Positions 1 through 63,688 of a DNA stretch of 63,688 bases are shown here, piece after piece. The DNA is taken from NCBI RefSeq assembly GCF_003946885.1, contig NZ_RWKQ01000007.1, positions 1 through 63,688 of the forward strand, given 5' to 3'. The notes beneath the pieces were generated by a model. It worked only from the letters and a program-made list of their open reading frames with translations. It searched no databases and was not told the DNA's origin. The translations under genes and the position numbers were made by a program. The stretch is from Specibacter cremeus (GTDB lineage: Bacteria; Actinomycetota; Actinomycetes; Actinomycetales; Micrococcaceae). Position 1 is the first letter of the stretch, and each line of letters opens with the position of its first letter.

Positions 1-84
1 GGCCCGGCCGTCCGACCCACGCCATAGCACGGGCCGGGCAGGACATCAACCAAAATCCTAAGTTAAAACAACGCGGGTCCTTAC

Positions 85-765
85 ACAGGCGCTCGCCCCC
101 TCGAAGGGGTTCAAGATTGCCACCTTCGCCACCCTGCTGGATCGCATCGATCTCACCGGTGTCGTCGTGACGGCCGATGCCCTGCATACGCAGGACCGGC
201 ACGCCCACTATCTGCACCGGCACGGGGGCCACGCTCCTGTTCACGGTCAAACGCAACCGGCCGAGGCTGCATACCCAGCCGGCCGCCCTGCCCTGGGGCG
301 GCGCCGTGAGATACGGTTCCCCTCGGGCACCGGGCCCTGGGCAAGGAGCACGGGCGTCTGGAGGAACGCACCCTCCAACTCGTCGGTGTGGCTGCCGAGA
401 TCGGGTTCCCGCACGCCCGGCTGGCCGCCCGCCTGATCCGCACCCGCACGCCCCTGGACGGTGGCGACCCGGGCTCCGAGGTCGTCTACCCGATCACCGA
501 CCTTCCGTGGGAGGCGACCACCACCGCCCAACTGGCCGCCCTAGCCCGCGGGCATTGGGGAATCGAGAATCGCGTGCACCGCGACACGACCCTGGCCGAA
601 GACAGATCCCAAATCCGCACGGGCACACCCCAAGGGTTATGGCCACCCTGCGCAACATCACCTCGGACTACTGCGCAGCAATGGCGTGGCCACTATCGCC
701 GCCGCCACCGAAGCCCTCGCCCGACGCGCCGAACGCGTCATCACCTCGGGGTCGGGTGGCCGGAG
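85..765 (+). pseudogene. Decayed ISAs1-family transposase
   Basis: Remnant of a DDE transposase scattered over all three forward frames. Pieces in order: GFKIATFATLLDRIDLTG and MTADALHTQ, which carries a catalytic Asp of the family (about 110-195); LLFTVKRNRP (about 235); ALARGHWGIENRVH and EDRSQIRTG (about 540-620); VMATLRNIT (about 640); and VATIAAATEALARRAERV (about 685). These match the order of the C-terminal two thirds of ISAs1-type transposases. At least four frame changes and a missing N-terminus make it non-functional. I saw no terminal inverted repeats, so the element's ends are undefined. Confidence 0.75.
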
Positions 766-791
766 GGGTTTCACCCTCCGGCCACCCGACC
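750..791. terminator. Perfect 18-bp hairpin behind the transposase remnant
   Basis: Arms at 750-767 and 774-791 are perfect inverted complements around a 6-nt loop. There is no T-run on either side, so it may be a terminator of the old element or a REP-like palindrome. The following 266 bases, to the end of the GntR gene, show nothing recognisable. Confidence 0.5.
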
Positions 792-1057
792 TTGGTCACC
801 ACCCTCATCAACAAACACCCGGAAAACACCCAGATGTCCCTATCGGATCGACTTTGAACAGGCCCTGATCTTGCGGCGTATGGAATCGGGGATTCAGTCC
901 ACCGGGATACGTCACATGGCCACGTCAAACGACAGTTGGGTCCGCCCTCACGAGAGAGGATGGAAAAGAGTGGTCCGGACCGGGCCACGGCGTCGCTTCT
1001 ACCCTGGTTCGGCAGCACACATCGCCCCGCCGCTGCGGCAGGGCGATGGGCCGGACG

Positions 1058-1765
1058 TCAGTGGTTCGCGCCGGCGGCGCCGTGCAGCGATTCCTTCGTA
1101 TGCCGAAGGATCGCTTCGTCTCCGAGCTCGTGGTCGCCCCGTTCGATCGCCGTCACGAAATCAAGGTGCGTCTGCAGCCGGAACGGGGTAGCCGGGGCGG
1201 TATTTTCCTCGCTGTATCGTCGGGTTATGAAGCCAACGAGGTTCAGGTAGAGGCTGCGCAGCAGCTCATTGGGGCTGATCTGCGCGATGCGGGCGTGGAG
1301 CGCCCAGATTTCACGTTCCCGGGCCGGCTCGCCCCAAGAGTCCTGTAGGGCCAGCGCCCGCAGCCGGAGTTCGCGTATATCCTGCGTCGAAGCATGCTCG
1401 ATGGCATCGTGCAGGATCGCTCCGTCCAGCGCATCCAGAACGCGAAGGCTATCGTTCAGCGTGACCGGGCTTTCCCGGATGCTCAGGAGTTCGTCTATCA
1501 ACCCCGTGAAGGGCGAAGCATCGGCGACGAAAATCCCACCGCCGGGGCCGGGCTTGGCATCGACCAGGCCCCGGGAGCGGAGCAATTGGATCGCCTCGCC
1601 CAGGGTGGCCGGGGCAACGGAGTACCGGGAAGCAAGCTCCTGCCGCCGGCCAATGAAATAGCCGGCACCCCGACCCTTCGCCACGATCTCGTCTTCGATC
1701 AGGCGGGCAATCTGCACCGCTGCGGTCTCGCTGGTGTGTCTGTCCATGCCCTTGAACGCCCCCAA
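1058..1765 (-). CDS. GntR/FadR-family transcriptional regulator
   Basis: About 235 residues. The N-terminal winged helix-turn-helix spans residues 15-80, with RQELASRYSVAPATLGEAIQLLRSRGLV as the GntR signature region followed by a G-rich turn. The C-terminal all-helical FCD-like ligand domain spans about 95-220. Regulators of this class usually bind a carboxylic acid and repress nearby catabolic genes. It lies downstream of, and on the same strand as, the ThDP enzyme gene, with a hairpin between them, so it could control that pathway. The start is either the ATG at 1765 or MDRHTS at 1747; neither has a strong RBS. Confidence 0.85.
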   Translation of the reverse strand: MGAFKGMDRHTSETAAVQIARLIEDEIVAKGRGAGYFIGRRQELASRYSVAPATLGEAIQLLRSRGLVDAKPGPGGGIFVADASPFTGLIDELLSIRESPVTLNDSLRVLDALDGAILHDAIEHASTQDIRELRLRALALQDSWGEPAREREIWALHARIAQISPNELLRSLYLNLVGFITRRYSEENTAPATPFRLQTHLDFVTAIERGDHELGDEAILRHTKESLHGAAGANH

Positions 1766-1845
1766 ATCCGCTGAAGTAACGTACTCCTAAACGCACCGGC
1801 AGATGTGTAAAATCCACCGGACGTGTGATAACAATACCAACCGAC

Positions 1846-1892
1846 GGGCGCAAGGGTGTTCCCGAAGCGCCTCCGGGAGCGCCCTTGCGCCC
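1846..1892 (-). terminator. Hairpin after the ThDP enzyme gene
   Basis: Arms 1846-1856 and 1882-1892 are a perfect 11-bp inverted repeat, with a smaller CCCG/CGGG stem inside the loop. It sits 10 bases beyond the stop codon of the ThDP enzyme and probably ends that transcript; no U-tract follows. Confidence 0.5.
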
Positions 1893-1901
1893 CCTGGACA
1901 A

Positions 1902-3512
1902 TCAATGGGCTTCGTGGATGAACGGCCACGGGGTCGGGAAAACGTCCACCGGCACCCGCACCAGCGTGGGTCCGCCGACGGCGATCCCCTCGGCAACGGC
2001 GCGGTTCACCGATGCCGCATCCTCGGCGTGTGCGAAGCGGACACCGAAGGCCTTGGCCAGGGTCTCGAAGTCCGGGTTTGTCAGGTCTGAGCCGATAAAA
2101 CGGCTTTCGTAGCGGTCGCGTTGGATGCGCCACACGTTGCCGAAGCGCTGATCCTCGAAGAGCACTACAACCACCGGGATGTTGTACCGCTTGGCAGTGG
2201 CGAGTTCCTGCAGGGACCAGCCGATGCCACCGTCACCCGTGACGACGACGACCGGGCGTCCGCCGGCACCCACTGCGGCGCCGAGCGCCGTCGGCATGGC
2301 ATAGCCGAGCGTGCCCTGGTAGCCGGGCCAGATGTACGAGCGTGGCGACTGCACCGGGAACCCGTAGGTAGACACGTACCCGATCTGGGTGAGCTCGTTG
2401 ACGTATATGCCGTCGGCCGGGAGCGCCGAACGGATGGCATCGATGAACTCCATCTGCGGGGCAACAGCCGCCCGTACACGGCGATCGCATTCGGCGCGCA
2501 GGATGGCGATTTCGCCCTGCCAGGAGACGCGGGGTGCGAGTGCCGCGACCAGGGACTCGAGCACCGAGGTGGCATCCGCGCAGACAGCGATGTCGGCATG
2601 GCGCGGCTTGGTCAGGTCGTCGGGGTCGATGTTCACGAGTGCGACGCGGGCATCACCCGTCTTCATCTGCTGGCCGAAGGGCGAGACGAAGCGGCTGCCG
2701 AGCGACAGCACAGCGTCGGCACTGTCCCTCAGCTCCCACAGTGCGAAGGCGGGCAGCGCGTGCGGGTCGCGGGCATCGATGGCTCCACGTCCGTTCTCGC
2801 TCATCACGACCGGAGCATCAAGCAGTTCGGCCAGCTGCGTCAGCAGGGCGTGGGCCCGTTCGCCCTTCACGCCGCCACCGGCGTAGATGACGGGACGCTT
2901 GCTGGAGTTGAGCATCTCGACCAGCAGTGCAACATCCTCGGCGTCAACTCTCGGTGTCGGCACGACGAAGGGCTCGCCCACCTCGATGTCGGCAACGGCA
3001 TGCAGGATGTCGGGGGCAACCTCCAGGGCGACGGGGCGCGGGCGGCCGGTGCGCATCTGGCGAAACGCCTCGTGCACCAGTCCAGGGACCTCTTCGGGAG
3101 AGGTCGCGGTGCCGGTCCACTTGGTCAAACCGCGCAGGATTTCGGTTTGGGCTGGGATCTCGTGCAGGGCGCCCAGGCCCTTGCCGACCTGAGTGCTCGG
3201 GATCGTCCCGGCCAGCAGGAGTACCTGGGAGGAGCAGGCGTAAGCGGTCGAGAGCCCGGCGCCGGCGTTCAGCACGCCCGGTCCGGGCACCACCATGGCG
3301 ACGCCGGGGCGGCCGGTGACGCGGTGGTAGCCGTCTGCCATGTAGGTAGTGGTCTGCTCGTGGCGGGGAACCATGAGCTCGAGCTCATCCTGCTTCCGGT
3401 ACATCCCATCGGTCAGTCCATCGAGCTGGACGCCGGGAATACCGAAAACGGTGTCTGTACCCTCGGTGATCAACGCCTGCACTAGTGCGTCTCCGCCAGT
3501 CATCTTTGCCAT
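1902..3512 (-). CDS. ThDP-dependent 2-oxoacid decarboxylase-like enzyme
   Basis: 536 residues in the three-domain layout of the acetolactate synthase/benzoylformate decarboxylase superfamily. The Pyr domain has FGIPGVQLDG and the activating Glu in PRHEQTTTYMADGYHR (about residue 50). The central domain carries YAGGGVKG. The PP domain has the ThDP/Mg motif VTGDGGIGWSLQEL, closing with FEDQRFGN. The start at 3512 follows an AGAGGAG ribosome-binding site; the longer in-frame ORF upstream is not used. The benzoylformate decarboxylase active-site His near residue 70 is not seen (VVPGPG there), so the substrate is uncertain. A nearby aldehyde dehydrogenase and hydroxyacid oxidase favour a non-oxidative decarboxylase making an aldehyde. 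A biosynthetic acetolactate synthase is less likely because no small subunit is present. Confidence 0.85.
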   Translation of the reverse strand: MAKMTGGDALVQALITEGTDTVFGIPGVQLDGLTDGMYRKQDELELMVPRHEQTTTYMADGYHRVTGRPGVAMVVPGPGVLNAGAGLSTAYACSSQVLLLAGTIPSTQVGKGLGALHEIPAQTEILRGLTKWTGTATSPEEVPGLVHEAFRQMRTGRPRPVALEVAPDILHAVADIEVGEPFVVPTPRVDAEDVALLVEMLNSSKRPVIYAGGGVKGERAHALLTQLAELLDAPVVMSENGRGAIDARDPHALPAFALWELRDSADAVLSLGSRFVSPFGQQMKTGDARVALVNIDPDDLTKPRHADIAVCADATSVLESLVAALAPRVSWQGEIAILRAECDRRVRAAVAPQMEFIDAIRSALPADGIYVNELTQIGYVSTYGFPVQSPRSYIWPGYQGTLGYAMPTALGAAVGAGGRPVVVVTGDGGIGWSLQELATAKRYNIPVVVVLFEDQRFGNVWRIQRDRYESRFIGSDLTNPDFETLAKAFGVRFAHAEDAASVNRAVAEGIAVGGPTLVRVPVDVFPTPWPFIHEAH

Positions 3513-3538
3513 GAAGCAGTCTCCTCTGAAGTAATTGG

Positions 3539-3553
3539 TTATATTCAATATAA
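3539..3553. promoter_or_regulatory. Palindromic operator over the ThDP gene promoter
   Basis: TTATATTCAATATAA is a perfect 7-1-7 inverted repeat in otherwise GC-rich DNA. It covers the likely -10 hexamer TATATT (minus strand, 3547-3552), which is 17 bases from a -35 TTGCCG at 3570-3575. A one-mismatch copy lies in front of the aldehyde dehydrogenase. The adjacent PucR regulator is the obvious candidate to bind it, but that is inference. Confidence 0.65.
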
Positions 3554-3686
3554 GTCGTAACATCACATTCGGCAACCCCTCCATTGGTCTAATATCAAGT
3601 GGAACGCCGGCCTTGCACCCGGCCGTCGGCATGACCGAGGACCGGGCGGCAGATGCAGCTGTCGCGCGACGACGAAGGATGACCGA

Positions 3687-4853
3687 ATGAATCTCGAAGG
3701 ACACGTCCAGGCCTACGCGGATCGGATCCAGGCTCCCATAGTCGTTTTCAATTCCGACTTCAAGGTGGTCGCCTTCAGCGTCCACGACCAGGACATCGAC
3801 CACTCGCGGCTGGCGATCATCCTGTCGCACAAGGGCTCGCCGCGGGCCCGGGCATCGATCCGCGAGTACCACGTCGACCAGGCTGACGGCCCCGCCTATA
3901 TCCCACCACTCGCAGGCCGGCAGGCGCGCCACGTCGCACCGTTGCGGCACGACGGGCGCATTACCGGATACCTCTCCCACATCCCCGAAGGCGCCAAGGC
4001 GGACCTTCCGCCGGAGGATGACCGGGAACTGAGGGAGACCAGGCGACACATCGGCCTCATCCTCGCAGCCATGGCACTGGGCAACCGGGAGGGCACCGAG
4101 CGGTCCCTCCACTTGCTCACCGCACTGCTTGAGGGGGATGCGGAAAAGCGCGAGCAGGCGGCCGACGAACTCCTGACGAACGCCCTGGTTTCCTCGGTGC
4201 CGCACTATGCGGTGATTACCCTCGCGGCCACCCCCGGGGAGTCTCCGGGGGCCGCTGTCCTGCAGCTCGCCCTCGACAAAGCGCTCTCGACGATTCCCAA
4301 GTATCCAGCGCTGCGAGCGGAGGGAGCGGTGATCAATGACGAGGCGGTGCTCGTGGTGCCGTACGAAATTGAAATGGACCGGCTGAATGTGCTGCTCGCG
4401 CTGCCCACCTTCACCGGCCTGAGGGCCGGCGTCGGCGGGCGATACGCCTCCCTCGCCGAGGCGTACCGCTCACACAGGGAAGCCCGGATTGCGCGCAGGG
4501 GTGCCGTGATCGATCCCGAGCGTTCCCCCGCCGCACGCTGGGAAGCACTCGGACTTGACCGGCTGCTGCTGCAACTTCCCCTGGAGTCCCTCTCAATGAA
4601 GGACGTCCCGGAGACAGTGCAGCGGCTTTTCGCCGCGCAGTCCGGGCTCGACCTCGCGCAGACGCTCGAGGCATACCTCGACTGCGGCTGCGATGCCCAG
4701 CGCACCGCCAAGGAACTCCATGTCCACCGCAGCACGCTCTACTACCGGTTGGACCGGATCCGGGAAATCGTTATAGAGGACCTGTCGGACGGCAGGGTCC
4801 GCCGCGAACTGCATACGGGACTACGGCTGGCGGCACTCGCGGGCCTGCGCTGA
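3687..4853 (+). CDS. PucR/CdaR-type transcriptional activator
   Basis: 388 residues. An N-terminal sensory part (about 1-120, GAF/PAS-like) is followed by a GGDEF-like middle domain (about 150-280) and the C-terminal PucR helix-turn-helix (about 325-380), with LEAYLDCGCDAQRTAKELHV and RSTLYYRLDRI as the signature. Proteins of this type activate catabolic genes in response to a metabolite. It sits between the divergent ThDP enzyme gene and the downstream aldehyde dehydrogenase gene, both of which carry the same palindrome, so it is the likely pathway regulator. The ATG at 3687 is preceded by GAAGGATGACCGA. Confidence 0.85.
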   Translation: MNLEGHVQAYADRIQAPIVVFNSDFKVVAFSVHDQDIDHSRLAIILSHKGSPRARASIREYHVDQADGPAYIPPLAGRQARHVAPLRHDGRITGYLSHIPEGAKADLPPEDDRELRETRRHIGLILAAMALGNREGTERSLHLLTALLEGDAEKREQAADELLTNALVSSVPHYAVITLAATPGESPGAAVLQLALDKALSTIPKYPALRAEGAVINDEAVLVVPYEIEMDRLNVLLALPTFTGLRAGVGGRYASLAEAYRSHREARIARRGAVIDPERSPAARWEALGLDRLLLQLPLESLSMKDVPETVQRLFAAQSGLDLAQTLEAYLDCGCDAQRTAKELHVHRSTLYYRLDRIREIVIEDLSDGRVRRELHTGLRLAALAGLR

Positions 4854-4916
4854 GCACGCCGGACAATGGCCAGGATTCCGGGGCCGGGTCCCCACAGAAG
4901 TATGCCCAGCAACCTA

Positions 4917-4945
4917 TTGACTATATTCAGTATAGCGAGATACCG
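4917..4945 (+). promoter_or_regulatory. Operator and promoter before the aldehyde dehydrogenase
   Basis: CTATATTCAGTATAG (4921-4935) repeats the palindrome at 3539-3553 with one mismatch between its 7-base arms. A TTGACT hexamer (4917-4922) overlaps its left edge as a plausible -35; the -10 is weak. The shared site implies co-regulation of the two enzyme genes. Confidence 0.6.
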
Positions 4946-5001
4946 TAACTCAACTGCCGGTGGACCGGCGCCGATATTCTTGCGCGTGGGGAAGGACCCA
5001 A

Positions 5002-6390
5002 ATGAACACCCTTCTAACTTCGGTTTCGGTTGCGGACGAAGAGGGTTATCCCATTCTCGACGCCTCAACACGTGATCTGGTCGGCTATGCCCCGAAGCGC
5101 ACCACAGCAGATCTCGAGGTGCTGATCAAAACCGCCACGACCGCCCAGCCCGGCTGGGCCGTGCTCGGCCATGCGGAGCGCTCCCGGCTCATGAACCTCG
5201 TCGCCGACGAGATTGACAAGCACGCTGTCGAGCTCGGCGAGATCATTACCGCCGAACAGGGAAAGACCGGGGGCCAGGGCGAGGCCCACGGCGCGGCGAT
5301 GTGGCTGCGGAGCGCGGCGAACACCATCCTGGACACCCAGGTCCTGGCCGATGACGGCACCACCCGCAGCGAACTGCACTATGCGCCCCTCGGGGTGGTT
5401 GCCTCGATAGGCCCCTGGAACTTCCCGGTGATGATCACCGTCTGGCACATCGCCCCCGCGCTTCGGATGGGAAACACCGTCGTCGTCAAGCCTTCGGAAA
5501 ACACCCCGCTCAGCGTCCTGGCGCTGTTGGGGATCTTCCAGCGTTTCCTTCCCGATGGTGTCGTGAACGGGATCTCCGGCGACCGCGAGGTCGGTGCCGC
5601 ACTTGCCGCGCACCCCGGCATCGCCAAGATCGTGTTCACCGGTTCCACCCCGACCGGTCGGCGCATCGTGGAGAGCTCGGCAAACAACTTGGCCCGCCTG
5701 ACCCTGGAGCTGGGCGGAAACGATGCGGGGATCGTGCTTCCGGGCACCGATATCGAGTCGATTGCCGACAAGCTCTTCTGGGGTGCGTTCATGAACAGCG
5801 GCCAGGTCTGCGCCGCGCTCAAGCGGGTCTACGTCCACGAATCGCTCTACGAGGAAACTGTCGCGGCCCTCGCCGAGCGCGCAAAGAACGCCCCCATGGG
5901 CTCGGGTCACGACAAGTCCAACCGCCTCGGCCCGGTGCAGAACCCGAGCCAGTTCGACATCGTGTCACGGCTTGTCGATGATGCCCGGGACAGCGGTGCC
6001 CGCATTGCCGCCGGCGGCGAGCCGGCTCCGGAACTCGGCCCGCTCTTCTACCGGGCAACCATCGTGGCAGACATCGAAGACGGTGCGGCGCTCGTGGACG
6101 AGGAACAGTTCGGCCCTGTGCTCCCCGTGATCAAGTACTCCGATGTCGATGATGCAGTGCGCCGCGCAAACGGCAACGACCAGGGCCTCGGCGCCTCGGT
6201 GTGGGGCCCCGATGTCGAGGAAGCACTGCGGATCGCGGAGCGCATGGAAGCCGGGACCGTATGGATCAACCAGCACGGTGGCGTCGACCCGTCCATTCCC
6301 TTTGGCGGCACCAAGGCCTCGGGATACGGCCTCGAGTTCGGCGTCGAGGGCCTGAAGGCCATGGCCGCTACCAAGGTCATCCGCCGCTAA
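5002..6390 (+). CDS. NAD(P)-dependent aldehyde dehydrogenase
   Basis: 462 residues, full-length ALDH superfamily, oxidising an aldehyde to the acid. Visible motifs: the oxyanion Asn region GPWNFPV, cofactor Lys in VVVKPSE, the FTGSTPTGRRI turn, general base Glu in LELGGNDAGIVLP, and the catalytic Cys in MNSGQVCAALKRVYVH. The C-terminal FGGTKASGYGLEFG is also intact. The start at 5002 follows GGGGAAGGA; the upstream ORF extension lacks family similarity. It lies 148 bases behind the PucR gene and has its own operator copy. With the ThDP enzyme it would convert an oxoacid by way of an aldehyde to the shortened acid. Confidence 0.9.
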   Translation: MNTLLTSVSVADEEGYPILDASTRDLVGYAPKRTTADLEVLIKTATTAQPGWAVLGHAERSRLMNLVADEIDKHAVELGEIITAEQGKTGGQGEAHGAAMWLRSAANTILDTQVLADDGTTRSELHYAPLGVVASIGPWNFPVMITVWHIAPALRMGNTVVVKPSENTPLSVLALLGIFQRFLPDGVVNGISGDREVGAALAAHPGIAKIVFTGSTPTGRRIVESSANNLARLTLELGGNDAGIVLPGTDIESIADKLFWGAFMNSGQVCAALKRVYVHESLYEETVAALAERAKNAPMGSGHDKSNRLGPVQNPSQFDIVSRLVDDARDSGARIAAGGEPAPELGPLFYRATIVADIEDGAALVDEEQFGPVLPVIKYSDVDDAVRRANGNDQGLGASVWGPDVEEALRIAERMEAGTVWINQHGGVDPSIPFGGTKASGYGLEFGVEGLKAMAATKVIRR

Positions 6391-6744
6391 GGCCGCCAGG
6401 CCCTGTGGGACTGCTTGCCGTCGTCACCCGCAGGGCTTTCCGGGCGGTGAAGGTGACAGGCAGTCCCGTCTCCTTCCCCGGACACCGACCGGGATGCCCG
6501 TACCGCACCCACCGCTTGGCGCAGTGCACGGAGCAACTCGTCGTCGCCGGCATCTTCTCCGACTGGGCCATGAACAAGAAGACCTCCCACCAGCCGCGGT
6601 ACACGCGCGGACCGGGAATCGCAGGGATGGAACTTCCGTAAATTGGCGTGATGTATCTCTAGCCAATCCCAGGCGATGCCGGTCGTGAACGACGAGCGTC
6701 CGTCGCGAAGACCCAGTAGTGCCTGGATCCAGCGATGGTTTCCC
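6391..6744. other. 354-base gap without a recognisable gene
   Basis: The aldehyde dehydrogenase and RidA genes converge on this stretch. ORFs on both strands give compositionally odd products with no motif I know. No long inverted repeat, T-tract terminator or RNA gene was seen. It may be decayed coding sequence. Confidence 0.4.
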
Positions 6745-7146
6745 TCAGCGGAGGTCTGGGGAAGGTGCGGGTATGGCTGCCACGGCGTCGATTTCGACGA
6801 GGAAGTCGTCCAGGAAGGAGCCGACGGTGGTGCGTGCCGGATAAGGGAGGTCGACGAAGTCTTCGTAGATGGCATTGAAGCCCTCGAAGTCCCGGCCGGG
6901 GTGGTGCAGGTGCACCGTGGTTTTGACGACGTGGGAGAAGTCCAGCCCGTGGGCGCTCAGCACGGCGCCCAGGTTCTTCATGGCCTGCACGGTCTGTTCC
7001 CCGATCGTGGCGCCCACCGTGTCGCCGGTGGCGGGGTCGTGGGGCGTCTGGCCTGCGGTGAAGAGAAACCCGTTGGCCGCGATGGCCTGGGAATAGGGGC
7101 CGGCCGGGCTGGGGGCGAGAGTGGTGGTTACTGGCTGGCGGAGCAT
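6745..7146 (-). CDS. RidA/YjgF-family protein
   Basis: 133 residues. The Rid fold is recognisable from PAGPYSQAIAANGFLFTAGQ, the mid-protein Asn/Gly pattern, and the C-terminal PARTTVGSFLDDFLVEIDAVA. The usual Arg that coordinates the carboxylate of the imine is present (PARTTV). RidA proteins hydrolyse reactive 2-imino acids or, in catabolic operons, related enamines. The start at 7146 has an AGGAA about 10 bases upstream; the earlier ATG at 7167 has none. It is the last gene of the operon that begins with the hydroxyacid oxidase, suggesting a nitrogen-containing intermediate in that pathway. Confidence 0.85.
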   Translation of the reverse strand: MLRQPVTTTLAPSPAGPYSQAIAANGFLFTAGQTPHDPATGDTVGATIGEQTVQAMKNLGAVLSAHGLDFSHVVKTTVHLHHPGRDFEGFNAIYEDFVDLPYPARTTVGSFLDDFLVEIDAVAAIPAPSPDLR

Positions 7147-7200
7147 TTGATGGATTCCTGTTCCCATGGCCGGCAAAGGCCGGCGCACGATTGTTGATGT

Positions 7201-7968
7201 TTAGAGGACCTTGGAGAGGAACGCTTTGGTGCGTTCGTGTTGTGGGTTGCCGAGAACGTCCGCGGGAGGGCCGCTCTCAACCACCACGCCCTGGTCCATG
7301 AAGATGACCTGGTCGGCGACTTGTTTGGCGAAGGCGAGCTCGTGGGTCACCACGACCATGGTCATCCCGGCCTCGGCCAAGGACTTCATGACGTCGAGCA
7401 CCTCGCCTACCAGCTCCGGATCCAGCGCCGAGGTGGGCTCATCGAAAAGCATGAGCTTCGGTTTCATGGCCAGTGCCCGTGCGATCGCAATGCGCTGTTG
7501 CTGTCCGCCGGAGAGTTCCCGGGGATAGGCGTCACCGCGGTCGCCGAGCCCGACGCGGTCCAGCAGGACCTGGGCCTCTGCGGTGATTTCATTCCGCGGA
7601 CGGCCCAGCACGTGGATCGGTGCTTCCACAATGTTCTCCAGCACGGTCATGTGCGGGAAGAGGTTGAAGCGCTGGAAGACCATGCCCGCGTTGAGCCGCG
7701 AGCGTGCCGTCTGGCGTTCCTGCATTTCATACAGGCGCCCATTGCGTTCGGTGTAGCCGACCAGGTTCTCGTCAACGTACAGCCGGCCGGCGTCGACCTT
7801 TTCCAGGTGGTTGATGCACCGGAGGAAGGTGGTCTTTCCCGAGCCGGAGGGCCCGATCAGGCACGTCACCGAACCGCGTTCGACCCTCAAATCAATGCCC
7901 TTGAGGATCTCCGTAGAGCCGAAGCTCTTGCGGACTCCCCGGGCCTCCACCATGGCGGTGCTCATCAT
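7201..7968 (-). CDS. Polar amino-acid ABC transporter, ATPase subunit
   Basis: 255 residues of the GlnQ/HisP type. Walker [10 protein letters not shown] (about residue 42), Q-loop [21 protein letters not shown] signature [15 protein letters not shown], Walker [13 protein letters not shown] and the switch His in VVVTHELAF are all present. It powers uptake with the permease whose stop overlaps its start (ATGA). A slightly long insertion ([12 protein letters not shown], about residues 73-85) is common to PAAT ATPases. Substrate class is a polar amino acid or a small acid resembling one. Confidence 0.92.
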
Positions 7969-8906
7969 GCCGTCCTTGTCTTGGGCCGGCGGATTCGTCG
8001 CGTCAAGACGTCGAAGCCGCGCCCATACCGTCGTTCGAGTTTGTTTTGGAAGAAGCTCAGGATGGAAGTCAAAAGCAGGTACCAGAGGCTCGCGACAATG
8101 AGCAGCGGGATCGTCTGGTAGTTGTTGGCGTAGATGATCTGGGCCGAGTACAGCAGATCCGAGATGGCGAGCACACTGACCAGGGACGTGCCCTTGAGCA
8201 TTGAAATGACCTGGTTACCGGTCGGTGGCAGGACCACGCGCATGGCCTGGGGAAGGATGACCCGGCGCATGAGCTTGCCGCCGTTCATGCCCAGGGCGCG
8301 GGCGGCGTCGTACTGGCCCTTGTCGACGGAACCGATCCCGCCGCGGATGATCTCGGCCATGTACGCCGCCTCGTTCAGGGACAGGCCCAGAAGCGCCGCA
8401 CCCAGCGGGGAGATCAGCACGTTGGCCGAGCCGATGACGATCGACGGGCCGCCGAAGGGGAGCCCGAGGGCGATCACCGGATACAGCGCGGCAATGTTGT
8501 ACCAAAAGATCAGCTGCACCAGCAGCGGCGTGCCGCGGAAGAACCAGATGTAGCCGCGGCTGATGGTGCTCACGATCGGGTTGGCCGAGAGCCGCATGAT
8601 GGCCAGGACCGTGCCCAGGGCGATGCCCACGCTCATCGACACCACGGTCAGCACGATGGTCAGCCCGGCGCCGGTCATGATCTGCGGGGAGAACAGGTAA
8701 GAGATGACAACGTCCCAGTGGTACCGGCGGTTGGCCGCAACGTCCCAGGCGGCGCTGATTGCGACGAGGATAAGGACGACGGCGATGGCCGTGCGGATTG
8801 GGTGCCGGAGCGGCACCACCGGGATGGAGTCACCCGGTTCAGGCGACGGCACCGGCGTCTGCCCGGCAGTGGTGGTGATGGTTGGTTGTCGCTGCATGGT
8901 AGTCAC
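7965..8906 (-). CDS. Polar amino-acid ABC transporter, permease subunit
   Basis: 313 residues in the HisM/GlnP family. After a proline-rich cytoplasmic tail (1-35) there are about five to six membrane segments. The EAA loop that docks the ATPase reads [16 protein letters not shown], followed by [12 protein letters not shown]. The N-terminal extension of about 35 residues is typical of actinobacterial members. It is translationally coupled to the ATPase gene and follows the binding-protein gene by 3 bases, so the three form one transporter. Confidence 0.92.
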
Positions 8907-8909
8907 GTC

Positions 8910-9854
8910 CTATTGGGCAAAGTTGACGCGGGCGTTGGTGATGGCACTGGAATCAAGTCCGTACTTCCCCAGGACCTGGCGGTAGGAGTCGCTCTTGATC
9001 ACGTAGGCAAGTGCGGCCGAGACGGCCTTGATCAATCCGGTGTCCTTCGGCATGCCGACCCCGACCGGCGTGAAGTCGTACTTGTCGGCGATGGAGATCT
9101 CCGGGTTCTGCTTGGCGGCAAAGTCCAGAATGGGTGAATCAGCCAGTACGGCGTCCAGCCGTCCGCTGGTAAGGGCCGAGATCGCCTGCCGCGTGTCCTG
9201 GAAGTCGTTCGTTTGGATCTGGGCGTTGCCGGCTGCCTGGCAGGCCTTGTTGTAGTCGGGGACATTGACCGTGAGTTGGTAGGACCCGGTCAGAAAGCCG
9301 ACCTTTTTCCCGCACAGAGCCTGCTGGTTCTTGATCCCCAGGGGGTTGCCTTGGGCAACGGCAATGGAGTTGCCCATTTGCATGTAGTCAACGAAATCCA
9401 GGACCTCCATGCGCTTGGTGGTCGGGGTCATCGACGAGACGGTCATGTCGTACCGGCCGGCGGCGATCCCGGGGATGATGGAGTCGAAGTTGGTGACCTT
9501 GATTTGCACCTTCACACCCAAGGCTTGGCCGATCAGACGGGCGACGTCGGGGTTGGTTCCCGTCATGTCCTGTGTGCCCACACGGTAGTACTGGGTCGGC
9601 GGCTCATTCGTGGGAATGGCCACCCGCAGGACCTTTGTTGACTTGATCGAATCCGGGAGCAGCTGCGCGGCAGCCTGGTTGACCCCAAGGGCCGGGACTC
9701 CGGTGCCCTCCGCCGCCGCGCTGTCCGGGGACGACGATGCCGTGGTGGACGGTGCGCAGGCGGTGACGGCGAGCAGGAGCGCTGCCGTGGCTGCGATAGC
9801 GGGGCCCCGGAATCGAGCGGGAGACACGCGCGACGCTGCGAGTGTGGTTTTCAT
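8910..9854 (-). CDS. ABC transporter substrate-binding lipoprotein
   Basis: 314 residues. A lipoprotein signal peptide ends in VTAC (Cys33), then a Ser/Thr-rich linker and a family-3 solute-binding domain with PPTQYYRV, AAGRYDMTVSSMTPTTKR and KKVGFLTGSYQL. It captures the substrate outside the membrane and delivers it to the permease. Its ATG overlaps the stop of the upstream hydroxyacid oxidase (TGATG), which indicates coupled translation and a shared substrate pathway. Family-3 proteins usually bind amino acids, so the ligand may be an amino acid or an aromatic or hydroxy acid. Confidence 0.9.
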   Translation of the reverse strand: MKTTLAASRVSPARFRGPAIAATAALLLAVTACAPSTTASSSPDSAAAEGTGVPALGVNQAAAQLLPDSIKSTKVLRVAIPTNEPPTQYYRVGTQDMTGTNPDVARLIGQALGVKVQIKVTNFDSIIPGIAAGRYDMTVSSMTPTTKRMEVLDFVDYMQMGNSIAVAQGNPLGIKNQQALCGKKVGFLTGSYQLTVNVPDYNKACQAAGNAQIQTNDFQDTRQAISALTSGRLDAVLADSPILDFAAKQNPEISIADKYDFTPVGVGMPKDTGLIKAVSAALAYVIKSDSYRQVLGKYGLDSSAITNARVNFAQ

Positions 9855-11152
9855 CAGTGGTTCCTCAATTCTGTGTAGGCCAGTTCAGCCTCAAGGCTTT
9901 CGGGGGCGGTGGTTTGGGTAAATACTTCGCTGCGGTGCCGGAGCAGATCGCGGCCTTCCTCGCGCAGCTCCTGGATTGTCGATACGCCCAGCAACATCAT
10001 GGTGCGGGTCATTTCGGCGGCGAACAGGTCCAGCACGTGGGTGACGCCGGCCTGACTTGCGGCAGCCAGTCCGTAGAGGTACGGGCGGCCGATGGAGCAC
10101 GCGTCGGCGCCAAGTGCGATGGCCTTGACGACGTCGGAGCCGCGGCGGATGCCGCCGTCGACGATGATTTCGAGCCGGCCGGCTGTTCGTTCGACGAATT
10201 CCGGGAGCACGTCCAGGGGTGACGCCATGTGGTCGAGCTGGCGCCCTCCATGGTTGCTCACCTGGATGGCGTCGATGCCCAGCTCCGCCGCGATCACGGC
10301 GTCGTTGGGATTGACGCAGCCCTTGAGAATGATGGGGCCGTTCCAGCGGGCACGCAGGTCGCGGATGTCATCCCAGTCGGTCGGTTCGTAGGTTCCGGCG
10401 AGCAGCGTGCGCCACATGTCAGGGGTGCTGGACAGGGGGCCTTCGGGGATTTCGGCATCCAGGTTCGGGAACGCGATGGCGTCGTTGGCCAGGAATCCGA
10501 GGGCCCACCGCGGGTGCAGGGCGCCTTCGATGACGGTCTTGGGCTTGATCGACGGCGGCGCGGTGAAGCCGTTGCGGTAGTCGCGTTCGCGGTGGCCGAT
10601 GTCCCGGCAGTCGACATTCACAAGCAGGGCCTCGTACCCGGCGTTTGAGACCCGGTCCAGGACTGCCTGGAGCAGGACCTTGTCCGAGGTGGGCTCAAGG
10701 TTGAACCACCGGCGCAGGCCGGGAGCGGCGGCGCTGACGTCTTCCATGGTCGTGGTGCTCAAGTGGGCCAGCCCGTAGGGGATTCCGGCCTGCCGGGCAG
10801 CCTTGGCAACCGCCGTCTCGCCATCGGGGTGGAACAGCCGGGTGCCGCCGGTGGGGGACAGCGTCAGCGGCATGGCAACCGGACCGCCCAGGAGGGTCGA
10901 GCCGAGGTCGTGGTGCTCAACCGACCCCCACTTCGGGAGGAAGGCCCAGTCGTCGTAAGAGGACTTGTTGCGTCGCAGGGACGCTTCGTCTTCGCTGCCG
11001 CCTTCGATGTAATCGAACACGCTCCGGGGCAGGCGCCGCTCCGCCAACTTTCGCATGTCTTCGACGCTGTAGCAGCGCCGTGCCAGGCGCTCCGACACCG
11101 ACCGGGCCGGGCCCTGCACCGAGGCAAGAGCCCTGATGTCCTTCAATTTCAT
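9854..11152 (-). CDS. FMN-dependent 2-hydroxyacid oxidase/dehydrogenase
   Basis: 432 residues of the lactate/mandelate dehydrogenase-glycolate oxidase family. The TIM barrel shows the N-terminal YIEGGSEDEASLRRN, FMN phosphate and Lys region IILKGCVNPNDA, catalytic His and Arg in SNHGGRQLD, and the phosphate site DGGIRRGSDVVKAIALGAD. It oxidises an (S)-2-hydroxyacid to the 2-oxoacid. The N-terminus is about 40 residues longer than glycolate oxidase. First gene of an operon with an ABC importer and RidA, divergent from a PucR regulator. The oxoacid product would suit the ThDP enzyme at 1902-3512; the real substrate is not determined by sequence. Confidence 0.88.
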   Translation of the reverse strand: MKLKDIRALASVQGPARSVSERLARRCYSVEDMRKLAERRLPRSVFDYIEGGSEDEASLRRNKSSYDDWAFLPKWGSVEHHDLGSTLLGGPVAMPLTLSPTGGTRLFHPDGETAVAKAARQAGIPYGLAHLSTTTMEDVSAAAPGLRRWFNLEPTSDKVLLQAVLDRVSNAGYEALLVNVDCRDIGHRERDYRNGFTAPPSIKPKTVIEGALHPRWALGFLANDAIAFPNLDAEIPEGPLSSTPDMWRTLLAGTYEPTDWDDIRDLRARWNGPIILKGCVNPNDAVIAAELGIDAIQVSNHGGRQLDHMASPLDVLPEFVERTAGRLEIIVDGGIRRGSDVVKAIALGADACSIGRPYLYGLAAASQAGVTHVLDLFAAEMTRTMMLLGVSTIQELREEGRDLLRHRSEVFTQTTAPESLEAELAYTELRNH

Positions 11153-11282
11153 TTCGCATCCTCAGTTCTTGCTCTTGCTGGAACTCACGTTCCGCTCCTT
11201 CCCAATGGTGACGCAGATCTCGCCTTGCCTATATGTGAGTTCATCTGAAAAGGCGGTCAGGCACTTGTGATAACTTCCAACC

Positions 11283-12953
11283 ATGGACATTGAGGGACAG
11301 GGCTTGGCCGAGCCCGATCTCCAGGCCGTCGTCGTGCGGCTCGCCGACTGCATCCAGTTGATGCAGGCAGATCTCGTGCACGCCAACCCCACCCCGGAAA
11401 ACCTCGGGCACCCCGTCTCCGACGTCCTGATGTATGACCCCATGGATGAATGGACAAGCGTCCATGACCGCATCATCCTGGCCGTCGGCATCACCGGCGG
11501 TTCAGCGGACTTCGATCAACTTCTCCACCGGGCCGCCAACAGCAACGCGGCCGCGGTGATCGTCAAGGCGCATGCGACGCCCCTGGAACAGTTGCGCTCC
11601 GCCGCAGTCCGGCACGACCTCGCGGTCCTTGTCGCACCCGACAAAGCCGACTGGACGCGACTGGTGGCGCTGGCCCGGGCCTCCGTCGTTGGGGCGGCCG
11701 CGGATTCCGTCTCCGGCGTCCGCCTCGGAGACCTTTACGCCTTCGCCAACGCCGTCGCGTCCATCACCAATGGCGCAACCAGCATCGTGGACCCGCTGGG
11801 CCGGGTGCTGGGCTATTCGACATTGCCGGGCCAGCCCATCGACGAACTGCGCCGGCTCACCACCCTTTCCCTGCAGGAGGTCAGGCCGCCGGCCTTTGAC
11901 GCTGATTTCAAGGTGACCTACGCGGCAAGCGGCACCGTGCTCATCCCCGGCGAGGAGGGAGGCATGGACCGGCTGGCCCTGGCCGTCCGGGCCGGCGGCG
12001 AACTGCTGGGCTCCATCTGGATCATCGACCCGGGCGAGGGCCGGCGCGAGGCCGGGCTGGAGGCGCTGGACAAGTTGGCGCCGCTGGCCGGCCTGCACAT
12101 GCTCCACGCCCGTTCGGCGTCGGACTTTGGGGAGCGCCGGAATGCGGACTTGATCCGGACGCTCATGGACGACACGCCCCATGCCTCGTTTGCGGCGGCA
12201 CAGCTCGGCCTCGACGCGGCCAACGGCCTTGCCGTCGCAGCCTTTTCCATCGTCCGCCCCGAGACAGGGAGCCTGGAATCGGTGCGCGAAATCCACCGGC
12301 TGCTGCATCTCGTGACGACGGTCTGCGACGTCCAGTTCAACACCAGCCACAGTGCACTGATCGATTCCGTCGTCTACGCCCTCCTGCCGTGTGAGGGGGC
12401 CACGCCCCGGGCGGCGCATCGGCGGGTGCTTCAGGAAATCGGGGCGTACGCCCGCACCATCAGCTCCTTTCCGCTCATCGCCGCCGTGGGCAGTATCGCA
12501 CCACGGGTGGAAGACCTGCCAGGATCCAGATCCGAAGCGCTGCAAACACTCCAGTACCTGCTCCACATCCAAGGGACCATGGCGGGCGCCCCCAGCAAAG
12601 CAACTACGGCAGTGGGGCTGTTCGAGGACCACCGGATCCCGTTGAACCTCCTCAAGATCGGGGCGTTCATCGACGACAACGGGCTTGGCACGCTCGATGA
12701 CATCGCCAGGATCCAGGCCTACGACGCCGAACAGCAAACCGACTACCTGGGCACCCTACGCGCTTATCTGGCCGCAAACGGGAACATCTCCACGATGGCG
12801 GCCCAGCTCCACGTACACAACAACACGGTCCGCTACCGGGTCACGCGCCTGGCCAAGGACTTTGGCCTGGACCTGGACAACCCGCATCAGCGACTCTGGC
12901 TCTGGCTGCGCATCACCACCATGGACCTCACTCCCAGCGGACGGCGGAGTTGA
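11283..12953 (+). CDS. PucR-family transcriptional regulator
   Basis: 556 residues. The N-terminal PucR domain (about 20-135, PVSDVLMYDPMDEWTS and HDLAVLVAPDKADWTRLV) is followed by a GAF-like or central domain. The C-terminal PucR helix-turn-helix (about 480-545) carries YLAANGNISTMAAQLHVH and NNTVRYRVTRL. Divergent from the hydroxyacid oxidase-transporter operon across a 130-base gap, so it very likely controls that operon. A GATAAC hexamer ends only about 8 bases before the ATG and no RBS is visible, so the mRNA may be leaderless. Confidence 0.88.
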   Translation: MDIEGQGLAEPDLQAVVVRLADCIQLMQADLVHANPTPENLGHPVSDVLMYDPMDEWTSVHDRIILAVGITGGSADFDQLLHRAANSNAAAVIVKAHATPLEQLRSAAVRHDLAVLVAPDKADWTRLVALARASVVGAAADSVSGVRLGDLYAFANAVASITNGATSIVDPLGRVLGYSTLPGQPIDELRRLTTLSLQEVRPPAFDADFKVTYAASGTVLIPGEEGGMDRLALAVRAGGELLGSIWIIDPGEGRREAGLEALDKLAPLAGLHMLHARSASDFGERRNADLIRTLMDDTPHASFAAAQLGLDAANGLAVAAFSIVRPETGSLESVREIHRLLHLVTTVCDVQFNTSHSALIDSVVYALLPCEGATPRAAHRRVLQEIGAYARTISSFPLIAAVGSIAPRVEDLPGSRSEALQTLQYLLHIQGTMAGAPSKATTAVGLFEDHRIPLNLLKIGAFIDDNGLGTLDDIARIQAYDAEQQTDYLGTLRAYLAANGNISTMAAQLHVHNNTVRYRVTRLAKDFGLDLDNPHQRLWLWLRITTMDLTPSGRRS

Positions 12954-13064
12954 CCTTCGGTAGGGGGCGGCCCATCCGCACCACCCCGCTGCCGCGGGAA
13001 ATACGGAAGCGGTCAAGCCCGGTCGGCACGGCCGCATCCGTCTGGCTACTGCTTGCCGTCATCG

Positions 13065-13082
13065 GGAGCAGGTTCCTGCTCC
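13065..13082. promoter_or_regulatory. Short palindrome before the RES toxin-antitoxin genes
   Basis: GGAGCAGGTTCCTGCTCC is an 8-2-8 perfect palindrome about 70 bases upstream of the antitoxin start. A 2-base centre is too short for a stable terminator loop, so an operator is more likely. Weak evidence. Confidence 0.3.
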
Positions 13083-13150
13083 TCCCCCAGCAGCTCCACT
13101 GACTGACTTTCGCATCTTGTTTATCTTGGCTTTGTGCGTAGGCTGATGCG

Positions 13151-13800
13151 ATGGAGACCAAGCGGCAGATGGGCAAGAACCAGCGTGCGGCGAAACGCCA
13201 CAAAGCCACCAAGGAGGCGAAGACGCGCGAGGCGGAAATCGCAATGTCCGCCAAGAATCGAGACAAGGCGCCGATCAGGCTGCTCGAGCAGGTCTGGACG
13301 GGTGCTTCCGAAGAAAGCAAAGAGACTTTCATAGCCATCGTCTCCGAGAGTGCATACGACGGCCTCGACGTCGATCTCTGGGGGGAGCCTCCGTCACCGC
13401 AAGAGCGGAAGTCGGTGGCGCTGGAGCAGATTGCACTGGAGTTCTCACGACGCGAAACCGTACTCGACAAGTCGCTAACGGCATCAGAGGCAGCGGGCCT
13501 GCTTCACGTGTCGGTGCAAGCAGTCCGCGACCGCATCGAGTCCGGAGACCTCATCGGGCTGCGTGACGGTCGCCAGTGGCGGCTTCCGGTCTGGCAGTTC
13601 AATGCCGAGGCGGAGCGCGGATTCATCCCGGGCATCGCCCGGGTGAGGGCAGTTTTTCCGGCGGTGTTGTGTCCCTGAGTCGGTGGGCGGAGAAGCCCAA
13701 TCCAGACCTCGGCGATGCCACCCCAGCAGAGACCCTAGCCGCTGGACGGATCGAGCCCGTCGTTGACGCTGCACGGGTGATCACGGCGACCGCGTGGTAA
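13151..13800 (+). pseudogene. RES-partner antitoxin with HTH and DUF2384-like tail, frameshifted
   Basis: Frame one codes residues 1-175. It has a Lys/Arg-rich N-terminus and a small helix-turn-helix with SLTASEAAGLLHVSVQAVRD and GRQWRLPVWQF. It stops at 13678. The expected antitoxin C-terminus, VVSLSRWAEKPNPDLGDATP and ALAAG-type ending, continues in the -1 frame to 13800. The frames cross at a run of five T (13652-13656) in GCAGTTTTTCCGG. One extra T, a sequencing error, or -1 slippage would each explain it. The full-length product would be about 216 residues, normal for the family. It neutralises the RES toxin whose GTG overlaps its stop. Confidence 0.7.
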
Positions 13801-14501
13801 GGCCACTGAGGCCGCCAGTTCGCACGCTGCAGAACGGTGCAGCCTGGATCTGGCAGATTCACTCCGGTCCTTGGAGGTGGTGCAGGATCTACCACGAATC
13901 CGGATACACTCCGGACGGTGTCACTCACCGAGACTACGGCCCGCTGTCCCGCATGGACCACCACGAGATGTCCCCCGATGAAAAGCCGAGGCGGTCTCCC
14001 ACCGGACGTTCAGTGCTCTACGTCGCCGAGAGTCTGATGACTGCGCTCGGCGAAGTTTTCGGCGAAGTTTTCGGCGAAGCCGAGGAGGCCAGGGTCTGCC
14101 CCAATTACCGGGTCGCGATACTCAAGCCTCGAGTGCCGATCCACGTCCTGGACCTCAGGCTCCAGGGAGCGGCCATGAGGATTGGCGCCCTACCCTCACT
14201 GGCAACCGCGCCTTACCCGCGGGACGAGACCCAAGCCTGGGCGCGCGCGATCTACGAGGATCAGCCTGTCGCCGGAACCAAGGTTCGGGGGATTTATTAT
14301 GACGCTGCCTACTCGAACGGCGGAGCCCTAGCACTCTGGGACACGACCGGTGACGTAGTCGGGGTCAGTGTCAGAGGGATCCGTCAGGACTTCGCCTTGT
14401 CCGATCCGAGGATGTGGCCCCGCGTCCAAGGCGAGGCCAACGACGTCCTCCGAATGCCAGCTTCGCTGGTCGCGAGGCGGAGCTGTCCGCTCTGCTCCTA
14501 G
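13794..14501 (+). CDS. RES-domain toxin (NAD+-degrading family)
   Basis: 235 residues. RES features are visible: the Arg-x-Tyr pair in WCRIYHESGYTPDG, then RDYGPLSRMDHH, the Glu-containing helix VLYVAESLMTALGEVFGE, and RGIYYDAAYSNGGALALWD. RES toxins deplete NAD+, by phosphorolysis in studied cases. GEVFGEVFGE is a short in-frame duplication of nine bases. The GTG start at 13794 overlaps the stop of the antitoxin C-terminal frame by 3 bases. The last 20 residues do not look family-like and may be altered. Confidence 0.75.
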   Translation: MVRPLRPPVRTLQNGAAWIWQIHSGPWRWCRIYHESGYTPDGVTHRDYGPLSRMDHHEMSPDEKPRRSPTGRSVLYVAESLMTALGEVFGEVFGEAEEARVCPNYRVAILKPRVPIHVLDLRLQGAAMRIGALPSLATAPYPRDETQAWARAIYEDQPVAGTKVRGIYYDAAYSNGGALALWDTTGDVVGVSVRGIRQDFALSDPRMWPRVQGEANDVLRMPASLVARRSCPLCS

Positions 14502-14822
14502 CCTCGAGTGTCCTCGCCGCTCGAGTAGGCGACCAGCTGACTTTCCGCGTTTGTCCGGGCCAGCAGCACCCGCAGAATCGTCGGGCCATTTCCGGCCGCC
14601 GGGATTCCGTTCCTGCCGTTCACATCGGGCAACCCACGTTCGGCGGGACTACCTGAGCAAAGTGCTTCGACACACCAATCAGGCGAGCCTCGGCGGCCCA
14701 GCTTCGAACATAGCGCTAGAACCTAACTTTTGTGATGCACGACGCACCGCCCTTCAATGGCTCACCCACGTTTCCATCGTTTCCGGAGAATAAACGGAGA
14801 GTTTGGCCCGCACGACCCCACG
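14502..14822. other. Gap between the toxin gene and tRNA-Ala
   Basis: About 320 bases with no supported gene or repeat. Short ORFs here lack RBS and similarity. Its place between a toxin-antitoxin pair and a tRNA 3' end would suit an old integration scar, but I found no direct copy of the tRNA 3' end. Confidence 0.35.
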
Positions 14823-14865
14823 AAAAAGCTCCCCGACCCGGCGTTTCCGCAGGTCAGGGAGCTTT
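14823..14865 (-). terminator. Rho-independent terminator of tRNA-Ala
   Basis: On the minus strand AAGCTCCCTGACC pairs with GGTCGGGGAGCTT and is followed by TTTTCG. It begins a few bases after the tRNA 3' end. Confidence 0.8.
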
Positions 14866-14871
14866 CAGGGG

Positions 14872-14944
14872 TGGAGCTAAGGGGATTCGAACCCCTGACC
14901 TCCTCGATGCGAACGAGGCGCGCTACCAACTGCGCCATAGCCCC
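14872..14944 (-). tRNA. tRNA-Ala, anticodon CGC
   Basis: A 73-nt cloverleaf on the minus strand. Acceptor arms are GGGGCTA and TAGCTCC; the D arm is GCGC-AGTTGGTA-GCGC. The anticodon arm is CCTCG-TTCGCAT-CGAGG with anticodon CGC, and the T arm is AGGGG-TTCGAAT-CCCCT. The discriminator base is A and CCA is not encoded. Confidence 0.95.
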
Positions 14945-14976
14945 GTGACGGCCGTCAAGCCGTCAACTTGTCTAGG

Positions 14977-15771
14977 TTATAGCCTCCGGCGCCGACTTTC
15001 CAAACGGAGCCAGTCGGTGAACGTCACGGTGCCCACGGCATGCTCCGGGACCAGGTTTCGCCCGGCACGCAGGAACCGCCCGAACGAACCCGGCAGGGGC
15101 ACCGAAACGATGGCCCCGCCCCGCCCGGTGCTGGCCTTCCACTCCACGGCCAGCGATTTCATGGACCGGATCTGCGGTCCGCCCACGGTCACGCTCCGGG
15201 GCCCCGGCTCCGTCACGAGCGCCTCGTCCATCAACACCTTGGCCACGTCGGTCACGGCCACCGGCTGGAACGACGCGCCGCGGATCACCGGAACCACACG
15301 AACCCGAGCGCCCGCGGCGAAGATCCCGGCCACCAGGTTGTGGAACTGGGTCGCGTACACCACGGATGTGTCCATGCCGGCGCGCGTGTAGGTCAATGCG
15401 CGAGCGGCCTGGACCCGGTAGTACCCGAACGTGGACTCCCCCGCGTTGGCGATCGTCAACAGCACGGCCCGCCGCACCCCGGCGCGCTGCGCGGCGGCCA
15501 GCACGGCCACCGTGGTGACCGGCAGGGCCCGCAGCGCCGCCCCCGACCGGGCGTCCAGCGTCTCCACCAGGGCGTCCACGCCGGCCAACGCCTCCGCCAC
15601 GCCGGACCCCGTGGCGAAGTCCGCACAGGCGTACTCGGCGCCGGCCACCCGATGGGCCACGTCCGGGGCGTGCCGGCTGATCGATCGAACCGACAGTCCC
15701 CGTGCGGCGGCCTCGGCCACGACGGCCCCGCCGGCCGTTCCCGTCCCTCCGGCCACTGCCAAGACACCCAT
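14977..15771 (-). CDS. NAD(P)-binding SDR/NmrA-type oxidoreductase
   Basis: 264 residues. The N-terminal Rossmann motif VAGGTGTAGGAVVAEA is an atypical short-chain dehydrogenase pattern, with FGYYRVQAARALTYTRAG where a YxxxK-like helix would lie (Tyr present, Lys replaced). LTYTRAGMDTSVVYATQFHN and FQPVAVTDVAKVL are the usual NmrA/YbjT-like segments. These proteins act as NAD(P) sensors or quinone/isomerase-like enzymes, so a specific reaction cannot be given. Monocistronic, starting just downstream of the glpR terminator region. Confidence 0.8.
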   Translation of the reverse strand: MGVLAVAGGTGTAGGAVVAEAAARGLSVRSISRHAPDVAHRVAGAEYACADFATGSGVAEALAGVDALVETLDARSGAALRALPVTTVAVLAAAQRAGVRRAVLLTIANAGESTFGYYRVQAARALTYTRAGMDTSVVYATQFHNLVAGIFAAGARVRVVPVIRGASFQPVAVTDVAKVLMDEALVTEPGPRSVTVGGPQIRSMKSLAVEWKASTGRGGAIVSVPLPGSFGRFLRAGRNLVPEHAVGTVTFTDWLRLESRRRRL

Positions 15772-15834
15772 ACCCCGAGCCTACTCCCGGAACATACAGG
15801 CAAGCGCCCGGAGGGAAGCACCGGGCAGCACAAC

Positions 15835-15858
15835 GGCCGGGCCCCGTGGGACCCGGCC
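15835..15858 (-). terminator. Hairpin after glpR
   Basis: GGCCGGG (15835-15841) pairs with CCCGGCC (15852-15858), 20 bases beyond the glpR stop. No T-tract follows. Confidence 0.4.
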
Positions 15859-15877
15859 GAACAGTGAAAAGGGATGC

Positions 15878-16840
15878 CTAGGCGCGTCGCCGGCGCAGCA
15901 CGACGTCCAGGTTGCTCAGCCCGGAGGCGGGCTTCGCCGGCAAGGCGTCGGAGGAAGCGGAATCAGCGGCGGAAGCACCAGCAGTGGACTCAACGACCGA
16001 CGGCGCGTCCCCGGTCGGCGCCCCGATGCCCGCCTGGTCGGCCTTGATGGACACCTTCGTGGACGCCTTCGGCTCCTCCGGCGCAACCAAATCGGGCGCC
16101 GGGGCCTTGGCGGCCTTGGCCGCCGTCACATAGCCCGGCTTCGGCACCTCGACGGGCTCCCAGGGCTCGCCATCCAGCTCGCCCTCGGCCAGCGTCATGG
16201 TGTGCGCCAGCTTCGCGTCGGCCGCACCCTGGGCGGCCACGCGAAGGGCCACCTTGCGCAGCTCCTCCGCCGTCAGGCGCTTCTCGACCGGGGCCGCGGC
16301 CGACTCGCCGGCGGCACCGTCGAACACCTCCGTGGCCTTGCCCACGGCGCCACCGGCGACGGTGGCGGCAGCCGGGTCCGCCGTCGTGCGAAACCGTGAC
16401 GTCTGCAGCGCGGCAGCCAATTTGCGACGACGGCGGTCGCGGATCGCCAACGATCGCAGCGTCGCGATGACGGCGCCGAAGACGACGACGCCGCCCCACG
16501 CCACGGCGACCGAACCAAGCGAGAAAATCAGGAGCGCACCGGAGATCGCGGCCGCCAGCAGCGCCAGGACACCGACCAGGGCCAGGGTGGTCCGGCCCCA
16601 CCGGATGGTGAACGGCGCCGGCGGAGATGACCGGGGCCCGGCGTGGGCGTCGGACGAGCTGTGTTCCATTGACGCCTCCTGCATCATCTGGGTCGGGCGG
16701 GTGTCACGGGCGCCCGAAAACGGGGCCGCGGCGGTGGCGAGCGCGGGCCTTCGCCTGCGCCACAAAAGGGGCATGACCCAGAACAGCCAGACGGCGACAG
16801 CCAACAGCAGTATTGCCGAGGTATTCACGGGTGAGTCCAC
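15878..16840 (-). CDS. glpR: GlpR-like membrane protein (gephyrin-like molybdotransferase receptor)
   Basis: About 320 residues. An N-terminal membrane anchor (AILLLAVAVWLFWVMPLLW, then RRRRP) is followed by a cytoplasmic linker, two further membrane segments (about residues 85-125) and a long acidic/Ala-rich tail. The anchor, basic stop-transfer and gene order beside a RimJ-type acetyltransferase and galU match GlpR. In Corynebacterium, GlpR tethers the MoeA-like Glp protein and FtsZ at the septum. The start is taken as GTG 16840 behind TAGGGTTGAACGC; GTG 16828 is possible. A glp gene is absent from its usual place. Confidence 0.6.
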   Translation of the reverse strand: MDSPVNTSAILLLAVAVWLFWVMPLLWRRRRPALATAAAPFSGARDTRPTQMMQEASMEHSSSDAHAGPRSSPPAPFTIRWGRTTLALVGVLALLAAAISGALLIFSLGSVAVAWGGVVVFGAVIATLRSLAIRDRRRRKLAAALQTSRFRTTADPAAATVAGGAVGKATEVFDGAAGESAAAPVEKRLTAEELRKVALRVAAQGAADAKLAHTMTLAEGELDGEPWEPVEVPKPGYVTAAKAAKAPAPDLVAPEEPKASTKVSIKADQAGIGAPTGDAPSVVESTAGASAADSASSDALPAKPASGLSNLDVVLRRRRA

Positions 16841-16912
16841 GCGTTCAACCCTACGGGGGAATAAACCGGCACCGGGCATTCGGGTGGGTGTGTCGCGTGC
16901 GTGCCGCGCGAA

Positions 16913-17533
16913 TTACGTGCCGCGGCGCTCCAGCCACGGGCCGAGCAGCCCGTCCGGGACCTCCTCCGTGGTCAATGCGAAGCAGCGGTGGTCCGCCCAG
17001 GCCCCGTCGATGTGCAGGTAGCGGGGGCGCACACCCTCATCCCGGAAGCCCAGCTTCTCCACCACGCGCAGGCTCGGCCCGTTCTCCGGCCGGATGTTGA
17101 TCTCCATGCGGTGCAGGCCCAGCGCCGTGAAACAGTGGTCGGTGGCCATGGCGACGGCCGTCGGCGCGATCCCCCGCCCGGCCCGGGCCTCGTCGACCCA
17201 GTACCCGAGGGTCGCCATCATCGCCGAACCCCACACGATCGACGAGACGGTCAGCTGGCCTACCAGCACCGGACGGCGCCGGTCCGGGACGCGCTCGGCG
17301 ATGACGAACGGCAGCGCCGTCCCGGCCCGCGCCTGCTGGTTGAGGCTGCGCACCATGGCCGAGAACGTGGGCAGGCCGCCGCCCCGGACCGGGTTGCTGG
17401 CCTCCCAGGGCGCCAGCCAGGCAGCATTACGGGTGCGCACCCGCGCCCACTCGCCCCGGTCGGCGTACTTGATGGGCCGCAGCAGCAGGTCCCCGCATTC
17501 GAGTGTCACTGGCCAGATGGCCTGACCCCACAC
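16913..17533 (-). CDS. RimJ/RimL-type GNAT acetyltransferase
   Basis: 206 residues. The GNAT fold shows LRPIKYADRGEW, the beta-bulge LGYWVDEARAGRGIAPTAV (acetyl-CoA pyrophosphate loop R/Q-x-x-G-x-G/A) and ENGPSLRVVEKLGFRDEG. Members N-acetylate ribosomal protein N-termini or other amines. It starts 5 bases after galU and is followed by glpR, so these three form an operon. Confidence 0.85.
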   Translation of the reverse strand: MWGQAIWPVTLECGDLLLRPIKYADRGEWARVRTRNAAWLAPWEASNPVRGGGLPTFSAMVRSLNQQARAGTALPFVIAERVPDRRRPVLVGQLTVSSIVWGSAMMATLGYWVDEARAGRGIAPTAVAMATDHCFTALGLHRMEINIRPENGPSLRVVEKLGFRDEGVRPRYLHIDGAWADHRCFALTTEEVPDGLLGPWLERRGT

Positions 17534-17538
17534 GGATG

Positions 17539-18441
17539 CTACTTCGGCAGCCGCGCGGTGTACTCGCCCAACCAGGCGCGCAGGTCGGCGCCCAGGTCCT
17601 CGCTTTCGCAGGCCAGCGTCACCACGGCCTTCAGGTAGCTGAGCTTGTCACCGGTGTCGTAGCGGCGGCCGCGGAACACGACGCCGTATACGCCCCCGCC
17701 CTCGCCGTCACGCGTGGCCAGGGTCTGCAGCGCGTCGGTCAGCTGGATCTCGTTGCCGCGTCCGGGCGGGGTGTTCTCGAGCACCTCGAACACGGAGGGG
17801 TGCAGCACGTACCGGCCGATCACGGCCAGGTTCGACGGCGCGTCGGCCACGGCCGGCTTCTCCACCAGCTGGTTGACACGCACGTAGTCCTCACCGTCGA
17901 TGACGCTCATGTCGGCGCACCCGTAGGCGGAGATCTTCTCCGGCTCGACCTCGATCAGGGCGATGACCGACCCGCCCGTCTTGGCCTGGACGTCGATCAT
18001 GGTGGTCAGCAACGGGTCGCGTTCGTCGATCAGGTCGTCGCCGAGCAGGACGGCGAACGGCTCGTTGCCCACGTGCGTCTTCGCGCGCAGCACGGCGTGT
18101 CCCAGCCCCTTCGGATCGCCCTGGCGCACGTAGTGGATCTCGCCCAGGTCGGTGGCAAGCTGGACGGCGGCCAGCCGCTCCGTGTCTCCCTTGTCCGCCA
18201 ATAGTTGTTCGGTGACGGGCACGCGGTCGAAATGGTCTTCGAGGGCCCGCTTGTTGCGGCCCGTGATCATCAGGACGTCGTCGAGCCCGGCATTGACGGC
18301 TTCCTGCACCACGTATTGGATGGCAGGTTTGTCCACGACGGGCAGCATTTCCTTGGGCATGGCCTTCGTGGCCGGCAGGAAGCGGGTGCCCAGCCCGGCG
18401 GCGGGGATGACGGCCTTGCGTACTCGAGGTGCAGATGTCAT
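17539..18441 (-). CDS. galU: UTP-glucose-1-phosphate uridylyltransferase
   Basis: 300 residues, the usual length. The nucleotidyltransferase signature AVIPAAGLGTRFLPATKAMPK is at the N-terminus, followed by VDKPAIQYVVQEAV, the UTP-binding GLGHAVLRA and the Mg-ligand LLGDDLID. It makes UDP-glucose for cell envelope polymers and trehalose or galactose metabolism. It is divergent from the 5-formyl-THF ligase gene, an arrangement common in actinobacteria. Confidence 0.95.
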   Translation of the reverse strand: MTSAPRVRKAVIPAAGLGTRFLPATKAMPKEMLPVVDKPAIQYVVQEAVNAGLDDVLMITGRNKRALEDHFDRVPVTEQLLADKGDTERLAAVQLATDLGEIHYVRQGDPKGLGHAVLRAKTHVGNEPFAVLLGDDLIDERDPLLTTMIDVQAKTGGSVIALIEVEPEKISAYGCADMSVIDGEDYVRVNQLVEKPAVADAPSNLAVIGRYVLHPSVFEVLENTPPGRGNEIQLTDALQTLATRDGEGGGVYGVVFRGRRYDTGDKLSYLKAVVTLACESEDLGADLRAWLGEYTARLPK

Positions 18442-18520
18442 TACCCTAGGCTAGCGGAGAACGCCGGATTGCCGCGGGTGCGCCGGCTTTTGCGCGCGCG
18501 GCACGAATCGAAGGGACACC

Positions 18521-19156
18521 ATGGGAAGCCCGGACAAGGCCACGTGGCGGGAGCGGTTGCGCGCGGCGCGCGCCCTGATGGACGACGACGACCGTCGCCT
18601 GGCTGGCGACCGGCTGGCCACCGCCGGGCTCGCGTGGGTGGCGGACGTGTCCCGTCCCGGCCGTGCCGACGACGGTTGGGCCGTCTGTTGCTACCTGTCC
18701 GCCGGCACCGAACCGCCCACACCGGCGCTGTTGGCCGCCCTGGTCCAGGCCGGGTACCGTGTGCTGGTGCCCGTGTGCGAACCCGGATTCCAGCTGTCCT
18801 GGGCGCGGTGGTTCCCCGGCGTCCGGATGGCGCGGAGCCCGCTGGCGCCCGTGCTGGAACCGGTCGGGCCGCGGTTCCCGTTCGACGCCGTCGGCCCCGT
18901 GGCCGGCATCCTGCTGCCGGCCCTGGCCGTGGATCTCTCGGGCGTCCGGCTGGGCCAGGGCGGGGGCTACTACGACCGGTTTCTGGCAACGGCCGGCACC
19001 CATCCGCGTGCCGCCGTCGTCCATGACACCGAGGTGCTGCCGGCCGGGACGCTGCCGCACGATGCCCTCGACCGGCCCGTCGACTACATCGTCAGCCCGG
19101 GTGGCGTCCGCAGGATCGGTGGGCTGGACACGCCCGGCGGTGTGGGCAGGAAATAG
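18521..19156 (+). CDS. 5-formyltetrahydrofolate cyclo-ligase
   Basis: 211 residues. The substrate/ATP motifs are present: WRERLRAARALM at the N-terminus, VCCYLSAGTEPPTPAL, and the diagnostic LGQGGGYYDRFL near residue 147. It converts 5-formyl-THF to 5,10-methenyl-THF with ATP hydrolysis. The ATG at 18521 follows an AGGGACACC ribosome-binding site. The CIRCE-controlled zinc-ribbon gene follows, but has its own promoter. Confidence 0.93.
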   Translation: MGSPDKATWRERLRAARALMDDDDRRLAGDRLATAGLAWVADVSRPGRADDGWAVCCYLSAGTEPPTPALLAALVQAGYRVLVPVCEPGFQLSWARWFPGVRMARSPLAPVLEPVGPRFPFDAVGPVAGILLPALAVDLSGVRLGQGGGYYDRFLATAGTHPRAAVVHDTEVLPAGTLPHDALDRPVDYIVSPGGVRRIGGLDTPGGVGRK

Positions 19157-19166
19157 ATCGGGCCCC

Positions 19167-19194
19167 TTGGCCGTTTCATCCAAAGTGCTAGAAT
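19167..19194 (+). promoter_or_regulatory. Promoter of the zinc-ribbon (Ruc-like) gene
   Basis: TTGGCC (19167-19172) and TAGAAT (19189-19194) are 16 bases apart. The -10 abuts the CIRCE operator that begins at 19194. Confidence 0.65.
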
Positions 19195-19220
19195 TGGCAC
19201 TCGGGGCATGGGACTGCTAA
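19194..19220 (+). promoter_or_regulatory. CIRCE-type HrcA operator before the zinc-ribbon gene
   Basis: TTGGCACTC, nine bases, GACTGCTAA. This matches the CIRCE consensus TTAGCACTC-N9-GAGTGCTAA with one mismatch in each arm, and resembles the two sites in front of groES in this window. It places the gene in the HrcA heat-shock regulon. Confidence 0.75.
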
Positions 19221-19272
19221 CGTTCATCGGTTGCGGCCATGGCCCCAACGCTTGTTTTCAGGAGGAAATTCA

Positions 19273-19575
19273 GTGCCCACTTACGCCTACGCCTGCACGG
19301 ACTGCCAGCACGCCTTCGACGCCCGGCAGTCCTTCAGTGACGACTCCCTGACGGTCTGCCCGGAATGCAGCGGCAAATTGCGCAAGAAGTTCAACTCGGT
19401 CGGCGTGGTCTTCAAGGGCTCGGGTTTCTACCGCACGGACTCCCGCGACGGCAAGGGCGGCAGCATGGTCCCCGCCAAGCCGGCGGCCCCAAGCGACTCG
19501 TCGGCCACCGCCGCCCCGGCGACCCCGGCCGCCTCCACCGCGCCGGCCAAGGTGCCGGCGCCCGTCGCGGGCTAG
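19273..19575 (+). CDS. FmdB-type zinc-ribbon protein, Ruc-like redox chaperone
   Basis: 100 residues. The N-terminal zinc ribbon starts MPTYAYACTDCQHAFDARQS, with Cys8, Cys11, Cys29 and Cys32. The strongly conserved KKFNSVGVVFKGSGFYRTD follows, then a low-complexity Ala/Pro/Ser tail (about 63-100) that should be disordered. This is the layout of mycobacterial Rv0991c (Ruc), an oxidation-activated chaperone under HrcA control that lies beside the 5-formyl-THF ligase and galU. Here the neighbours and a CIRCE site are the same. The start is GTG 19273, seven bases after AGGAGGA. Confidence 0.85.
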   Translation: MPTYAYACTDCQHAFDARQSFSDDSLTVCPECSGKLRKKFNSVGVVFKGSGFYRTDSRDGKGGSMVPAKPAAPSDSSATAAPATPAASTAPAKVPAPVAG

Positions 19576-19758
19576 TCCCCAGCTCCTCCCCGCTGACGCC
19601 GCGCGAGCGCGTCATCAGCGGGGCCCCTCGGAGCTGTGGGCCCACCCAGCCCTCCCGAAGAAGCGGCCCGTCCTGCACAGGCGGTGCCCGTGCGGTACCT
19701 GTCCACAGGCGGACCGCGACGCCTGGCACGGACACGGCACCGCATCTACCGTGGGCGG

Positions 19759-20490
19759 ATGAAACGAACTGCTCCCCCACGCCGGACCCCGCCGCGGACC
19801 GGCTTCGCGCCGGGTGCGGCCTGGTCCCGCCGGCCGCCGCAAACACCGTGGTCCCGGTTGGGCCGGTGGATCAGGCGCCGTCGCCGGCTCGTGGCCTCGC
19901 TCCTGCTCTGTGCCGCCGCCGCCCTGGCCGTCCAGCAATTGACCCCCGCGGCCGCCGTGACGGTCTCCATCCCGGCCGCCGCGCGCGACCTCCCCGCCGG
20001 TCATGTGCTCGCCGCGGGTGACATCACGACAATGCCCATCGCCCCGTCCGCGGTGCCCGATGGCACCCTGGCCGTTGCCGGCTCCTGGCCGGGACGGCAG
20101 CTTTCCGGCCCGCTGCGGCGCGGCGAACCACTGACCGACGCGTCCCTCATGGGCGACGGGTTGCTGGTCGGGGCGCCGCCGGGCAGCCAGGCCGTGCCCG
20201 TCCGGCTGGCCGATGCGGGCACCGTGCGGCTCATCCGCCAGGGCCAGTTGGTGAACGTCGTCCTCTCCAGCACGACGGGCCTGGACGGGCCGACCACGGA
20301 CCGGGTGCTGGCGGAGGCCGTGCCCGTGCTCTGGACACCGGCGAACGGCGGATCCGCGGCGCCGGGGCTGTTGCCGGCGCGGGACGTCGACGGGCTGGTG
20401 GTCGTGGCCGCGCTGCCGGACCAGGCACTGCGCCTGGCCGGCGCCTCGGCCCGGGGGAAGGTGTTCCTGGTGCTGGTGGGCTCCGGCTAG
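19759..20490 (+). CDS. SAF-domain, CpaB-like membrane-anchored protein
   Basis: 243 residues. A basic Pro-rich N-terminus is followed by one membrane segment (LVASLLLCAAAALAVQQL, about 45-62). A SAF domain then reads AARDLPAGHVLAAGDI and WPGRQLSGPLRRGEPL, with a C-terminal RcpC-like part (RLIRQGQLVNVVLS, VVVAALPDQALRLAGA). CpaB proteins belong to tad-type Flp pilus assembly, but no other tad gene is nearby, so the role is unknown. The start at 19759 gives the charged tail before the membrane segment. Confidence 0.75.
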   Translation: MKRTAPPRRTPPRTGFAPGAAWSRRPPQTPWSRLGRWIRRRRRLVASLLLCAAAALAVQQLTPAAAVTVSIPAAARDLPAGHVLAAGDITTMPIAPSAVPDGTLAVAGSWPGRQLSGPLRRGEPLTDASLMGDGLLVGAPPGSQAVPVRLADAGTVRLIRQGQLVNVVLSSTTGLDGPTTDRVLAEAVPVLWTPANGGSAAPGLLPARDVDGLVVVAALPDQALRLAGASARGKVFLVLVGSG

Positions 20491-21011
20491 CGCAGCCGGT
20501 TGGCCCTGCGGAACGCCTTGGCCTCGGCGAAGTACCTGGTTGACGGGGCCAGGTAGCACAGCACCATGCCGGCGATGCCGAGCACGACCTGGACAATGGT
20601 GAAGATGCCGGCCGGGAAGCCGACGCCCACCAGCTGGTAGAGCGAGATGACGGCCAGCACGGAACCCGTGATGCGGGCCCAGTTCATGCCCTTCCGGAGG
20701 AACAACGCGATGAGGATGTAGAGGACCAGGCCGAAGACGGTGATCAGCGAGACCGTGACGATGGAAAATGTCTGGGCGGCCTCGGCCGAGCCGGCCGGCA
20801 CGTTCTGGCCCTTCAGCTGGTTCTCGATCTGCCGCAGCACCTCGGCCGACGACACGTGGATGAGGTTGAAGATGCCGCTGATGAGGTGGAACAGGGCCGC
20901 GGCGAGGACCAGCCAGTACGCGCGCTGCACGGTGGACGGTACGGTCGGCCGGGGACCGGCGTCGAACCTCCCCTCCCCGGGATTGTAGCTGGGCATTCCT
21001 GACATGCTCAT
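20487..21011 (-). CDS. Four-helix membrane protein of unknown function
   Basis: 174 residues with about four hydrophobic segments (residues 33-52, 82-105, 110-130, 137-157) and short loops. A PSYNPGEG cytosolic start is common to actinobacterial small membrane proteins. The C-terminus is basic (AFRRANRLR). It overlaps the tail of the convergent SAF gene by 4 bases. I do not recognise a function. Confidence 0.7.
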   Translation of the reverse strand: MSMSGMPSYNPGEGRFDAGPRPTVPSTVQRAYWLVLAAALFHLISGIFNLIHVSSAEVLRQIENQLKGQNVPAGSAEAAQTFSIVTVSLITVFGLVLYILIALFLRKGMNWARITGSVLAVISLYQLVGVGFPAGIFTIVQVVLGIAGMVLCYLAPSTRYFAEAKAFRRANRLR

Positions 21012-21077
21012 GGCCTCGCTCCTTGGTCGGTTCCTTGGTCGGCTATTCTGGCGGGTGCGCAGGCCCGGCCGGGCTTC

Positions 21078-24000
21078 CTACCCCCAGTGGGGCGGCTTGT
21101 TGTCCTTCAGCCAGGCGTCACGCCCGGCATCCTCGGGCTTGTCCCCCCACGTGTGCCCCTCATCACCGGGCGCCACGGTGGGCAGGATGCCACCGGCCGG
21201 GCCGGTGGCGCCGGCCGTGGGCGACTCCGGCGCCCCATCCCCGGTCGGTGCCTCGGCCGATTCGGCCGGCTCGGCCGGTTCGATGTCGGTGGTCGCTTTC
21301 GCGGCGTCCGCCGTTTCGGTGACGGGGGCGTGCGACCTTCGTGATGCGGACACGGTGTTGGCACTTTCTGCGGGAGTGTCGATGGCGGCCACGGTGGACG
21401 TGTCCAGCGGGGTGCCGAGCAGCGACGGCAGCTCGTCGGCGTGCGTGGACAGGGACAGGTAGCGGCCGATCCGGTCGGCACAGCCCGAGGGGTCCGTGAA
21501 GACCTCGATGGTCCACAGCGGCACGTACCGCCACCCCATCTTCTCGAGCATCTGCGGACGCAGCCGGCTGCGCTCCCGCACACTCATGCCCTGGTACTTT
21601 GCCGTACCGTCGTATTCGACGGCGACCGGGACGGGAATCTCCGCGTCGTCGCGGCCCAGCAGCTGCACCGGGTCGGTGGCGGCGACCAGGTCCAGCGCCC
21701 CGTCGTAGTGGTGCCACACGCGCGCACCGCGGGCTCGCAGGCGCTCGGCCAGATCCGCGACGAGCGGGTCTGCGCCGCTGGCCCGTTCGCGTTCGGCTGC
21801 CCGGGTCGCCGTGGAGCCGAGCAGCGAGTTGCCGGCCAGTTCGCGGTCCAGCAGCTCGTAGAAGTCCACGGCACCGTGGCTGAGCCGTTCGGCGTCCAGG
21901 TCCTCGGGCCGGAAACACGTGATGACATGCAGGTGCCGGCGGGCACGTGAGAAGGCCAGCGCGAACTTGGCCCGGCCGTCGGGTTCGGACAACGGCCCGA
22001 AGCTGTGCAGCACGCGCCCGTGCGGTGTTCGGCCGAAGCCCAGCGAGAAGATCACGTGGTCGCGCACCAGCCCGGCCGCCCGCGCCAATGTCACGACCCG
22101 GAATGATTCGGGACCGGAGTCAAAGAACGGGGCCAGCAGCGGATGGTTGGGCATCTGCAACCTGATGGCCTGGGCCACCCGGACGGCGTGCTGGTCGCTG
22201 GCCGTGATGACCGCCAGCGATTCGCGCGGGCGCACCCGGGCATGTTCGAAGACCAGATCGACGACGCGATTGACCTCGGCCACGACGGACTCGACGCCGC
22301 CGCTTCCGGCCCCCGGCAGGCCGGTGCCGTCCGGCAGGTAGTCCACCGTCAGGGACCGATCGATGCCCGTGATGGCCCGCCCGTCGGGCAGCCGGCCCAG
22401 CTGGTCGTCGTAGAAGCCGCCGCTCAGCTGCAGCACCAGGTCCTCGTCGACGGCCCGGTACGCCACCGTCAACCGGTGCCGCGGCAGCACCCGCGACAGG
22501 GCGCCGAGCACGCTCTCCAGCGGGTGCCCGGTGGCGGCGGACTCCCGGGATGCGACGGCCACGCTGAAGCTGCGCGGGGCGGCGGTCTGCTCGTCACCGA
22601 ACGCCACGACCTGGCGGGCGCGGGCCAGGGACGGGAGCGCGGATTGCAGCGATGTCGATTCGGCGTCAAGCACCACGACCGTGTCGAAGCGGTGGGCGTG
22701 GGGCAGCACGGACGGGACCACGAGCGGGCTGGCCGTGAACACCGGCACCAGGTTCCGCACCAGGTCGGGCGCCTGTGCGTCCAACGCGTCGAGGGTGACG
22801 CGCCCGTCCTTGAGCAGGTTTCGCAGCAGCTCCCCCTGCCGGTCCTTGCCACCGACGATGCCGGCCCAGTCCCGGGCCAGCTTCCACCGGATGCGGGCCG
22901 GGCCACTGGCCACGTGCGTCTGGTCCGCGAGGCGGAACTCCGCCTCCAGGCGGCGGAGGTTCTCGCCGTCGGACATGGCCAGATAGTCGTCGCCGCTGAT
23001 CATGGCCTCCAGGGCCGACTGCCACCACGCCAATTCCAGTTCGGAGCCCGTCTCCGCGGGCCCGGTCTCGCGCGCGGCCAGGTCGTCCAGCAGGTCGCCG
23101 AGCCCGTGCTCGCGCATGTTCTCCAGCAGCAGCGTGCGTTCCGGCAGGCTCTCCAGCGTGGCCCGGTCCTGGCAGAGCGCCTCGAGCCGGCCGACGAGTT
23201 CCTCGGCGTTGGCGTTGGCCAGGTCGCCGCCGTCGACCGTCCGCTCCAGTGCCGACCCGAGTTCGGTCAGCTGGGCGTTCAACTCGTCATAGGTGGCGCT
23301 CAACTCGGCCAGCCCGGTCGGCACCGTCGGATGCCGCTGGCTGGTGGCCATCTTCTCCCATGCCTCGCGCTGGTCGCGCACGTTGACCAGGGAGCCGTGC
23401 AGGTCATCGATGTGCACGCCGCGCCGGACGTATTCGCGCGCCGCACGACGCCCGCGGGCGCGCGCCATGGCCGGGACGTCGACGCCGTGTTCGCGGCGCC
23501 ACGCCGCGCTTGCCGTGGCCGCGATCATGTCCGCCACGGGGCGGTCGAAGACGTCCGTTTCGAACTTGTCCAGGCTTTCACGCACGGCGACCAGCAACTC
23601 CAGCTGGCGGCCCCACGCGGCGAACGTGCCGCCCTGCCGGATCTGCGAGAACTCGGCCACCTGGTGCATCTTGTCCGCGAACGCCGGCACGGAGCGCAAC
23701 AGCCGGTCGGCCAGCGCGTACGCCGCCTCGGTCTCCTTGCGCGTGACCAGTCGCGCCCCATGCCAGGCGCTGGACGTGGACGCCCGGGTGAATGCACCGA
23801 GTTCGGCGGCCCGGCGCAACCGGCCGGCCAGCTCGTCCCGGTCCTTGATGGCGTCGAGCACGCTGCGCTTGAGCCGGACGGTCGTGGCCGGTGCCGGGTG
23901 GATCGAGGTCAGTTCGGCCAGCGACTGCATGGCCTCGTAAGGCGAGCAGCCCCACCGTTCGCGCACGTCGTGCAGGCTGGCCACATGGTCCATCAGCTGG

Positions 24001-25238
24001 TGCCGGTGGTCGGTCAGGGTCGCATACAGGTTCGCCAGCTCCGGCTGGGTGGCCTTCTCGTTGCGGGTGATCGCGCGGACCAGCTGCGAGCGGAGCTGTT
24101 GCGGCCCGGTCTGGGCGCCCAGTTGCAGGGCCAGGGAGTCCAGGCCCAGTTCGCCGAGTCGCTTCGCCAGTTCGTTCAACGTGGCGCGCCGTTCGCCCAC
24201 CACGAGCACGGTCTTGCCGTCGAACACGAGCTCGGCGATGGCGTTGATGGCCGTCTGCGTCTGTCCGGTGCCGGGAGGCGTGGACACGAGCACGGATTCG
24301 CCGGCCCGGATCAGGTCGAGCACGTACTGCTGTTGCGGATCGGCGTCCAGGACGAGCATTTCATCGGCCGGGTCGCGCTTGTCGAGGGGCACGAACCGGG
24401 ACCGGTCGGGTTCCAGCTCGACCGGCAGCACGTCCCCATCGCTGTTCAGGCGCAGCTTGTCGACGAGTTCATTGCCGGCCAGCAGCGCCGGGTCGGCCAG
24501 GTTGTCGGCCAGGAACGCGAACGCGGACACCAGCAGGCTGTGCTCCACCGTGGCGCCCGGGATGCCGGAGAGCAGGTTGCGCAGCCGGTCCAGCACGGGA
24601 GCGGGGTCGAAGCGGGCCGTGCTGTAGGCGAGCCGGGCGAGCCCCTGCGCGTCGACGCCGATGCCCGCCTGGCGCAGGTGCCGCACCAGCGCGGGGTTGA
24701 CGCGTGCCTGTTCCATGAGCTGCAGCTCGTAGTCGCCCTGGCCCGGGCGGGCGGTGAGTGCGACGCCGGCCAGCAGCACGGGCGCGCACACGTCACCGCT
24801 GTTTTCACCCGCCACGGCGGACCAGCGCACGATCCCGGCGGCGAGGTGGCCGACGTCGATCCCGCGGTCGCTGCTCATTTCGAAGATCTTGGCCCGCAAC
24901 CCGGTGGCGGCCCGCTTGGCGGCCGCGTATTCGCCCGGTTCACGCAGCAGCGTGGACAACCGGGTCTTGCGCCCGGCCAGCAGTTGCGCGAGTCCGGAGG
25001 GATGCGCATGGGTCAGGTCGATGGTGCCCTCGGGCGTTTTCACATAGCCCAGGGCGGTGTCGGGGCCGGCGTACGAATCCAATCCGGCCAGCCATATTTG
25101 AAGCTCCGACGAGCTCCCGGCGGGATTCGGCTGTTCGGACACGAGTGCCTTCTTCTCTGCGCTTGATTTCTCGAGGCTTGATTTCTCTAAGCCTGATTTC
25201 TCTAGGCTGGAGCGAAACGATCTGGACCACACGGACAT
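21078..25238 (-). CDS. SF1 helicase-like protein fused to a PD-(D/E)xK nuclease-like domain
   Basis: 1386 residues from the ATG at 25238. The N-terminus carries three LEKS[SG] repeats (about 12-26). The helicase core has a Walker A-like loop, STPPGTGQTQTAINAIAEL (319-337), in which Gln326 stands where Lys is expected. A Walker B-like VVVLDAEST (854-862), motif III VVAFGDEQ and the C-terminal FALAFSRARRHLHVITCF (motif VI) follow, with a coiled, charged insertion between (about 390-800). Residues 1150-1265 resemble an MTES_1575/Vsr-like nuclease: ALDLVAA (Asp1183), VAVEYDG (Glu1208, Asp1210), LEKMGWRYVPLWTIEVF. The tail beyond 1290 is disordered. DNA repair or phage defence is possible; ATP use is doubtful if the Lys is really missing. 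Confidence 0.75.
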   Translation of the reverse strand: MSVWSRSFRSSLEKSGLEKSSLEKSSAEKKALVSEQPNPAGSSSELQIWLAGLDSYAGPDTALGYVKTPEGTIDLTHAHPSGLAQLLAGRKTRLSTLLREPGEYAAAKRAATGLRAKIFEMSSDRGIDVGHLAAGIVRWSAVAGENSGDVCAPVLLAGVALTARPGQGDYELQLMEQARVNPALVRHLRQAGIGVDAQGLARLAYSTARFDPAPVLDRLRNLLSGIPGATVEHSLLVSAFAFLADNLADPALLAGNELVDKLRLNSDGDVLPVELEPDRSRFVPLDKRDPADEMLVLDADPQQQYVLDLIRAGESVLVSTPPGTGQTQTAINAIAELVFDGKTVLVVGERRATLNELAKRLGELGLDSLALQLGAQTGPQQLRSQLVRAITRNEKATQPELANLYATLTDHRHQLMDHVASLHDVRERWGCSPYEAMQSLAELTSIHPAPATTVRLKRSVLDAIKDRDELAGRLRRAAELGAFTRASTSSAWHGARLVTRKETEAAYALADRLLRSVPAFADKMHQVAEFSQIRQGGTFAAWGRQLELLVAVRESLDKFETDVFDRPVADMIAATASAAWRREHGVDVPAMARARGRRAAREYVRRGVHIDDLHGSLVNVRDQREAWEKMATSQRHPTVPTGLAELSATYDELNAQLTELGSALERTVDGGDLANANAEELVGRLEALCQDRATLESLPERTLLLENMREHGLGDLLDDLAARETGPAETGSELELAWWQSALEAMISGDDYLAMSDGENLRRLEAEFRLADQTHVASGPARIRWKLARDWAGIVGGKDRQGELLRNLLKDGRVTLDALDAQAPDLVRNLVPVFTASPLVVPSVLPHAHRFDTVVVLDAESTSLQSALPSLARARQVVAFGDEQTAAPRSFSVAVASRESAATGHPLESVLGALSRVLPRHRLTVAYRAVDEDLVLQLSGGFYDDQLGRLPDGRAITGIDRSLTVDYLPDGTGLPGAGSGGVESVVAEVNRVVDLVFEHARVRPRESLAVITASDQHAVRVAQAIRLQMPNHPLLAPFFDSGPESFRVVTLARAAGLVRDHVIFSLGFGRTPHGRVLHSFGPLSEPDGRAKFALAFSRARRHLHVITCFRPEDLDAERLSHGAVDFYELLDRELAGNSLLGSTATRAAERERASGADPLVADLAERLRARGARVWHHYDGALDLVAATDPVQLLGRDDAEIPVPVAVEYDGTAKYQGMSVRERSRLRPQMLEKMGWRYVPLWTIEVFTDPSGCADRIGRYLSLSTHADELPSLLGTPLDTSTVAAIDTPAESANTVSASRRSHAPVTETADAAKATTDIEPAEPAESAEAPTGDGAPESPTAGATGPAGGILPTVAPGDEGHTWGDKPEDAGRDAWLKDNKPPHWG

Positions 25239-25349
25239 GCTCTCGAGGCTATCGCGACTGGTCCACGAATGCCTGCATGGCACACTGGGGGGCGCCGAAA
25301 TAGGCCGCAAGATACGGACATTCGGCGCGCCCCAGCGTCCAACGGCAGG

Positions 25350-26939
25350 CTATTCCCACTCGATGGTTCCCGGCGGCTTGGACGTGACATCGAGGACGAC
25401 CCGGTTGATGCCGTCCACCTCGTTGGTGATGCGATTGGAGATGCGGGCCAACAGGTCGTAGGGCAGGCGCGACCAGTCGGCGGTCATGGCATCCTCGCTG
25501 GAGACCGGCCGCAGCACGACCGGGTGACCGTAGGTGCGCCCATCACCCTGCACGCCCACGGACCGGACATCGGCCAGCAGCACCACCGGCATCTGCCACA
25601 CGTCGTTGTCCAGGCCGGCCGCCGTGAGCTCGGCGCGGGCGATGGCGTCGGCCCTGCGCAGCAGCGTCAGCCGTTCCTCATTGACGGCGCCGATGATGCG
25701 GATGCCCAGCCCCGGGCCGGGGAACGGCTGGCGGCCCACGATCTCGGCCGGCAGGCCGAGTTGGGCGCCGACGGCGCGGACCTCGTCCTTGAACAGCGCG
25801 CGCAACGGTTCGACCAGTTCGAACTGCATGTCCTCGGGCAGGCCGCCCACGTTGTGGTGGCTCTTGATGTTCGCGGCGCCCTCGCCGCCGCCCGATTCGA
25901 CGACGTCCGGGTACAGCGTGCCCTGGACCAGGAAGCGGACGGGTTCGCCGGCGTCGGCGGCCTCGGCCACGATGGCGGCCTCGGCGGCCTCGAACGCGCG
26001 AATGAACTCGCGGCCGATGATCTTGCGCTTCGTCTCCGGGTCGGTCACGCCGTCGAGGGCGGACAGGAAGCGGTCCTGCTCGTTGGCGACGTACAGCTTG
26101 GCGCCGGTGGCGGCGACGAAGTCGCGTTCCACCTGCTCGGCCTCGCCCTCACGCAACAGCCCGTGGTTGACGAACACGCACGTCAACTGTTCGCCGATCG
26201 CGTTCTGGACGAGCGCCGCGGCCACCGCGGAGTCGACGCCGCCGGACAGGCCGCAGATCGCCCGGGCCGTGCCGACCTGTTCGCGGATCCGCTCGACCTG
26301 GTCCTCGACGATGTTCCCCGTGGTCCAGTTGGCTTCCAGCTTGGCGCCGTTGAACAGGAAGTTCTCCAGGATCTGCTGGCCGTAATCGGAATGCTTGACC
26401 TCCGGATGCCACTGCACCCCGTACAGGCACTTCTCCTCGTAGGCGAACGCCGCAACGGGGGCGCCGGCGGTGGAAGCCAGCACGTCGAAGCCGTCGGGCG
26501 CCTGCTGCACGGAGTCACCATGGCTCATCCACGCGTTGTGGTGCGCGGGCGTGGCGGCCAGGATAGAGCGGCCCTCCCCGACCAGCGTCACCTCGGTTGC
26601 GCCGTACTCGCGCAGCCCGGTCTGTGCGACGGTGCCGCCGAGCGCCGCGGCCATGGCCTGGAACCCGTAGCAGATGCCCAGGACCGGCACGCCGGCCTCG
26701 AACAGGTCGGCACCCACGCTGGGGGCACCGTCGGCGTAGACGCTGGACGGGCCGCCGGAGAGGATGATGGCGGCGGGGTCCTTGGCGAGCAGCTGTTCGG
26801 TGGACAAGGTGTGCGGCACGATTTCCGAGTACACGTTGGCCTCGCGCACACGGCGTGCGATGAGCTGGGCGTATTGGGCACCGTAGTCCACAACCAGGAC
26901 GGGCTTCTGGGAAGTCTGGGCCGTAGCGGGATTAGTCAC
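25350..26939 (-). CDS. guaA: GMP synthase (glutamine-hydrolysing)
   Basis: 529 residues. The class I glutamine amidotransferase half has [13 protein letters not shown] (nucleophile Cys) and the His-Glu pair in [12 protein letters not shown]. The synthetase half has the P-loop [16 protein letters not shown] and the dimerisation domain [14 protein letters not shown]. It makes GMP from XMP and forms the last step of the pathway whose IMP dehydrogenase (guaB) lies 6 kb away. GTG start at 26939. Confidence 0.97.
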
Positions 26940-26984
26940 TGTTCAATCTTAACGCACCGGGCGGGCCCGGCCGGGACCGCCCGG

Positions 26985-27479
26985 TCAGTACCGCTTGGGC
27001 GCCTTCGGGTTCGCGGCGATCTCCGCCAGCGCCTGCTTGTGCACGCGGCCCTCGACGATGAACGACAGGAACGGGATGACACCGCCGAGCGCGATCAGGA
27101 TGAACTTCGGGAACGGCCAGCGCATGAGCGACCACAGCCGGAAGTCGGCCACCAGGTACACGACGTACATCCAGCCGTGCACGATCAGCACGGTCGTGGA
27201 GATGTTGAACCCGCCGGTGACCGCCAGGGTGCCGTCGGAGACGGCGACGAAGCCGACGCCGTGCGCGGTGCCGGTGACGGCGTCCGTGCCGCCGGCCATG
27301 AGCACCGAGTGGAAGCCGTACCGGACGATGAGTTCGATCGTGAGCAGCAGCAGCATGGTGCCGGTGGCCCACGCCATGACCTTGTAGAACTTCAGGGCGC
27401 CCAGGATCTGGGCGGGCGTGCCGCCGAAGCGGCGCTTGGGCGCGGTGCTGGTTGGGGTGGTGGACGGGGTTTCAGTCAC
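26985..27479 (-). CDS. DUF3817 membrane protein
   Basis: 164 residues with about three to four membrane segments. The DUF3817 pattern is visible: LGALKFYKVMAWATG near the start, VLIVHGWMYVVYLVADF in the middle and WPFPKFILIALGGVIPFLSF. Function unknown; the family is often beside guaA and SURF1 in this group. GTG start overlaps the SURF1 stop (GTGA). Confidence 0.88.
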   Translation of the reverse strand: MTETPSTTPTSTAPKRRFGGTPAQILGALKFYKVMAWATGTMLLLLTIELIVRYGFHSVLMAGGTDAVTGTAHGVGFVAVSDGTLAVTGGFNISTTVLIVHGWMYVVYLVADFRLWSLMRWPFPKFILIALGGVIPFLSFIVEGRVHKQALAEIAANPKAPKRY

Positions 27480-28327
27480 TTGGTTTCCTCTTGTTCCAGG
27501 GTGGGCGGCACGGTTTCGCCTGCGCCGACGTCGTCATCATCGCCGTCGTCGTACGCGTCGTGATCGTCGATGCCGTGTTCACGCTTGTAGTCGTCCCGCA
27601 CGAGCCGCCACCACAGGAACACGGCGAACCCGGCGAACACGACCCATTCGACCGAGTAGAAGATGTTCAGCCAGTTGATCTTGTTGTTCTGGTCGGTGGC
27701 GGTGACGGTGATGGGCGTCAGGCCCGCCGTGGCGACGGGCACGCCGTCGGCCAACTCCTTGTAGGAGATGACGAACGCCGCGTAGGTGGTTCGCTGCCAG
27801 GTGTTGGCCAGTTCGGCGCTGGAGAGCGCGCCGACCTGGCCGGCCGGCAGCGCGTGGTCGGCGACGGGACCCTCGGAATCGAGCAGCCGCCCGGTCAGCA
27901 TGATGGGGCCCGACGGCGGTGGGCCGGCTTGCGCCGGGTCGGCGAGCCAGCCCCGGGCCACCGGGATGACGGTCTCGCCGGTCGCGCCCGCCCCGGTGAG
28001 CTTGGGGGCGCCGTCGACGACGAACGCCGTGACCACCCAGTAGCCGCGCAAGCCGCCCTGCAGGCGGGCGTTGACGATGACCTGCCGGGTCGGGTCGAAG
28101 TGGCCGGTCGCGCTGACGATCTGCCCCTCGTCGCTGCCCATCAGCGGCTGTCCCAGCGTGATCGCATCGATCAAGGGCTTGCTGTGTTCCGTGACGGCCG
28201 GCGGTGGCGTGTCCGTTCGCAGCGAACGGTTGAACTGCCACTGGCTCAGCAGCACGAACACGGCCGCGATGGCCAGTGCCAGCACGAGCGTGGCGATCCA
28301 CTTGGCCTTCAGGGCAGTCCTCAACAC
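27476..28327 (-). CDS. SURF1-family cytochrome oxidase assembly protein
   Basis: 283 residues. It has two membrane helices at the ends (about 10-28 and 225-243) with an extracytoplasmic domain between. SURF1 hallmarks are WQFNRS after the first helix, VNARLQGGLRGYWVVTAF, VIPVARGWLAD and NWLNIFYSVEWVVFAGFAVF at the second helix. It assists heme a or copper centre assembly of the aa3 oxidase. The acidic C-terminal tail (DDHDAYDDGDDDD) is cytoplasmic and a lineage feature. Confidence 0.9.
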   Translation of the reverse strand: MLRTALKAKWIATLVLALAIAAVFVLLSQWQFNRSLRTDTPPPAVTEHSKPLIDAITLGQPLMGSDEGQIVSATGHFDPTRQVIVNARLQGGLRGYWVVTAFVVDGAPKLTGAGATGETVIPVARGWLADPAQAGPPPSGPIMLTGRLLDSEGPVADHALPAGQVGALSSAELANTWQRTTYAAFVISYKELADGVPVATAGLTPITVTATDQNNKINWLNIFYSVEWVVFAGFAVFLWWRLVRDDYKREHGIDDHDAYDDGDDDDVGAGETVPPTLEQEETK

Positions 28328-28369
28328 CCCTTAACGGTACTTCGTCACGCTGTAGAAGAGCGAATGGGC

Positions 28370-28861
28370 CTAATGGTCGAAGAACACGAGGGAGGAGTTG
28401 ATGAGTTCGGAGATGACCTCGGCGTCGTGGGCCCGCCGCAGCGATTCGCGGAAGTTCTCCTTGAACAGGGACCGGGCGATTGTGGCCAACACCTCAAGGT
28501 GGGCGGAGAAGGAACTGGCCGGGGTCGCGATCAGCAGGATCACCGTGGCCGGCCCGTCGACCGCGCCGAAGTCCAGGCTGTGCCCGTATTTCGTGATGCC
28601 GACGGCGATCGAGGTTTCCGTGACGTAGTCGCTGCGCGCGTGCGGCATGCCGATGCCGCCGGGTAGTCCGGTGGCCATCTGGTGTTCGCGGGAGTTGACG
28701 TGGCGCAGGAACCCGTCCAGGTCGGACACCCGGCCCGCCTCGAACATGGTCCGGGCCAACTGGGCGGACGCGTCCTCCTTGGACTCGGCAACCATTTCCA
28801 GGATGACCAGTTCGGGGGTCGTGAGCCGGGTGTCGTACCGTTCAAGCGCGGCCTCTGTCAT
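28370..28861 (-). CDS. PTS EIIA component, fructose/mannitol type
   Basis: 163 residues. The EIIA_2 phospho-acceptor His lies in GGIGMPHARSDYV (about residue 85), and VILLIATPASSFSAHLEVLATIARSL is typical of the fold. No EIIB or EIIC gene is present. It begins 19 bases after glpD on the same strand, so it is probably co-transcribed with glycerol-3-phosphate dehydrogenase and may be a PTS regulatory domain rather than part of a transporter. ATG 28861 is chosen because AAAGGC lies at the right distance; GTG 28864 is adjacent. Confidence 0.85.
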   Translation of the reverse strand: MTEAALERYDTRLTTPELVILEMVAESKEDASAQLARTMFEAGRVSDLDGFLRHVNSREHQMATGLPGGIGMPHARSDYVTETSIAVGITKYGHSLDFGAVDGPATVILLIATPASSFSAHLEVLATIARSLFKENFRESLRRAHDAEVISELINSSLVFFDH

Positions 28862-28880
28862 CACTGCCTTTCATGGGGGT

Positions 28881-30623
28881 TCACGGCCGCAACGGGACGA
28901 TGTCCGGGGCGCCGAGCCGGGCGGCGTCCGCGGAATCGTCGTCGGGCTGTTGTTGGCTGAGCCGCTCCGCCTCGACCCGGGCCAGGTAGTGCGCCACCTC
29001 GTTTTCCTCCTGGGTGGCGCTCCAGCCGAGCACCTTTCCCATGAGCCTGGCGGCAACCGGCGCGGCGGACACGCCGCGGTCCCACGCCTCGATGGAGATG
29101 CGGGTGCGCCGGGTGAGCACGTCATTGAGGTGGAGGGCGCCCTCGTGCGTGGTGGCGTACACGACCTCGGCGCCCAGGTAGTCGTCGGCGCCGGGCAGCG
29201 GCTCGCCCAGTTTCGGGTCGTCCTCGATCAGGGCGAGCACCTCGTCGGCCAGCGACCCGTACCGGCTGAGCAGGTGCTCGATGCGGACCACATGGACGCC
29301 GGTCTCGTCGGCGGTCCGGTTGCGCCTGTTCCATGCCGCCTTGAAGCCGTTGGCCCCCATGAGCGGAATGGTTTCCGTGCAGCTGGCCGGGACGCGCTCG
29401 TCCAGTGCCCGGGTGGCCTCGTCGATGGCGTCCTTGGCCATGACCCGGTAGGTGGTGAACTTGCCGCCGGCCACCACGACCAGGCCGGGCACCGGGTGCG
29501 CCACGACATGCTCGCGGGAGAGTTTCGCGGTGGAGTCGCTTTCGCCGGCCAGCAGCGGCCGCAGCCCGGCGTACACGCCCTCGACGTCCTCACGGGTGAG
29601 CGGGCGCTTGAGCACCTTGTTCACGTGCTGCAGCAGGTAGTCGATGTCCTTGCTGGAGGCGGCCGGGTGCGCCTTGTCCAGCTTCCAGTCGGTGTCGGTG
29701 GTGCCGATGATCCAGTGCCGGCCCCACGGGATGACGAACAGCACGGACTTCTCCGTGCGCAGGATCAGCCCCACCGTGGACTGGATCCGGTCCCGGGGGA
29801 CGACGAGGTGGATGCCCTTGGAGGCGCGCACCTTCAGCTGGCCCCGGTCGGTGACCATCGCCTGCGTTTCGTCGGTCCACACGCCCGTGGCGTTGACGAC
29901 CTGCTTGGCGCGGATCTCGAATTCCTCGCCGTCCTCCTGGTTGACGACCTTCGCCCCGACGACGCGCTCGCCTTCGCGCAGGAAGTCCACGACCCTCACC
30001 TGGTTGACCGGGCGGGCGCCGAACGAGGCGGCCGTGCGGATGATGTTGGCGACGAGCCGGGCGTCGTCGACCTGCGCGTCGTAGTAGCGGATCGAGCCGA
30101 TCATGGCGTCGTCCTTGAGGCTGGGTGCCGCGCGCAAGGTGCCGCGCCGGGACAGGTGCTTGTGCATGGGCACGCCGCGGCTGTTGCCGCTGGTCAGCCC
30201 CAGCGTGTCGTACAGGAGGATGCCGGCCCCCACGTAGGGGCGTTCGACGAACCGCTTCGCCAGCGGATACAGGAACGGCACGGGCCGGACCAGGTGGGGG
30301 GCGATCCGCTGGATGAGCAGGCCGCGTTCCTGCAGCGCCTCCTGGACGAGCGCGAAGTCGAGCATTTCCAGGTAGCGCAGGCCGCCGTGGATGAGCTTTG
30401 ACGAGCGCGACGACGTGCCGGCCGCCCAGTCGTTGGCCTCCACCAGGCCAACGGACAGCCCGCGCGTGACGGCATCCAGCGCCGAGCCTGCACCCACCAC
30501 GCCACCGCCGACGATCAGGACGTCCAGTTCCCGCCCGCGTTCATTCGTGGCCTTCAGCGCCGCAATGGACGCGTCCCGTTCGGCGGGTCCGAGGATTCCC
30601 GTGGGGCGGGGTGTGGCAGACAT
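28881..30623 (-). CDS. glpD: Aerobic glycerol-3-phosphate dehydrogenase
   Basis: 580 residues. The FAD-binding N-terminus DVLIVGGGVVGAGSALDAVTR is followed by SSRSSKLIHGGLRYLE, a GlpD hallmark, and PWGRHWIIGTTDTDW. The C-terminal helical cap has HLLSRYGSLADEV. It oxidises sn-glycerol-3-phosphate to dihydroxyacetone phosphate and passes electrons to quinone at the membrane. ATG 30623 follows GGAGG; the long in-frame ORF upstream runs through REP repeats and is not coding. Confidence 0.95.
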   Translation of the reverse strand: MSATPRPTGILGPAERDASIAALKATNERGRELDVLIVGGGVVGAGSALDAVTRGLSVGLVEANDWAAGTSSRSSKLIHGGLRYLEMLDFALVQEALQERGLLIQRIAPHLVRPVPFLYPLAKRFVERPYVGAGILLYDTLGLTSGNSRGVPMHKHLSRRGTLRAAPSLKDDAMIGSIRYYDAQVDDARLVANIIRTAASFGARPVNQVRVVDFLREGERVVGAKVVNQEDGEEFEIRAKQVVNATGVWTDETQAMVTDRGQLKVRASKGIHLVVPRDRIQSTVGLILRTEKSVLFVIPWGRHWIIGTTDTDWKLDKAHPAASSKDIDYLLQHVNKVLKRPLTREDVEGVYAGLRPLLAGESDSTAKLSREHVVAHPVPGLVVVAGGKFTTYRVMAKDAIDEATRALDERVPASCTETIPLMGANGFKAAWNRRNRTADETGVHVVRIEHLLSRYGSLADEVLALIEDDPKLGEPLPGADDYLGAEVVYATTHEGALHLNDVLTRRTRISIEAWDRGVSAAPVAARLMGKVLGWSATQEENEVAHYLARVEAERLSQQQPDDDSADAARLGAPDIVPLRP

Positions 30624-30708
30624 GGCGGACCTCCAGGGGTTCTCGACTTGCTGGTGTGCAAAACCATACGCGCTCGATCCGCCGAACGGGAGGGACCGGA
30701 TAGGTGGT

Positions 30709-30921
30709 CGAGCCTGGGCCCACGGCCGCGAGGGGCCCCGACCGAGCTTGCGAGGGCGGGGAGCGAGACCCGTGATTTCGACAAGCTCAATCACCGGATC
30801 GGTGGTCGAGCTTGTCGAGACCGGTGATTTCGACAAGCTCAATCACCGCATCGGTGGTCGAGCCTGCCGAGACCGGTGATTTCGACAAGCTCAATCACCG
30901 ACAAGCTCAATCACCGGCGGA
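30709..30921. repeat. Composite REP array upstream of glpD and downstream of guaB3
   Basis: Starts with an element containing GGGCCCACGGCCGCGAGG and GACCGAGCTTGCGAGGGCG, followed by three degenerate copies of a palindromic unit. The unit reads TGATTTCGACAAGCTCAATC paired with GGTGGTCGAGCTTGTCGAGA. The same composite, inverted, lies at 32072-32205 on the other side of guaB3. Similar units recur at 35680-35718, 57113-57157 and 63590-63688. Confidence 0.85.
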
Positions 30922-32046
30922 CTAGTCCGTGACGAGGACCTCGACGCGCTGGAATTCCTTCAGGTCGGAGTAGCCGGTCGTGGCCATGGCCCGGCGCAGC
31001 GCCCCGATCAGGTTGGACGCGCCGTCGGCCTGGTGGGCCGGGCCGAACAGGACCTCCTCCAGCGTGCCAACGGTGCCCATCTTCACGCGGTGCCCGCGCG
31101 GCAGTTCCTGGTGGTGCGCCTCGGCGCCCCAGTGCCAGCCCTGGCCCGGCGCCTCCTCGGCCCGCGACAGCGCCGCGCCGAGCATGACGGCGTCCGCGCC
31201 CATGGCGATGGCCTTGACGATGTCGCCGCTGGAGCCCACGCCGCCATCGGCGATGACGTGCACGTAGCGTCCCCCGGATTCGTCCATGTAGTCGCGCCGG
31301 GCAGCGGCCACGTCGGAGATGGCGCTGGCCATGGGTGCCCGGATGCCCAGGGCACGGCGCGTGGTGGTGGACGCGCCGCCGCCGAAGCCGACCAGCACGC
31401 CGGCCGCGCCGGTGCGCATGAGGTGCAGGGCCGGGGTGTAGCCGGCCGCGCCGCCGACGATCACGGGCACGTCGAGTTCGTAGATGAACTGCTTGAGGTT
31501 CAGCGGTTCGGTGGTCTTGGAGACGTGCTCGGCGGACACGGTGGTGCCGCGGATCACGAAGATGTCGACGCCGGCCGCAACCACCGTCTTGTAGTGTTCC
31601 TGGGTGCGTTGCGGGGTCAGGGAGCCGGCCACGGTGACCCCGGCGGCCCGCATCTCGGCCAGCCGGGACGTGATGAGCTCGGGCTGGATGGGGGCGCTGT
31701 ACAGCTCCTGCAGGCGGCGCGTGGTGCGCGGCTCGATGACGGAGCCCTCCAGGTTCGCGATCTCGTCGAGCACCGGCTGCGGATCCTCGTAGCGGGTCCA
31801 CAGGCCCTCCAGGTCGAGCACGCCCAGGCCGCCCAGCTTGCCCAGCGTGATGGCCGACGCCGGGGACATGACCGAGTCCATGGGCGCGCCGAGGACCGGG
31901 GTCTCGAATTGGAAGGCGTCGATCTGCCATTTCACGGAGACATCCCGCGGATCGCGCGTCCGGCGGGAGGGGACGATCGCAATGTCGTCCAGGGAGTACG
32001 CTCGACGCCCACGCTTGCCACGGCCAATCTCAACTTCGATAGTCAC
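30922..32046 (-). CDS. guaB3: GuaB3-family IMP dehydrogenase-related protein
   Basis: 374 residues from GTG 32046, close to the family length; the upstream in-frame stretch is repeat DNA. The IMPDH-like barrel lacks CBS domains and begins EIGRGKRGRRAYSLDDIAIV. Landmarks: LGAPMDSVMSP, VAGSLTPQRTQEHYKTV, VIVGGAAGYTPALHLMRTGA, DGGVGSSGDIVKAIAMGADAV. GuaB3 enzymes are reported as GMP reductase-type in some bacteria, so IMP dehydrogenation should not be assumed. It follows guaB on the same strand, separated by the inverted repeat block. Confidence 0.93.
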   Translation of the reverse strand: MTIEVEIGRGKRGRRAYSLDDIAIVPSRRTRDPRDVSVKWQIDAFQFETPVLGAPMDSVMSPASAITLGKLGGLGVLDLEGLWTRYEDPQPVLDEIANLEGSVIEPRTTRRLQELYSAPIQPELITSRLAEMRAAGVTVAGSLTPQRTQEHYKTVVAAGVDIFVIRGTTVSAEHVSKTTEPLNLKQFIYELDVPVIVGGAAGYTPALHLMRTGAAGVLVGFGGGASTTTRRALGIRAPMASAISDVAAARRDYMDESGGRYVHVIADGGVGSSGDIVKAIAMGADAVMLGAALSRAEEAPGQGWHWGAEAHHQELPRGHRVKMGTVGTLEEVLFGPAHQADGASNLIGALRRAMATTGYSDLKEFQRVEVLVTD

Positions 32047-32071
32047 GCCCACTAGCCTATCCCAGCGCCCG

Positions 32072-32205
32072 TCGGTGGTTGAGTTTGTCGAAACCACCGG
32101 GGGTCTCGCTCCCCAGCCTCTCCCCGCCCTCGCAAGCTCGGTCGGGGCCCCTCGCGGCCGTGGGCCCAAGCTCGACCACCGACAAGCTCGACCACTGGAC
32201 GGGGT
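32072..32205. repeat. Inverted copy of the composite REP element
   Basis: Reads as the reverse complement of 30709-30800: GGTGGTTGAGTTTGTCGAAA, then GGTCTCGCTCCCCAGCC, CGCCCTCGCAAGCTCGGTCG and CGGCCGTGGGCCC, ending with CGACCACCG. It carries a short extra duplication (CCAGCCTCTCC). It lies between guaB and guaB3. Confidence 0.85.
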
Positions 32206-32208
32206 CAA

Positions 32209-33822
<1,614 letters not shown>

Positions 33823-33907
33823 TTACAGTCTAAAACGAAAGCCGGCCCCTCCCCTATTCCGGCCGGCCCCGCCGGCCTGCGGTGATTCCCGCCACGCACC
33901 GACGCAC

Positions 33908-33948
33908 GAAGCCCCCGTCCGGCACCGTGGGGTGCGGACGGGGGCTTC
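33908..33948 (-). terminator. Strong hairpin between groEL and guaB
   Basis: GAAGCCCCCGTCCG (33908-33921) pairs perfectly with CGGACGGGGGCTTC (33935-33948), loop 13. It probably ends the groESL transcript and insulates guaB. Confidence 0.65.
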
Positions 33949-33969
33949 GCTGCGAGCCGCGTGGGCCCA

Positions 33970-34018
33970 CGCTTGCCAGGTTCCCGGCAAATCGCGCCAG
34001 CGATTTTCCGGGCCGGCA
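33970..34018 (-). terminator. Nested hairpin at the groEL stop
   Basis: CTTGCC pairs with GGCAAG on the outside, CCCGG with CCGGG inside, and AATCGC with GCGATT at the tip. It starts about 10 bases after the groEL stop, as first of two tandem structures. Confidence 0.5.
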
Positions 34019-34026
34019 AGCGGGGA

Positions 34027-35637
<1,611 letters not shown>

Positions 35638-35658
35638 TCATGTCCTTTCACGCAAAGA

Positions 35659-35718
35659 CCCCGCACCGGAATCTTGACGATCTCGACGATCTCGACAGGC
35701 TCGATCACCGGTGCGGGG
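35659..35718 (-). repeat. REP-containing hairpin between groES and groEL
   Basis: Arms CCCCGCACCGG (35659-35669) and CCGGTGCGGGG (35708-35718) are perfect complements. The loop contains two TCTCGACGA copies and a REP half-unit CTCGACAGGCTCGATCACC. It could act as an attenuator or RNA-processing/stability element that sets the GroES to GroEL ratio. Confidence 0.65.
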
Positions 35719-35732
35719 CTTCACAAAAGTCG

Positions 35733-36029
35733 TTACTTTACGACGACGGCCAGCACGTCGCGAGCGGAGAGCACGAGCAGCTCCTCGCCGCCGGTCTTGA
35801 CCTCGGTGCCGCCGTACTTGGAGTAGAGGACGACGTCGCCCACGGTAACGTCGACGGGCACGCGGTTGCCGTTGTCGTCAACGCGGCCGGGGCCCACTGC
35901 GACGACTTCGCCTTCCTGCGGCTTCTCCTTGGCCGTGTCCGGGATAACCAGACCGGACGCGGTGGTCAGCTCGGCTTCGAGCTGGCGAACAACAATACGA
36001 TCCTCAAGAGGCTTAATAGAGACCGACAC
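35733..36029 (-). CDS. groES: Co-chaperonin GroES (Cpn10)
   Basis: 98 residues from GTG 36029 behind GGAGAGGT. It begins [19 protein letters not shown], has the mobile loop [19 protein letters not shown], and ends [19 protein letters not shown]. It caps the GroEL ring. Two CIRCE operators upstream place it under HrcA. Confidence 0.97.
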
Positions 36030-36152
36030 TCGGACCTCTCCTTCACATGAGTAAATTCTTAGCAGATGGCACAAGGTCCTGCCGCCCTTGGCGGGGTCGC
36101 CGACCGTCGTCGCGGTGCCGGTGACAACCCCTGATGGCTGCAAGCCCTGTCG

Positions 36153-36179
36153 TTAGCACCCTCGGGGTGAGAGTGCTAA
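36153..36179 (-). promoter_or_regulatory. CIRCE operator 1 of groESL
   Basis: TTAGCACCC-N9-GAGTGCTAA, one mismatch from the CIRCE consensus; HrcA binding site 124 bases upstream of groES. Confidence 0.9.
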
Positions 36180-36199
36180 CCCTGACTCTATTGACTCGG

Positions 36200-36226
36200 T
36201 TAGCACTCGGTCAAGGCGAGTGCCAA
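36200..36226 (-). promoter_or_regulatory. CIRCE operator 2 of groESL
   Basis: TTAGCACTC-N9-GAGTGCCAA, one mismatch. It is spaced 20 bases from operator 1, a paired arrangement seen in other actinobacterial groE promoters. Confidence 0.9.
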
Positions 36227-36336
36227 CGTGAGGGTGTGAAAGTGCGACGACGGCGGGTCCGGTTTCGCGCTCGGCGCACCCGTCGCGCGCCGCGCCGGGC
36301 GTTGTTCGAGTCCGCCGGCGGTGCAACGATGGGCAT

Positions 36337-37209
36337 ATGAGAGCTGCCGATCCTCCCGTCCGCGTGCGTGACCTCACCAAGGCCTACGGGGCCCTCACGG
36401 CCCTGGGAGGCGTGAGCTTCGACATCGAGGAGGGCGAGACGTTCGGGTTGCTGGGTCCCAACGGCGCCGGCAAGAGCACCACGATCGAGATCCTCGAGGG
36501 CTACCGGAACCGGTCCGGCGGGTCGGCCAGCGTGCTCGGCGTCGACCCGCAGCACGGCGGCACCGGCTGGAAGGCGCAGCTGGGCATCGTGCTGCAGTCC
36601 GGCGGGGAGAGCGCGAATGTGAGCGTGGTGGAGCAGCTCACGCACTTCGCCCGCTACTACCCGAACCCGCGCAACGTGGGGGAGGTCATCGAGGCCGTGG
36701 GCCTGGCCGACAAGGCCAGGACCCGCATCGGCAAGCTCTCCGGGGGGCAGCGCCGCCGCGTGGACGTGGCCCTGGGCATCATCGGCCGCCCCCGGCTGCT
36801 GTTCCTGGACGAGCCGACGACGGGCTTCGACCCCGAGGCGCGGCGCCAGTTCTGGGGCCTGATCGACCGGCTCAAGGGCGAGGGCACCACCATCCTGCTC
36901 ACCACCCACTATCTGGACGAGGCCGCCGCACTGTCCGACCGGGTCGGCGTCATCGTCGACGGACGCCTCGTGGACATCGGGCCGGTCGATGAGATCGGCG
37001 GGGATGCGGCGAAGGTGCCGCTCGTGCGGTGGCGGGAGGCCGGCGTCGTCCGTTCGGAACGCACAAGGGCACCGGCGGCGCTGGCCGCGCGGCTCTTTGC
37101 CGAGGCCGGCGGCGAGGTGGACGGGCTGGAGATCACCCGGCCCAGCCTGGAGGACATCTACCTGGACTTGGTCGGGGCCCGCGACGATGGGTCCGGGGAG
37201 GCGGCATGA
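36337..37209 (+). CDS. ABC-2 type exporter, ATPase subunit
   Basis: 290 residues. Walker A GLLGPNGAGKSTTIEIL, Q-loop GIVLQSGGESANVSV, signature KLSGGQRRRVDVALGI, Walker B LLFLDEPTTGFDPEAR and switch TTHYLDEAAALSDRV are present. DrrA/CcmA-like C-terminus. With the following permease (ATGA overlap) it makes a drug- or peptide-type exporter. Its genes converge on the peptide locus, ending 4 bases from the M50 protease gene, so a role in export or self-protection is possible but unproven. Confidence 0.92.
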   Translation: MRAADPPVRVRDLTKAYGALTALGGVSFDIEEGETFGLLGPNGAGKSTTIEILEGYRNRSGGSASVLGVDPQHGGTGWKAQLGIVLQSGGESANVSVVEQLTHFARYYPNPRNVGEVIEAVGLADKARTRIGKLSGGQRRRVDVALGIIGRPRLLFLDEPTTGFDPEARRQFWGLIDRLKGEGTTILLTTHYLDEAAALSDRVGVIVDGRLVDIGPVDEIGGDAAKVPLVRWREAGVVRSERTRAPAALAARLFAEAGGEVDGLEITRPSLEDIYLDLVGARDDGSGEAA

Positions 37210-38018
37210 GAACCCTCGACCTCGGGTGGTCGCGGATCAGGTACGAGCTCAAGACCTACTTCCGGCAGGGCGATTCGGTGTTCTTCACGTTCCTGTTCCC
37301 CATCCTCATGCTGTCGGTGTTCGCGGTGGCGTTCAGCACCAGCGGCAAGATCGGTGCCGCGCCGGACGGCAGCGGCGGCATCAGCTTCGCCGCTTTCTAC
37401 GTCCCCGGCATGGTGGCCGCCGGCATGCTGCTCAGCGGGGTGCAGAACCTCGGCGTGGACATCGCCGGCGAAAAGGGCGACGGCACGCTCAAGCGCCTGG
37501 GCGGCACGCCGCTGCCCGTGTTCTCCTACTTCATGGGCAAGATCGGCATGGTGCTGGTCTCCGCCATCCTGCAGGTGGCCCTGCTGCTGCTCGTGGCCAG
37601 GTTCGGGTTCGACGTGGCGCTGCCCACCGAACCGGGCAAGTGGTTCACGTTTGCCTGGATCTTCCTGTTCGGCGTCGTGACCAGCTGCGTGCTGGGCATC
37701 GCCTTGTCCGCACTGCCGCGCACCGGCAAGAGCGCCACGGCCGTCGTGATCCCGATCGTGCTGTTGCTGCAGTTCATCTCCGGCGTGTACCTGAACTTCA
37801 ACCAGCTGCCGGCGTGGTTGCAGAACATTGCCAGCGTCTTCCCGCTCAAGTGGATGGCGCAGGGCATGCGGAGCGTGTTCCTGCCGGCCTCCTTCGAGAC
37901 GGCCGAACGCGGCGGCGCATGGAACCTGGGCCTCGTGGCGCTGGTCATGGGCCTGTGGCTCGTGGTGGGACTCATCTTGTGCCGGTTGACGTTCCGCTGG
38001 ATCCGGAAGGACAGCTGA
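37206..38018 (+). CDS. ABC-2 type exporter, permease subunit
   Basis: 270 residues with six predicted membrane segments (about 27-46, 58-80, 105-130, 140-165, 175-195, 235-258). It has the ABC-2 pattern AAGMLLSGVQNLGVDIAGEKGDGTLKRLGGTPLP and the ISGVYLNFNQLPAWLQNIASVFPLKW stretch. Start ATG 37206 overlaps the ATPase stop. Partner of the preceding ATPase; substrate unknown. Confidence 0.9.
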   Translation: MRTLDLGWSRIRYELKTYFRQGDSVFFTFLFPILMLSVFAVAFSTSGKIGAAPDGSGGISFAAFYVPGMVAAGMLLSGVQNLGVDIAGEKGDGTLKRLGGTPLPVFSYFMGKIGMVLVSAILQVALLLLVARFGFDVALPTEPGKWFTFAWIFLFGVVTSCVLGIALSALPRTGKSATAVVIPIVLLLQFISGVYLNFNQLPAWLQNIASVFPLKWMAQGMRSVFLPASFETAERGGAWNLGLVALVMGLWLVVGLILCRLTFRWIRKDS

Positions 38019-38021
38019 GCT

Positions 38022-39368
38022 CTACCGGACCAGGTGGCGTGCCGAGTTCGGGTCGATCCGGCGCTGCCGGGCCGGGCGCCGGCGGGCGGCCGTCCACCGG
38101 CGCCCGGCCTTGACGACCGCGGCCAGCAGGCGCTGGAGGATCACCACGAGCCCGAGCAGCGGCAGCACCAGCATGACGACCGACAGCGCGGAATACAGCG
38201 CATCGAGGGGGTGGCCCTGGGCGAAGGCCGGGCCAATCCCCTGGGCGTGCATGGCCACGGCCGCCGCCGTCTGCTGGACGACCAGCGGCAGGCTCCACAG
38301 CAGCCAGCCGAGCATCAGGATCAGTGCGGGAATGACAATGAGGACCCAGGCCGTGACGATCCTGCGGGCCGCCGGACGCAGTTCGGCGACGCGCGGATCG
38401 GGGGCCCGTCCGGGCACCAGACTGCGCAGGACCGGGCCGACGCGCGCGAACAGGTCGGGCACGCCGGCCAGGTCCGCCAACACGAAATAGCCGTCCAGGC
38501 GGATCGTCGGGGGAAGCTGTTGGAGCATCTGGAACTGCATGGCCAGCACCAGCAGCAGCAGGATCCCCTGCCCCGTGAGCAGGTACCCGATCCCGGCGAC
38601 CAGCACGCACCAGACGTTGAAGTAGAGGCCGCCGAGATCCGTGCGGAGCCGGCCGGCCCTCGGGAGCCGGTAGGAGTCCGTCACGTTCGTGAAGAACGCG
38701 GGAAAGACCAGGTACAGGCCGAACCCGATGACCCCGGGCTTGGCGCCGCCATAGTGGCAGGCCGTGGCGTGCCCCAGCTCGTGGATCAGTGCGCCGGCCA
38801 CGAGCAGGACGAACAGCTCCAGCAGCAGGACGGGGGTGACCAGGATTTGTTGCAGCGCGCCCAGGAAATTGGCGGTGGCGAAGATTGCGATGTCCAGCGC
38901 CACGAGCCCGGCCAGGGCCACGATGACCACGGGGGTGAAGTACAGCGGCGACAACCAGCGGGCCAACCGCTGCACCAGCGGGGCCGGCACGAGCGTGCCG
39001 CGCAGCCGCAGGGCCAGCAGCGGATCGGCGGTCGGGGGCTTTTCCATCGACGGCTGATCCAGCGACCGGTCCTCAAGGAGCCCGTTGGGTGCCAGCTTCG
39101 TCTCGATGAGCTGTTCCAGGCCCGCCACGTCAAGCTCGCGGCCATAGGCGTCACTGACCAGCCGGGCCACGTCGGCGGGCGCGCGGTCCGCCGCCACCGT
39201 GGACAGGACCAGGTTGAGCAGGGTCGACAACTGGATGACTTGGCCGTCCGGGCGTTGGACCAGGTAGGTCTGCTGGACGAGTCCCGAACCGGACACCGGT
39301 CCGAGGAGCTGGACGCCCGGGGCAAGGGACCATTGCGGTGTGCGGATGTCGCTGGACTCTGTGGTCAT
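38022..39368 (-). CDS. Membrane M50-type metalloprotease with PqqD/RRE-like N-terminal domain
   Basis: 448 residues. Residues 10-100 fit the PqqD-like fold of RiPP recognition elements: QQTYLVQRPDGQVIQLS, then a helical VARLVSDAYG part and LEQLIETKLAPNGLL. Membrane helices follow, with zinc motif ALIHELGHATACHYGG (His196, Glu197, His200). The distal zinc ligand is in RLDGYFVLADLAG (Asp290). This is the architecture of YydH-like or peptide-zinc-metalloprotease proteins in peptide clusters. It would bind a leader peptide and cleave the peptide at or in the membrane. It lies 60 bases behind peptide gene 1 on the same strand, after a hairpin. The RRE assignment is by pattern and needs a profile search. 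Confidence 0.8.
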   Translation of the reverse strand: MTTESSDIRTPQWSLAPGVQLLGPVSGSGLVQQTYLVQRPDGQVIQLSTLLNLVLSTVAADRAPADVARLVSDAYGRELDVAGLEQLIETKLAPNGLLEDRSLDQPSMEKPPTADPLLALRLRGTLVPAPLVQRLARWLSPLYFTPVVIVALAGLVALDIAIFATANFLGALQQILVTPVLLLELFVLLVAGALIHELGHATACHYGGAKPGVIGFGLYLVFPAFFTNVTDSYRLPRAGRLRTDLGGLYFNVWCVLVAGIGYLLTGQGILLLLVLAMQFQMLQQLPPTIRLDGYFVLADLAGVPDLFARVGPVLRSLVPGRAPDPRVAELRPAARRIVTAWVLIVIPALILMLGWLLWSLPLVVQQTAAAVAMHAQGIGPAFAQGHPLDALYSALSVVMLVLPLLGLVVILQRLLAAVVKAGRRWTAARRRPARQRRIDPNSARHLVR

Positions 39369-39386
39369 GGCCCCTCGATCGTGTGT

Positions 39387-39419
39387 GGGCCCGGCGCCTG
39401 GAAGCCAGACGCCGGGCCC
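39387..39419 (-). terminator. Hairpin between peptide gene 1 and the M50 gene
   Basis: GGGCCCGGCG (39387-39396) pairs with CGCCGGGCCC (39410-39419), loop 13, no T-run. It may reduce read-through so that peptide is made in excess over protease, or stabilise the short mRNA. Confidence 0.6.
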
Positions 39420-39428
39420 GGGTGGTCG

Positions 39429-39632
39429 TCAGCTGTTGCTCTGAACGACGTTGACTGATTGCAATGCTGCGCTGTTCGCCGAGGACAGGATCGTGCCGGC
39501 ATTGACCGCGAGCGACGAGTTCGACGCCCAGACGGCGGCCCAGTTGTGCCCGAAGTTGAAGAACAGGGTCTCCTTCGTGGGAAGCAGTTCCACGCTCTCG
39601 CCTTCGAGTTCGGTGATGGTCATCATTTCCAT
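39429..39632 (-). CDS. Small secreted-peptide precursor 1
   Basis: 67 residues from ATG 39632, which follows AAGGAGGTG. It starts MEMMTITELEGESVELLPTK, then the motif LLPTKETLFFNF and an Asn/Ala/Ser-rich, aliphatic C-terminal half (SSLAVNAGTILSSANSAALQ, then SVNVVQ). It is almost identical to precursor 2 (6 substitutions in 67). Leader-plus-core layout, neighbouring RRE-protease and a strong RBS suggest a RiPP-type or proteolytically released peptide. Cys is absent, so lanthionine chemistry is excluded. I know of no characterised product with this core. Confidence 0.8.
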   Translation of the reverse strand: MEMMTITELEGESVELLPTKETLFFNFGHNWAAVWASNSSLAVNAGTILSSANSAALQSVNVVQSNS

Positions 39633-39701
39633 ATCATTCACCTCCTTCGAAATCCTGGGGAGTTCCGTGAACGGATCTCCACTTGGGGGTCTTTCAGGAA
39701 C

Positions 39702-39746
39702 AGTCAATCCGAGCCCCCGTTGCTGCCGCGTTACAGCCGCGTTGCC
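39702..39746 (-). promoter_or_regulatory. Three 11-bp direct repeats and TTGACT before peptide gene 1 (SARP-type operator)
   Basis: On the minus strand: GGCAACGCGGC, TGTAACGCGGC, AGCAACGGGGG in tandem (39746-39714), six bases, then TTGACT (39707-39702). The 11-bp period puts the repeats on one helix face, as SARP regulators require. An additional GGCAAC lies 10 bases upstream. The same arrangement precedes peptide gene 2 at the same distance from its start. Confidence 0.75.
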
Positions 39747-39773
39747 GTGGGTTGCCGATCCGTCCCGGGACGC

Positions 39774-39828
39774 AAAACGGCCCCTGCGGGGGAGGGAACA
39801 CCACTGGTTCGCCTGCCCGCAGGGGCCG
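39774..39828 (-). terminator. Rho-independent terminator after the secreted CxxC protein gene
   Basis: CGGCCCCTGCGGG (39778-39790) and CCCGCAGGGGCCG (39816-39828) form a perfect 13-bp stem, followed on the minus strand by TTTTGCG. It separates the secreted protein transcript from the operator of peptide gene 1. Confidence 0.75.
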
Positions 39829-39851
39829 GGTCGGTCCGTCTCAGCGGGCGC

Positions 39852-40616
39852 TCACTGGCCCACCTGCACGTCGACGTTCCGCTGTACGGCGGCCCCGCCC
39901 ACGGCGGAGACGATGATCTTCGAAAGCCGTGCGGCCGTGTCGTCGACCAGCGCCTTGGCCTCGGGCGCGGCCATCCGGCGCTGCGAGTTCTTGGCCGGCT
40001 GCTGCAGGCGGTCGGCGAGTTCGGCCTGGATTTCGCTGATGAGGGCCTTGGCCTGGCTGGACAGCTCCCGGTACGACCCCCCGGCGATGACGAATTGGAT
40101 GGCCGCCGCGGACGTGTTGCAGTCGACACAGCCGGAGTTCAGGGCCAGCGCGCGATTGTTCACGGTCAACGGCTGGGCGCGGCGCGCCACCACGAGTTGG
40201 ACCGAAACGGCCGACGACGTGCAGCCGGTGCAGCTGGACCAGGCCGCCGCGGTGTTGTCACCGGTGGCCGCGGTGCCGGTGAAGTACACCACTTGGAAGG
40301 TTGTCGACGTCCCGCTGCAGCCATCGCAATTGCTTGTGGCCACCGACGACGCCACCGCCTTCGCCGCCGACGAGGACGTCCGTGCGGTCGCGACGGCGTT
40401 GTCGCCGACCGTCGGATTGGCCGTGGACGGGATGGCCGAGGAGGCCGCGTCCAGGCTGGAGATGTACCGCGGGGCGTAGTGGCCCCAGCGGATCTGCCCT
40501 GAGGCCTGGGACACGGGGGTCTGGGACACGGCGGGCGTGGAGCCGGTGCCCGTCACAAGGGTGGCCGCGACGAGCACGGGCACAAAGAACAAACTGGCAA
40601 GAAACCTGCGGTGCAT
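39852..40616 (-). CDS. Secreted protein with three C-x2-C-x7-Q repeats
   Basis: 254 residues. A signal peptide (FLASLFFVPVLVAATLVTG, cleavage near 25-30) leads to three repeats. They are CDGC with Gln108 (Cys97/100), CTGC with Gln140 (Cys129/132) and CVDC with Gln174 (Cys163/166), each followed by an aliphatic beta-like strand. A helical C-terminal part (183-254) closes the protein. Repeat 3 (NRALALNSGCVDCNTSAAAI, Gln174) aligns without gaps to the core of the small peptides, with 9 of 23 positions identical to precursor 1. It may be a scaffold, nucleator, decoy or carrier for the peptides. The CxxC pairs could form disulfides outside the cell. RBS GAGG precedes the ATG. Confidence 0.75.
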   Translation of the reverse strand: MHRRFLASLFFVPVLVAATLVTGTGSTPAVSQTPVSQASGQIRWGHYAPRYISSLDAASSAIPSTANPTVGDNAVATARTSSSAAKAVASSVATSNCDGCSGTSTTFQVVYFTGTAATGDNTAAAWSSCTGCTSSAVSVQLVVARRAQPLTVNNRALALNSGCVDCNTSAAAIQFVIAGGSYRELSSQAKALISEIQAELADRLQQPAKNSQRRMAAPEAKALVDDTAARLSKIIVSAVGGAAVQRNVDVQVGQ

Positions 40617-40687
40617 TGCTAACCTCGTTTCTACTTCGATTACTTGGTGTGGATCAAAGCGGAGGAGACCGAGCGGAGACTAGCAAA

Positions 40688-41437
40688 CTATCGGAGGACC
40701 TGCCTCGGGGCGGAGCGGATGACGGGTGGAAGGTGCTCCAGGAGCAGCTCCCGGAATTTCGAGGACGGCTCGGCGCCCAGTTCCTGGTCCAGGTAGCTGC
40801 GGAAGTTCTCGTATTCGTGGACCGCGGAGGCGTAGTTGTCGTCGGCGAGGTAGGCCCGGAGCATGATCAGCCGGGCGCTTTCGCGGAAGGGTTCGATGGA
40901 GGCGGCAACCTTGGCGGCGTCCAGCGCCAGCCCGGTCTGTCCCGTCGCCAGGTAGCGCCTGGCGAGTGCCTCGAGGGCGAACAATCGTTGGAGCTGCAGC
41001 CGTTCCTGTTCGAAGAGGACCCAGTCCTCATACCAGCCCGGCAACAGGTCGGCGGACCGGAGAACGTCGATGGCCGCGCCGCCCGGCGGCACCGCACCCC
41101 CGTCGTCCCCAATGTCGGAGATCAGCCCCCGGACACGATCGAGATCCACGGTCACATGCTCGCCGAGCGTCAACGGGTCCATGTCGCCGGACAGCAGGGA
41201 CGGAAGTTCGTGGGAGATCCGGAACACGCTTGAGCGAAGGCTGCCGGCGGCCTGGCTTTCCGAACTGCCGGGCCAGAGCAGGTCCGCGAGGTAATGACGG
41301 GACCGGGCACCGCGCAGGGCCAAGACGCTGATGACGCGTTGTTGGCGTGGCCCGACGTCGATGGTTTCACCATGGTGTCTGAGCCTCCAGCAGCCCAGCA
41401 GGTTCAAATCCCACCCTGAATTGGAGGTCGTTCGCAC
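40688..41437 (-). CDS. SARP-family transcriptional activator (OmpR-type DNA binding + BTAD)
   Basis: About 249 residues from GTG 41437, preceded by GGGGGAGGGGCAA; a GTG at 41464 would add nine residues. The N-terminal winged helix contains LNLLGCWRLRHHGETIDVGP and RQQRVISVLALRGARSRHYL. The BTAD domain follows with EQERLQLQRLFALEALARRY and ESARLIMLRAYLADDNYASA, then HEYENFRSYLDQELGAEPS. SARPs activate antibiotic and peptide clusters by binding 11-bp-spaced direct repeats and recruiting RNA polymerase. Exactly such repeats lie before peptide genes 1 and 2. It is 71 bases upstream of the secreted protein gene, probably co-transcribed. Confidence 0.88.
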   Translation of the reverse strand: MRTTSNSGWDLNLLGCWRLRHHGETIDVGPRQQRVISVLALRGARSRHYLADLLWPGSSESQAAGSLRSSVFRISHELPSLLSGDMDPLTLGEHVTVDLDRVRGLISDIGDDGGAVPPGGAAIDVLRSADLLPGWYEDWVLFEQERLQLQRLFALEALARRYLATGQTGLALDAAKVAASIEPFRESARLIMLRAYLADDNYASAVHEYENFRSYLDQELGAEPSSKFRELLLEHLPPVIRSAPRQVLR

Positions 41438-41569
41438 TTGCCCCTCCCCCGGCGCCCCGGCCACAAGATAATTCGGACCTGTGAGACCGCCCCAAGCCCC
41501 TTGTTAACTTCTAAGTAAGGCCTCAATGCCCTGCCCTGTCAAGAGTCGTCGGGCACAATGACGGTGCTG

Positions 41570-41857
41570 TTACACATTGTCCGGCGTCGGCACCGGCGGC
41601 TCCGCGCTTGAGAACCGTGAAAGCCAGCTCCGAACCGCCTGCAGGACCTCCTCGGGGTTCGTGACGACGGATACGGCCGGCTCGGATTCTTCCGGCCCGC
41701 CAAACGTCAGCCGCGCGCGGAATCCGGGCTCCTGGTCGGGTTCCGACCACACGCGGATGACCATGGCACCCACGTCGGCGTAGCCACCACCCAGGTCATC
41801 CATATCAACCATTTCCACGCTTTCCCAAATATCCGACTTCGAACGGGCAATCTTCAA
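41570..41857 (-). CDS. Small acidic protein of unknown function in the peptide locus
   Basis: Up to 95 residues. Sequence features: DMDDLGGGYADVGAMVIRVW, an Asp/Glu-rich middle and VTNPEEVLQAVRSWLSRF near the C-terminus, which looks like an alpha/beta fold. The start is unclear. TTG 41857 directly abuts a GGAGG, whereas GTG or ATG codons 13-15 residues later have better spacing from GGGAAAGC. It is encoded upstream of the SARP gene on the same strand. I do not recognise it. Confidence 0.55.
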   Translation of the reverse strand: MKIARSKSDIWESVEMVDMDDLGGGYADVGAMVIRVWSEPDQEPGFRARLTFGGPEESEPAVSVVTNPEEVLQAVRSWLSRFSSAEPPVPTPDNV

Positions 41858-41970
41858 CCTCCGGGCAACCCTACCAGCCGGTAACGATATGAGTCTAAGT
41901 CATTGCAATAGCCTCCATTATGTCCTATTCGATGAATTTATGTGAGACCAATCCACGGTCCGGAGGGCCC

Positions 41971-42015
41971 TGCAACGCCGCTGTAACGCGGCTGCAACGG
42001 CGGCCGGGATTGACT
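41971..42015 (+). promoter_or_regulatory. Three tandem 11-bp repeats and TTGACT before peptide gene 2 (SARP-type operator)
   Basis: TGCAACGCCGC (41971-41981), TGTAACGCGGC (41982-41992) and TGCAACGGCGG (41993-42003) are perfectly in 11-bp register, followed after six bases by TTGACT (42010-42015). The ATG is 84 bases from the last repeat, against 82 for peptide gene 1. No clear -10 is visible, in keeping with activator-dependent promoters. Confidence 0.8.
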
Positions 42016-42086
42016 GTTCGAGGAAGACCCAAACAAGGAGATCCGATCGCGGAGCTCCACCAGGAAATCCCAAGGAGGTGAATGAA

Positions 42087-42290
42087 ATGGAAATGATGAC
42101 CATCACCGAACTCGAAGGTGAGAGCGTGGAACTGCTTCCCACGAAGGAGACCCTGTTCTTCAACTTCGGGCACAACTGGGCCGCCGTCTACGCGTCGAAC
42201 TCGTCGCTCGCGGTCAACGCCGCCACGATCCTGTCGCAGGCGAACAGCGCAGCGCTGCAGGAGGTCAATGTCGTCCAAGCCAACCACTAG
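42087..42290 (+). CDS. Small secreted-peptide precursor 2
   Basis: 67 residues; ATG 42087 follows AAGGAGGTGAATGA. It differs from precursor 1 at only six places (Tyr for Trp, Ala for Gly, and four near the C-terminus). It has the same ELLPTKETLFFNF motif and NSSLAVNAATILSQANSAAL core. About 115 bases upstream are also duplicated, in inverted orientation relative to precursor 1. First gene of a two-peptide transcript diverging from the SARP side of the locus. Confidence 0.82.
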   Translation: MEMMTITELEGESVELLPTKETLFFNFGHNWAAVYASNSSLAVNAATILSQANSAALQEVNVVQANH

Positions 42291-42301
42291 GCATTCGCCC
42301 C

Positions 42302-42330
42302 GTCCGGCGCCCGCCTTCCGGGCGCCGGAC
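42302..42330 (+). terminator. Perfect 12-bp hairpin between peptide genes 2 and 3
   Basis: GTCCGGCGCCCG and CGGGCGCCGGAC with a 5-base loop, no T-run. Likely an attenuator or processing/stability element controlling the ratio of peptides 2 and 3. Confidence 0.65.
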
Positions 42331-42349
42331 TCACAGAAAGGTGAGGAGC

Positions 42350-42565
42350 ATGACTTCATCATCGCTCCTGCGCTCCGACGAACTCGATGCCGAGTTCGCG
42401 CAGCTCCTGCCCAGGCGCGAAACATTGTTCCTGGACTTCAACATCAATGTGGCCCCCGTGATTGGTGTCAACCTGGCGCTGGCCATCAACGCCGCGACCA
42501 TTAACTCCGTCGCCAACGCGGGTGCGTGGCAGAACCTTGCTTCGGTGGCAGTCATCCACCACTAG
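42350..42565 (+). CDS. Small secreted-peptide precursor 3 (divergent paralogue)
   Basis: 71 residues; ATG 42350 follows GAAAGGTGAGGAGC. It keeps the leader motif as QLLPRRETLFLDF and the core as NLALAINAATINSVANAGAW, then Gln61. Thr50, Ser53 and Gln61 hold the spacing of the C-x2-C-x7-Q repeats of the secreted protein, as Thr47, Ser50 and Gln58 do in precursors 1 and 2. About one third identical to the other peptides overall, so it may be the second member of a two-component product. Confidence 0.8.
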   Translation: MTSSSLLRSDELDAEFAQLLPRRETLFLDFNINVAPVIGVNLALAINAATINSVANAGAWQNLASVAVIHH

Positions 42566-42584
42566 CGCCCGGGGCCGGCCCGTC

Positions 42585-42619
42585 CGGCGGGCATGTCGTC
42601 GACGACGGCATGCCCGCCG
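42585..42619 (+). terminator. Terminator-like hairpin after peptide gene 3
   Basis: CGGCGGGCATG (42585-42595) pairs with CATGCCCGCCG (42609-42619). It ends the peptide transcript before the methyltransferase gene. Confidence 0.55.
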
Positions 42620-42659
42620 TTCGGCGTTCAGGCGGGATACACCCCGATACCCTTGATGC

Positions 42660-43895
42660 ATGGCCGCCGACGCAATCGCACCCCTCCTGACCACCGAAGG
42701 CTGGGAGCTGCTCGCTTCGCTGGGCCCCTACCGGCAATCCGATGCGCTCAAGCTCAATGAGGCGCTGCGCAGGGCCGGCCACCCGGCCGATCTGGTGGCC
42801 GCCGTGCTCACCCAGTCGCGATTGCGCGCCAAGGCGGAGGCCAAGTTCGGAGAATTCGCCGCCCGCATGCTGTTCACCCCCGCCGGGCTGGAGCAGGCGA
42901 CGCGCCTGAGCGTCGCCGCGCTGCACGCGCAACGATTCACGACGGCGGGGCTCGGCTCCGTCGCCGACCTCGGCTGCGGCATCGGCGCCGACTCGCTGGC
43001 CATGGCCGGCCTCGACCTGGATGTGCTGGCGGTCGACATGGACGAGACGACGGCCGCGTGCGCCACCGTCAACCTCATGCCGTTCCCGCACGCGCGGGTC
43101 CGATGCGCGCGGGCGGAGGACGTGGACCTGGCCGGCATCGACGGCGTCTGGCTGGACCCGGCCCGGCGCACCACGTCCACCTCCGGCACCACGCGCCTGT
43201 TCGACCCCGAGGCGTTCTCCCCGCCGTTGTCCTTCGCCGAGCGGTTGGCCGATCGGGGACTGGCCGTGGGGGTCAAGATGGGGCCGGGCATCCCGCACGA
43301 ATCCGTGCCCGCGACGGCGGAGGCGCAATGGGTCTCCGTCAACGGCGACGTCGTCGAGGCGGGACTGTACTTCAACGCCCTCAAGCGACCCGGGGTACGG
43401 CGCGCTGCACTGGTGTTGGGCCCGCACGGCCCAGCCGAGTTGACCAGCGCCGAGGCGTACGATCCCGGCGCCCAGGACCCGCCCGTCGGGCCCATCGCCG
43501 GGTACCTGTACGAGCCGGACGGGGCCGTGATCCGCGCCGGGCTCGTCGCCGACCTGGCGCGGAGCCTGGGCGGCCACCTCATCGACGGGCACATCGCCTA
43601 CATCTGTGCCGGGCAACCCGTGGACACGCCGTTCGCCCGCGCCTACCGGGTCCTCGACGTCCGGCCGTTCAACGTCAAGGCGCTCAAGAGCTGGGTCAAG
43701 GCGCAGCGGATAGGCGTCCTGGACATCAAGAAGCGCGGCATGGCCGTCACGCCCGAGGAGTTGCGCCGCCAACTGCTCACGGGGTCCGGCAAGGGCCCGA
43801 ACAAGGCGACGTTGGTGCTGACGCGTGTGGGCGACGAACGGGTGGCCGTCGTCGTCGAACCGCACGGTCCGATCGACGGACCGCGCACGCTATAG
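42660..43895 (+). CDS. Class I SAM methyltransferase with THUMP-like domain
   Basis: 411 residues. SAM motif I VADLGCGIGADSLAMAGLDL is followed by acidic LAVDMDETTA, then GVWLDPARRT. The C-terminal THUMP-like domain has VLDVRPFNVKALKSWVKAQR and IGVLDIKKRGMAVTPEELRR. The family is widespread in Micrococcales near groESL and most likely acts on RNA. It is therefore probably not a tailoring enzyme for the neighbouring peptides. Start ATG 42660 without a strong RBS. Confidence 0.85.
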   Translation: MAADAIAPLLTTEGWELLASLGPYRQSDALKLNEALRRAGHPADLVAAVLTQSRLRAKAEAKFGEFAARMLFTPAGLEQATRLSVAALHAQRFTTAGLGSVADLGCGIGADSLAMAGLDLDVLAVDMDETTAACATVNLMPFPHARVRCARAEDVDLAGIDGVWLDPARRTTSTSGTTRLFDPEAFSPPLSFAERLADRGLAVGVKMGPGIPHESVPATAEAQWVSVNGDVVEAGLYFNALKRPGVRRAALVLGPHGPAELTSAEAYDPGAQDPPVGPIAGYLYEPDGAVIRAGLVADLARSLGGHLIDGHIAYICAGQPVDTPFARAYRVLDVRPFNVKALKSWVKAQRIGVLDIKKRGMAVTPEELRRQLLTGSGKGPNKATLVLTRVGDERVAVVVEPHGPIDGPRTL

Positions 43896-43942
43896 CGTTC
43901 CCCAGGCACGGGCGACTTCCGGCGCGGCGCGCGTGGAACGGA

Positions 43943-44236
43943 TCAATCCTCGCCGGAGAGTATCCGCCGGTGGGCGCCCAGCAGCTCCACGCCCGGGCGG
44001 TACGCCACGTAGTGTTCGACGGCGTCGAGCACGTCCACAATGTGGGCGCGGTCGGCCGAGACCAGGCTCGCACCGATGCCGGCCCGGCGGTGCAACGCGA
44101 GGTGGTCGACCTCTGCCACCGCGACGTCGAAGCGGTGCCGGAGCTCGTTGAGCACCGGCCGGACCACCGAACGCTTCTCCTTCAAGCTGTGGACGTCGCC
44201 CAGGAGCAGGTCGAACTCTATCCAGCCAACCCACAT
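43943..44236 (-). CDS. DUF503 (YlxP-like) protein
   Basis: 97 residues starting MWVGWIEFDLLLGDVHSLKE and continuing KRSVVRPVLNELRHRFDVAV. The family has a ferredoxin-like fold, is near ribosome-assembly genes in many bacteria, and has no settled function. The 515-residue in-frame ORF upstream is antisense to the GCS2 gene and is not used. Confidence 0.9.
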   Translation of the reverse strand: MWVGWIEFDLLLGDVHSLKEKRSVVRPVLNELRHRFDVAVAEVDHLALHRRAGIGASLVSADRAHIVDVLDAVEHYVAYRPGVELLGAHRRILSGED

Positions 44237-44404
44237 GAGGTAACTGTTGCACACGCACGCGCCCACGGACAGGACCGCCGGCCCGGAGCCCCGCATTTCC
44301 CCGGTCCGCGCCGCCGGGGCATGCTTCTCGCGGGCCGTCCCTGAACTAGAATCTGAGGTGCACCACGGCCCGGTGGCTGCCCACAAAGTTGCAGGGGATC
44401 CGCA

Positions 44405-45547
44405 TTGAAGATTGATTTCGCCCGGTCTGAGCAATCGACCCTCGGCCTGGAGTGGGAGATCGCCCTGGTGGACGCCGAAACGGGCGAACTGTCGGCCAGT
44501 GCCGGGGACGTGCTGGCCGACATTGCGGCCGAACACCCGGACGCCATCGGCGACGCCGAACACCCCCATATCAAGGGCGAGCTGCTGCTCAACACCGTGG
44601 AACTCGTCTCGGGTGTTTGCCACACGGTGAACGAAGGCGTCGAGGACCTGCGCCGGAACCTCAACGTGCTCCGTGGCGTGGCCCACCCGCGCGGACTGGA
44701 CCTGCTCAGCGCCGGGACCCACCCGTTCAGCAACCCCGCGGAGCAGCGGGTCACCGACAAGGAACGGTACGCGAAGCTGATCGACCGGACCCGTTGGTGG
44801 GGCAGCCAGATGCTCATCTACGGCGTGCACGTGCACGTCGGGCTGGACAACGTGGCCAAGGCCATGCCGGTCCTGGACGGGCTGGTCAACTACTTCCCGC
44901 ATTTCCAGGCCCTGTCCGCGTCCTCGCCCTTCTGGAAGGGGGAGGACACCGGCTACGCGTCCCAGCGGGCGCTCATGTTCCAGCAACTTCCCACGGCCGG
45001 CCTGCCGTTCCAATTCCCGGACTGGGCCGGGTACGAGGCCTATGTGCAGGACATGTTCACCACCGGGGTCATCGACGCGACCAGCGAGATCCGCTGGGAC
45101 ATCCGGCCCGTCGCGGGCCTGGGCACCATGGAAATGCGCGTCTGCGACGCCATGTCCACGCTGTCCGAGATCGGTTCCATCGCCGCCCTGACGCAATGCC
45201 TCGTGGATGAGTTCTCCACCACGCTGGAGAACGGCGGCAGCATTCCCACCATGCCCCCGTGGCATGTTCAGGAGAACAAGTGGCGCGCCGCCCGCTACGG
45301 GCTGGACGCCATCATCATCCTCGACGCCGCCGGCCACGAACAACTCGTCACCGAGCACACCATCGAGCTGCTGAACCGGCTCGAACCCATCGCGGCCAGG
45401 CTGGGCTGCGCCGACGAACTGGCCGGCGTCGAGACGATCATCGCCAAGGGTGCCGGCTACCAGCGCCAGCGCGACGTGGCGGCAGCGCACCGTGGCGACC
45501 TCACCGCCGTCGTGCGGGACCTCGTCGCCCAGATGGCGACCAACTGA
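44405..45547 (+). CDS. Carboxylate-amine ligase, GCS2/YbdK family
   Basis: 380 residues. GCS2 landmarks are LGLEWEIALVD, IKGELLLNTVELVSGVC, the active-site MLIYGVHVHVGLDN, and WDIRPVAGLGTMEMRVCD. YbdK-type enzymes have weak glutamate-cysteine ligase activity. Since the organism makes mycothiol (mshA is present), a glutathione role is doubtful and another gamma-glutamyl ligation is possible. The start is TTG 44405 behind AGGGGATC. Confidence 0.9.
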   Translation: MKIDFARSEQSTLGLEWEIALVDAETGELSASAGDVLADIAAEHPDAIGDAEHPHIKGELLLNTVELVSGVCHTVNEGVEDLRRNLNVLRGVAHPRGLDLLSAGTHPFSNPAEQRVTDKERYAKLIDRTRWWGSQMLIYGVHVHVGLDNVAKAMPVLDGLVNYFPHFQALSASSPFWKGEDTGYASQRALMFQQLPTAGLPFQFPDWAGYEAYVQDMFTTGVIDATSEIRWDIRPVAGLGTMEMRVCDAMSTLSEIGSIAALTQCLVDEFSTTLENGGSIPTMPPWHVQENKWRAARYGLDAIIILDAAGHEQLVTEHTIELLNRLEPIAARLGCADELAGVETIIAKGAGYQRQRDVAAAHRGDLTAVVRDLVAQMATN

Positions 45548-45550
45548 CTC

Positions 45551-46120
45551 CTACCCCGGCGGGGCGAGCAGCGCCCAGAAGGCCTCGATGTGGGCCGCCA
45601 TGTCAAGGCCCGGGTCGAGCAGCCATTGCGTCTGCAAGCCGTCGGCGAGCGCGATGGTCATGACCGACAGCGCGCCCGGGTCGACGTCGGCGCGCATCGT
45701 TCCGGCGTCCTGGCGCGCCCGGATGGTGGCGGCGAAGCGCCGGTGCAAGCGTGCGTAGCGCGCCTCGGCGTGCGGCCGCGACGGGTGCCCCTCATCCGTC
45801 GCCTCGGCGGCGAACTGCGCATACACCCGGATCAGGCCGGGCACGTTCGCGTTCCGGCGCACTCCCTCGACGAATCCCGCGAGGGCGTCCGCGCCGGACG
45901 CCGCCAGGTTGGCCTCGTCATACCGCCGCACGATGGCCGCGAACAGCTCGTCCTTGGAGCTGAAATAGTGCAGCAGCCCGGCCTGGCTCAGTCCGACGGC
46001 GTCGGCCAGTTCACGCACGGACGTGTTCCGGTAGCCGTTCGACGCCACGACCTCGAGCGCGGTGGCCAGGATCTCCTCCCGCTTCGCCACGCCCTTCGCG
46101 TACGAGCCGCGCCGTGCCAT
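45551..46120 (-). CDS. TetR-family regulator
   Basis: 189 residues. The N-terminal helix-turn-helix is REEILATALEVVASNGYRNT and SVRELADAVGLSQAGLLHYF, followed by SSKDELFAAIVRRYDE. The C-terminal ligand domain ends LDMAAHIEAFWALL. Divergent from the GH3 beta-glucosidase with 133 bases between, so it probably represses that gene in response to a sugar or glycoside. Confidence 0.9.
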   Translation of the reverse strand: MARRGSYAKGVAKREEILATALEVVASNGYRNTSVRELADAVGLSQAGLLHYFSSKDELFAAIVRRYDEANLAASGADALAGFVEGVRRNANVPGLIRVYAQFAAEATDEGHPSRPHAEARYARLHRRFAATIRARQDAGTMRADVDPGALSVMTIALADGLQTQWLLDPGLDMAAHIEAFWALLAPPG

Positions 46121-46253
46121 GGCAGCCAGCGTAGTGGGCCAAGCTGGTAGTTGTGACGTAAAACGCCGTTGCAGTACCGTGTTCGCAATGCCCCTTCCGG
46201 CCGCGCCGCCAGGCAGCCCGGGAAGCGGCCGCCATGCCACCCGAGGAGATGCC

Positions 46254-48521
46254 ATGACAGACCCCGCCGCCCCGCCCGGGCGGCAGACACGCCCGGGCGC
46301 CCAAGTCGTCGCCGGGCTGACCATCGAGGAGAAGGCGGCATTGACCAGTGGCGCGGATTTCTGGCACACCACGGGCATTGACCGCGCCGGCATCCCGCCC
46401 CTGCTGCTCACCGACGGCCCGCACGGCGTTCGCAAGCAGGTCTCGGCCGGCGACCATCTCGGCCTGGCCGACAGCGTCCCGGCAACGTGTTTCCCGCCGG
46501 CCGCGGCGATGGGGTCGAGCTTCGATCCCGAGCTGCTGTTCCGGGTCGGCACGGCGCTCGGCGTGGAAGCCGCGGCCGAGGGCGTCGCCGTCCTGCTGGG
46601 GCCCGGCATCAACATCAAGCGCTCACCCCTGTGCGGGCGCAACTTCGAGTACCTGTCCGAGGATCCGACGGTCAGCGGCATCCTCGGCACGGCCCTGGTC
46701 CGGGGCCTGCAGGGCCAGGGCGTCGGCGCATCGCTGAAACACTTCGCGGCGAACAACCAGGAGCACGACCGCATGCGCGTCAGCGCCGACATCGACCCGC
46801 GGCCGCTGCGCGAGATCTACCTGCGCGCGTTCCAGCGGGTGGTCGCCGACGCGCAGCCCTGGACGGTCATGTGCTCCTACAACCGCATCAACGGCGTCTA
46901 CGCCTCCGAGGACCCGTGGCTGCTCACCGACGTGCTGCGCGGCGAGTGGGGCTTCGGCGGCCTGGTCGTCTCCGACTGGGGCGCCGTGAACGACCGCCGC
47001 GACGCCCTGGCCGCCGGCCTGGACCTGGAGATGCCGGCCAGCGGCGGGCGCACCGACGCCGAACTGGTCGCGGCCGTGCGCTCCGGCGCCCTGGACGAGG
47101 CCGTCCTGGACCGGGCCGCTGAGCGCGTCGTCGCCCTCACGCAACGGGCCGCGGCCATGCCGGTACCGGCGGGCGGCTACGATCGCGACGCGCACCATGC
47201 GCTGGCCCGGGAGGTGGCCGGGCGCAGCATCGTGCTGTTGAAGAACGACGACGGCGTCCTGCCACTGGATCCGGCCGCGTCCGTGGCCGTGATCGGCGAG
47301 TTCGCCCGCACGCCCCGCTACCAGGGCGCCGGCAGCTCCCTCATCAACCCGACCCGGTTGGACAACGCCCTCGACCAGATCCGTGCCCTGGCCGGCGGCA
47401 CGGTCACGTTTGACGCCGGGTTCGACCTGTCCGGCGACGCCGGGGCGGCCGAGATGCCCCAGCCCGGGACGGCGGCCGACGAGGCCGTCCGCGCGGCGGC
47501 CGCCGCCGACACCGCCGTCGTCTTCCTTGGCCTGCCGGCGTCCGACGAATCCGAGGGGTTCGACCGGACCGGCATCGACCTGCCCCGGGCCCAGCTGGAC
47601 CTGCTGGAGCGTGTCGTCGCGGCCAACCCGCGCACCGTCGTCGTGCTGTCCAATGGCGGTGTGGTCGCGTTGCCGTTCGCGGACGCCGTCCCCGCCATCG
47701 TCGAGGGCTGGCTGCTGGGCCAGGCCGGCGGCGGCGCCGTCGCCGACGTCCTGTTCGGCCGGGTCAACCCCTCCGCCCGCCTGTCCGAGACCATTCCACT
47801 GCGGCTGGCCGACTCCCCCGCGTACCTTGACTTTCCCGGTGAGCACGGCCACGTCCGCTACGGCGAGGGACTGTTCGTCGGCTACCGCTGGTACGACGCG
47901 CGCGGGCTCGACGTGCGCTTCCCGTTCGGCCACGGCCTGTCCTACACGACGTTCGAGTACGGTCCGGCGACCGTCACCCCGGACGACGCCGGCCTGACCG
48001 TCCGGGTGCCCGTGACGAACACGGGCCTGGTGGCCGGTCGCGAGGTCGTCCAGGCCTATGTGGGCCGCCCGGGATCGGCCGTCGTCCGGCCCCCGCGCGA
48101 ACTCAAGGGCTTCGCGAGCGTGCACCTGGAGCCCGGCGCCACGCGCGAGGTCGTCATCCCGATCCCGCGCGCGGACCTGGCCCACTGGGACACCCGGATC
48201 GACCGCTGGGTCGTGGAGGGCGGCACGGCCACGGTTTGCGTCGGGGCGTCCAGCCGGGACCTGCGCCGGACCGTGCGGGTCGAGGTTGCCGGCGACGCCG
48301 TGCGGATCCCGCTGGGGCCGGCGTCGTCCGTCGACGAGCTGCTGGCCGACCCGGTGGCGGGTCCGATCGTGCGCGAAGCGCTCGCGTCCTCGACGATCGA
48401 CGACGCGACGCTGGCCATGATGGCCTCGTTCCCGCTCGGCCGGCTGGCCGGTTTCCCGGGTATCCCGGTCACGGCCGGCCGGCTCGAGGCGCTGATCGCG
48501 GCGGCCAACGCGGCCGGATAG
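46254..48521 (+). CDS. GH3 family beta-glucosidase
   Basis: 755 residues. The GH3 N-terminal barrel has the substrate-binding KHFAANNQEHDRM and the nucleophile Asp in GGLVVSDWGAVNDRRD. The alpha/beta sandwich has KNDDGVLPLDPAASVAVIGE and YQGAGSSLINPTR. The fibronectin III-like end contains FPFGHGLSYTTFEYG and VPVTNTGLVAGREVVQAYVG. No signal peptide, so it hydrolyses imported beta-glucosides in the cytoplasm. ATG 46254 follows GAGGAG; the longer ORF overlaps the TetR gene and is rejected. Confidence 0.93.
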   Translation: MTDPAAPPGRQTRPGAQVVAGLTIEEKAALTSGADFWHTTGIDRAGIPPLLLTDGPHGVRKQVSAGDHLGLADSVPATCFPPAAAMGSSFDPELLFRVGTALGVEAAAEGVAVLLGPGINIKRSPLCGRNFEYLSEDPTVSGILGTALVRGLQGQGVGASLKHFAANNQEHDRMRVSADIDPRPLREIYLRAFQRVVADAQPWTVMCSYNRINGVYASEDPWLLTDVLRGEWGFGGLVVSDWGAVNDRRDALAAGLDLEMPASGGRTDAELVAAVRSGALDEAVLDRAAERVVALTQRAAAMPVPAGGYDRDAHHALAREVAGRSIVLLKNDDGVLPLDPAASVAVIGEFARTPRYQGAGSSLINPTRLDNALDQIRALAGGTVTFDAGFDLSGDAGAAEMPQPGTAADEAVRAAAAADTAVVFLGLPASDESEGFDRTGIDLPRAQLDLLERVVAANPRTVVVLSNGGVVALPFADAVPAIVEGWLLGQAGGGAVADVLFGRVNPSARLSETIPLRLADSPAYLDFPGEHGHVRYGEGLFVGYRWYDARGLDVRFPFGHGLSYTTFEYGPATVTPDDAGLTVRVPVTNTGLVAGREVVQAYVGRPGSAVVRPPRELKGFASVHLEPGATREVVIPIPRADLAHWDTRIDRWVVEGGTATVCVGASSRDLRRTVRVEVAGDAVRIPLGPASSVDELLADPVAGPIVREALASSTIDDATLAMMASFPLGRLAGFPGIPVTAGRLEALIAAANAAG

Positions 48522-48526
48522 GCGCG

Positions 48527-49627
48527 CTACCCGGCGGCCGGCAGGCTGATGCTGCTCACCGGCAGGGACGAGTCCGGGGCGAAGGCGAGCCCGCCGGGTG
48601 CCACCCCGCGCATCACCAGTTGCGCGCCGAGCGCGGCCACCATGGCGCCGTTGTCGGTGCACAGCGAGAACGCCGGCACGAGCAGGGTGATCCCGGCGGA
48701 CCGGCAGCGGGCGGCGAGAAGTTCGCGCAGCCGCGAGTTGGCCGCCACGCCCCCACCCAGCAGCAGGGTGGTGATGGCGTGCTCGCGGCACGCCAGCACG
48801 GCCTTGGCCGTGATGACGTCCAGCACGGCCTCCTGGAAGCTGGCGGCGACGTCCGCCACGGGCACGTCCGCCCCGGCCGCCTCGTAGCCCTCCACACAGC
48901 GGGCCACGGCCGTTTTCAGCCCGGAGAATGAGAAGTCGTAGCGGTGCGGGCCGGGCGCCTCGGCGGTGCCCATGTACTTGGGCATGGTCAACCCGCGCGG
49001 GAACCGCACCGCCTTCGGGTTGCCCTGCCGGGCCAGCTTGTCGATGGCGGGCCCGCCCGGGTAGGCCAGGCCGAGCAGCCGGGCCACCTTGTCGAACGCC
49101 TCCCCGGCGGCGTCGTCGATCGTGGCGCCGAGCAGTTCAACGTGCTCCGCGATGCTGTGCACGCGCAGGATCTCGGTGTGCCCGCCGGAGACGAGCAGGG
49201 CGCCCAGGTTCTCCGGCAGCGCACCGGTTGCGGTCACGGCCGCGATGGACGGGTCGAGCAGCCCCACGCCGACGTGCGCCACGAGGTGGTTGATGGCATA
49301 CAACGGCTTCCCGGTGGCCAGGGCCAGCGCCTTGGCGGCACTGACCCCGACCATGAGCGCCCCGGCCAGCCCGGGTCCGCTCGTGACGGCGATCGCGTCG
49401 ACGTCGGCGAGCGCCACACCGGCCTCGGCCAGGGCGGCCCGCAGGGTGGGCACGAACGCGTCCAGGTGTGCGCGCGAGGCGATCTCGGGGATGACGCCGC
49501 CAAAGCGCACGTGCAGCTCCATGGACGAGGAGACGGTGTTCGCGAGCAGTTCGGTGCCGCGCACGATCCCCACGCCCGTCTCGTCGCAGGAGGACTCGAT
49601 GCCCAGCACCAGCGGGGTCGCGTTCAT
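48527..49627 (-). CDS. tsaD: tRNA N6-adenosine threonylcarbamoyltransferase
   Basis: 366 residues. The Kae1/TsaD signature [14 protein letters not shown], metal-binding His pair in [26 protein letters not shown] and [17 protein letters not shown] are intact, as is [14 protein letters not shown]. With TsaB and TsaE it installs t6A37 on ANN-decoding tRNAs. ATG overlaps the rimI stop. Confidence 0.96.
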
Positions 49628-50109
49628 TGGTGATCCTTTACGTGCTTCAGCGGCAGGCGCATGACGAGCCCGTCCGAGCCGTCCCGGTAGTACCGCCGCC
49701 GCGTGTGGATGTGCTCGAACCCGTAGCGGGCGTACAGGCGTTGCGCGCGCGGGTTCGCTGCGCTGACCTCCAGCATGACGTCGTCGGCGCCGCGTCGGCC
49801 GGCCTCGGCGATCAGCTCGTCGAGCATGGCGCGGGCGATGCCGCGCCCCTCGAACGCCGGCAGTACGCCGATGGTCTGGATGTCGCCGATCGGCTTCACG
49901 CACAGCAGCCCGGCATAGCCGACGACGGCGCCGCCCACCTCCGCGATGATGTACCGCCTGGTCTCGGGCCGGGACAGTTCGTCCGCGAACATCCGCCGCG
50001 GCCAGCAGTCGACGCCGAACAGTTCGGCGTCCATGCCGGTGACCAGGTCGAGGTCGGCCGCCGTCATGTCGCGCAACACTGCGGTTGCACCGTTTGCGGG
50101 GCCGCTCAC
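49624..50109 (-). CDS. rimI: Ribosomal protein S18-alanine N-acetyltransferase
   Basis: 161 residues. GNAT motif A reads [20 protein letters not shown], and [20 protein letters not shown] is typical of RimI. It is encoded between tsaB and tsaD with overlaps on both sides, the usual actinobacterial order. Confidence 0.92.
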
Positions 50110-50831
50110 AGGGCCCGCTTCCGCGGCCCCGGCACCTTGGCGTCGGATTCGCGCAGGTACAGCGGGGTCGTGTCGTCGAGCGTCTCGCCGGCCGCGAGCC
50201 TGCGGGCGGCGGCCCGCGCCAGCGCGCGCGCCGTCGGCTGCGCCGCGGCGTACCCGGCCGGGACGGTGCAGCCGTTGGCGGCAAGCGCCTCGGCATACAG
50301 GCCGGCGCCGGCACCGAACACGGGCAGGTCCGTGATGTCCGCGGCCGGTCCCACGTGCGGGCCGTCCAGCAGCGTCCCGTCGGGCGCGTAGTGCGCCCAG
50401 TACAGTTCCTTGCGCCGGGCGTCCGTGGCGACCACGAACCCGCCGGCGGCCACCCGCGCCCGGTGCGTGCCGCCGTCGTCCAGCACGTCCCAGGCGAGCG
50501 CTTCCAGGCTCATGAGCCCGTACAGCGGCACGCCCCAGACGAACGCGAGCGTGCGGGCCATCGCGATGCCGGTGCGCAGGCCGGTGAACGGGCCGGGGCC
50601 GGTGCCCACCACGATGGCGTCCAGCGCCGGGCCCTCGGTGAGCGGGTCCGCGAACAGGCCGCGCACGCCCGGGGCCAGCACCTCGGCGTGACTGCGGGTG
50701 TCGTCCGTCGCGAAGGCGGCCTCCACGATGACGCGGCCGGCGTCCCCTTCCTCGATGTCAAGTTCCTCAATGTCAAGGCGCACGAGCGCGGCGCTGGCCA
50801 CGGCGGAGGTATCCAGGCAAAGAAGTCGCAC
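50106..50831 (-). CDS. tsaB: t6A synthesis protein TsaB
   Basis: 241 residues. The ASKHA start [17 protein letters not shown] is followed by the diagnostic [20 protein letters not shown]. An in-frame small duplication, [14 protein letters not shown] near residue 20, comes from a repeated 12-15 base unit. TsaB is the inactive paralogue of TsaD that scaffolds the complex. Confidence 0.93.
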
Positions 50832-50840
50832 GTCGCCAGC

Positions 50841-51407
50841 CTATGCCACGGGGTTCCGGGGCGTGCCGGCGACGTCCGCGGGATCGTCCTGCAGCCCGGA
50901 CAGGTCGACGCCGTCCCACCGCGGGCCGACGGTGCGCAGGCGCACGAGCCGCGGCTCGTCGTCGTCCTCGGTGAAGTCCGCGGCGCCGCCCTCCGATCGT
51001 CCGACCGCGCGCAACAGGTCGATCTCCAGTCGGTTGTCGGCCAGGTGCTCGACCCGCTCGGCACCCCATTCGACGACCGTGACGGAGCCGTCCATGGTGG
51101 TCTCGAGGTCGATGTCGTCGATTTCCCCGGCCGTGGCCAACCGGTACGCGTCGACGTGGACCAGGTCGGGGCCGCCCGGGTTGTGCCCGTCGGGCAGGTT
51201 CGGGTGGATGCGCACCAGCACGAACGTGGGCGAGATGATGCCGGCGCGCACCCCGAGCCCGTGTCCCAGGCCCTGCGTGAACGTCGTCTTGCCGGCGCCG
51301 AGTTCGCCGTTGAGCAGCAGCAGGTCGCCGGCGCGCAGGAATGCGGCCAGCCGGGCGCCGATGCGCTGGGTCTGGGCGGCCGTCGTCGTGCGGTACTCCC
51401 AGATCAT
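50841..51407 (-). CDS. tsaE: t6A synthesis ATPase TsaE
   Basis: 188 residues. Walker A LNGELGAGKTTFTQGLGHGL, SPTFVLVRIH, and LVHVDAYRLATAGEIDDIDL with VVEWGAERV show the YjeE family. The C-terminal 40 residues are a lineage-specific extension. ATGA overlap with alr; 9 bases before tsaB. Confidence 0.94.
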   Translation of the reverse strand: MIWEYRTTTAAQTQRIGARLAAFLRAGDLLLLNGELGAGKTTFTQGLGHGLGVRAGIISPTFVLVRIHPNLPDGHNPGGPDLVHVDAYRLATAGEIDDIDLETTMDGSVTVVEWGAERVEHLADNRLEIDLLRAVGRSEGGAADFTEDDDEPRLVRLRTVGPRWDGVDLSGLQDDPADVAGTPRNPVA

Positions 51408-52624
51408 GCCGCGCCGCCGGGGATGCCGCCCGTGTAGGTGCGGGGGACGCGGGGGCTGATGCGCGTGACGACCTCGTAGTTGATCGTCCCGGCCGCGCGG
51501 GCCCAGTCGTCGACGGACGGGTCGCCGAGCGCCGGGTCGCCGAAGAGCACGGCCTCGGCGCCGAGCACCGTGCCACCATGGTCCGCCCTGCCGCCCGGGC
51601 CCAGGTCCACGACCATCTGGTCCATGGCGATGCGCCCCACCACCGGGTAGGTGATGCCGTCGATGCGCACCGGTCCGCCGGTGGCGGCGCGCGGGATGCC
51701 GTCGGCGTAGCCCAGCGGGATCAGCCCCAGCGTCGTGGGGCCGGCGGTGACGTAGTTGAGCCCGTAGGACACGCCCTGCCCGGCCGGGACGTCCTTGCAG
51801 GAGGCCACCCGCGTGGACAACGTCATGGCCGGGCGCAGGCCGAACTCGTGGGGGCTCTGGTCCTCGAACGGCGAGAGCCCGTATACGCCGAGCCCGGCGC
51901 GGACCAGGTCGAAGTGCGTGTCCGGGCGGGACAGGATGGCCGGGGTGTTGGCGATGTGCCGGACCTCCAGGTCGGCACCGGCGTCCTCGGCGACGGCCAC
52001 GGCCTGGCGAAAACGGTCCAGCTGCCCATCGGTTTCCGGGCGGTGCGGCTCGTCGGCGACGGCCAGGTGGCTGAAGACGCCCACAACACGCAACAGGCCC
52101 TCATCCTGGTGGGCGATGGCCGCGGACACGAACGCGTCCCAGTTCTCGGGGGGACAGCCGTTGCGGCCCAGGCCGGTGTCGATCTTCAGGTGGACCCGGG
52201 CCGGCCGCTCCAGCGCGCGGGCGGCTTCCGCGATCGGTTCCAGTTCCCAGCCCGAACAGCCCAGGTCGATGTCCTGGGCGACGGCGGCGTTGAAGTCCGT
52301 GGACGGCGTGTGCAGCCAGGCCAGCAGCGGCGCGTCGATGCCGGCGGCGCGCAGGGCGAGGGCCTCGCTGACGTGGGCCACGCCCAGCCATCCGGCCCCG
52401 GCCGTAAGTGCCGCGCGGGCCACCGGGACGGCGCCGTGGCCGTACGCGTCGGCCTTGACGACGGCCATGACCTGGGCGGGGGCGACGATCTCGCGCAGCC
52501 TGGCCACGTTGTCGCGGATCGCGGACAGGTCGATGCGCGCTTGCCGTTCCGGGAGATTCATGTCAGGGGCAATCTGTATAGGGGCCTTGTCGCGGGACTG
52601 GATGGGTTCGGCTGTGGAAGTCAC
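51404..52624 (-). CDS. alr: Alanine racemase
   Basis: 406 residues. The PLP Lys lies in VMAVVKADAYGHGAVPVAR and the second-domain Tyr in SYGLNYVTAG. Also HLKIDTGLGRNG, and a C-terminal PVVGRIAMDQMVVDLG. It makes D-alanine for peptidoglycan. The GTG at 52624 (GGGTGG upstream) is preferred over ATG 52561, which lacks a ribosome-binding site; the latter would remove an atypical 21-residue tail. Confidence 0.95.
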   Translation of the reverse strand: MTSTAEPIQSRDKAPIQIAPDMNLPERQARIDLSAIRDNVARLREIVAPAQVMAVVKADAYGHGAVPVARAALTAGAGWLGVAHVSEALALRAAGIDAPLLAWLHTPSTDFNAAVAQDIDLGCSGWELEPIAEAARALERPARVHLKIDTGLGRNGCPPENWDAFVSAAIAHQDEGLLRVVGVFSHLAVADEPHRPETDGQLDRFRQAVAVAEDAGADLEVRHIANTPAILSRPDTHFDLVRAGLGVYGLSPFEDQSPHEFGLRPAMTLSTRVASCKDVPAGQGVSYGLNYVTAGPTTLGLIPLGYADGIPRAATGGPVRIDGITYPVVGRIAMDQMVVDLGPGGRADHGGTVLGAEAVLFGDPALGDPSVDDWARAAGTINYEVVTRISPRVPRTYTGGIPGGAA

Positions 52625-52773
52625 CCACCCATTTTAGGCCCCGGCCGTCCGCCGGACGGGATCGGCACCGGCCGCCCTCCGCTTTGAGCCGCGCCCCGGC
52701 GGTGAAAAGATGGAGGGGTGCACGGCCATCCGGCGCGCACTGCCAGACGTGTTTTGCCGCGCAAGGAGAGACC

Positions 52774-54024
52774 ATGCACCAGATCAGGCGGGTCGCCATG
52801 CTTTCCCTGCACACCTCACCGCTGGACCAGCCCGGTGGCGGCGACGCCGGCGGCATGAACGTCTACGTCCGGTCCTTGGCGCTGCAACTGGCCGCGGCCG
52901 GCGTGCTCGTCGACATCTACACCCGGCGCACCGCGGCCGGGCAGCCGGACGCCGTTCCGCTGGGCCGCGGCGTCACGGTCCACCACGTGAACGCCGGGGC
53001 CTTCGGGAAGCTGCCGAAGGAATCCCTGCCCGAGCTGGTCGGCCGCATGGCCGCGGCCGTCAGCGAGCACGTCCGCACCCTGGCGGACGTGCCGGTCGGT
53101 GTTGTCCACTCCCACTATTGGGTGTCCGGCATGGCCGGGCTCCTCGTGGCCCGCGAATTGGACCTGCCCCTGGTGCACACCATGCACACCATGGCCCGGG
53201 TCAAGAACCGGCACCTGCCGCCGGGCCAGAGCTCCGAACCGGGCGTCCGCGAGGACGGCGAACAACACATCGTCACGGCGGCGACGAGGCTCATCGCGAA
53301 TACCACCGCGGAGGCCGCGGAACTGGAACGCCACTACAACGGCTGTGAACAGCGCATCGACGTCGTCTCCCCCGGCGTCGACCTGGCCGTGTTCAAGCCG
53401 GCGTTCCGGGACAGGTCGCGGCAGCGGCTCGGGATCGGCCCGGAAGACTTCCACGTCGTATTCGCCGGCCGACTGCAACGGCTGAAGGGCCCGCACGTGC
53501 TGGTGAAGGCGGCCGCGCGGCTGCGCCGGGACCGCCCGGACATCCCGCTGCGGGTGAGCATCCTGGGCGCCCGCAGCGGCAGCGACAAGTACGACCTGCC
53601 GCAGCTGGTGCGCGACGAGGGGCTCGACGACGTGGCGGCCGTGCTGCCGCCGGTCGACGCCCCGACCTTGGCCGAGTGGTACCGTGCGGCCGACGTGGTG
53701 GCCATGCCGTCGTCCAGCGAATCGTTCGGCCTGGTGGCCATGGAGGCGCAGGCGTGCGGTACGCCCGTCATCGCCACGAACGTCGGCGGCCTGCCCCGGG
53801 CGGTCAGCGACGGCCGCACGGGGCTGCTGGTGGAGGGCCGGGGCACGGCCAGCTGGGCCGAGGCCATCGCGTCGCTGTACGACTTCCCGCAAACACGCGT
53901 CGACATGGGCCGGGCGGCGTCCGTGTACGCCGAATCGTTCGGGTGGGACCGGACGGCCGCGGCAACCATGGCCAGTTACGACTTGGCCCTGACGTACCAA
54001 TACGTGGCCCCGGCCGGCTGCTGA
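52774..54024 (+). CDS. mshA: D-inositol-3-phosphate glycosyltransferase
   Basis: 416 residues of GT4. The N-terminal MLSLHTSPLDQPGGGDAGGM, then NVYVRSLALQLAAAG, is the MshA signature. It also has HSHYWVSGMAGLLVARELDL, HTMHTMARVKNRHLP and the donor site SSSESFGLVAMEAQACGTPV. It makes GlcNAc-Ins-P, the first mycothiol intermediate. ATG 52774 follows AAGGAGAG. The inositol phosphate synthase that supplies its acceptor is encoded 3 kb downstream. Confidence 0.92.
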   Translation: MHQIRRVAMLSLHTSPLDQPGGGDAGGMNVYVRSLALQLAAAGVLVDIYTRRTAAGQPDAVPLGRGVTVHHVNAGAFGKLPKESLPELVGRMAAAVSEHVRTLADVPVGVVHSHYWVSGMAGLLVARELDLPLVHTMHTMARVKNRHLPPGQSSEPGVREDGEQHIVTAATRLIANTTAEAAELERHYNGCEQRIDVVSPGVDLAVFKPAFRDRSRQRLGIGPEDFHVVFAGRLQRLKGPHVLVKAAARLRRDRPDIPLRVSILGARSGSDKYDLPQLVRDEGLDDVAAVLPPVDAPTLAEWYRAADVVAMPSSSESFGLVAMEAQACGTPVIATNVGGLPRAVSDGRTGLLVEGRGTASWAEAIASLYDFPQTRVDMGRAASVYAESFGWDRTAAATMASYDLALTYQYVAPAGC

Positions 54025-54026
54025 GT

Positions 54027-55211
54027 TCAGGCGACGAACGCCTGGTCCTGGATGGCGACGGCGGCGGCGCCGCGCGCCCACTCCTCGTATCCGGACGACA
54101 GGACCGGCACCCGCACGGGCGCCGCGTCCGGATCGCGGTCCGCTTCGAGGGTCCCCCGCACGGACTCGGCAACGAGCGCAAAGAAATCAACACCCTCGCC
54201 GGCCACCACGACCGTGTTGACCATGGCCAGGTTGGCTGTCAGGGCGATCAGCCGGCCCAGGGCGCGTCCGGCCGCGTCGAACACGGCCGCGGCCACCGGG
54301 TTGCCCGATGCCGCCAGGTCCAACGCCTCGGGGTAGTCGACCGGGCGGGCCAGGGCCGTGGAGATCTGTGCGCACAGGCTCGGCATGGCCAGCATGGCGG
54401 TGGAGCAGCCCCGGTGCCCGGCGGCGCACAGGGGGCCGTTGGCGGCCAGCGGGATGTGGCCGCCCAGCCCCAGCCCGGAATCGCCCGTGCGCACCACCGT
54501 GTGGTTCATGACGAGACCGTAGCCCACGCCTGCGCCAACCGTGATGACGGCGAAGTCCGGTGTGTCCCTGCCCGCGCCAAACCACTGCTGCGCCGCGGCC
54601 AGGGCCAGGACGTCGTTTTCCAACCTGACGGGCAGCCCGGTCCGTTGCCGCAGTTCGGGGCCCAGCGCAACGTCCCGCCACCCCAGGAAGGGCGCCCGCA
54701 GGACGGTGCCGTCGTCCATCACCCGCCCGCCCAGTGACACACCCATGCCGGACACCGTGACTCCGGCCCGATCCGCCAGTGCGCCCGCCAGCCCGGCGAT
54801 GGCTTCCACGACACCGGGGACGGACCTGTCGGCCAATTCCACCGTGCCCGAGGCGAGGATCGTGGCGCGCAGGTCCGTCACGACCGCCTGCAGGGCCGTC
54901 CCGGTGACCTTCACCCCGAAGAAATGCCGTGCATCATCGGGGACGTCCAGCAGCCGCACCGGCCGGCCCACGCTGCCGTCGGCGATCAGGTCGCCCTCGA
55001 CCAGCCAGCCGGCATCCAGCAGCGGCTTGCTCAGCCGGGTCAGGCTGGCCACGCTGAGTTTCAGCTCCGCGGCCAGCCGCCGGCGCGACACCGGGCCTTG
55101 GACCAGGACGGCTCGGGCCAATTCCAGGGCGGTGTCGGCCAGCGTTCCGCCGGGACCCGGACGGGCCGGTGTGGCGTGGGGTTCGCCGGGAGTGCGTCGG
55201 GTCGCGTTCAT
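54027..55211 (-). CDS. ROK-family transcriptional regulator
   Basis: 394 residues. The N-terminal winged helix (about 25-85) reads VSRRRLAAELKLSVASLTRL, followed by the ROK domain with GVSLGGRVMDDGTVLRAPFL, ENDVLALAAAQQWFGAGRD and the zinc-type cluster CAAGHRGCSTAML (usual form GHxxxxCxCGxxGC, here reduced). Divergent from the GH13 glucosidase, which it probably controls in response to a sugar. It converges with mshA, stop codons almost touching. Confidence 0.9.
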   Translation of the reverse strand: MNATRRTPGEPHATPARPGPGGTLADTALELARAVLVQGPVSRRRLAAELKLSVASLTRLSKPLLDAGWLVEGDLIADGSVGRPVRLLDVPDDARHFFGVKVTGTALQAVVTDLRATILASGTVELADRSVPGVVEAIAGLAGALADRAGVTVSGMGVSLGGRVMDDGTVLRAPFLGWRDVALGPELRQRTGLPVRLENDVLALAAAQQWFGAGRDTPDFAVITVGAGVGYGLVMNHTVVRTGDSGLGLGGHIPLAANGPLCAAGHRGCSTAMLAMPSLCAQISTALARPVDYPEALDLAASGNPVAAAVFDAAGRALGRLIALTANLAMVNTVVVAGEGVDFFALVAESVRGTLEADRDPDAAPVRVPVLSSGYEEWARGAAAVAIQDQAFVA

Positions 55212-55291
55212 CCCCGCATTTTATTCCATTCTGATGAAAACTATCGCCGCAGGTCGGCTCGGGGCCCGATGCGGCGCGGCGCTTGCACCAC

Positions 55292-55320
55292 TTGACATGG
55301 CATTTACTGTTGTCATAAAA
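55292..55320 (+). promoter_or_regulatory. Promoter of the GH13 glucosidase gene
   Basis: TTGACA (55292-55297), 17 bases, ATAAAA (55315-55320), in an AT-rich pocket between the divergent ROK and GH13 genes. The ROK operator should overlap it. Confidence 0.6.
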
Positions 55321-55415
55321 ATATTCAATGCCCTGTCCGCACGGCCCCGTGCTGCTGGCACGCCTGAACGCCGGCGCCGCATCGACGCCGGCACCATGAG
55401 AGGAACCGTCACCCC

Positions 55416-57107
55416 ATGACCGACATCCTGACCTCCAGCCACCCCGAGGCGAACTGGTGGCGACAGGCCGCCGTCTACCAGATCTACCCGCGCAGCTTCT
55501 CCGACGCGAACGGCGACGGCCTCGGCGACCTGCCCGGCGTGACCGCGCGCATGGGCTACCTCTCGGCGCTGGGCATAGACGCCATCTGGCTGAGCCCGTT
55601 CTACCCGTCGGCGCTGGCGGACGGCGGCTACGACGTCGACGACTATCGCAGCGTCGACCCGCGGCTCGGATCCCTGGACGACTTCGACGCCATGGTCGCC
55701 GCCGCGCACGCCGTCAACATCCGGGTCATCGTGGACGTCGTGCCGAATCACAGTTCCAACCGGCACGCCTGGTTCCAGGAGGCACTGGTCTCCGCGCCCG
55801 GGTCGCCCGCCCGGGCCCGGTACCACTTCCATGACGGTCGGGGGGACGACGGCGAGCTGCCGCCCTCCGATTGGCCGTCCCACTTTGGCGGCGCCGCCTG
55901 GACCCGCGTGGTGGAGGCGGCCGGGCCGAACGCCGGCAGGCCGGGCCAGTGGTACCTGCACCTGTTCGCGACGGAGCAGCCGGACTGGAACTGGGACCAC
56001 CCGGAGGTGCGCGAGGACTTCCACACAACGCTGCGGTTCTGGGCGGGCCGCGGTGTGGACGGATTCCGCGTGGACGTGGCGCACGCCCTGGTCAAGGACA
56101 TGTCGATGCCGTTGCGCTCGAAGCCGAAGCTGGAGATCCTCGTCGACGACGGCACCGACGCGTTGTTCGATCGCGACGCCGTGCACACCGTGTTCGAGGG
56201 ATGGCGTCAGGTCATGAACGAATACGACCCGCCGCGGATCGCCGTGGCCGAGGCCTGGGTGCCGTTCACGAACCGCCGGCTCAAGTACGCCCGCCCCACC
56301 GAGCTCGGCCAGGCGTTCAACTTCGACCTGCTGCAGGCTCCGTTCAAGGCGGCCGAATTCCGTTCGGTCGTGCAAAAGTGCCTGGCCGAGGCGGACGTCT
56401 CGGGCGCGTCCTCCACGTGGGTGTTCTCCAACCACGACGTGGTCCGGCACCCGTCCCGGTACGCGCTGCCGGATGGCAGCACGGCCAAGGAACTCGAAGC
56501 GTGGCTGCTGGCCGATGGCGCCACCCCGCCCACCGATCTGGAACGCGGGCTGCGCCGGGCCAGGGCGGCCACGCTGTTCATGCTGGGCCTGCCCGGCTCC
56601 GCCTACCTGTACCAGGGCGAGGAGCTGGGCCTGTTCGAGGTGGCCGACCTGCCGCACGAGGCGCTGACGGACCCGACCTGGTTCCGCACGAACCACCTGG
56701 TCAAGGGCCGCGATGGCTGCCGCGTGCCACTGCCGTGGGACGACGCCGAACCGAACAACGGGTTCGGCGGCACGCCCTGGCTGCCGCAGCCGGCATGGTT
56801 CGCCGGCAAGGCCGTGAGCGCCCAGGACGGCGTGCCCGGCTCCACGCTGGAGCTCTACCGGTCGGCGCTGGACTGGCGCCGCAAACTGCAGGGCGAGGAG
56901 ACGCTCGAGTGGCTCTCGGAGCCAACCGACATCGTCACGCACTACCGGCGTCCCAACGGATGGGAGGTGATCACCAACTTTGGTGGGGCGACGGCGTTGC
57001 TGCCCTCCGGCGTCGACCTTGCCACGGTGGTGCTCGCCAGCTCCGGCGAGCCGGCCCCGGCCGGGCACGTGATCCCGGGCGAGACGACGTTCTGGCTGGC
57101 CCCTTAA
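55416..57107 (+). CDS. GH13 alpha-glucosidase (oligo-1,6-glucosidase type)
   Basis: 563 residues. GH13 conserved regions: VDVVPNHSSNRHAWF, nucleophile Asp in GVDGFRVDVAHALVKD, acid Glu in RIAVAEAWVPF, and FSNHDVVRHPSRY. It begins WWRQAAVYQIYPRSFSDANG, typical of GH13 subfamilies 17/23/30/31. Cytoplasmic; releases glucose from short alpha-glucosides. It is followed by a REP element that serves as a terminator. Confidence 0.93.
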   Translation: MTDILTSSHPEANWWRQAAVYQIYPRSFSDANGDGLGDLPGVTARMGYLSALGIDAIWLSPFYPSALADGGYDVDDYRSVDPRLGSLDDFDAMVAAAHAVNIRVIVDVVPNHSSNRHAWFQEALVSAPGSPARARYHFHDGRGDDGELPPSDWPSHFGGAAWTRVVEAAGPNAGRPGQWYLHLFATEQPDWNWDHPEVREDFHTTLRFWAGRGVDGFRVDVAHALVKDMSMPLRSKPKLEILVDDGTDALFDRDAVHTVFEGWRQVMNEYDPPRIAVAEAWVPFTNRRLKYARPTELGQAFNFDLLQAPFKAAEFRSVVQKCLAEADVSGASSTWVFSNHDVVRHPSRYALPDGSTAKELEAWLLADGATPPTDLERGLRRARAATLFMLGLPGSAYLYQGEELGLFEVADLPHEALTDPTWFRTNHLVKGRDGCRVPLPWDDAEPNNGFGGTPWLPQPAWFAGKAVSAQDGVPGSTLELYRSALDWRRKLQGEETLEWLSEPTDIVTHYRRPNGWEVITNFGGATALLPSGVDLATVVLASSGEPAPAGHVIPGETTFWLAP

Positions 57108-57112
57108 ACAGG

Positions 57113-57166
57113 TCTCGACAAGCTCGACCACCGAATCGGTGATCGAGCCTGTCGAGATCGTTTTTT
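57113..57166 (+). terminator. REP element forming a rho-independent terminator
   Basis: TCTCGACA (57113-57120) pairs with TGTCGAGA (57150-57157), with GCTCG/CGAGC and ACCG/CGGT inside, and six T follow at 57161-57166. It ends the GH13 transcript and has the same sequence as the dispersed REP unit. Confidence 0.8.
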
Positions 57167-57172
57167 GCTTTG

Positions 57173-58258
57173 CTAGCGCTCCAGGTCGCCGCGGATGAAG
57201 GCCTCGACCTTTTCCTTGGCGATGTCGTCGTTGTACTGCTCCGGCGGGGACTTCATGAAGTAGCTGGAGGCGGACAGGATGGGGCCGCCGATGCCACGGT
57301 CCAGGGCGATCTTGGCGGCACGGATGGCGTCGATGATCACGCCGGCGGAGTTCGGCGAGTCCCAGACCTCCAGCTTGTACTCAAGCGAGACGGGGGCATC
57401 ACCGAAGTTGCGGCCCTCCAGGCGCACGAACGCCCACTTGCGGTCGTCCAGCCAGGCCACGTAGTCGCTGGGGCCGATGTGCACGTCGTTGTCGGTCAGC
57501 GTCGCGGACGTGTTGGACGTGACGGCCTGGGTCTTGGAGATCTTTTTCGACTCGAGCCGGTCTCGCTCGAGCATGTTCTTGAAGTCCATGTTGCCGCCGA
57601 CATTGAGCTGGTACGTGCGGTCCAGGATGACGCCGCGGTCCTCGAACAGCTTCGCCATGACGCGGTGCGTGATGGTGGCGCCGAGCTGGCTCTTGATGTC
57701 GTCGCCGACGATCGGGACGCCCGCGGCGGTGAACTTGTCGGCCCATTCCTTGGTGCCGGCGATGAAGACGGGCAGCGCGTTGACGAACGCGACGCCGGCG
57801 TCAATGGCGCACTGGGCGTAGAACTTGGCGGCCGCGTCGGAGCCGACCGGCAGGTAGCAGACCAGCACGTCGGCCCGGGTGTCCTTGAGCACGGCCACGA
57901 CGTCGACCGGCTCGGCGTCGGATTCCAGGATGGTTTCGCGGTAGTACTTGCCCAGGCCGTCCAGGGTGTGCCCGCGCTGCACCGGCACGTCCAGGACCGG
58001 CACATCGGCGATCTTGATGGTGTTGTTCTCGCTGGCACCTATGGCGTCCGAGAGGTCGAGGCCGACCTTCTTGCTGTCGACGTCGAACGCGGCCACGAAC
58101 GTCACGTCGTTGACGTGATACGGGCCGAACTCCACGTGCATCAGGCCCGGAACCTTCGTGGAAGGGTCGGCATTCTGGTAGTACTGGACACCCTGCACCA
58201 GCGATGATGCACAGTTACCGACGCCAACAATGGCAACCCGAATAGGATGACTGGACAC
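57173..58258 (-). CDS. ino1: Inositol-3-phosphate synthase
   Basis: 361 residues from GTG 58258 after AAGGAG. NAD site [17 protein letters not shown], then [40 protein letters not shown], and [20 protein letters not shown], the actinobacterial short-type signature. It converts glucose-6-phosphate to inositol-3-phosphate, needed for mycothiol (see mshA) and phosphatidylinositol. Confidence 0.95.
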
Positions 58259-58399
58259 GGAACTCCTTATTGAAATTGCAAAGGGTCCGGACTCCGGCAA
58301 CGGTCACTGGTCCGGACCTGACGCCAACACGGCGCCTAAACCATAGTAGTCAACTGACGCCGATGCCGTTTTATTCCGGCCCGTTGTGGCACGGTCGCG

Positions 58400-59437
58400 C
58401 TATTTCTGCGCCCACCGGTTGATGTCGGACTCCACGGCGTACCGGTCAATGCCGGCCAGTTCCTCGGCGCTGAACGCCAGGTTGTCCACGGCGGCCAGGT
58501 TGTTCTCCAGCTGGGCCACGCTGGAGGCGCCGACCAGCGCGGATGTCACCGGGGTGCCCTTCGACTGCTCGCGCAGCACCCAGGCGATGGCCATCTGGGC
58601 CAGGGACTGGCCGCGTCCTGCGGCAATGTCGTTGAGCGCCCGCACCCGGGCCATCTTGTCGTCGGTCAGGTCGCTGCCGTGCAGGAAGCGTTCCTTGGCG
58701 GCGCGCGAATCGGCCGGCACGCCGCCCAGGTACCTGTCGGTCAGCATGCCCTGCGCGAGCGGGGAGAACGCGATCGCCCCGGCCCCGACCTGCTCCAGCG
58801 CCTGGTACAGGTTGGGCTCCCCATTCTCCGTCCACCGGTTCAGCATGGAGTACGACGGCTGGTGGATGAGCAGTGGCGTGCTCAGCTCCTTCAGGATGCG
58901 CGCGGCCTCCAACGTCTGCTCCGGCGTGTACGAGGAGATGCCGGCGTACAGTGCCTTCCCGGAGCGCACGGCCGTGTCGAGGGCGCCCATGGTCTCCTCC
59001 AGCGGCGTCTCCGGGTCCGGCCGGTGGCTGTAGAAGATGTCCACGTAGTCCAGGCCCAGGCGCTCCAGCGAGGCGTCCAGGCTGGCCAGCAGGTACTTTC
59101 GGGAGCCCCACTCGCCGTACGGGCCCGGCCACATGTAGTAGCCGGCCTTCGTGGAGATCACGAGTTCGTCGCGGTATGGGGCGAAGTCATCCGCCAGGTG
59201 CCGGCCGAAGTTCGTCTCGGCGCCGCCGTCCGGCGGGCCGTAGTTGTTGGCCAGGTCGAAGTGCGTGACGCCCAGGTCGAACGCGCGGCGCAGGATGGCC
59301 CGCTGCGTCTCGAACGACTTGTCGTCGCCGAAGTTGTGCCACAGTCCCAGCGATACGGCCGGCAGTTTCAGCCCGCTGCGCCCGACCCGGCGGTACGGCA
59401 TGGATTCGTAGCGGTTTTCCGCGGCAACATAGGTCAT
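58400..59437 (-). CDS. yghZ: Aldo-keto reductase, YghZ (L-glyceraldehyde-3-phosphate reductase) type
   Basis: 345 residues. RRVGRSGLKLPAVSLGLWHN, FDLANNYGPPDGGAETNFGR (catalytic Asp, Tyr), VISTKAGYYMWPGPYGEWGS and VDIFYSHRPD (Lys and His of the tetrad) closely track E. coli YghZ. NADPH-dependent reduction of methylglyoxal or L-glyceraldehyde-3-phosphate is expected. ATG 59437; upstream ORF extension runs antisense to glgX and is not used. Confidence 0.9.
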   Translation of the reverse strand: MTYVAAENRYESMPYRRVGRSGLKLPAVSLGLWHNFGDDKSFETQRAILRRAFDLGVTHFDLANNYGPPDGGAETNFGRHLADDFAPYRDELVISTKAGYYMWPGPYGEWGSRKYLLASLDASLERLGLDYVDIFYSHRPDPETPLEETMGALDTAVRSGKALYAGISSYTPEQTLEAARILKELSTPLLIHQPSYSMLNRWTENGEPNLYQALEQVGAGAIAFSPLAQGMLTDRYLGGVPADSRAAKERFLHGSDLTDDKMARVRALNDIAAGRGQSLAQMAIAWVLREQSKGTPVTSALVGASSVAQLENNLAAVDNLAFSAEELAGIDRYAVESDINRWAQK

Positions 59438-59462
59438 GGGCCCATCCTGCCATCCGCCGGCA

Positions 59463-61580
59463 TCAAATCCGAGCGCGCAGCACCATGGCCGATTTCGCCC
59501 GGGCGGCCACGGTGGCCCCGGCACCCCGGGGCGGGGCCGCGGGGACGGTGGCGGACGGATCGTCGGCCGTGTTGACGACCTGCTCCCACGCCGGCGCATA
59601 GCCCGCGTCGGGGAGCGTGAAGTCCACGTCGTTGTCGGCGGCGTTGAACAACAGCAGGAAGCAGTCGTCAACCACCGGCCGGCCGTGTTCGTCCGGGTCG
59701 CGGATGCCGCCGCCGTTGAGGAACACGCCGATGCTGCGGTCAAGGGCGTTGTCCCAGTCGTCCACCGTCATGGCCGCGGCGTCCGGGCGCAGCCACACAA
59801 TGTCCGGCAGTGCGCCGTCCGCCCCGCGTTCGGCGGGACGGCCGTCGAAGAAGCGGCGGCGGCGGAACACCGGATGGTCGGTGCGGAGCCGCCCCAGCAG
59901 GGCGGTGAAGCCGATCAGGCCATGGTCCGCCTTGTCCCAATTGATCCAGGTCAGCGGCGAATCCTGGCAGTAGGCGTTGTTGTTGCCGTCCTGGGTCCGT
60001 CCCAGCTCGTCCCCGTGCAGCAGCATGGGCACGCCCTGGGCCAGCAGCAGCGTCACCAGGAAGTTGCGTTGCTGGCGGGCGCGCAGCGCCGTGATGGCCG
60101 GATCGCCACTGGGCCCCTCCACGCCGTGGTTGCACGAGCGGTTGTCGTCCGTGCCGTCCCTGTTGTCCTCGCCGTTGCCGAGGTTGTGCTTGTCGTTGTA
60201 GCTGACCAGGTCCGCCAGTGTGAAGCCGTCGTGCGCGGTGACGAAGTTGATGGATGCCATGGGTCGGCGGCCGGAGTGCTCGTAGAGGTCGGAGGAGCCC
60301 GTCAGGCGTGAGGCGAACTCGCCCAGCGTGGCCGGCTCGCCGCGCCAAAAGTCCCGGACGGTGTCGCGGAACTGGCCGTTCCATTCGCTCCACAGCGCCG
60401 GGAAGTTGCCCACCTGGTAGCCGCCCGGGCCGATGTCCCAGGGCTCGGCGATCAGCTTGACCCGGGAAATGACGGGATCCTGCTGCACCAGGTCAAAGAA
60501 CGACGACAGTTTGTCGACGTCGTAGAACTCGCGGGCCAGGGTGGCCGCCAGGTCGAAGCGGAACCCGTCCACGTGCATCTCGGTCACCCAGTACCGCAAC
60601 GAGTCCATCAGGAGTTGCAGCGGCTGTGGTTGGCGGACGTTCAGCGAGTTCCCGGTGCCCGTGTAGTCGACGTAGTACTGACGGTCGTCGTCCTGCAGGC
60701 GGTAGTAGGCGTCATTGTCGATGCCGCGGAAGGACAGCGCGGGCCCCAGCTGGTTGCCCTCGGCCGTGTGGTTGTACACGACGTCCAGGATGACTTCCAG
60801 CCCCGCCGCGTGCAGGTCCCGGACCATCTCCTTGAACTCGCGCACCTGCTCCCCCGGATCCCGGGTGGCGGCGTACTCGTTGTGCGGGGCGAAGAAGCCG
60901 ATGGAGTTGTAGCCCCAGTAGTTCCGCAGCCCTTTCGAGAGCAGTGCGTCGTCCTGCACGAACTGATGCACCGGCATCAGCTCGATCGCCGTGATCCCCA
61001 GCGACTTCACGTGGCTCACCACGGCCGGGTGGGCCACCGCGGCGAAGGTGCCGCGCTGGTGCTCGGGGACGTCGGGGTGCAGCGCCGTGAGCCCCAAGAC
61101 GTGCGCCTCATAGACGACCGTGCGGTGGTAGGGGATGCCGGGCGCCGCATCCCCGGCCCAGTCGAACGCCTCGTCGACCACCACGGAACGGAACACGTGC
61201 GCCGCGGAGTCGTCGTCGTTGCGCGCCAGCGGGTCGCCGAATTCATACGAGAACACGGGCTGGCCCCAGTCGACGGCGCCGGTGACGGCCAGGGCGTAGG
61301 GGTCGAGCAGCAGTTTGTGCGCGTTGAACCGCAGTCCGTTGGCCGGGTCCCACGGGCCGTCCACCCGGTAGCCGTAGTGCTGGCCGGGGCCGACGCCGGG
61401 CAGGTACCCGTGCCACACGCATCCGTCCACCTCGGTCAGCCCGACCCGGGTTTCGGTCCCCGCCGCGTCGAACAGGCAGAGCTGGACGGCCTGCGCGCCG
61501 TCGCTGAACAAAGCGAAGTTGGTGCCGCCGTCGTCGGCATGCGCACCCAACGGGTACGCTTTCCCGGGCCAGATTTCCAC
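59463..61580 (-). CDS. glgX: Glycogen debranching enzyme GlgX
   Basis: 705 residues from GTG 61580 behind GAGGGAG. The CBM48 N-terminus EIWPGKAYPLGAHADDGGTN is followed by the GH13_11 barrel: VYEAHVLGLTALHPDVPE, LDVVYNHTAEGN, nucleophile Asp in HVDGFRFDLAATLARE, acid Glu in LIAEPWDIGPGGYQVG and FVTAHDGFTLADLVSYN. It removes alpha-1,6 branches of glycogen limit dextrins. Confidence 0.95.
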   Translation of the reverse strand: MEIWPGKAYPLGAHADDGGTNFALFSDGAQAVQLCLFDAAGTETRVGLTEVDGCVWHGYLPGVGPGQHYGYRVDGPWDPANGLRFNAHKLLLDPYALAVTGAVDWGQPVFSYEFGDPLARNDDDSAAHVFRSVVVDEAFDWAGDAAPGIPYHRTVVYEAHVLGLTALHPDVPEHQRGTFAAVAHPAVVSHVKSLGITAIELMPVHQFVQDDALLSKGLRNYWGYNSIGFFAPHNEYAATRDPGEQVREFKEMVRDLHAAGLEVILDVVYNHTAEGNQLGPALSFRGIDNDAYYRLQDDDRQYYVDYTGTGNSLNVRQPQPLQLLMDSLRYWVTEMHVDGFRFDLAATLAREFYDVDKLSSFFDLVQQDPVISRVKLIAEPWDIGPGGYQVGNFPALWSEWNGQFRDTVRDFWRGEPATLGEFASRLTGSSDLYEHSGRRPMASINFVTAHDGFTLADLVSYNDKHNLGNGEDNRDGTDDNRSCNHGVEGPSGDPAITALRARQQRNFLVTLLLAQGVPMLLHGDELGRTQDGNNNAYCQDSPLTWINWDKADHGLIGFTALLGRLRTDHPVFRRRRFFDGRPAERGADGALPDIVWLRPDAAAMTVDDWDNALDRSIGVFLNGGGIRDPDEHGRPVVDDCFLLLFNAADNDVDFTLPDAGYAPAWEQVVNTADDPSATVPAAPPRGAGATVAARAKSAMVLRARI

Positions 61581-61648
61581 TGCGGCTCCCTCGTTGTCAT
61601 GACATCCTGTGGTGAAATGCGCGTTGTGGCATGGCCCGGGCGGCGGCG

Positions 61649-63226
61649 CTAGGGACCGGTGCCGCCCCGCCTCACGATACCGGCCCACACGTCCGGGATG
61701 CGGGCGGCCAGTTGCCCGGCGTTCAGCGGCGCGTCGGGGCCCACGCGGCCCAGCCGGCCGTGCAGGGCGGCGCCGACGGCCGCCGCCAACGCCCACCTGT
61801 CGGCGGCGGCGACGCCGGGCAGCCCCCAGCCCTCCCGCTCGGCGACCATGGCCAGCAGCGCGGCCAGGATGCCGGCGAGCGTGTCGCCGCTGCCGGCCGT
61901 CGCCAGCGACGGCGTGCCGTCGCCCTGCGCGAACACGGTGCCGGTGGGTGAAGCCACCAGCGTCACGGGCCCCTTCAGCAGGACGGTGGCGCCGGTGAGC
62001 TGCACGGCGCGCCGGGCGGCGGCCAGTGTGGCGCGTTCGACGTCGGCCCGGCGCGTGGGCTGGCCCAGTCGCGTCAGCAGCGCCGCCAGTTCCCCGGCGT
62101 GCGGGGTGAGGACCAGGTGCGGGCGCGGTGCGTCGGCTCGCCCGAGCAGGTCCAGGGCGGCCGCGTCGATGACGGCGGGCAGGCCGGCGTCGATGACGTC
62201 CCGGGCGCGCCGCTGCTGGGTGGCGTCCCCGTCGATGCCGGGGCCGGCCAGCCAGGCCTGCACGTGGTGGCCTGCGACGGGCAGGTCCGCGCACACGGCC
62301 TCGGGGTTGCGGGCCTGGATGAGTGCCGCGACGGGACCGGGTCCCAGGTACCGGACCATGCCCGGGCCGCAGGCCGAGGCGGCGGCCACGGCCAACAGCG
62401 CGGCGCCGGGGTATTGCGCCGAGCCGGCCACGATCCCGGCCACGCCGCGCGCGTACTTGTGGTCGGCGGCCGCCGGCCGCGGCAGCAGGGCGGCCAGGTC
62501 CGCAGGCGTCAACCGGAGCACGTCCGGGTCGCCGAGGTGCGTGCCGATGCCGAGGTCGATGGTGGTCACGGCGCCGGCGGCCAGCGCGCCGGGCGCCACG
62601 AACAGCCCGGTCTTGGCCGCGCCGAAGGTGACGGTCCGGTCCGCGGGCAGCACGGGTTCGTGGACCTCGCCGGTGCCGGCGTCGACCCCGCTGGGCAGGT
62701 CGCAGGCGACGACGGACGGAACCGGGCGGCCGGCCCGGTGGCGGTCGCGCAGCAGGCCGGCCATGGACCGCAGCACCGTCGCGGCCGGCTCCCGTGCGGC
62801 ACCGGTGCTGCCGGTGCCCAGGATGCCGTCGATGACGACGTCGGCGCGGGCCGCCTCGTTGACGAATGCGTCCACGGGTCCGGGGTCGGCAGCGCCGGTG
62901 GCAAGCTCCACGACCCGGCCGCCGGCGGCCCGGAAGGCGGCCAGCGCATCGGGGTGGGTGCGCGCGCTGGTGAGCACCGCCGTCGTCCGGGCCCCCAGCC
63001 GCGCCAGGCCGGCGGCCGCGTACAGCGCGTCGCCGCCGTTGTTGCCGGCGCCGGCGAGGACCAGCACGCGGGAGCCGTAGACCGGGGCGCCACGCTCGCG
63101 CAGCACGCGCACGACGGCGGTGCGCAGGCCGTGCGCGGCGGTGTGCATGAGCGCGGGGCCGGCCCCCGCATCGAGCAGCGGCTGCTCGGCGGCGCGCACG
63201 GCGGCGCCGGTGTGGGCGCGCAGCAC
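61649..63226 (-). CDS. nnrD: Bifunctional NAD(P)HX epimerase/dehydratase
   Basis: 525 residues. The N-terminal YjeF epimerase half has VLVLAGAGNNGGDALYAAAGLARLG and IDGILGTGSTGA. The C-terminal ADP-dependent dehydratase half has GIVAGSAQYPGAALLAVAA, VLTPHAGELAALL and ATAGSGDTLAGILAALLA. It repairs hydrated NAD(P)H. GTG 63226 is one base from the acpS stop, so the two genes are coupled. Confidence 0.94.
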   Translation of the reverse strand: MLRAHTGAAVRAAEQPLLDAGAGPALMHTAAHGLRTAVVRVLRERGAPVYGSRVLVLAGAGNNGGDALYAAAGLARLGARTTAVLTSARTHPDALAAFRAAGGRVVELATGAADPGPVDAFVNEAARADVVIDGILGTGSTGAAREPAATVLRSMAGLLRDRHRAGRPVPSVVACDLPSGVDAGTGEVHEPVLPADRTVTFGAAKTGLFVAPGALAAGAVTTIDLGIGTHLGDPDVLRLTPADLAALLPRPAAADHKYARGVAGIVAGSAQYPGAALLAVAAASACGPGMVRYLGPGPVAALIQARNPEAVCADLPVAGHHVQAWLAGPGIDGDATQQRRARDVIDAGLPAVIDAAALDLLGRADAPRPHLVLTPHAGELAALLTRLGQPTRRADVERATLAAARRAVQLTGATVLLKGPVTLVASPTGTVFAQGDGTPSLATAGSGDTLAGILAALLAMVAEREGWGLPGVAAADRWALAAAVGAALHGRLGRVGPDAPLNAGQLAARIPDVWAGIVRRGGTGP

Positions 63227-63227
63227 G

Positions 63228-63575
63228 CTACCCCTCCGCGATCACCGTGGCCGTGGCGATGCCGCCGTCGTGGCTCATCGACAGGTGCCAGCGTTTGATG
63301 CCCTTGGCCTGGGCGACACCGGCGACGGTGTCCTTGACCTGGACCGTGGGTCCGTGCTCGTCCAGCCCGATCCAGCAGTCCTGCCAGTTCATGCCGGCCG
63401 GCGCCCCGAGGGCCTTGGCCACCGATTCCTTCGCCGCGAACCGCGCCGCGAGGGAACGCAGGTTCAGGCTGCGCTCGGCCGGCACGAACAACCTGTCGCG
63501 CAGGCCGGGGGTCCGCTCCAGCTGGCGGCCGAATCGCTCCACGTCCACCACGTCCACGCCAATGCCGATAATCAT
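63228..63575 (-). CDS. acpS: Holo-[acyl-carrier-protein] synthase
   Basis: 115 residues. [20 protein letters not shown] (Mg-binding Asp) and [16 protein letters not shown] (Glu, Lys) are the AcpS signature, and [20 protein letters not shown] closes the fold. It transfers phosphopantetheine from CoA to ACP. ATG 63575; the upstream extension is repeat DNA. Confidence 0.95.
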
Positions 63576-63589
63576 GGTCCCAAGCCTAG

Positions 63590-63688
63590 CGGCCGCGGGG
63601 CCCCGGGCGTGGGCCCACGGCGGCAAGGGCCCCGCCGCGAGGGCCCACGGCCCCGAGGGACCCGGAGCGAGCTTGCGAGCTCTGGGAG
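63590..63688. repeat. Partial composite repeat at the window edge
   Basis: GGGCCCACGGC, GAGGGCCCACGGCCCCGAGG and GGAGCGAGCTTGCGAG resemble the non-REP part of the composite elements around guaB3. Cut off by the end of the window. Confidence 0.6.

What the first reader, a model, noticed from the sequence alone, without database searches (positions are those of the whole stretch)
38022..42565. An undescribed SARP-controlled small-peptide locus with an RRE-like/M50 membrane protease
Seen: three short peptides share a leader motif (LLPx[KR]ETLF) and an Asn/Ala-rich core. Around them are a membrane HExxH protease with a PqqD-like N-terminus, a SARP regulator, a secreted CxxC-repeat protein and a small acidic protein. 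Known: fusion or pairing of RRE-like domains with M50 proteases is a mark of RiPP gene sets (YydH-type), and SARPs drive secondary metabolite clusters. No lanthionine, radical-SAM, YcaO or cyclodehydratase gene is here, and the peptides lack Cys. So either cleavage alone matures the product or the chemistry is new. The locus sits between groES and a THUMP-like methyltransferase gene that I expect to be neighbours in relatives, suggesting insertion.
Basis: partly seen in the sequence, partly recalled or inferred. Interest (0 to 1): 0.9.

Follow-up and report, generated by a model that had tools for sequence, protein, structure and literature searches.

The report
Leader-guided peptides built like amyloid rungs
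A gene cassette found in many actinobacteria makes small leader-bearing peptides next to a matching membrane protease; the peptide pattern looks like a single rung of a curli-type amyloid fibre rather than a classic antibiotic, which, if confirmed, would be a new way to build a bacterial surface fibre.

Summary
Three peptides, an RRE-M50 protease, a secreted CxxC protein, a SARP and a small acidic protein form one cassette, inserted between an ABC permease and the THUMP gene (site empty in 6 of 19 relatives). In 295 same-family genomes, the 19 with the peptides are exactly the 19 with this protease class. Triple TAACG-type boxes precede peptides in 17 of 22 SARP loci. Sibling proteases sit beside larger or different cores behind the same leader, as in RiPPs. 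I found no shared tailoring enzyme.

New here: the core has a strict two-residue rhythm (N-x-A-x-A-x-N, turn, S-x-A-x-A-x-A-x-Q-x-V-x-V-x-Q), the layout of a curli-type beta-arch. The CxxC protein is predicted as strand-turn-strand units, one aligning gaplessly with the core. In 14 of 18 sibling loci the CxxC domain is fused to the protease. Best reading: the protease removes the LLPxRE leader and releases cores that stack into an extracellular cross-beta fibre, with CxxC as template, cap or anchor. Fibre formation is inferred. A pore-forming bacteriocin is the main rival.

The parts
38019..42657 (.). whole inserted cassette between the ABC permease stop and the THUMP-methyltransferase start (ends approximate)
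   Evidence: permease and THUMP genes directly adjacent in 6 relatives; in blastn the left flank aligns up to 38016-38020 in all six and the right flank starts at 42648-42721 in the four where it aligned
38022..39368 (-). RRE-fused M50/site-2-type membrane protease, 448 aa; HELGH 196-200 and RLDG 290-293
   Evidence: NCBIfam NF041824 daptide protease 2.1e-29, below its cut-off; H196, E197, H200, D292, G293 invariant in 32 of 32 aligned sequences; model with N-terminal strands, three helices, then long helices
39039..39368 (-). N-terminal RRE/PqqD-like domain of the protease (about residues 1-110)
   Evidence: family members match NF050149 ApyI (15 of 33), TIGR03859 PqqD (6 of 33), Pfam PqqD (3 of 33); the window member none; strand-strand-strand-(strand)-helix-helix-helix order
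39429..39632 (-). precursor peptide 1 (67 aa)
   Evidence: 91% identical to peptide 2; peptide profile 6e-34
39715..39743 (-). SARP-type box of peptide 1: three 7-mers at 11-nt period (CAACG/TAACG)
   Evidence: score 20 of 21, 0 of 60 dinucleotide shuffles reach it
39852..40616 (-). secreted CxxC protein (254 aa; signal peptide read by eye), predicted consecutive strand-turn-strand units with CxxC in turns, then helices
   Evidence: model pLDDT over 90 for most of residues 51-254; third unit aligns to the peptide core; homologous domain fused to sibling proteases
40688..41464 (-). small SARP regulator with BTAD domain
   Evidence: PF03704 2.2e-14
41570..41857 (-). small acidic protein of unknown role
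   Evidence: relatives in 15 other loci
41970..41998 (+). SARP-type box of peptide 2: CTGCAAC/CTGTAAC/CTGCAAC at 11-nt period
   Evidence: score 20 of 21, 0 of 60 shuffles reach it
42087..42290 (+). precursor peptide 2 (67 aa), preceded by AAGGAGG
42350..42565 (+). precursor peptide 3 (71 aa), second peptide type (INVAPVIGVNLALAINAAT core)
   Evidence: 47% identity hit to peptide 2; by eye a peptide of this type is in 23 of the 25 close loci L001-L003 and L060-L081, not in L070 or L076

Best explanation
A leader-guided peptide release and assembly cassette. (1) The SARP binds triple (G/A)TAACG-type repeats and turns on the lead peptide promoters. (2) Each precursor carries a RiPP-like leader (ELx6LLPx[RK]E) that docks on the RRE domain of the membrane M50 (site-2-type) protease. 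(3) The protease removes the leader and releases the core outward, without a tailoring enzyme. (4) Each core of about 35 residues is one beta-arch with inward Asn/Ala/Ser/Gln/Val positions, like a curli rung. (5) Cores stack with each other and with the CxxC protein, itself a series of arches of the same kind. CxxC is secreted here and tethered to the protease in sibling systems, so it templates, caps or anchors an extracellular cross-beta fibre at the release site. Shown computationally: the linkage, the boxes, leader conservation with core exchange, the alternation, the CxxC-peptide profile match and the protease-CxxC fusion. Inferred: cleavage site, export, stacking, and the role of CxxC.
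For: Family: the 19 of 295 genomes with peptides are the same 19 with the top M50 class (class threshold set after seeing the score gap). M50-anchored fetch: of 18 loci I chose from the M50 lists with E<1e-90 (L130-L147), 17 have a protein with this leader beside the protease, weakest in L143 (E 3e-3); the 18th genome (G460) has its M50 on contig C2 (L142) and peptides plus CxxC on C4 (L084). Fusion: 14 of these 18 proteases carry a C-terminal domain matching the CxxC profile at 3e-20 to 4e-30. Same leader, other cores: two-unit precursors of 212-285 aa in 14 loci, Gly-rich cores (L094, L141), an Arg-rich one (L143). RRE: 15 of 33 N-domains match ApyI, best 4.5e-5. SARP boxes: 17 of 22 SARP loci, 2 of 13 loci with no SARP in the stretch, 0 of 14 sibling precursors. 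Alternation: column entropy 0.88 in phase vs 2.63 out, permutation p=0.0001. Curli-like kernels: 92 of 99 cores have two or more, mean 2.05 vs 0.78 in shuffles (kernel in PMC10192328, passages). Core vs CxxC profile: gapless 34 columns, E 7.6e-4; 0 of 200 column shuffles reach the core score. CxxC model: eight consecutive strands of 8-12 residues.
Against: No experiment. Foldseek gives no significant match for the CxxC model (PDB best E 0.27; FapC 0.50, CsgA fibril 2.1, TM-scores 0.08-0.16 for these two; viral library best E 0.017). The hhalign probability is only 25%. 0 of 52 peptides match a curlin model. A separate CxxC gene was found in only 22 of 34 M50 loci (single-sequence search). SARPs usually drive antibiotic clusters (general knowledge). 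An ABC-2 ATPase/permease pair is in the fetched stretch of the window and of five g7 loci, so an exporter role for it is not excluded, although in the window's genus it is present without the cassette. Out-of-phase residues of strand 1 are largely aliphatic, which would also suit a membrane-inserted hairpin.
Confidence: 0.55

Rival explanations
1. A multi-peptide bacteriocin system: the RRE-M50 protease releases unmodified amphipathic beta-hairpin cores that oligomerise into pores in competitor membranes; the CxxC protein is immunity, escort or receptor.
For: SARP control and 1-5 diversified peptides per locus. A site-2 protease releases TMcin, which forms beta-barrel pores and needs a membrane escort (PMC13252029, parts 1-2 read), and EpeP, an M50 enzyme, was sufficient for production of an antimicrobial epipeptide (PMC10885120 passages). 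Strand 1 of the core alternates small polar with aliphatic residues. A CxxC domain fused to the protease would also fit an escort.
Against: In the distant lineages the out-of-phase face of strand 2 is polar or charged (SVAYANAEQDVTIDQ), not membrane-facing. The conserved face matches a unit of a secreted protein. Sibling precursors carry two arch units in one 212-285 aa chain. No immunity-like gene is shared across genera.
Confidence: 0.21
2. A conventional RiPP: the cores are chemically modified by enzymes encoded elsewhere in the genome or not recognised, and the M50 enzyme only trims the leader, as in daptides.
For: Closest protease profile is the daptide enzyme; the ELx..LLP leader resembles the daptide ELExMEAP motif (PMC10036551 passages; L148 daptide-like peptides).
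Against: No enzyme family is shared beside the cassette across genera in the clustering; window cores have no C-terminal Thr and no Cys; conservation is of an alternating face rather than of one reactive site.
Confidence: 0.12
3. A signalling or developmental peptide system, with the peptides as secreted cues sensed back to the SARP.
For: SARP plus a small acidic protein found near it in many loci; two loci without a SARP in the fetched stretch keep the box (L074, L076).
Against: No sensor or receptor family is shared across genera; the core is long, patterned, and shares its signature with a larger secreted or protease-tethered domain.
Confidence: 0.06

Closest known systems
Daptides (mpa cluster; RRE-fused site-2 protease MpaP)
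   Same: [quoted passage not shown] several short precursors per cluster with a Leu/Glu-rich leader ending in a Pro motif; sub-threshold profile match over most of the protease (102.8 of 300 bits)
   Different: no decarboxylase, aminotransferase or methyltransferase in the cassette; no C-terminal Thr in the window peptides; core is an alternating Asn/Ala beta-arch; partner is a CxxC protein; SARP control
Epipeptides (YydF/EpeX with M50 protease EpeP/YydH)
   Same: M50 protease as processing enzyme (PMC10885120 passages); weaker profile match (52.9 of 225 bits)
   Different: no radical SAM gene in the cassette; different precursors; RRE fused to the protease
TMcins (TmcA with S2P protease TmcP), PMC13252029 parts 1-2
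   Same: S2P-clan protease removes the leader; product made at the membrane; beta assemblies; a partner protein acting with the protease
   Different: TMcin precursor has a transmembrane helix and a disulfide and its own ABC exporter; RRE and SARP are not mentioned in the parts read
Curli (CsgA/CsgB), PMC10192328 passages
   Same: N/Q-x-psi-x-psi-x-N/Q strand kernels in beta-arches; a partner of the same fold is proposed here, as CsgB is for CsgA
   Different: one arch per chain in the window peptides, Asn/Ala-based, no signal peptide seen, leader plus RRE-S2P partner; no curlin profile match
Chaplins/rodlins of Streptomyces (PMC7766987 passages)
   Same: actinobacterial secreted small amyloid proteins, in long and short forms
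   Different: chaplin domain with GN motifs and Cys; no protease partner in the passages seen

Membership tests
RRE-dependent RiPP-type system | short precursor genes with conserved leader and variable core beside the processing enzyme | tested here: met
   A6 (52 of the 99 peptides): L14 and P15 invariant, R17 in 90% or more; other cores behind the same leader in L094, L141, L143, L144 and the two-unit siblings
RRE-dependent RiPP-type system | RRE (PqqD-like) domain on the processing enzyme | tested here: met
   ApyI RRE model 15 of 33, PqqD TIGR03859 6 of 33, Pfam PqqD 3 of 33 members; none for the window member alone; Foldseek lists RiPP maturase SkfB 6efn at prob 0.75, E 1.4, aligned range not shown
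RRE-dependent RiPP-type system | post-translational chemical modification of the core | tested here: inconclusive
   no tailoring gene shared among neighbours across genera; the chemistry itself is not testable
Daptide | daptide protease equivalog score (NF041824 cut-off 300 bits) | tested here: not met
   102.8 bits; 80.7-105.5 bits in four relatives
Daptide | invariant C-terminal Thr in precursors | tested here: not met
   window peptides 1, 2 and 3 end in Ser, His, His; some distant relatives do end in Thr
Daptide | oxidative decarboxylase pair, aminotransferase and methyltransferase genes in the cluster | tested here: not met
   none in the cassette or shared across genera
M50/site-2 protease | HExxH plus distal DG motif among membrane helices | tested here: met
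   H196, E197, H200, D292, G293 invariant in 32 of 32; Pfam M50 gave no hit for the window protein and sub-threshold 0.006 and 0.013 in two relatives
Curli | curlin repeat profile match | tested here: not met
   no curlin model among matches of 52 peptides
Curli | N/S/Q-x-psi-x-psi-x-N/Q alternation in strand pairs | tested here: met
   92 of 99 cores have two or more kernels; shuffled mean 0.78 per core (pattern chosen after seeing the alignment)
Curli | csg secretion genes nearby | not tested
   no search for csgG or related genes was made
Functional amyloid | forms cross-beta fibres in vivo | not testable with these tools
   needs microscopy, dye binding, diffraction
SARP regulon | BTAD-domain regulator and direct repeats of a 7-mer at 11-nt spacing before target genes | tested here: met
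   PF03704 2.2e-14; boxes in 17 of 22 SARP loci; the 11-nt rule is recalled

The most novel reading that the evidence does not exclude
An actinobacterial pathway, not described in anything I found, in which a RiPP-style leader and an RRE-fused site-2 protease are used not to make an antibiotic but to keep amyloid subunits silent and release them one rung at a time. Single beta-arch peptides, or two-unit precursors, assemble on a CxxC arch protein that is either secreted or built into the protease as a template. It would be a further logic for functional amyloids beside signal-peptide secretion (chaplins) and the CsgG pore (curli; recalled).
Probability: 0.47. Interest if true: 0.92.

Novelty: new variant of a known kind. 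Interest (0 to 1): 0.8.

Why it matters
If true, it links two fields usually kept apart, RiPP leader logic and functional amyloids, and explains what a large family of RRE-M50 proteases without tailoring enzymes is for. It gives a compact test system (one SARP, one protease, 1-5 peptides, one partner protein) for how bacteria stop amyloid peptides from aggregating inside the cell, and single-rung building blocks for protein fibres. If instead the cores are pores, it is a new class of unmodified, protease-released bacteriocins. Either way it gives genome miners a leader motif (ELx6LLPx[RK]E) and a SARP box to find more.

Tried and rejected
Rejected or weak: YydH-type reading as the nearest relative (the daptide protease profile is closer); groES as the left boundary; a shared extra enzyme or exporter. 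In the clustering, listed, the gene families outside the cassette that reach beyond genus g7 are: three host families shared by g7 and L065, ABC ATPases (9 loci), the ABC-2 permease (window plus five g7 loci), one family in 4 loci (f17, not identified) and one in 3 distant loci (f24, not identified). Membership in curli by profile was not met. Solved relatives: none for CxxC, one chance row for the peptides; the M50 profile found only MJ0392 3b4r at E 0.49 over the HExxH stretch. Plasmid searches: nothing for the peptide; five records for the protease, of which I opened the two Streptomyces ones. The viral-structure search of the CxxC model gave no significant match. The kernel pattern and the M50 class threshold were chosen after looking at the data. 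MinD is fused in L001, L002, L003, L064 and L066 only (5 of the 34 M50 loci). I also first took the CxxC hit in L067 for spurious and left it out of alignments A2 and A4; one search shows it is real. Because of the fusion I raised the odds of the best reading from 0.52 to 0.55 and of the novel case from 0.45 to 0.47, and lowered two rivals by 0.01 each.

Literature: nine searches listed no paper that I could see describing these peptides or the CxxC protein; subscription journals and most preprints are not in that library. Seen: PMC13252029 outline and parts 1-2 of 5; passages of PMC10036551, PMC10885120, PMC12710340, PMC7470986, PMC7766987 and PMC10192328; all others only as listings.


Full report
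Anatomy. The region 38019-42657 holds seven genes. On the minus strand, read from right to left, are a small acidic protein, a SARP with BTAD domain (PF03704 2.2e-14), a secreted CxxC protein, peptide 1 and a 448-aa membrane protease; on the plus strand are peptides 2 and 3. Peptides 1 and 2 with their promoter regions are an inverted duplication. They differ by 9 synonymous and 6 nonsynonymous codons, and ten comparisons of peptides 2 and 3 with relatives show most change at third positions, so I take these as translated genes.

Insertion. In the genus, the THUMP gene is found in 23 of 23 genomes and the ABC permease in 20 of 23, own included. By their coordinates the two are directly adjacent in 6 of the 19 relatives with both, and 4.0-4.9 kb apart in the other 13. 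I fetched 5 of those 13 and all five carry an ABC uptake gene set (binding protein, permeases, ATPase; read by eye, no profile run); across these and the six empty sites the cassette profiles gave only one chance-level peptide hit, E 0.079. Two relatives with an empty site (G096, G170) carry the cassette elsewhere. So the cassette is a unit inserted at a variable site.

Spread and linkage. A peptide profile finds matches in 19 of 295 same-family and 10 of 396 phylum genomes, the window's own counted in both. A protease profile finds 41 of 295 and 44 of 396. In the family the best scores fall into a top class (E below 1e-190, 19 genomes), a sibling class (E 1e-145 to 1e-157; 17 genomes with no match to the first peptide profile, besides five top-class genomes that have both) and 5 genomes with weak matches only. 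The 19 top-class genomes are exactly the 19 peptide genomes (threshold set after seeing the gap). Loci fetched around the peptides largely repeat the order acidic - SARP - CxxC - peptide - M50 - peptides, with variations, and have 1-5 peptides each. A SARP was found in 22 of 37 loci, a separate CxxC gene in 23 of 37 and the acidic gene in 16 of 37 (the 37 are the window, L001-L003, L060-L090, L093, L094). Exceptions: L070 and L076 hold a lone peptide, and in genome G460 the peptides with CxxC (L084) and the protease (L142) lie on different contigs.

Leader logic and the sibling systems. L and P, and nearly always R, of LLPx[RK]E are kept in 52 aligned peptides. I fetched 18 further M50 loci with E below 1e-90, picked from the lists (L130-L147). 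Seventeen have a protein with this leader beside the protease (weakest in L143, E 3e-3); the exception is G460. In 14 of them the precursor is 212-285 aa with two arch units joined by a linker; in L141 and in the plasmid locus L094 the cores are Gly-rich, in L143 Arg-rich. A conserved leader with exchangeable cores beside an RRE-protease is RiPP logic. In the same 14 sibling loci the protease itself continues, after a hydrophobic segment seen by eye in the two printed sequences, into a domain that matches the CxxC profile at 3e-20 to 4e-30. This fusion ties the CxxC protein to the protease step and suggests that it acts where the cores emerge. Five close relatives (L001, L002, L003, L064, L066) instead carry a C-terminal ParA/MinD-like ATPase domain. 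The RRE reading rests on family-level profile hits (ApyI 15 of 33, PqqD 6 of 33 and 3 of 33) and the predicted strand-helix order; the window's own domain alone gave none.

Regulation. Three 7-mers at exactly 11-nt period occur upstream of peptides: 23 of 99 upstream regions score 19 or more of 21, against 0 of 99 in one dinucleotide shuffle each; among periods 8-15 the next best is 9, with 6 of 99. By locus it is 17 of 22 with a SARP, 2 of 13 without one in the fetched stretch, and 0 of 14 sibling precursors. The usual word is (A/G)TAACG; L003 and L063 have different words, and 14 of the 17 pass a stricter test for the A-A-C core in two or more copies. In the window the boxes are at 41970-41998 and 39715-39743; peptide 3 has none (17 of 21), as expected for a second gene in one transcript.

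What the core is. Core positions 27, 29, 31, 33, 35, 37, 39, 41 and 47, 49, 51, 53, 55, 57, 59, 61 are mostly small residues, Asn, Gln or Val, while those between vary: entropy 0.88 against 2.63 for columns 35-61, permutation p=0.0001, columns treated as independent. This is strand - turn - strand with one buried face. The kernels match the N/Q-x-psi-x-psi-x-N/Q kernel described for curli (PMC10192328 passages): 92 of 99 cores have two or more, shuffles average 0.78 per core. The CxxC protein is predicted with high confidence as eight consecutive 8-12 residue strands, with CxxC pairs in turns, then helices. Its third unit, N154...N160-CxxC-T168...Q174, aligns to the peptide core without gaps over 34 columns (hhalign E 7.6e-4, probability 25%), and 0 of 200 column shuffles reach the core-only score of 23.7 (highest 20.2; reversed core 15.2); the M50 profile as control gives E 0.35. 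Foldseek finds no significant fold match; its weak list includes FapC and the CsgA fibril. I had no coordinates with which to prove a solenoid.

Mechanism proposed. SARP turns on precursors; the leader docks on the RRE; the M50 enzyme cuts and releases; cores stack on each other and on CxxC to form an extracellular cross-beta fibre. Steps 1-2 rest on sequence statistics, step 3 on family knowledge (daptide, epipeptide and TMcin proteases), steps 4-5 on pattern, profile and domain fusion. The main rival is a pore-forming multi-peptide bacteriocin with CxxC as escort or immunity; it is weakened by the polar outer face in distant lineages, the two-unit siblings and the shared pattern with CxxC, but not excluded. 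A modified RiPP is less likely because no tailoring gene is shared across genera.

Known or new. It fails the daptide tests (score, C-terminal Thr in the window peptides, tailoring genes) and the curlin profile. The papers and passages seen describe RRE-S2P proteases in daptides and S2P or M50 proteases in TMcins and epipeptides; nine searches listed nothing that I could see on these peptides or this CxxC protein. I rate it a new variant of a known kind (RRE-S2P leader systems); if fibres are shown it would be categorically new.

Noticed in passing
L130-L140, L145-L147 (sibling M50 loci): RRE-M50-CxxC fusion proteases (open frames 741-1021 aa) beside 212-285 aa precursors with two arch units joined by low-complexity linkers: a large sibling family without a SARP box. 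L147 also has a separate CxxC gene.
   Followed up: partly
L001, L002, L003, L064, L066: In these relatives the cassette's protease carries a C-terminal ParA/MinD-like ATPase domain that the window protein lacks; its role is unexplained.
   Followed up: partly
L094:2509-4667 and L141:6643-7911: Streptomyces changanensis plasmid and an unnamed relative: ELLPERxxLS-type leader before Gly-rich cores with Cys in the tail, beside the RRE-M50 protease, no CxxC match in the protease.
   Followed up: no
L148:9373-10393: A daptide-like cluster: four ELExLEAP-type peptides ending in Thr beside a distant RRE-M50 protease.
   Followed up: no
between window 38018 and 42660 in relatives (L150-L154): The same chromosomal site holds an ABC uptake gene set in five of five looked at among 13 relatives with a 4.0-4.9 kb spacing, so it is a variable insertion spot.
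   Followed up: partly
L144:10336-12556: A variant peptide (IELPEREMLALVNV, Cys-containing core) with a nearby large BTAD-type regulator: possible independent SARP-type recruitment.
   Followed up: no
window 41570-41857: Small acidic protein with relatives in 15 other loci and no family match within cut-off; may be a SARP partner.
   Followed up: no
L070, L076: Lone peptides with no protease in the fetched stretch, in genomes that carry a full cassette elsewhere; L076 keeps a SARP box (20 of 21), suggesting control and processing in trans.
   Followed up: partly
L085, L086, L088, just upstream of the peptides: A small gene family (f24) shared by three distant loci of one taxonomic family, not identified.
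   Followed up: no
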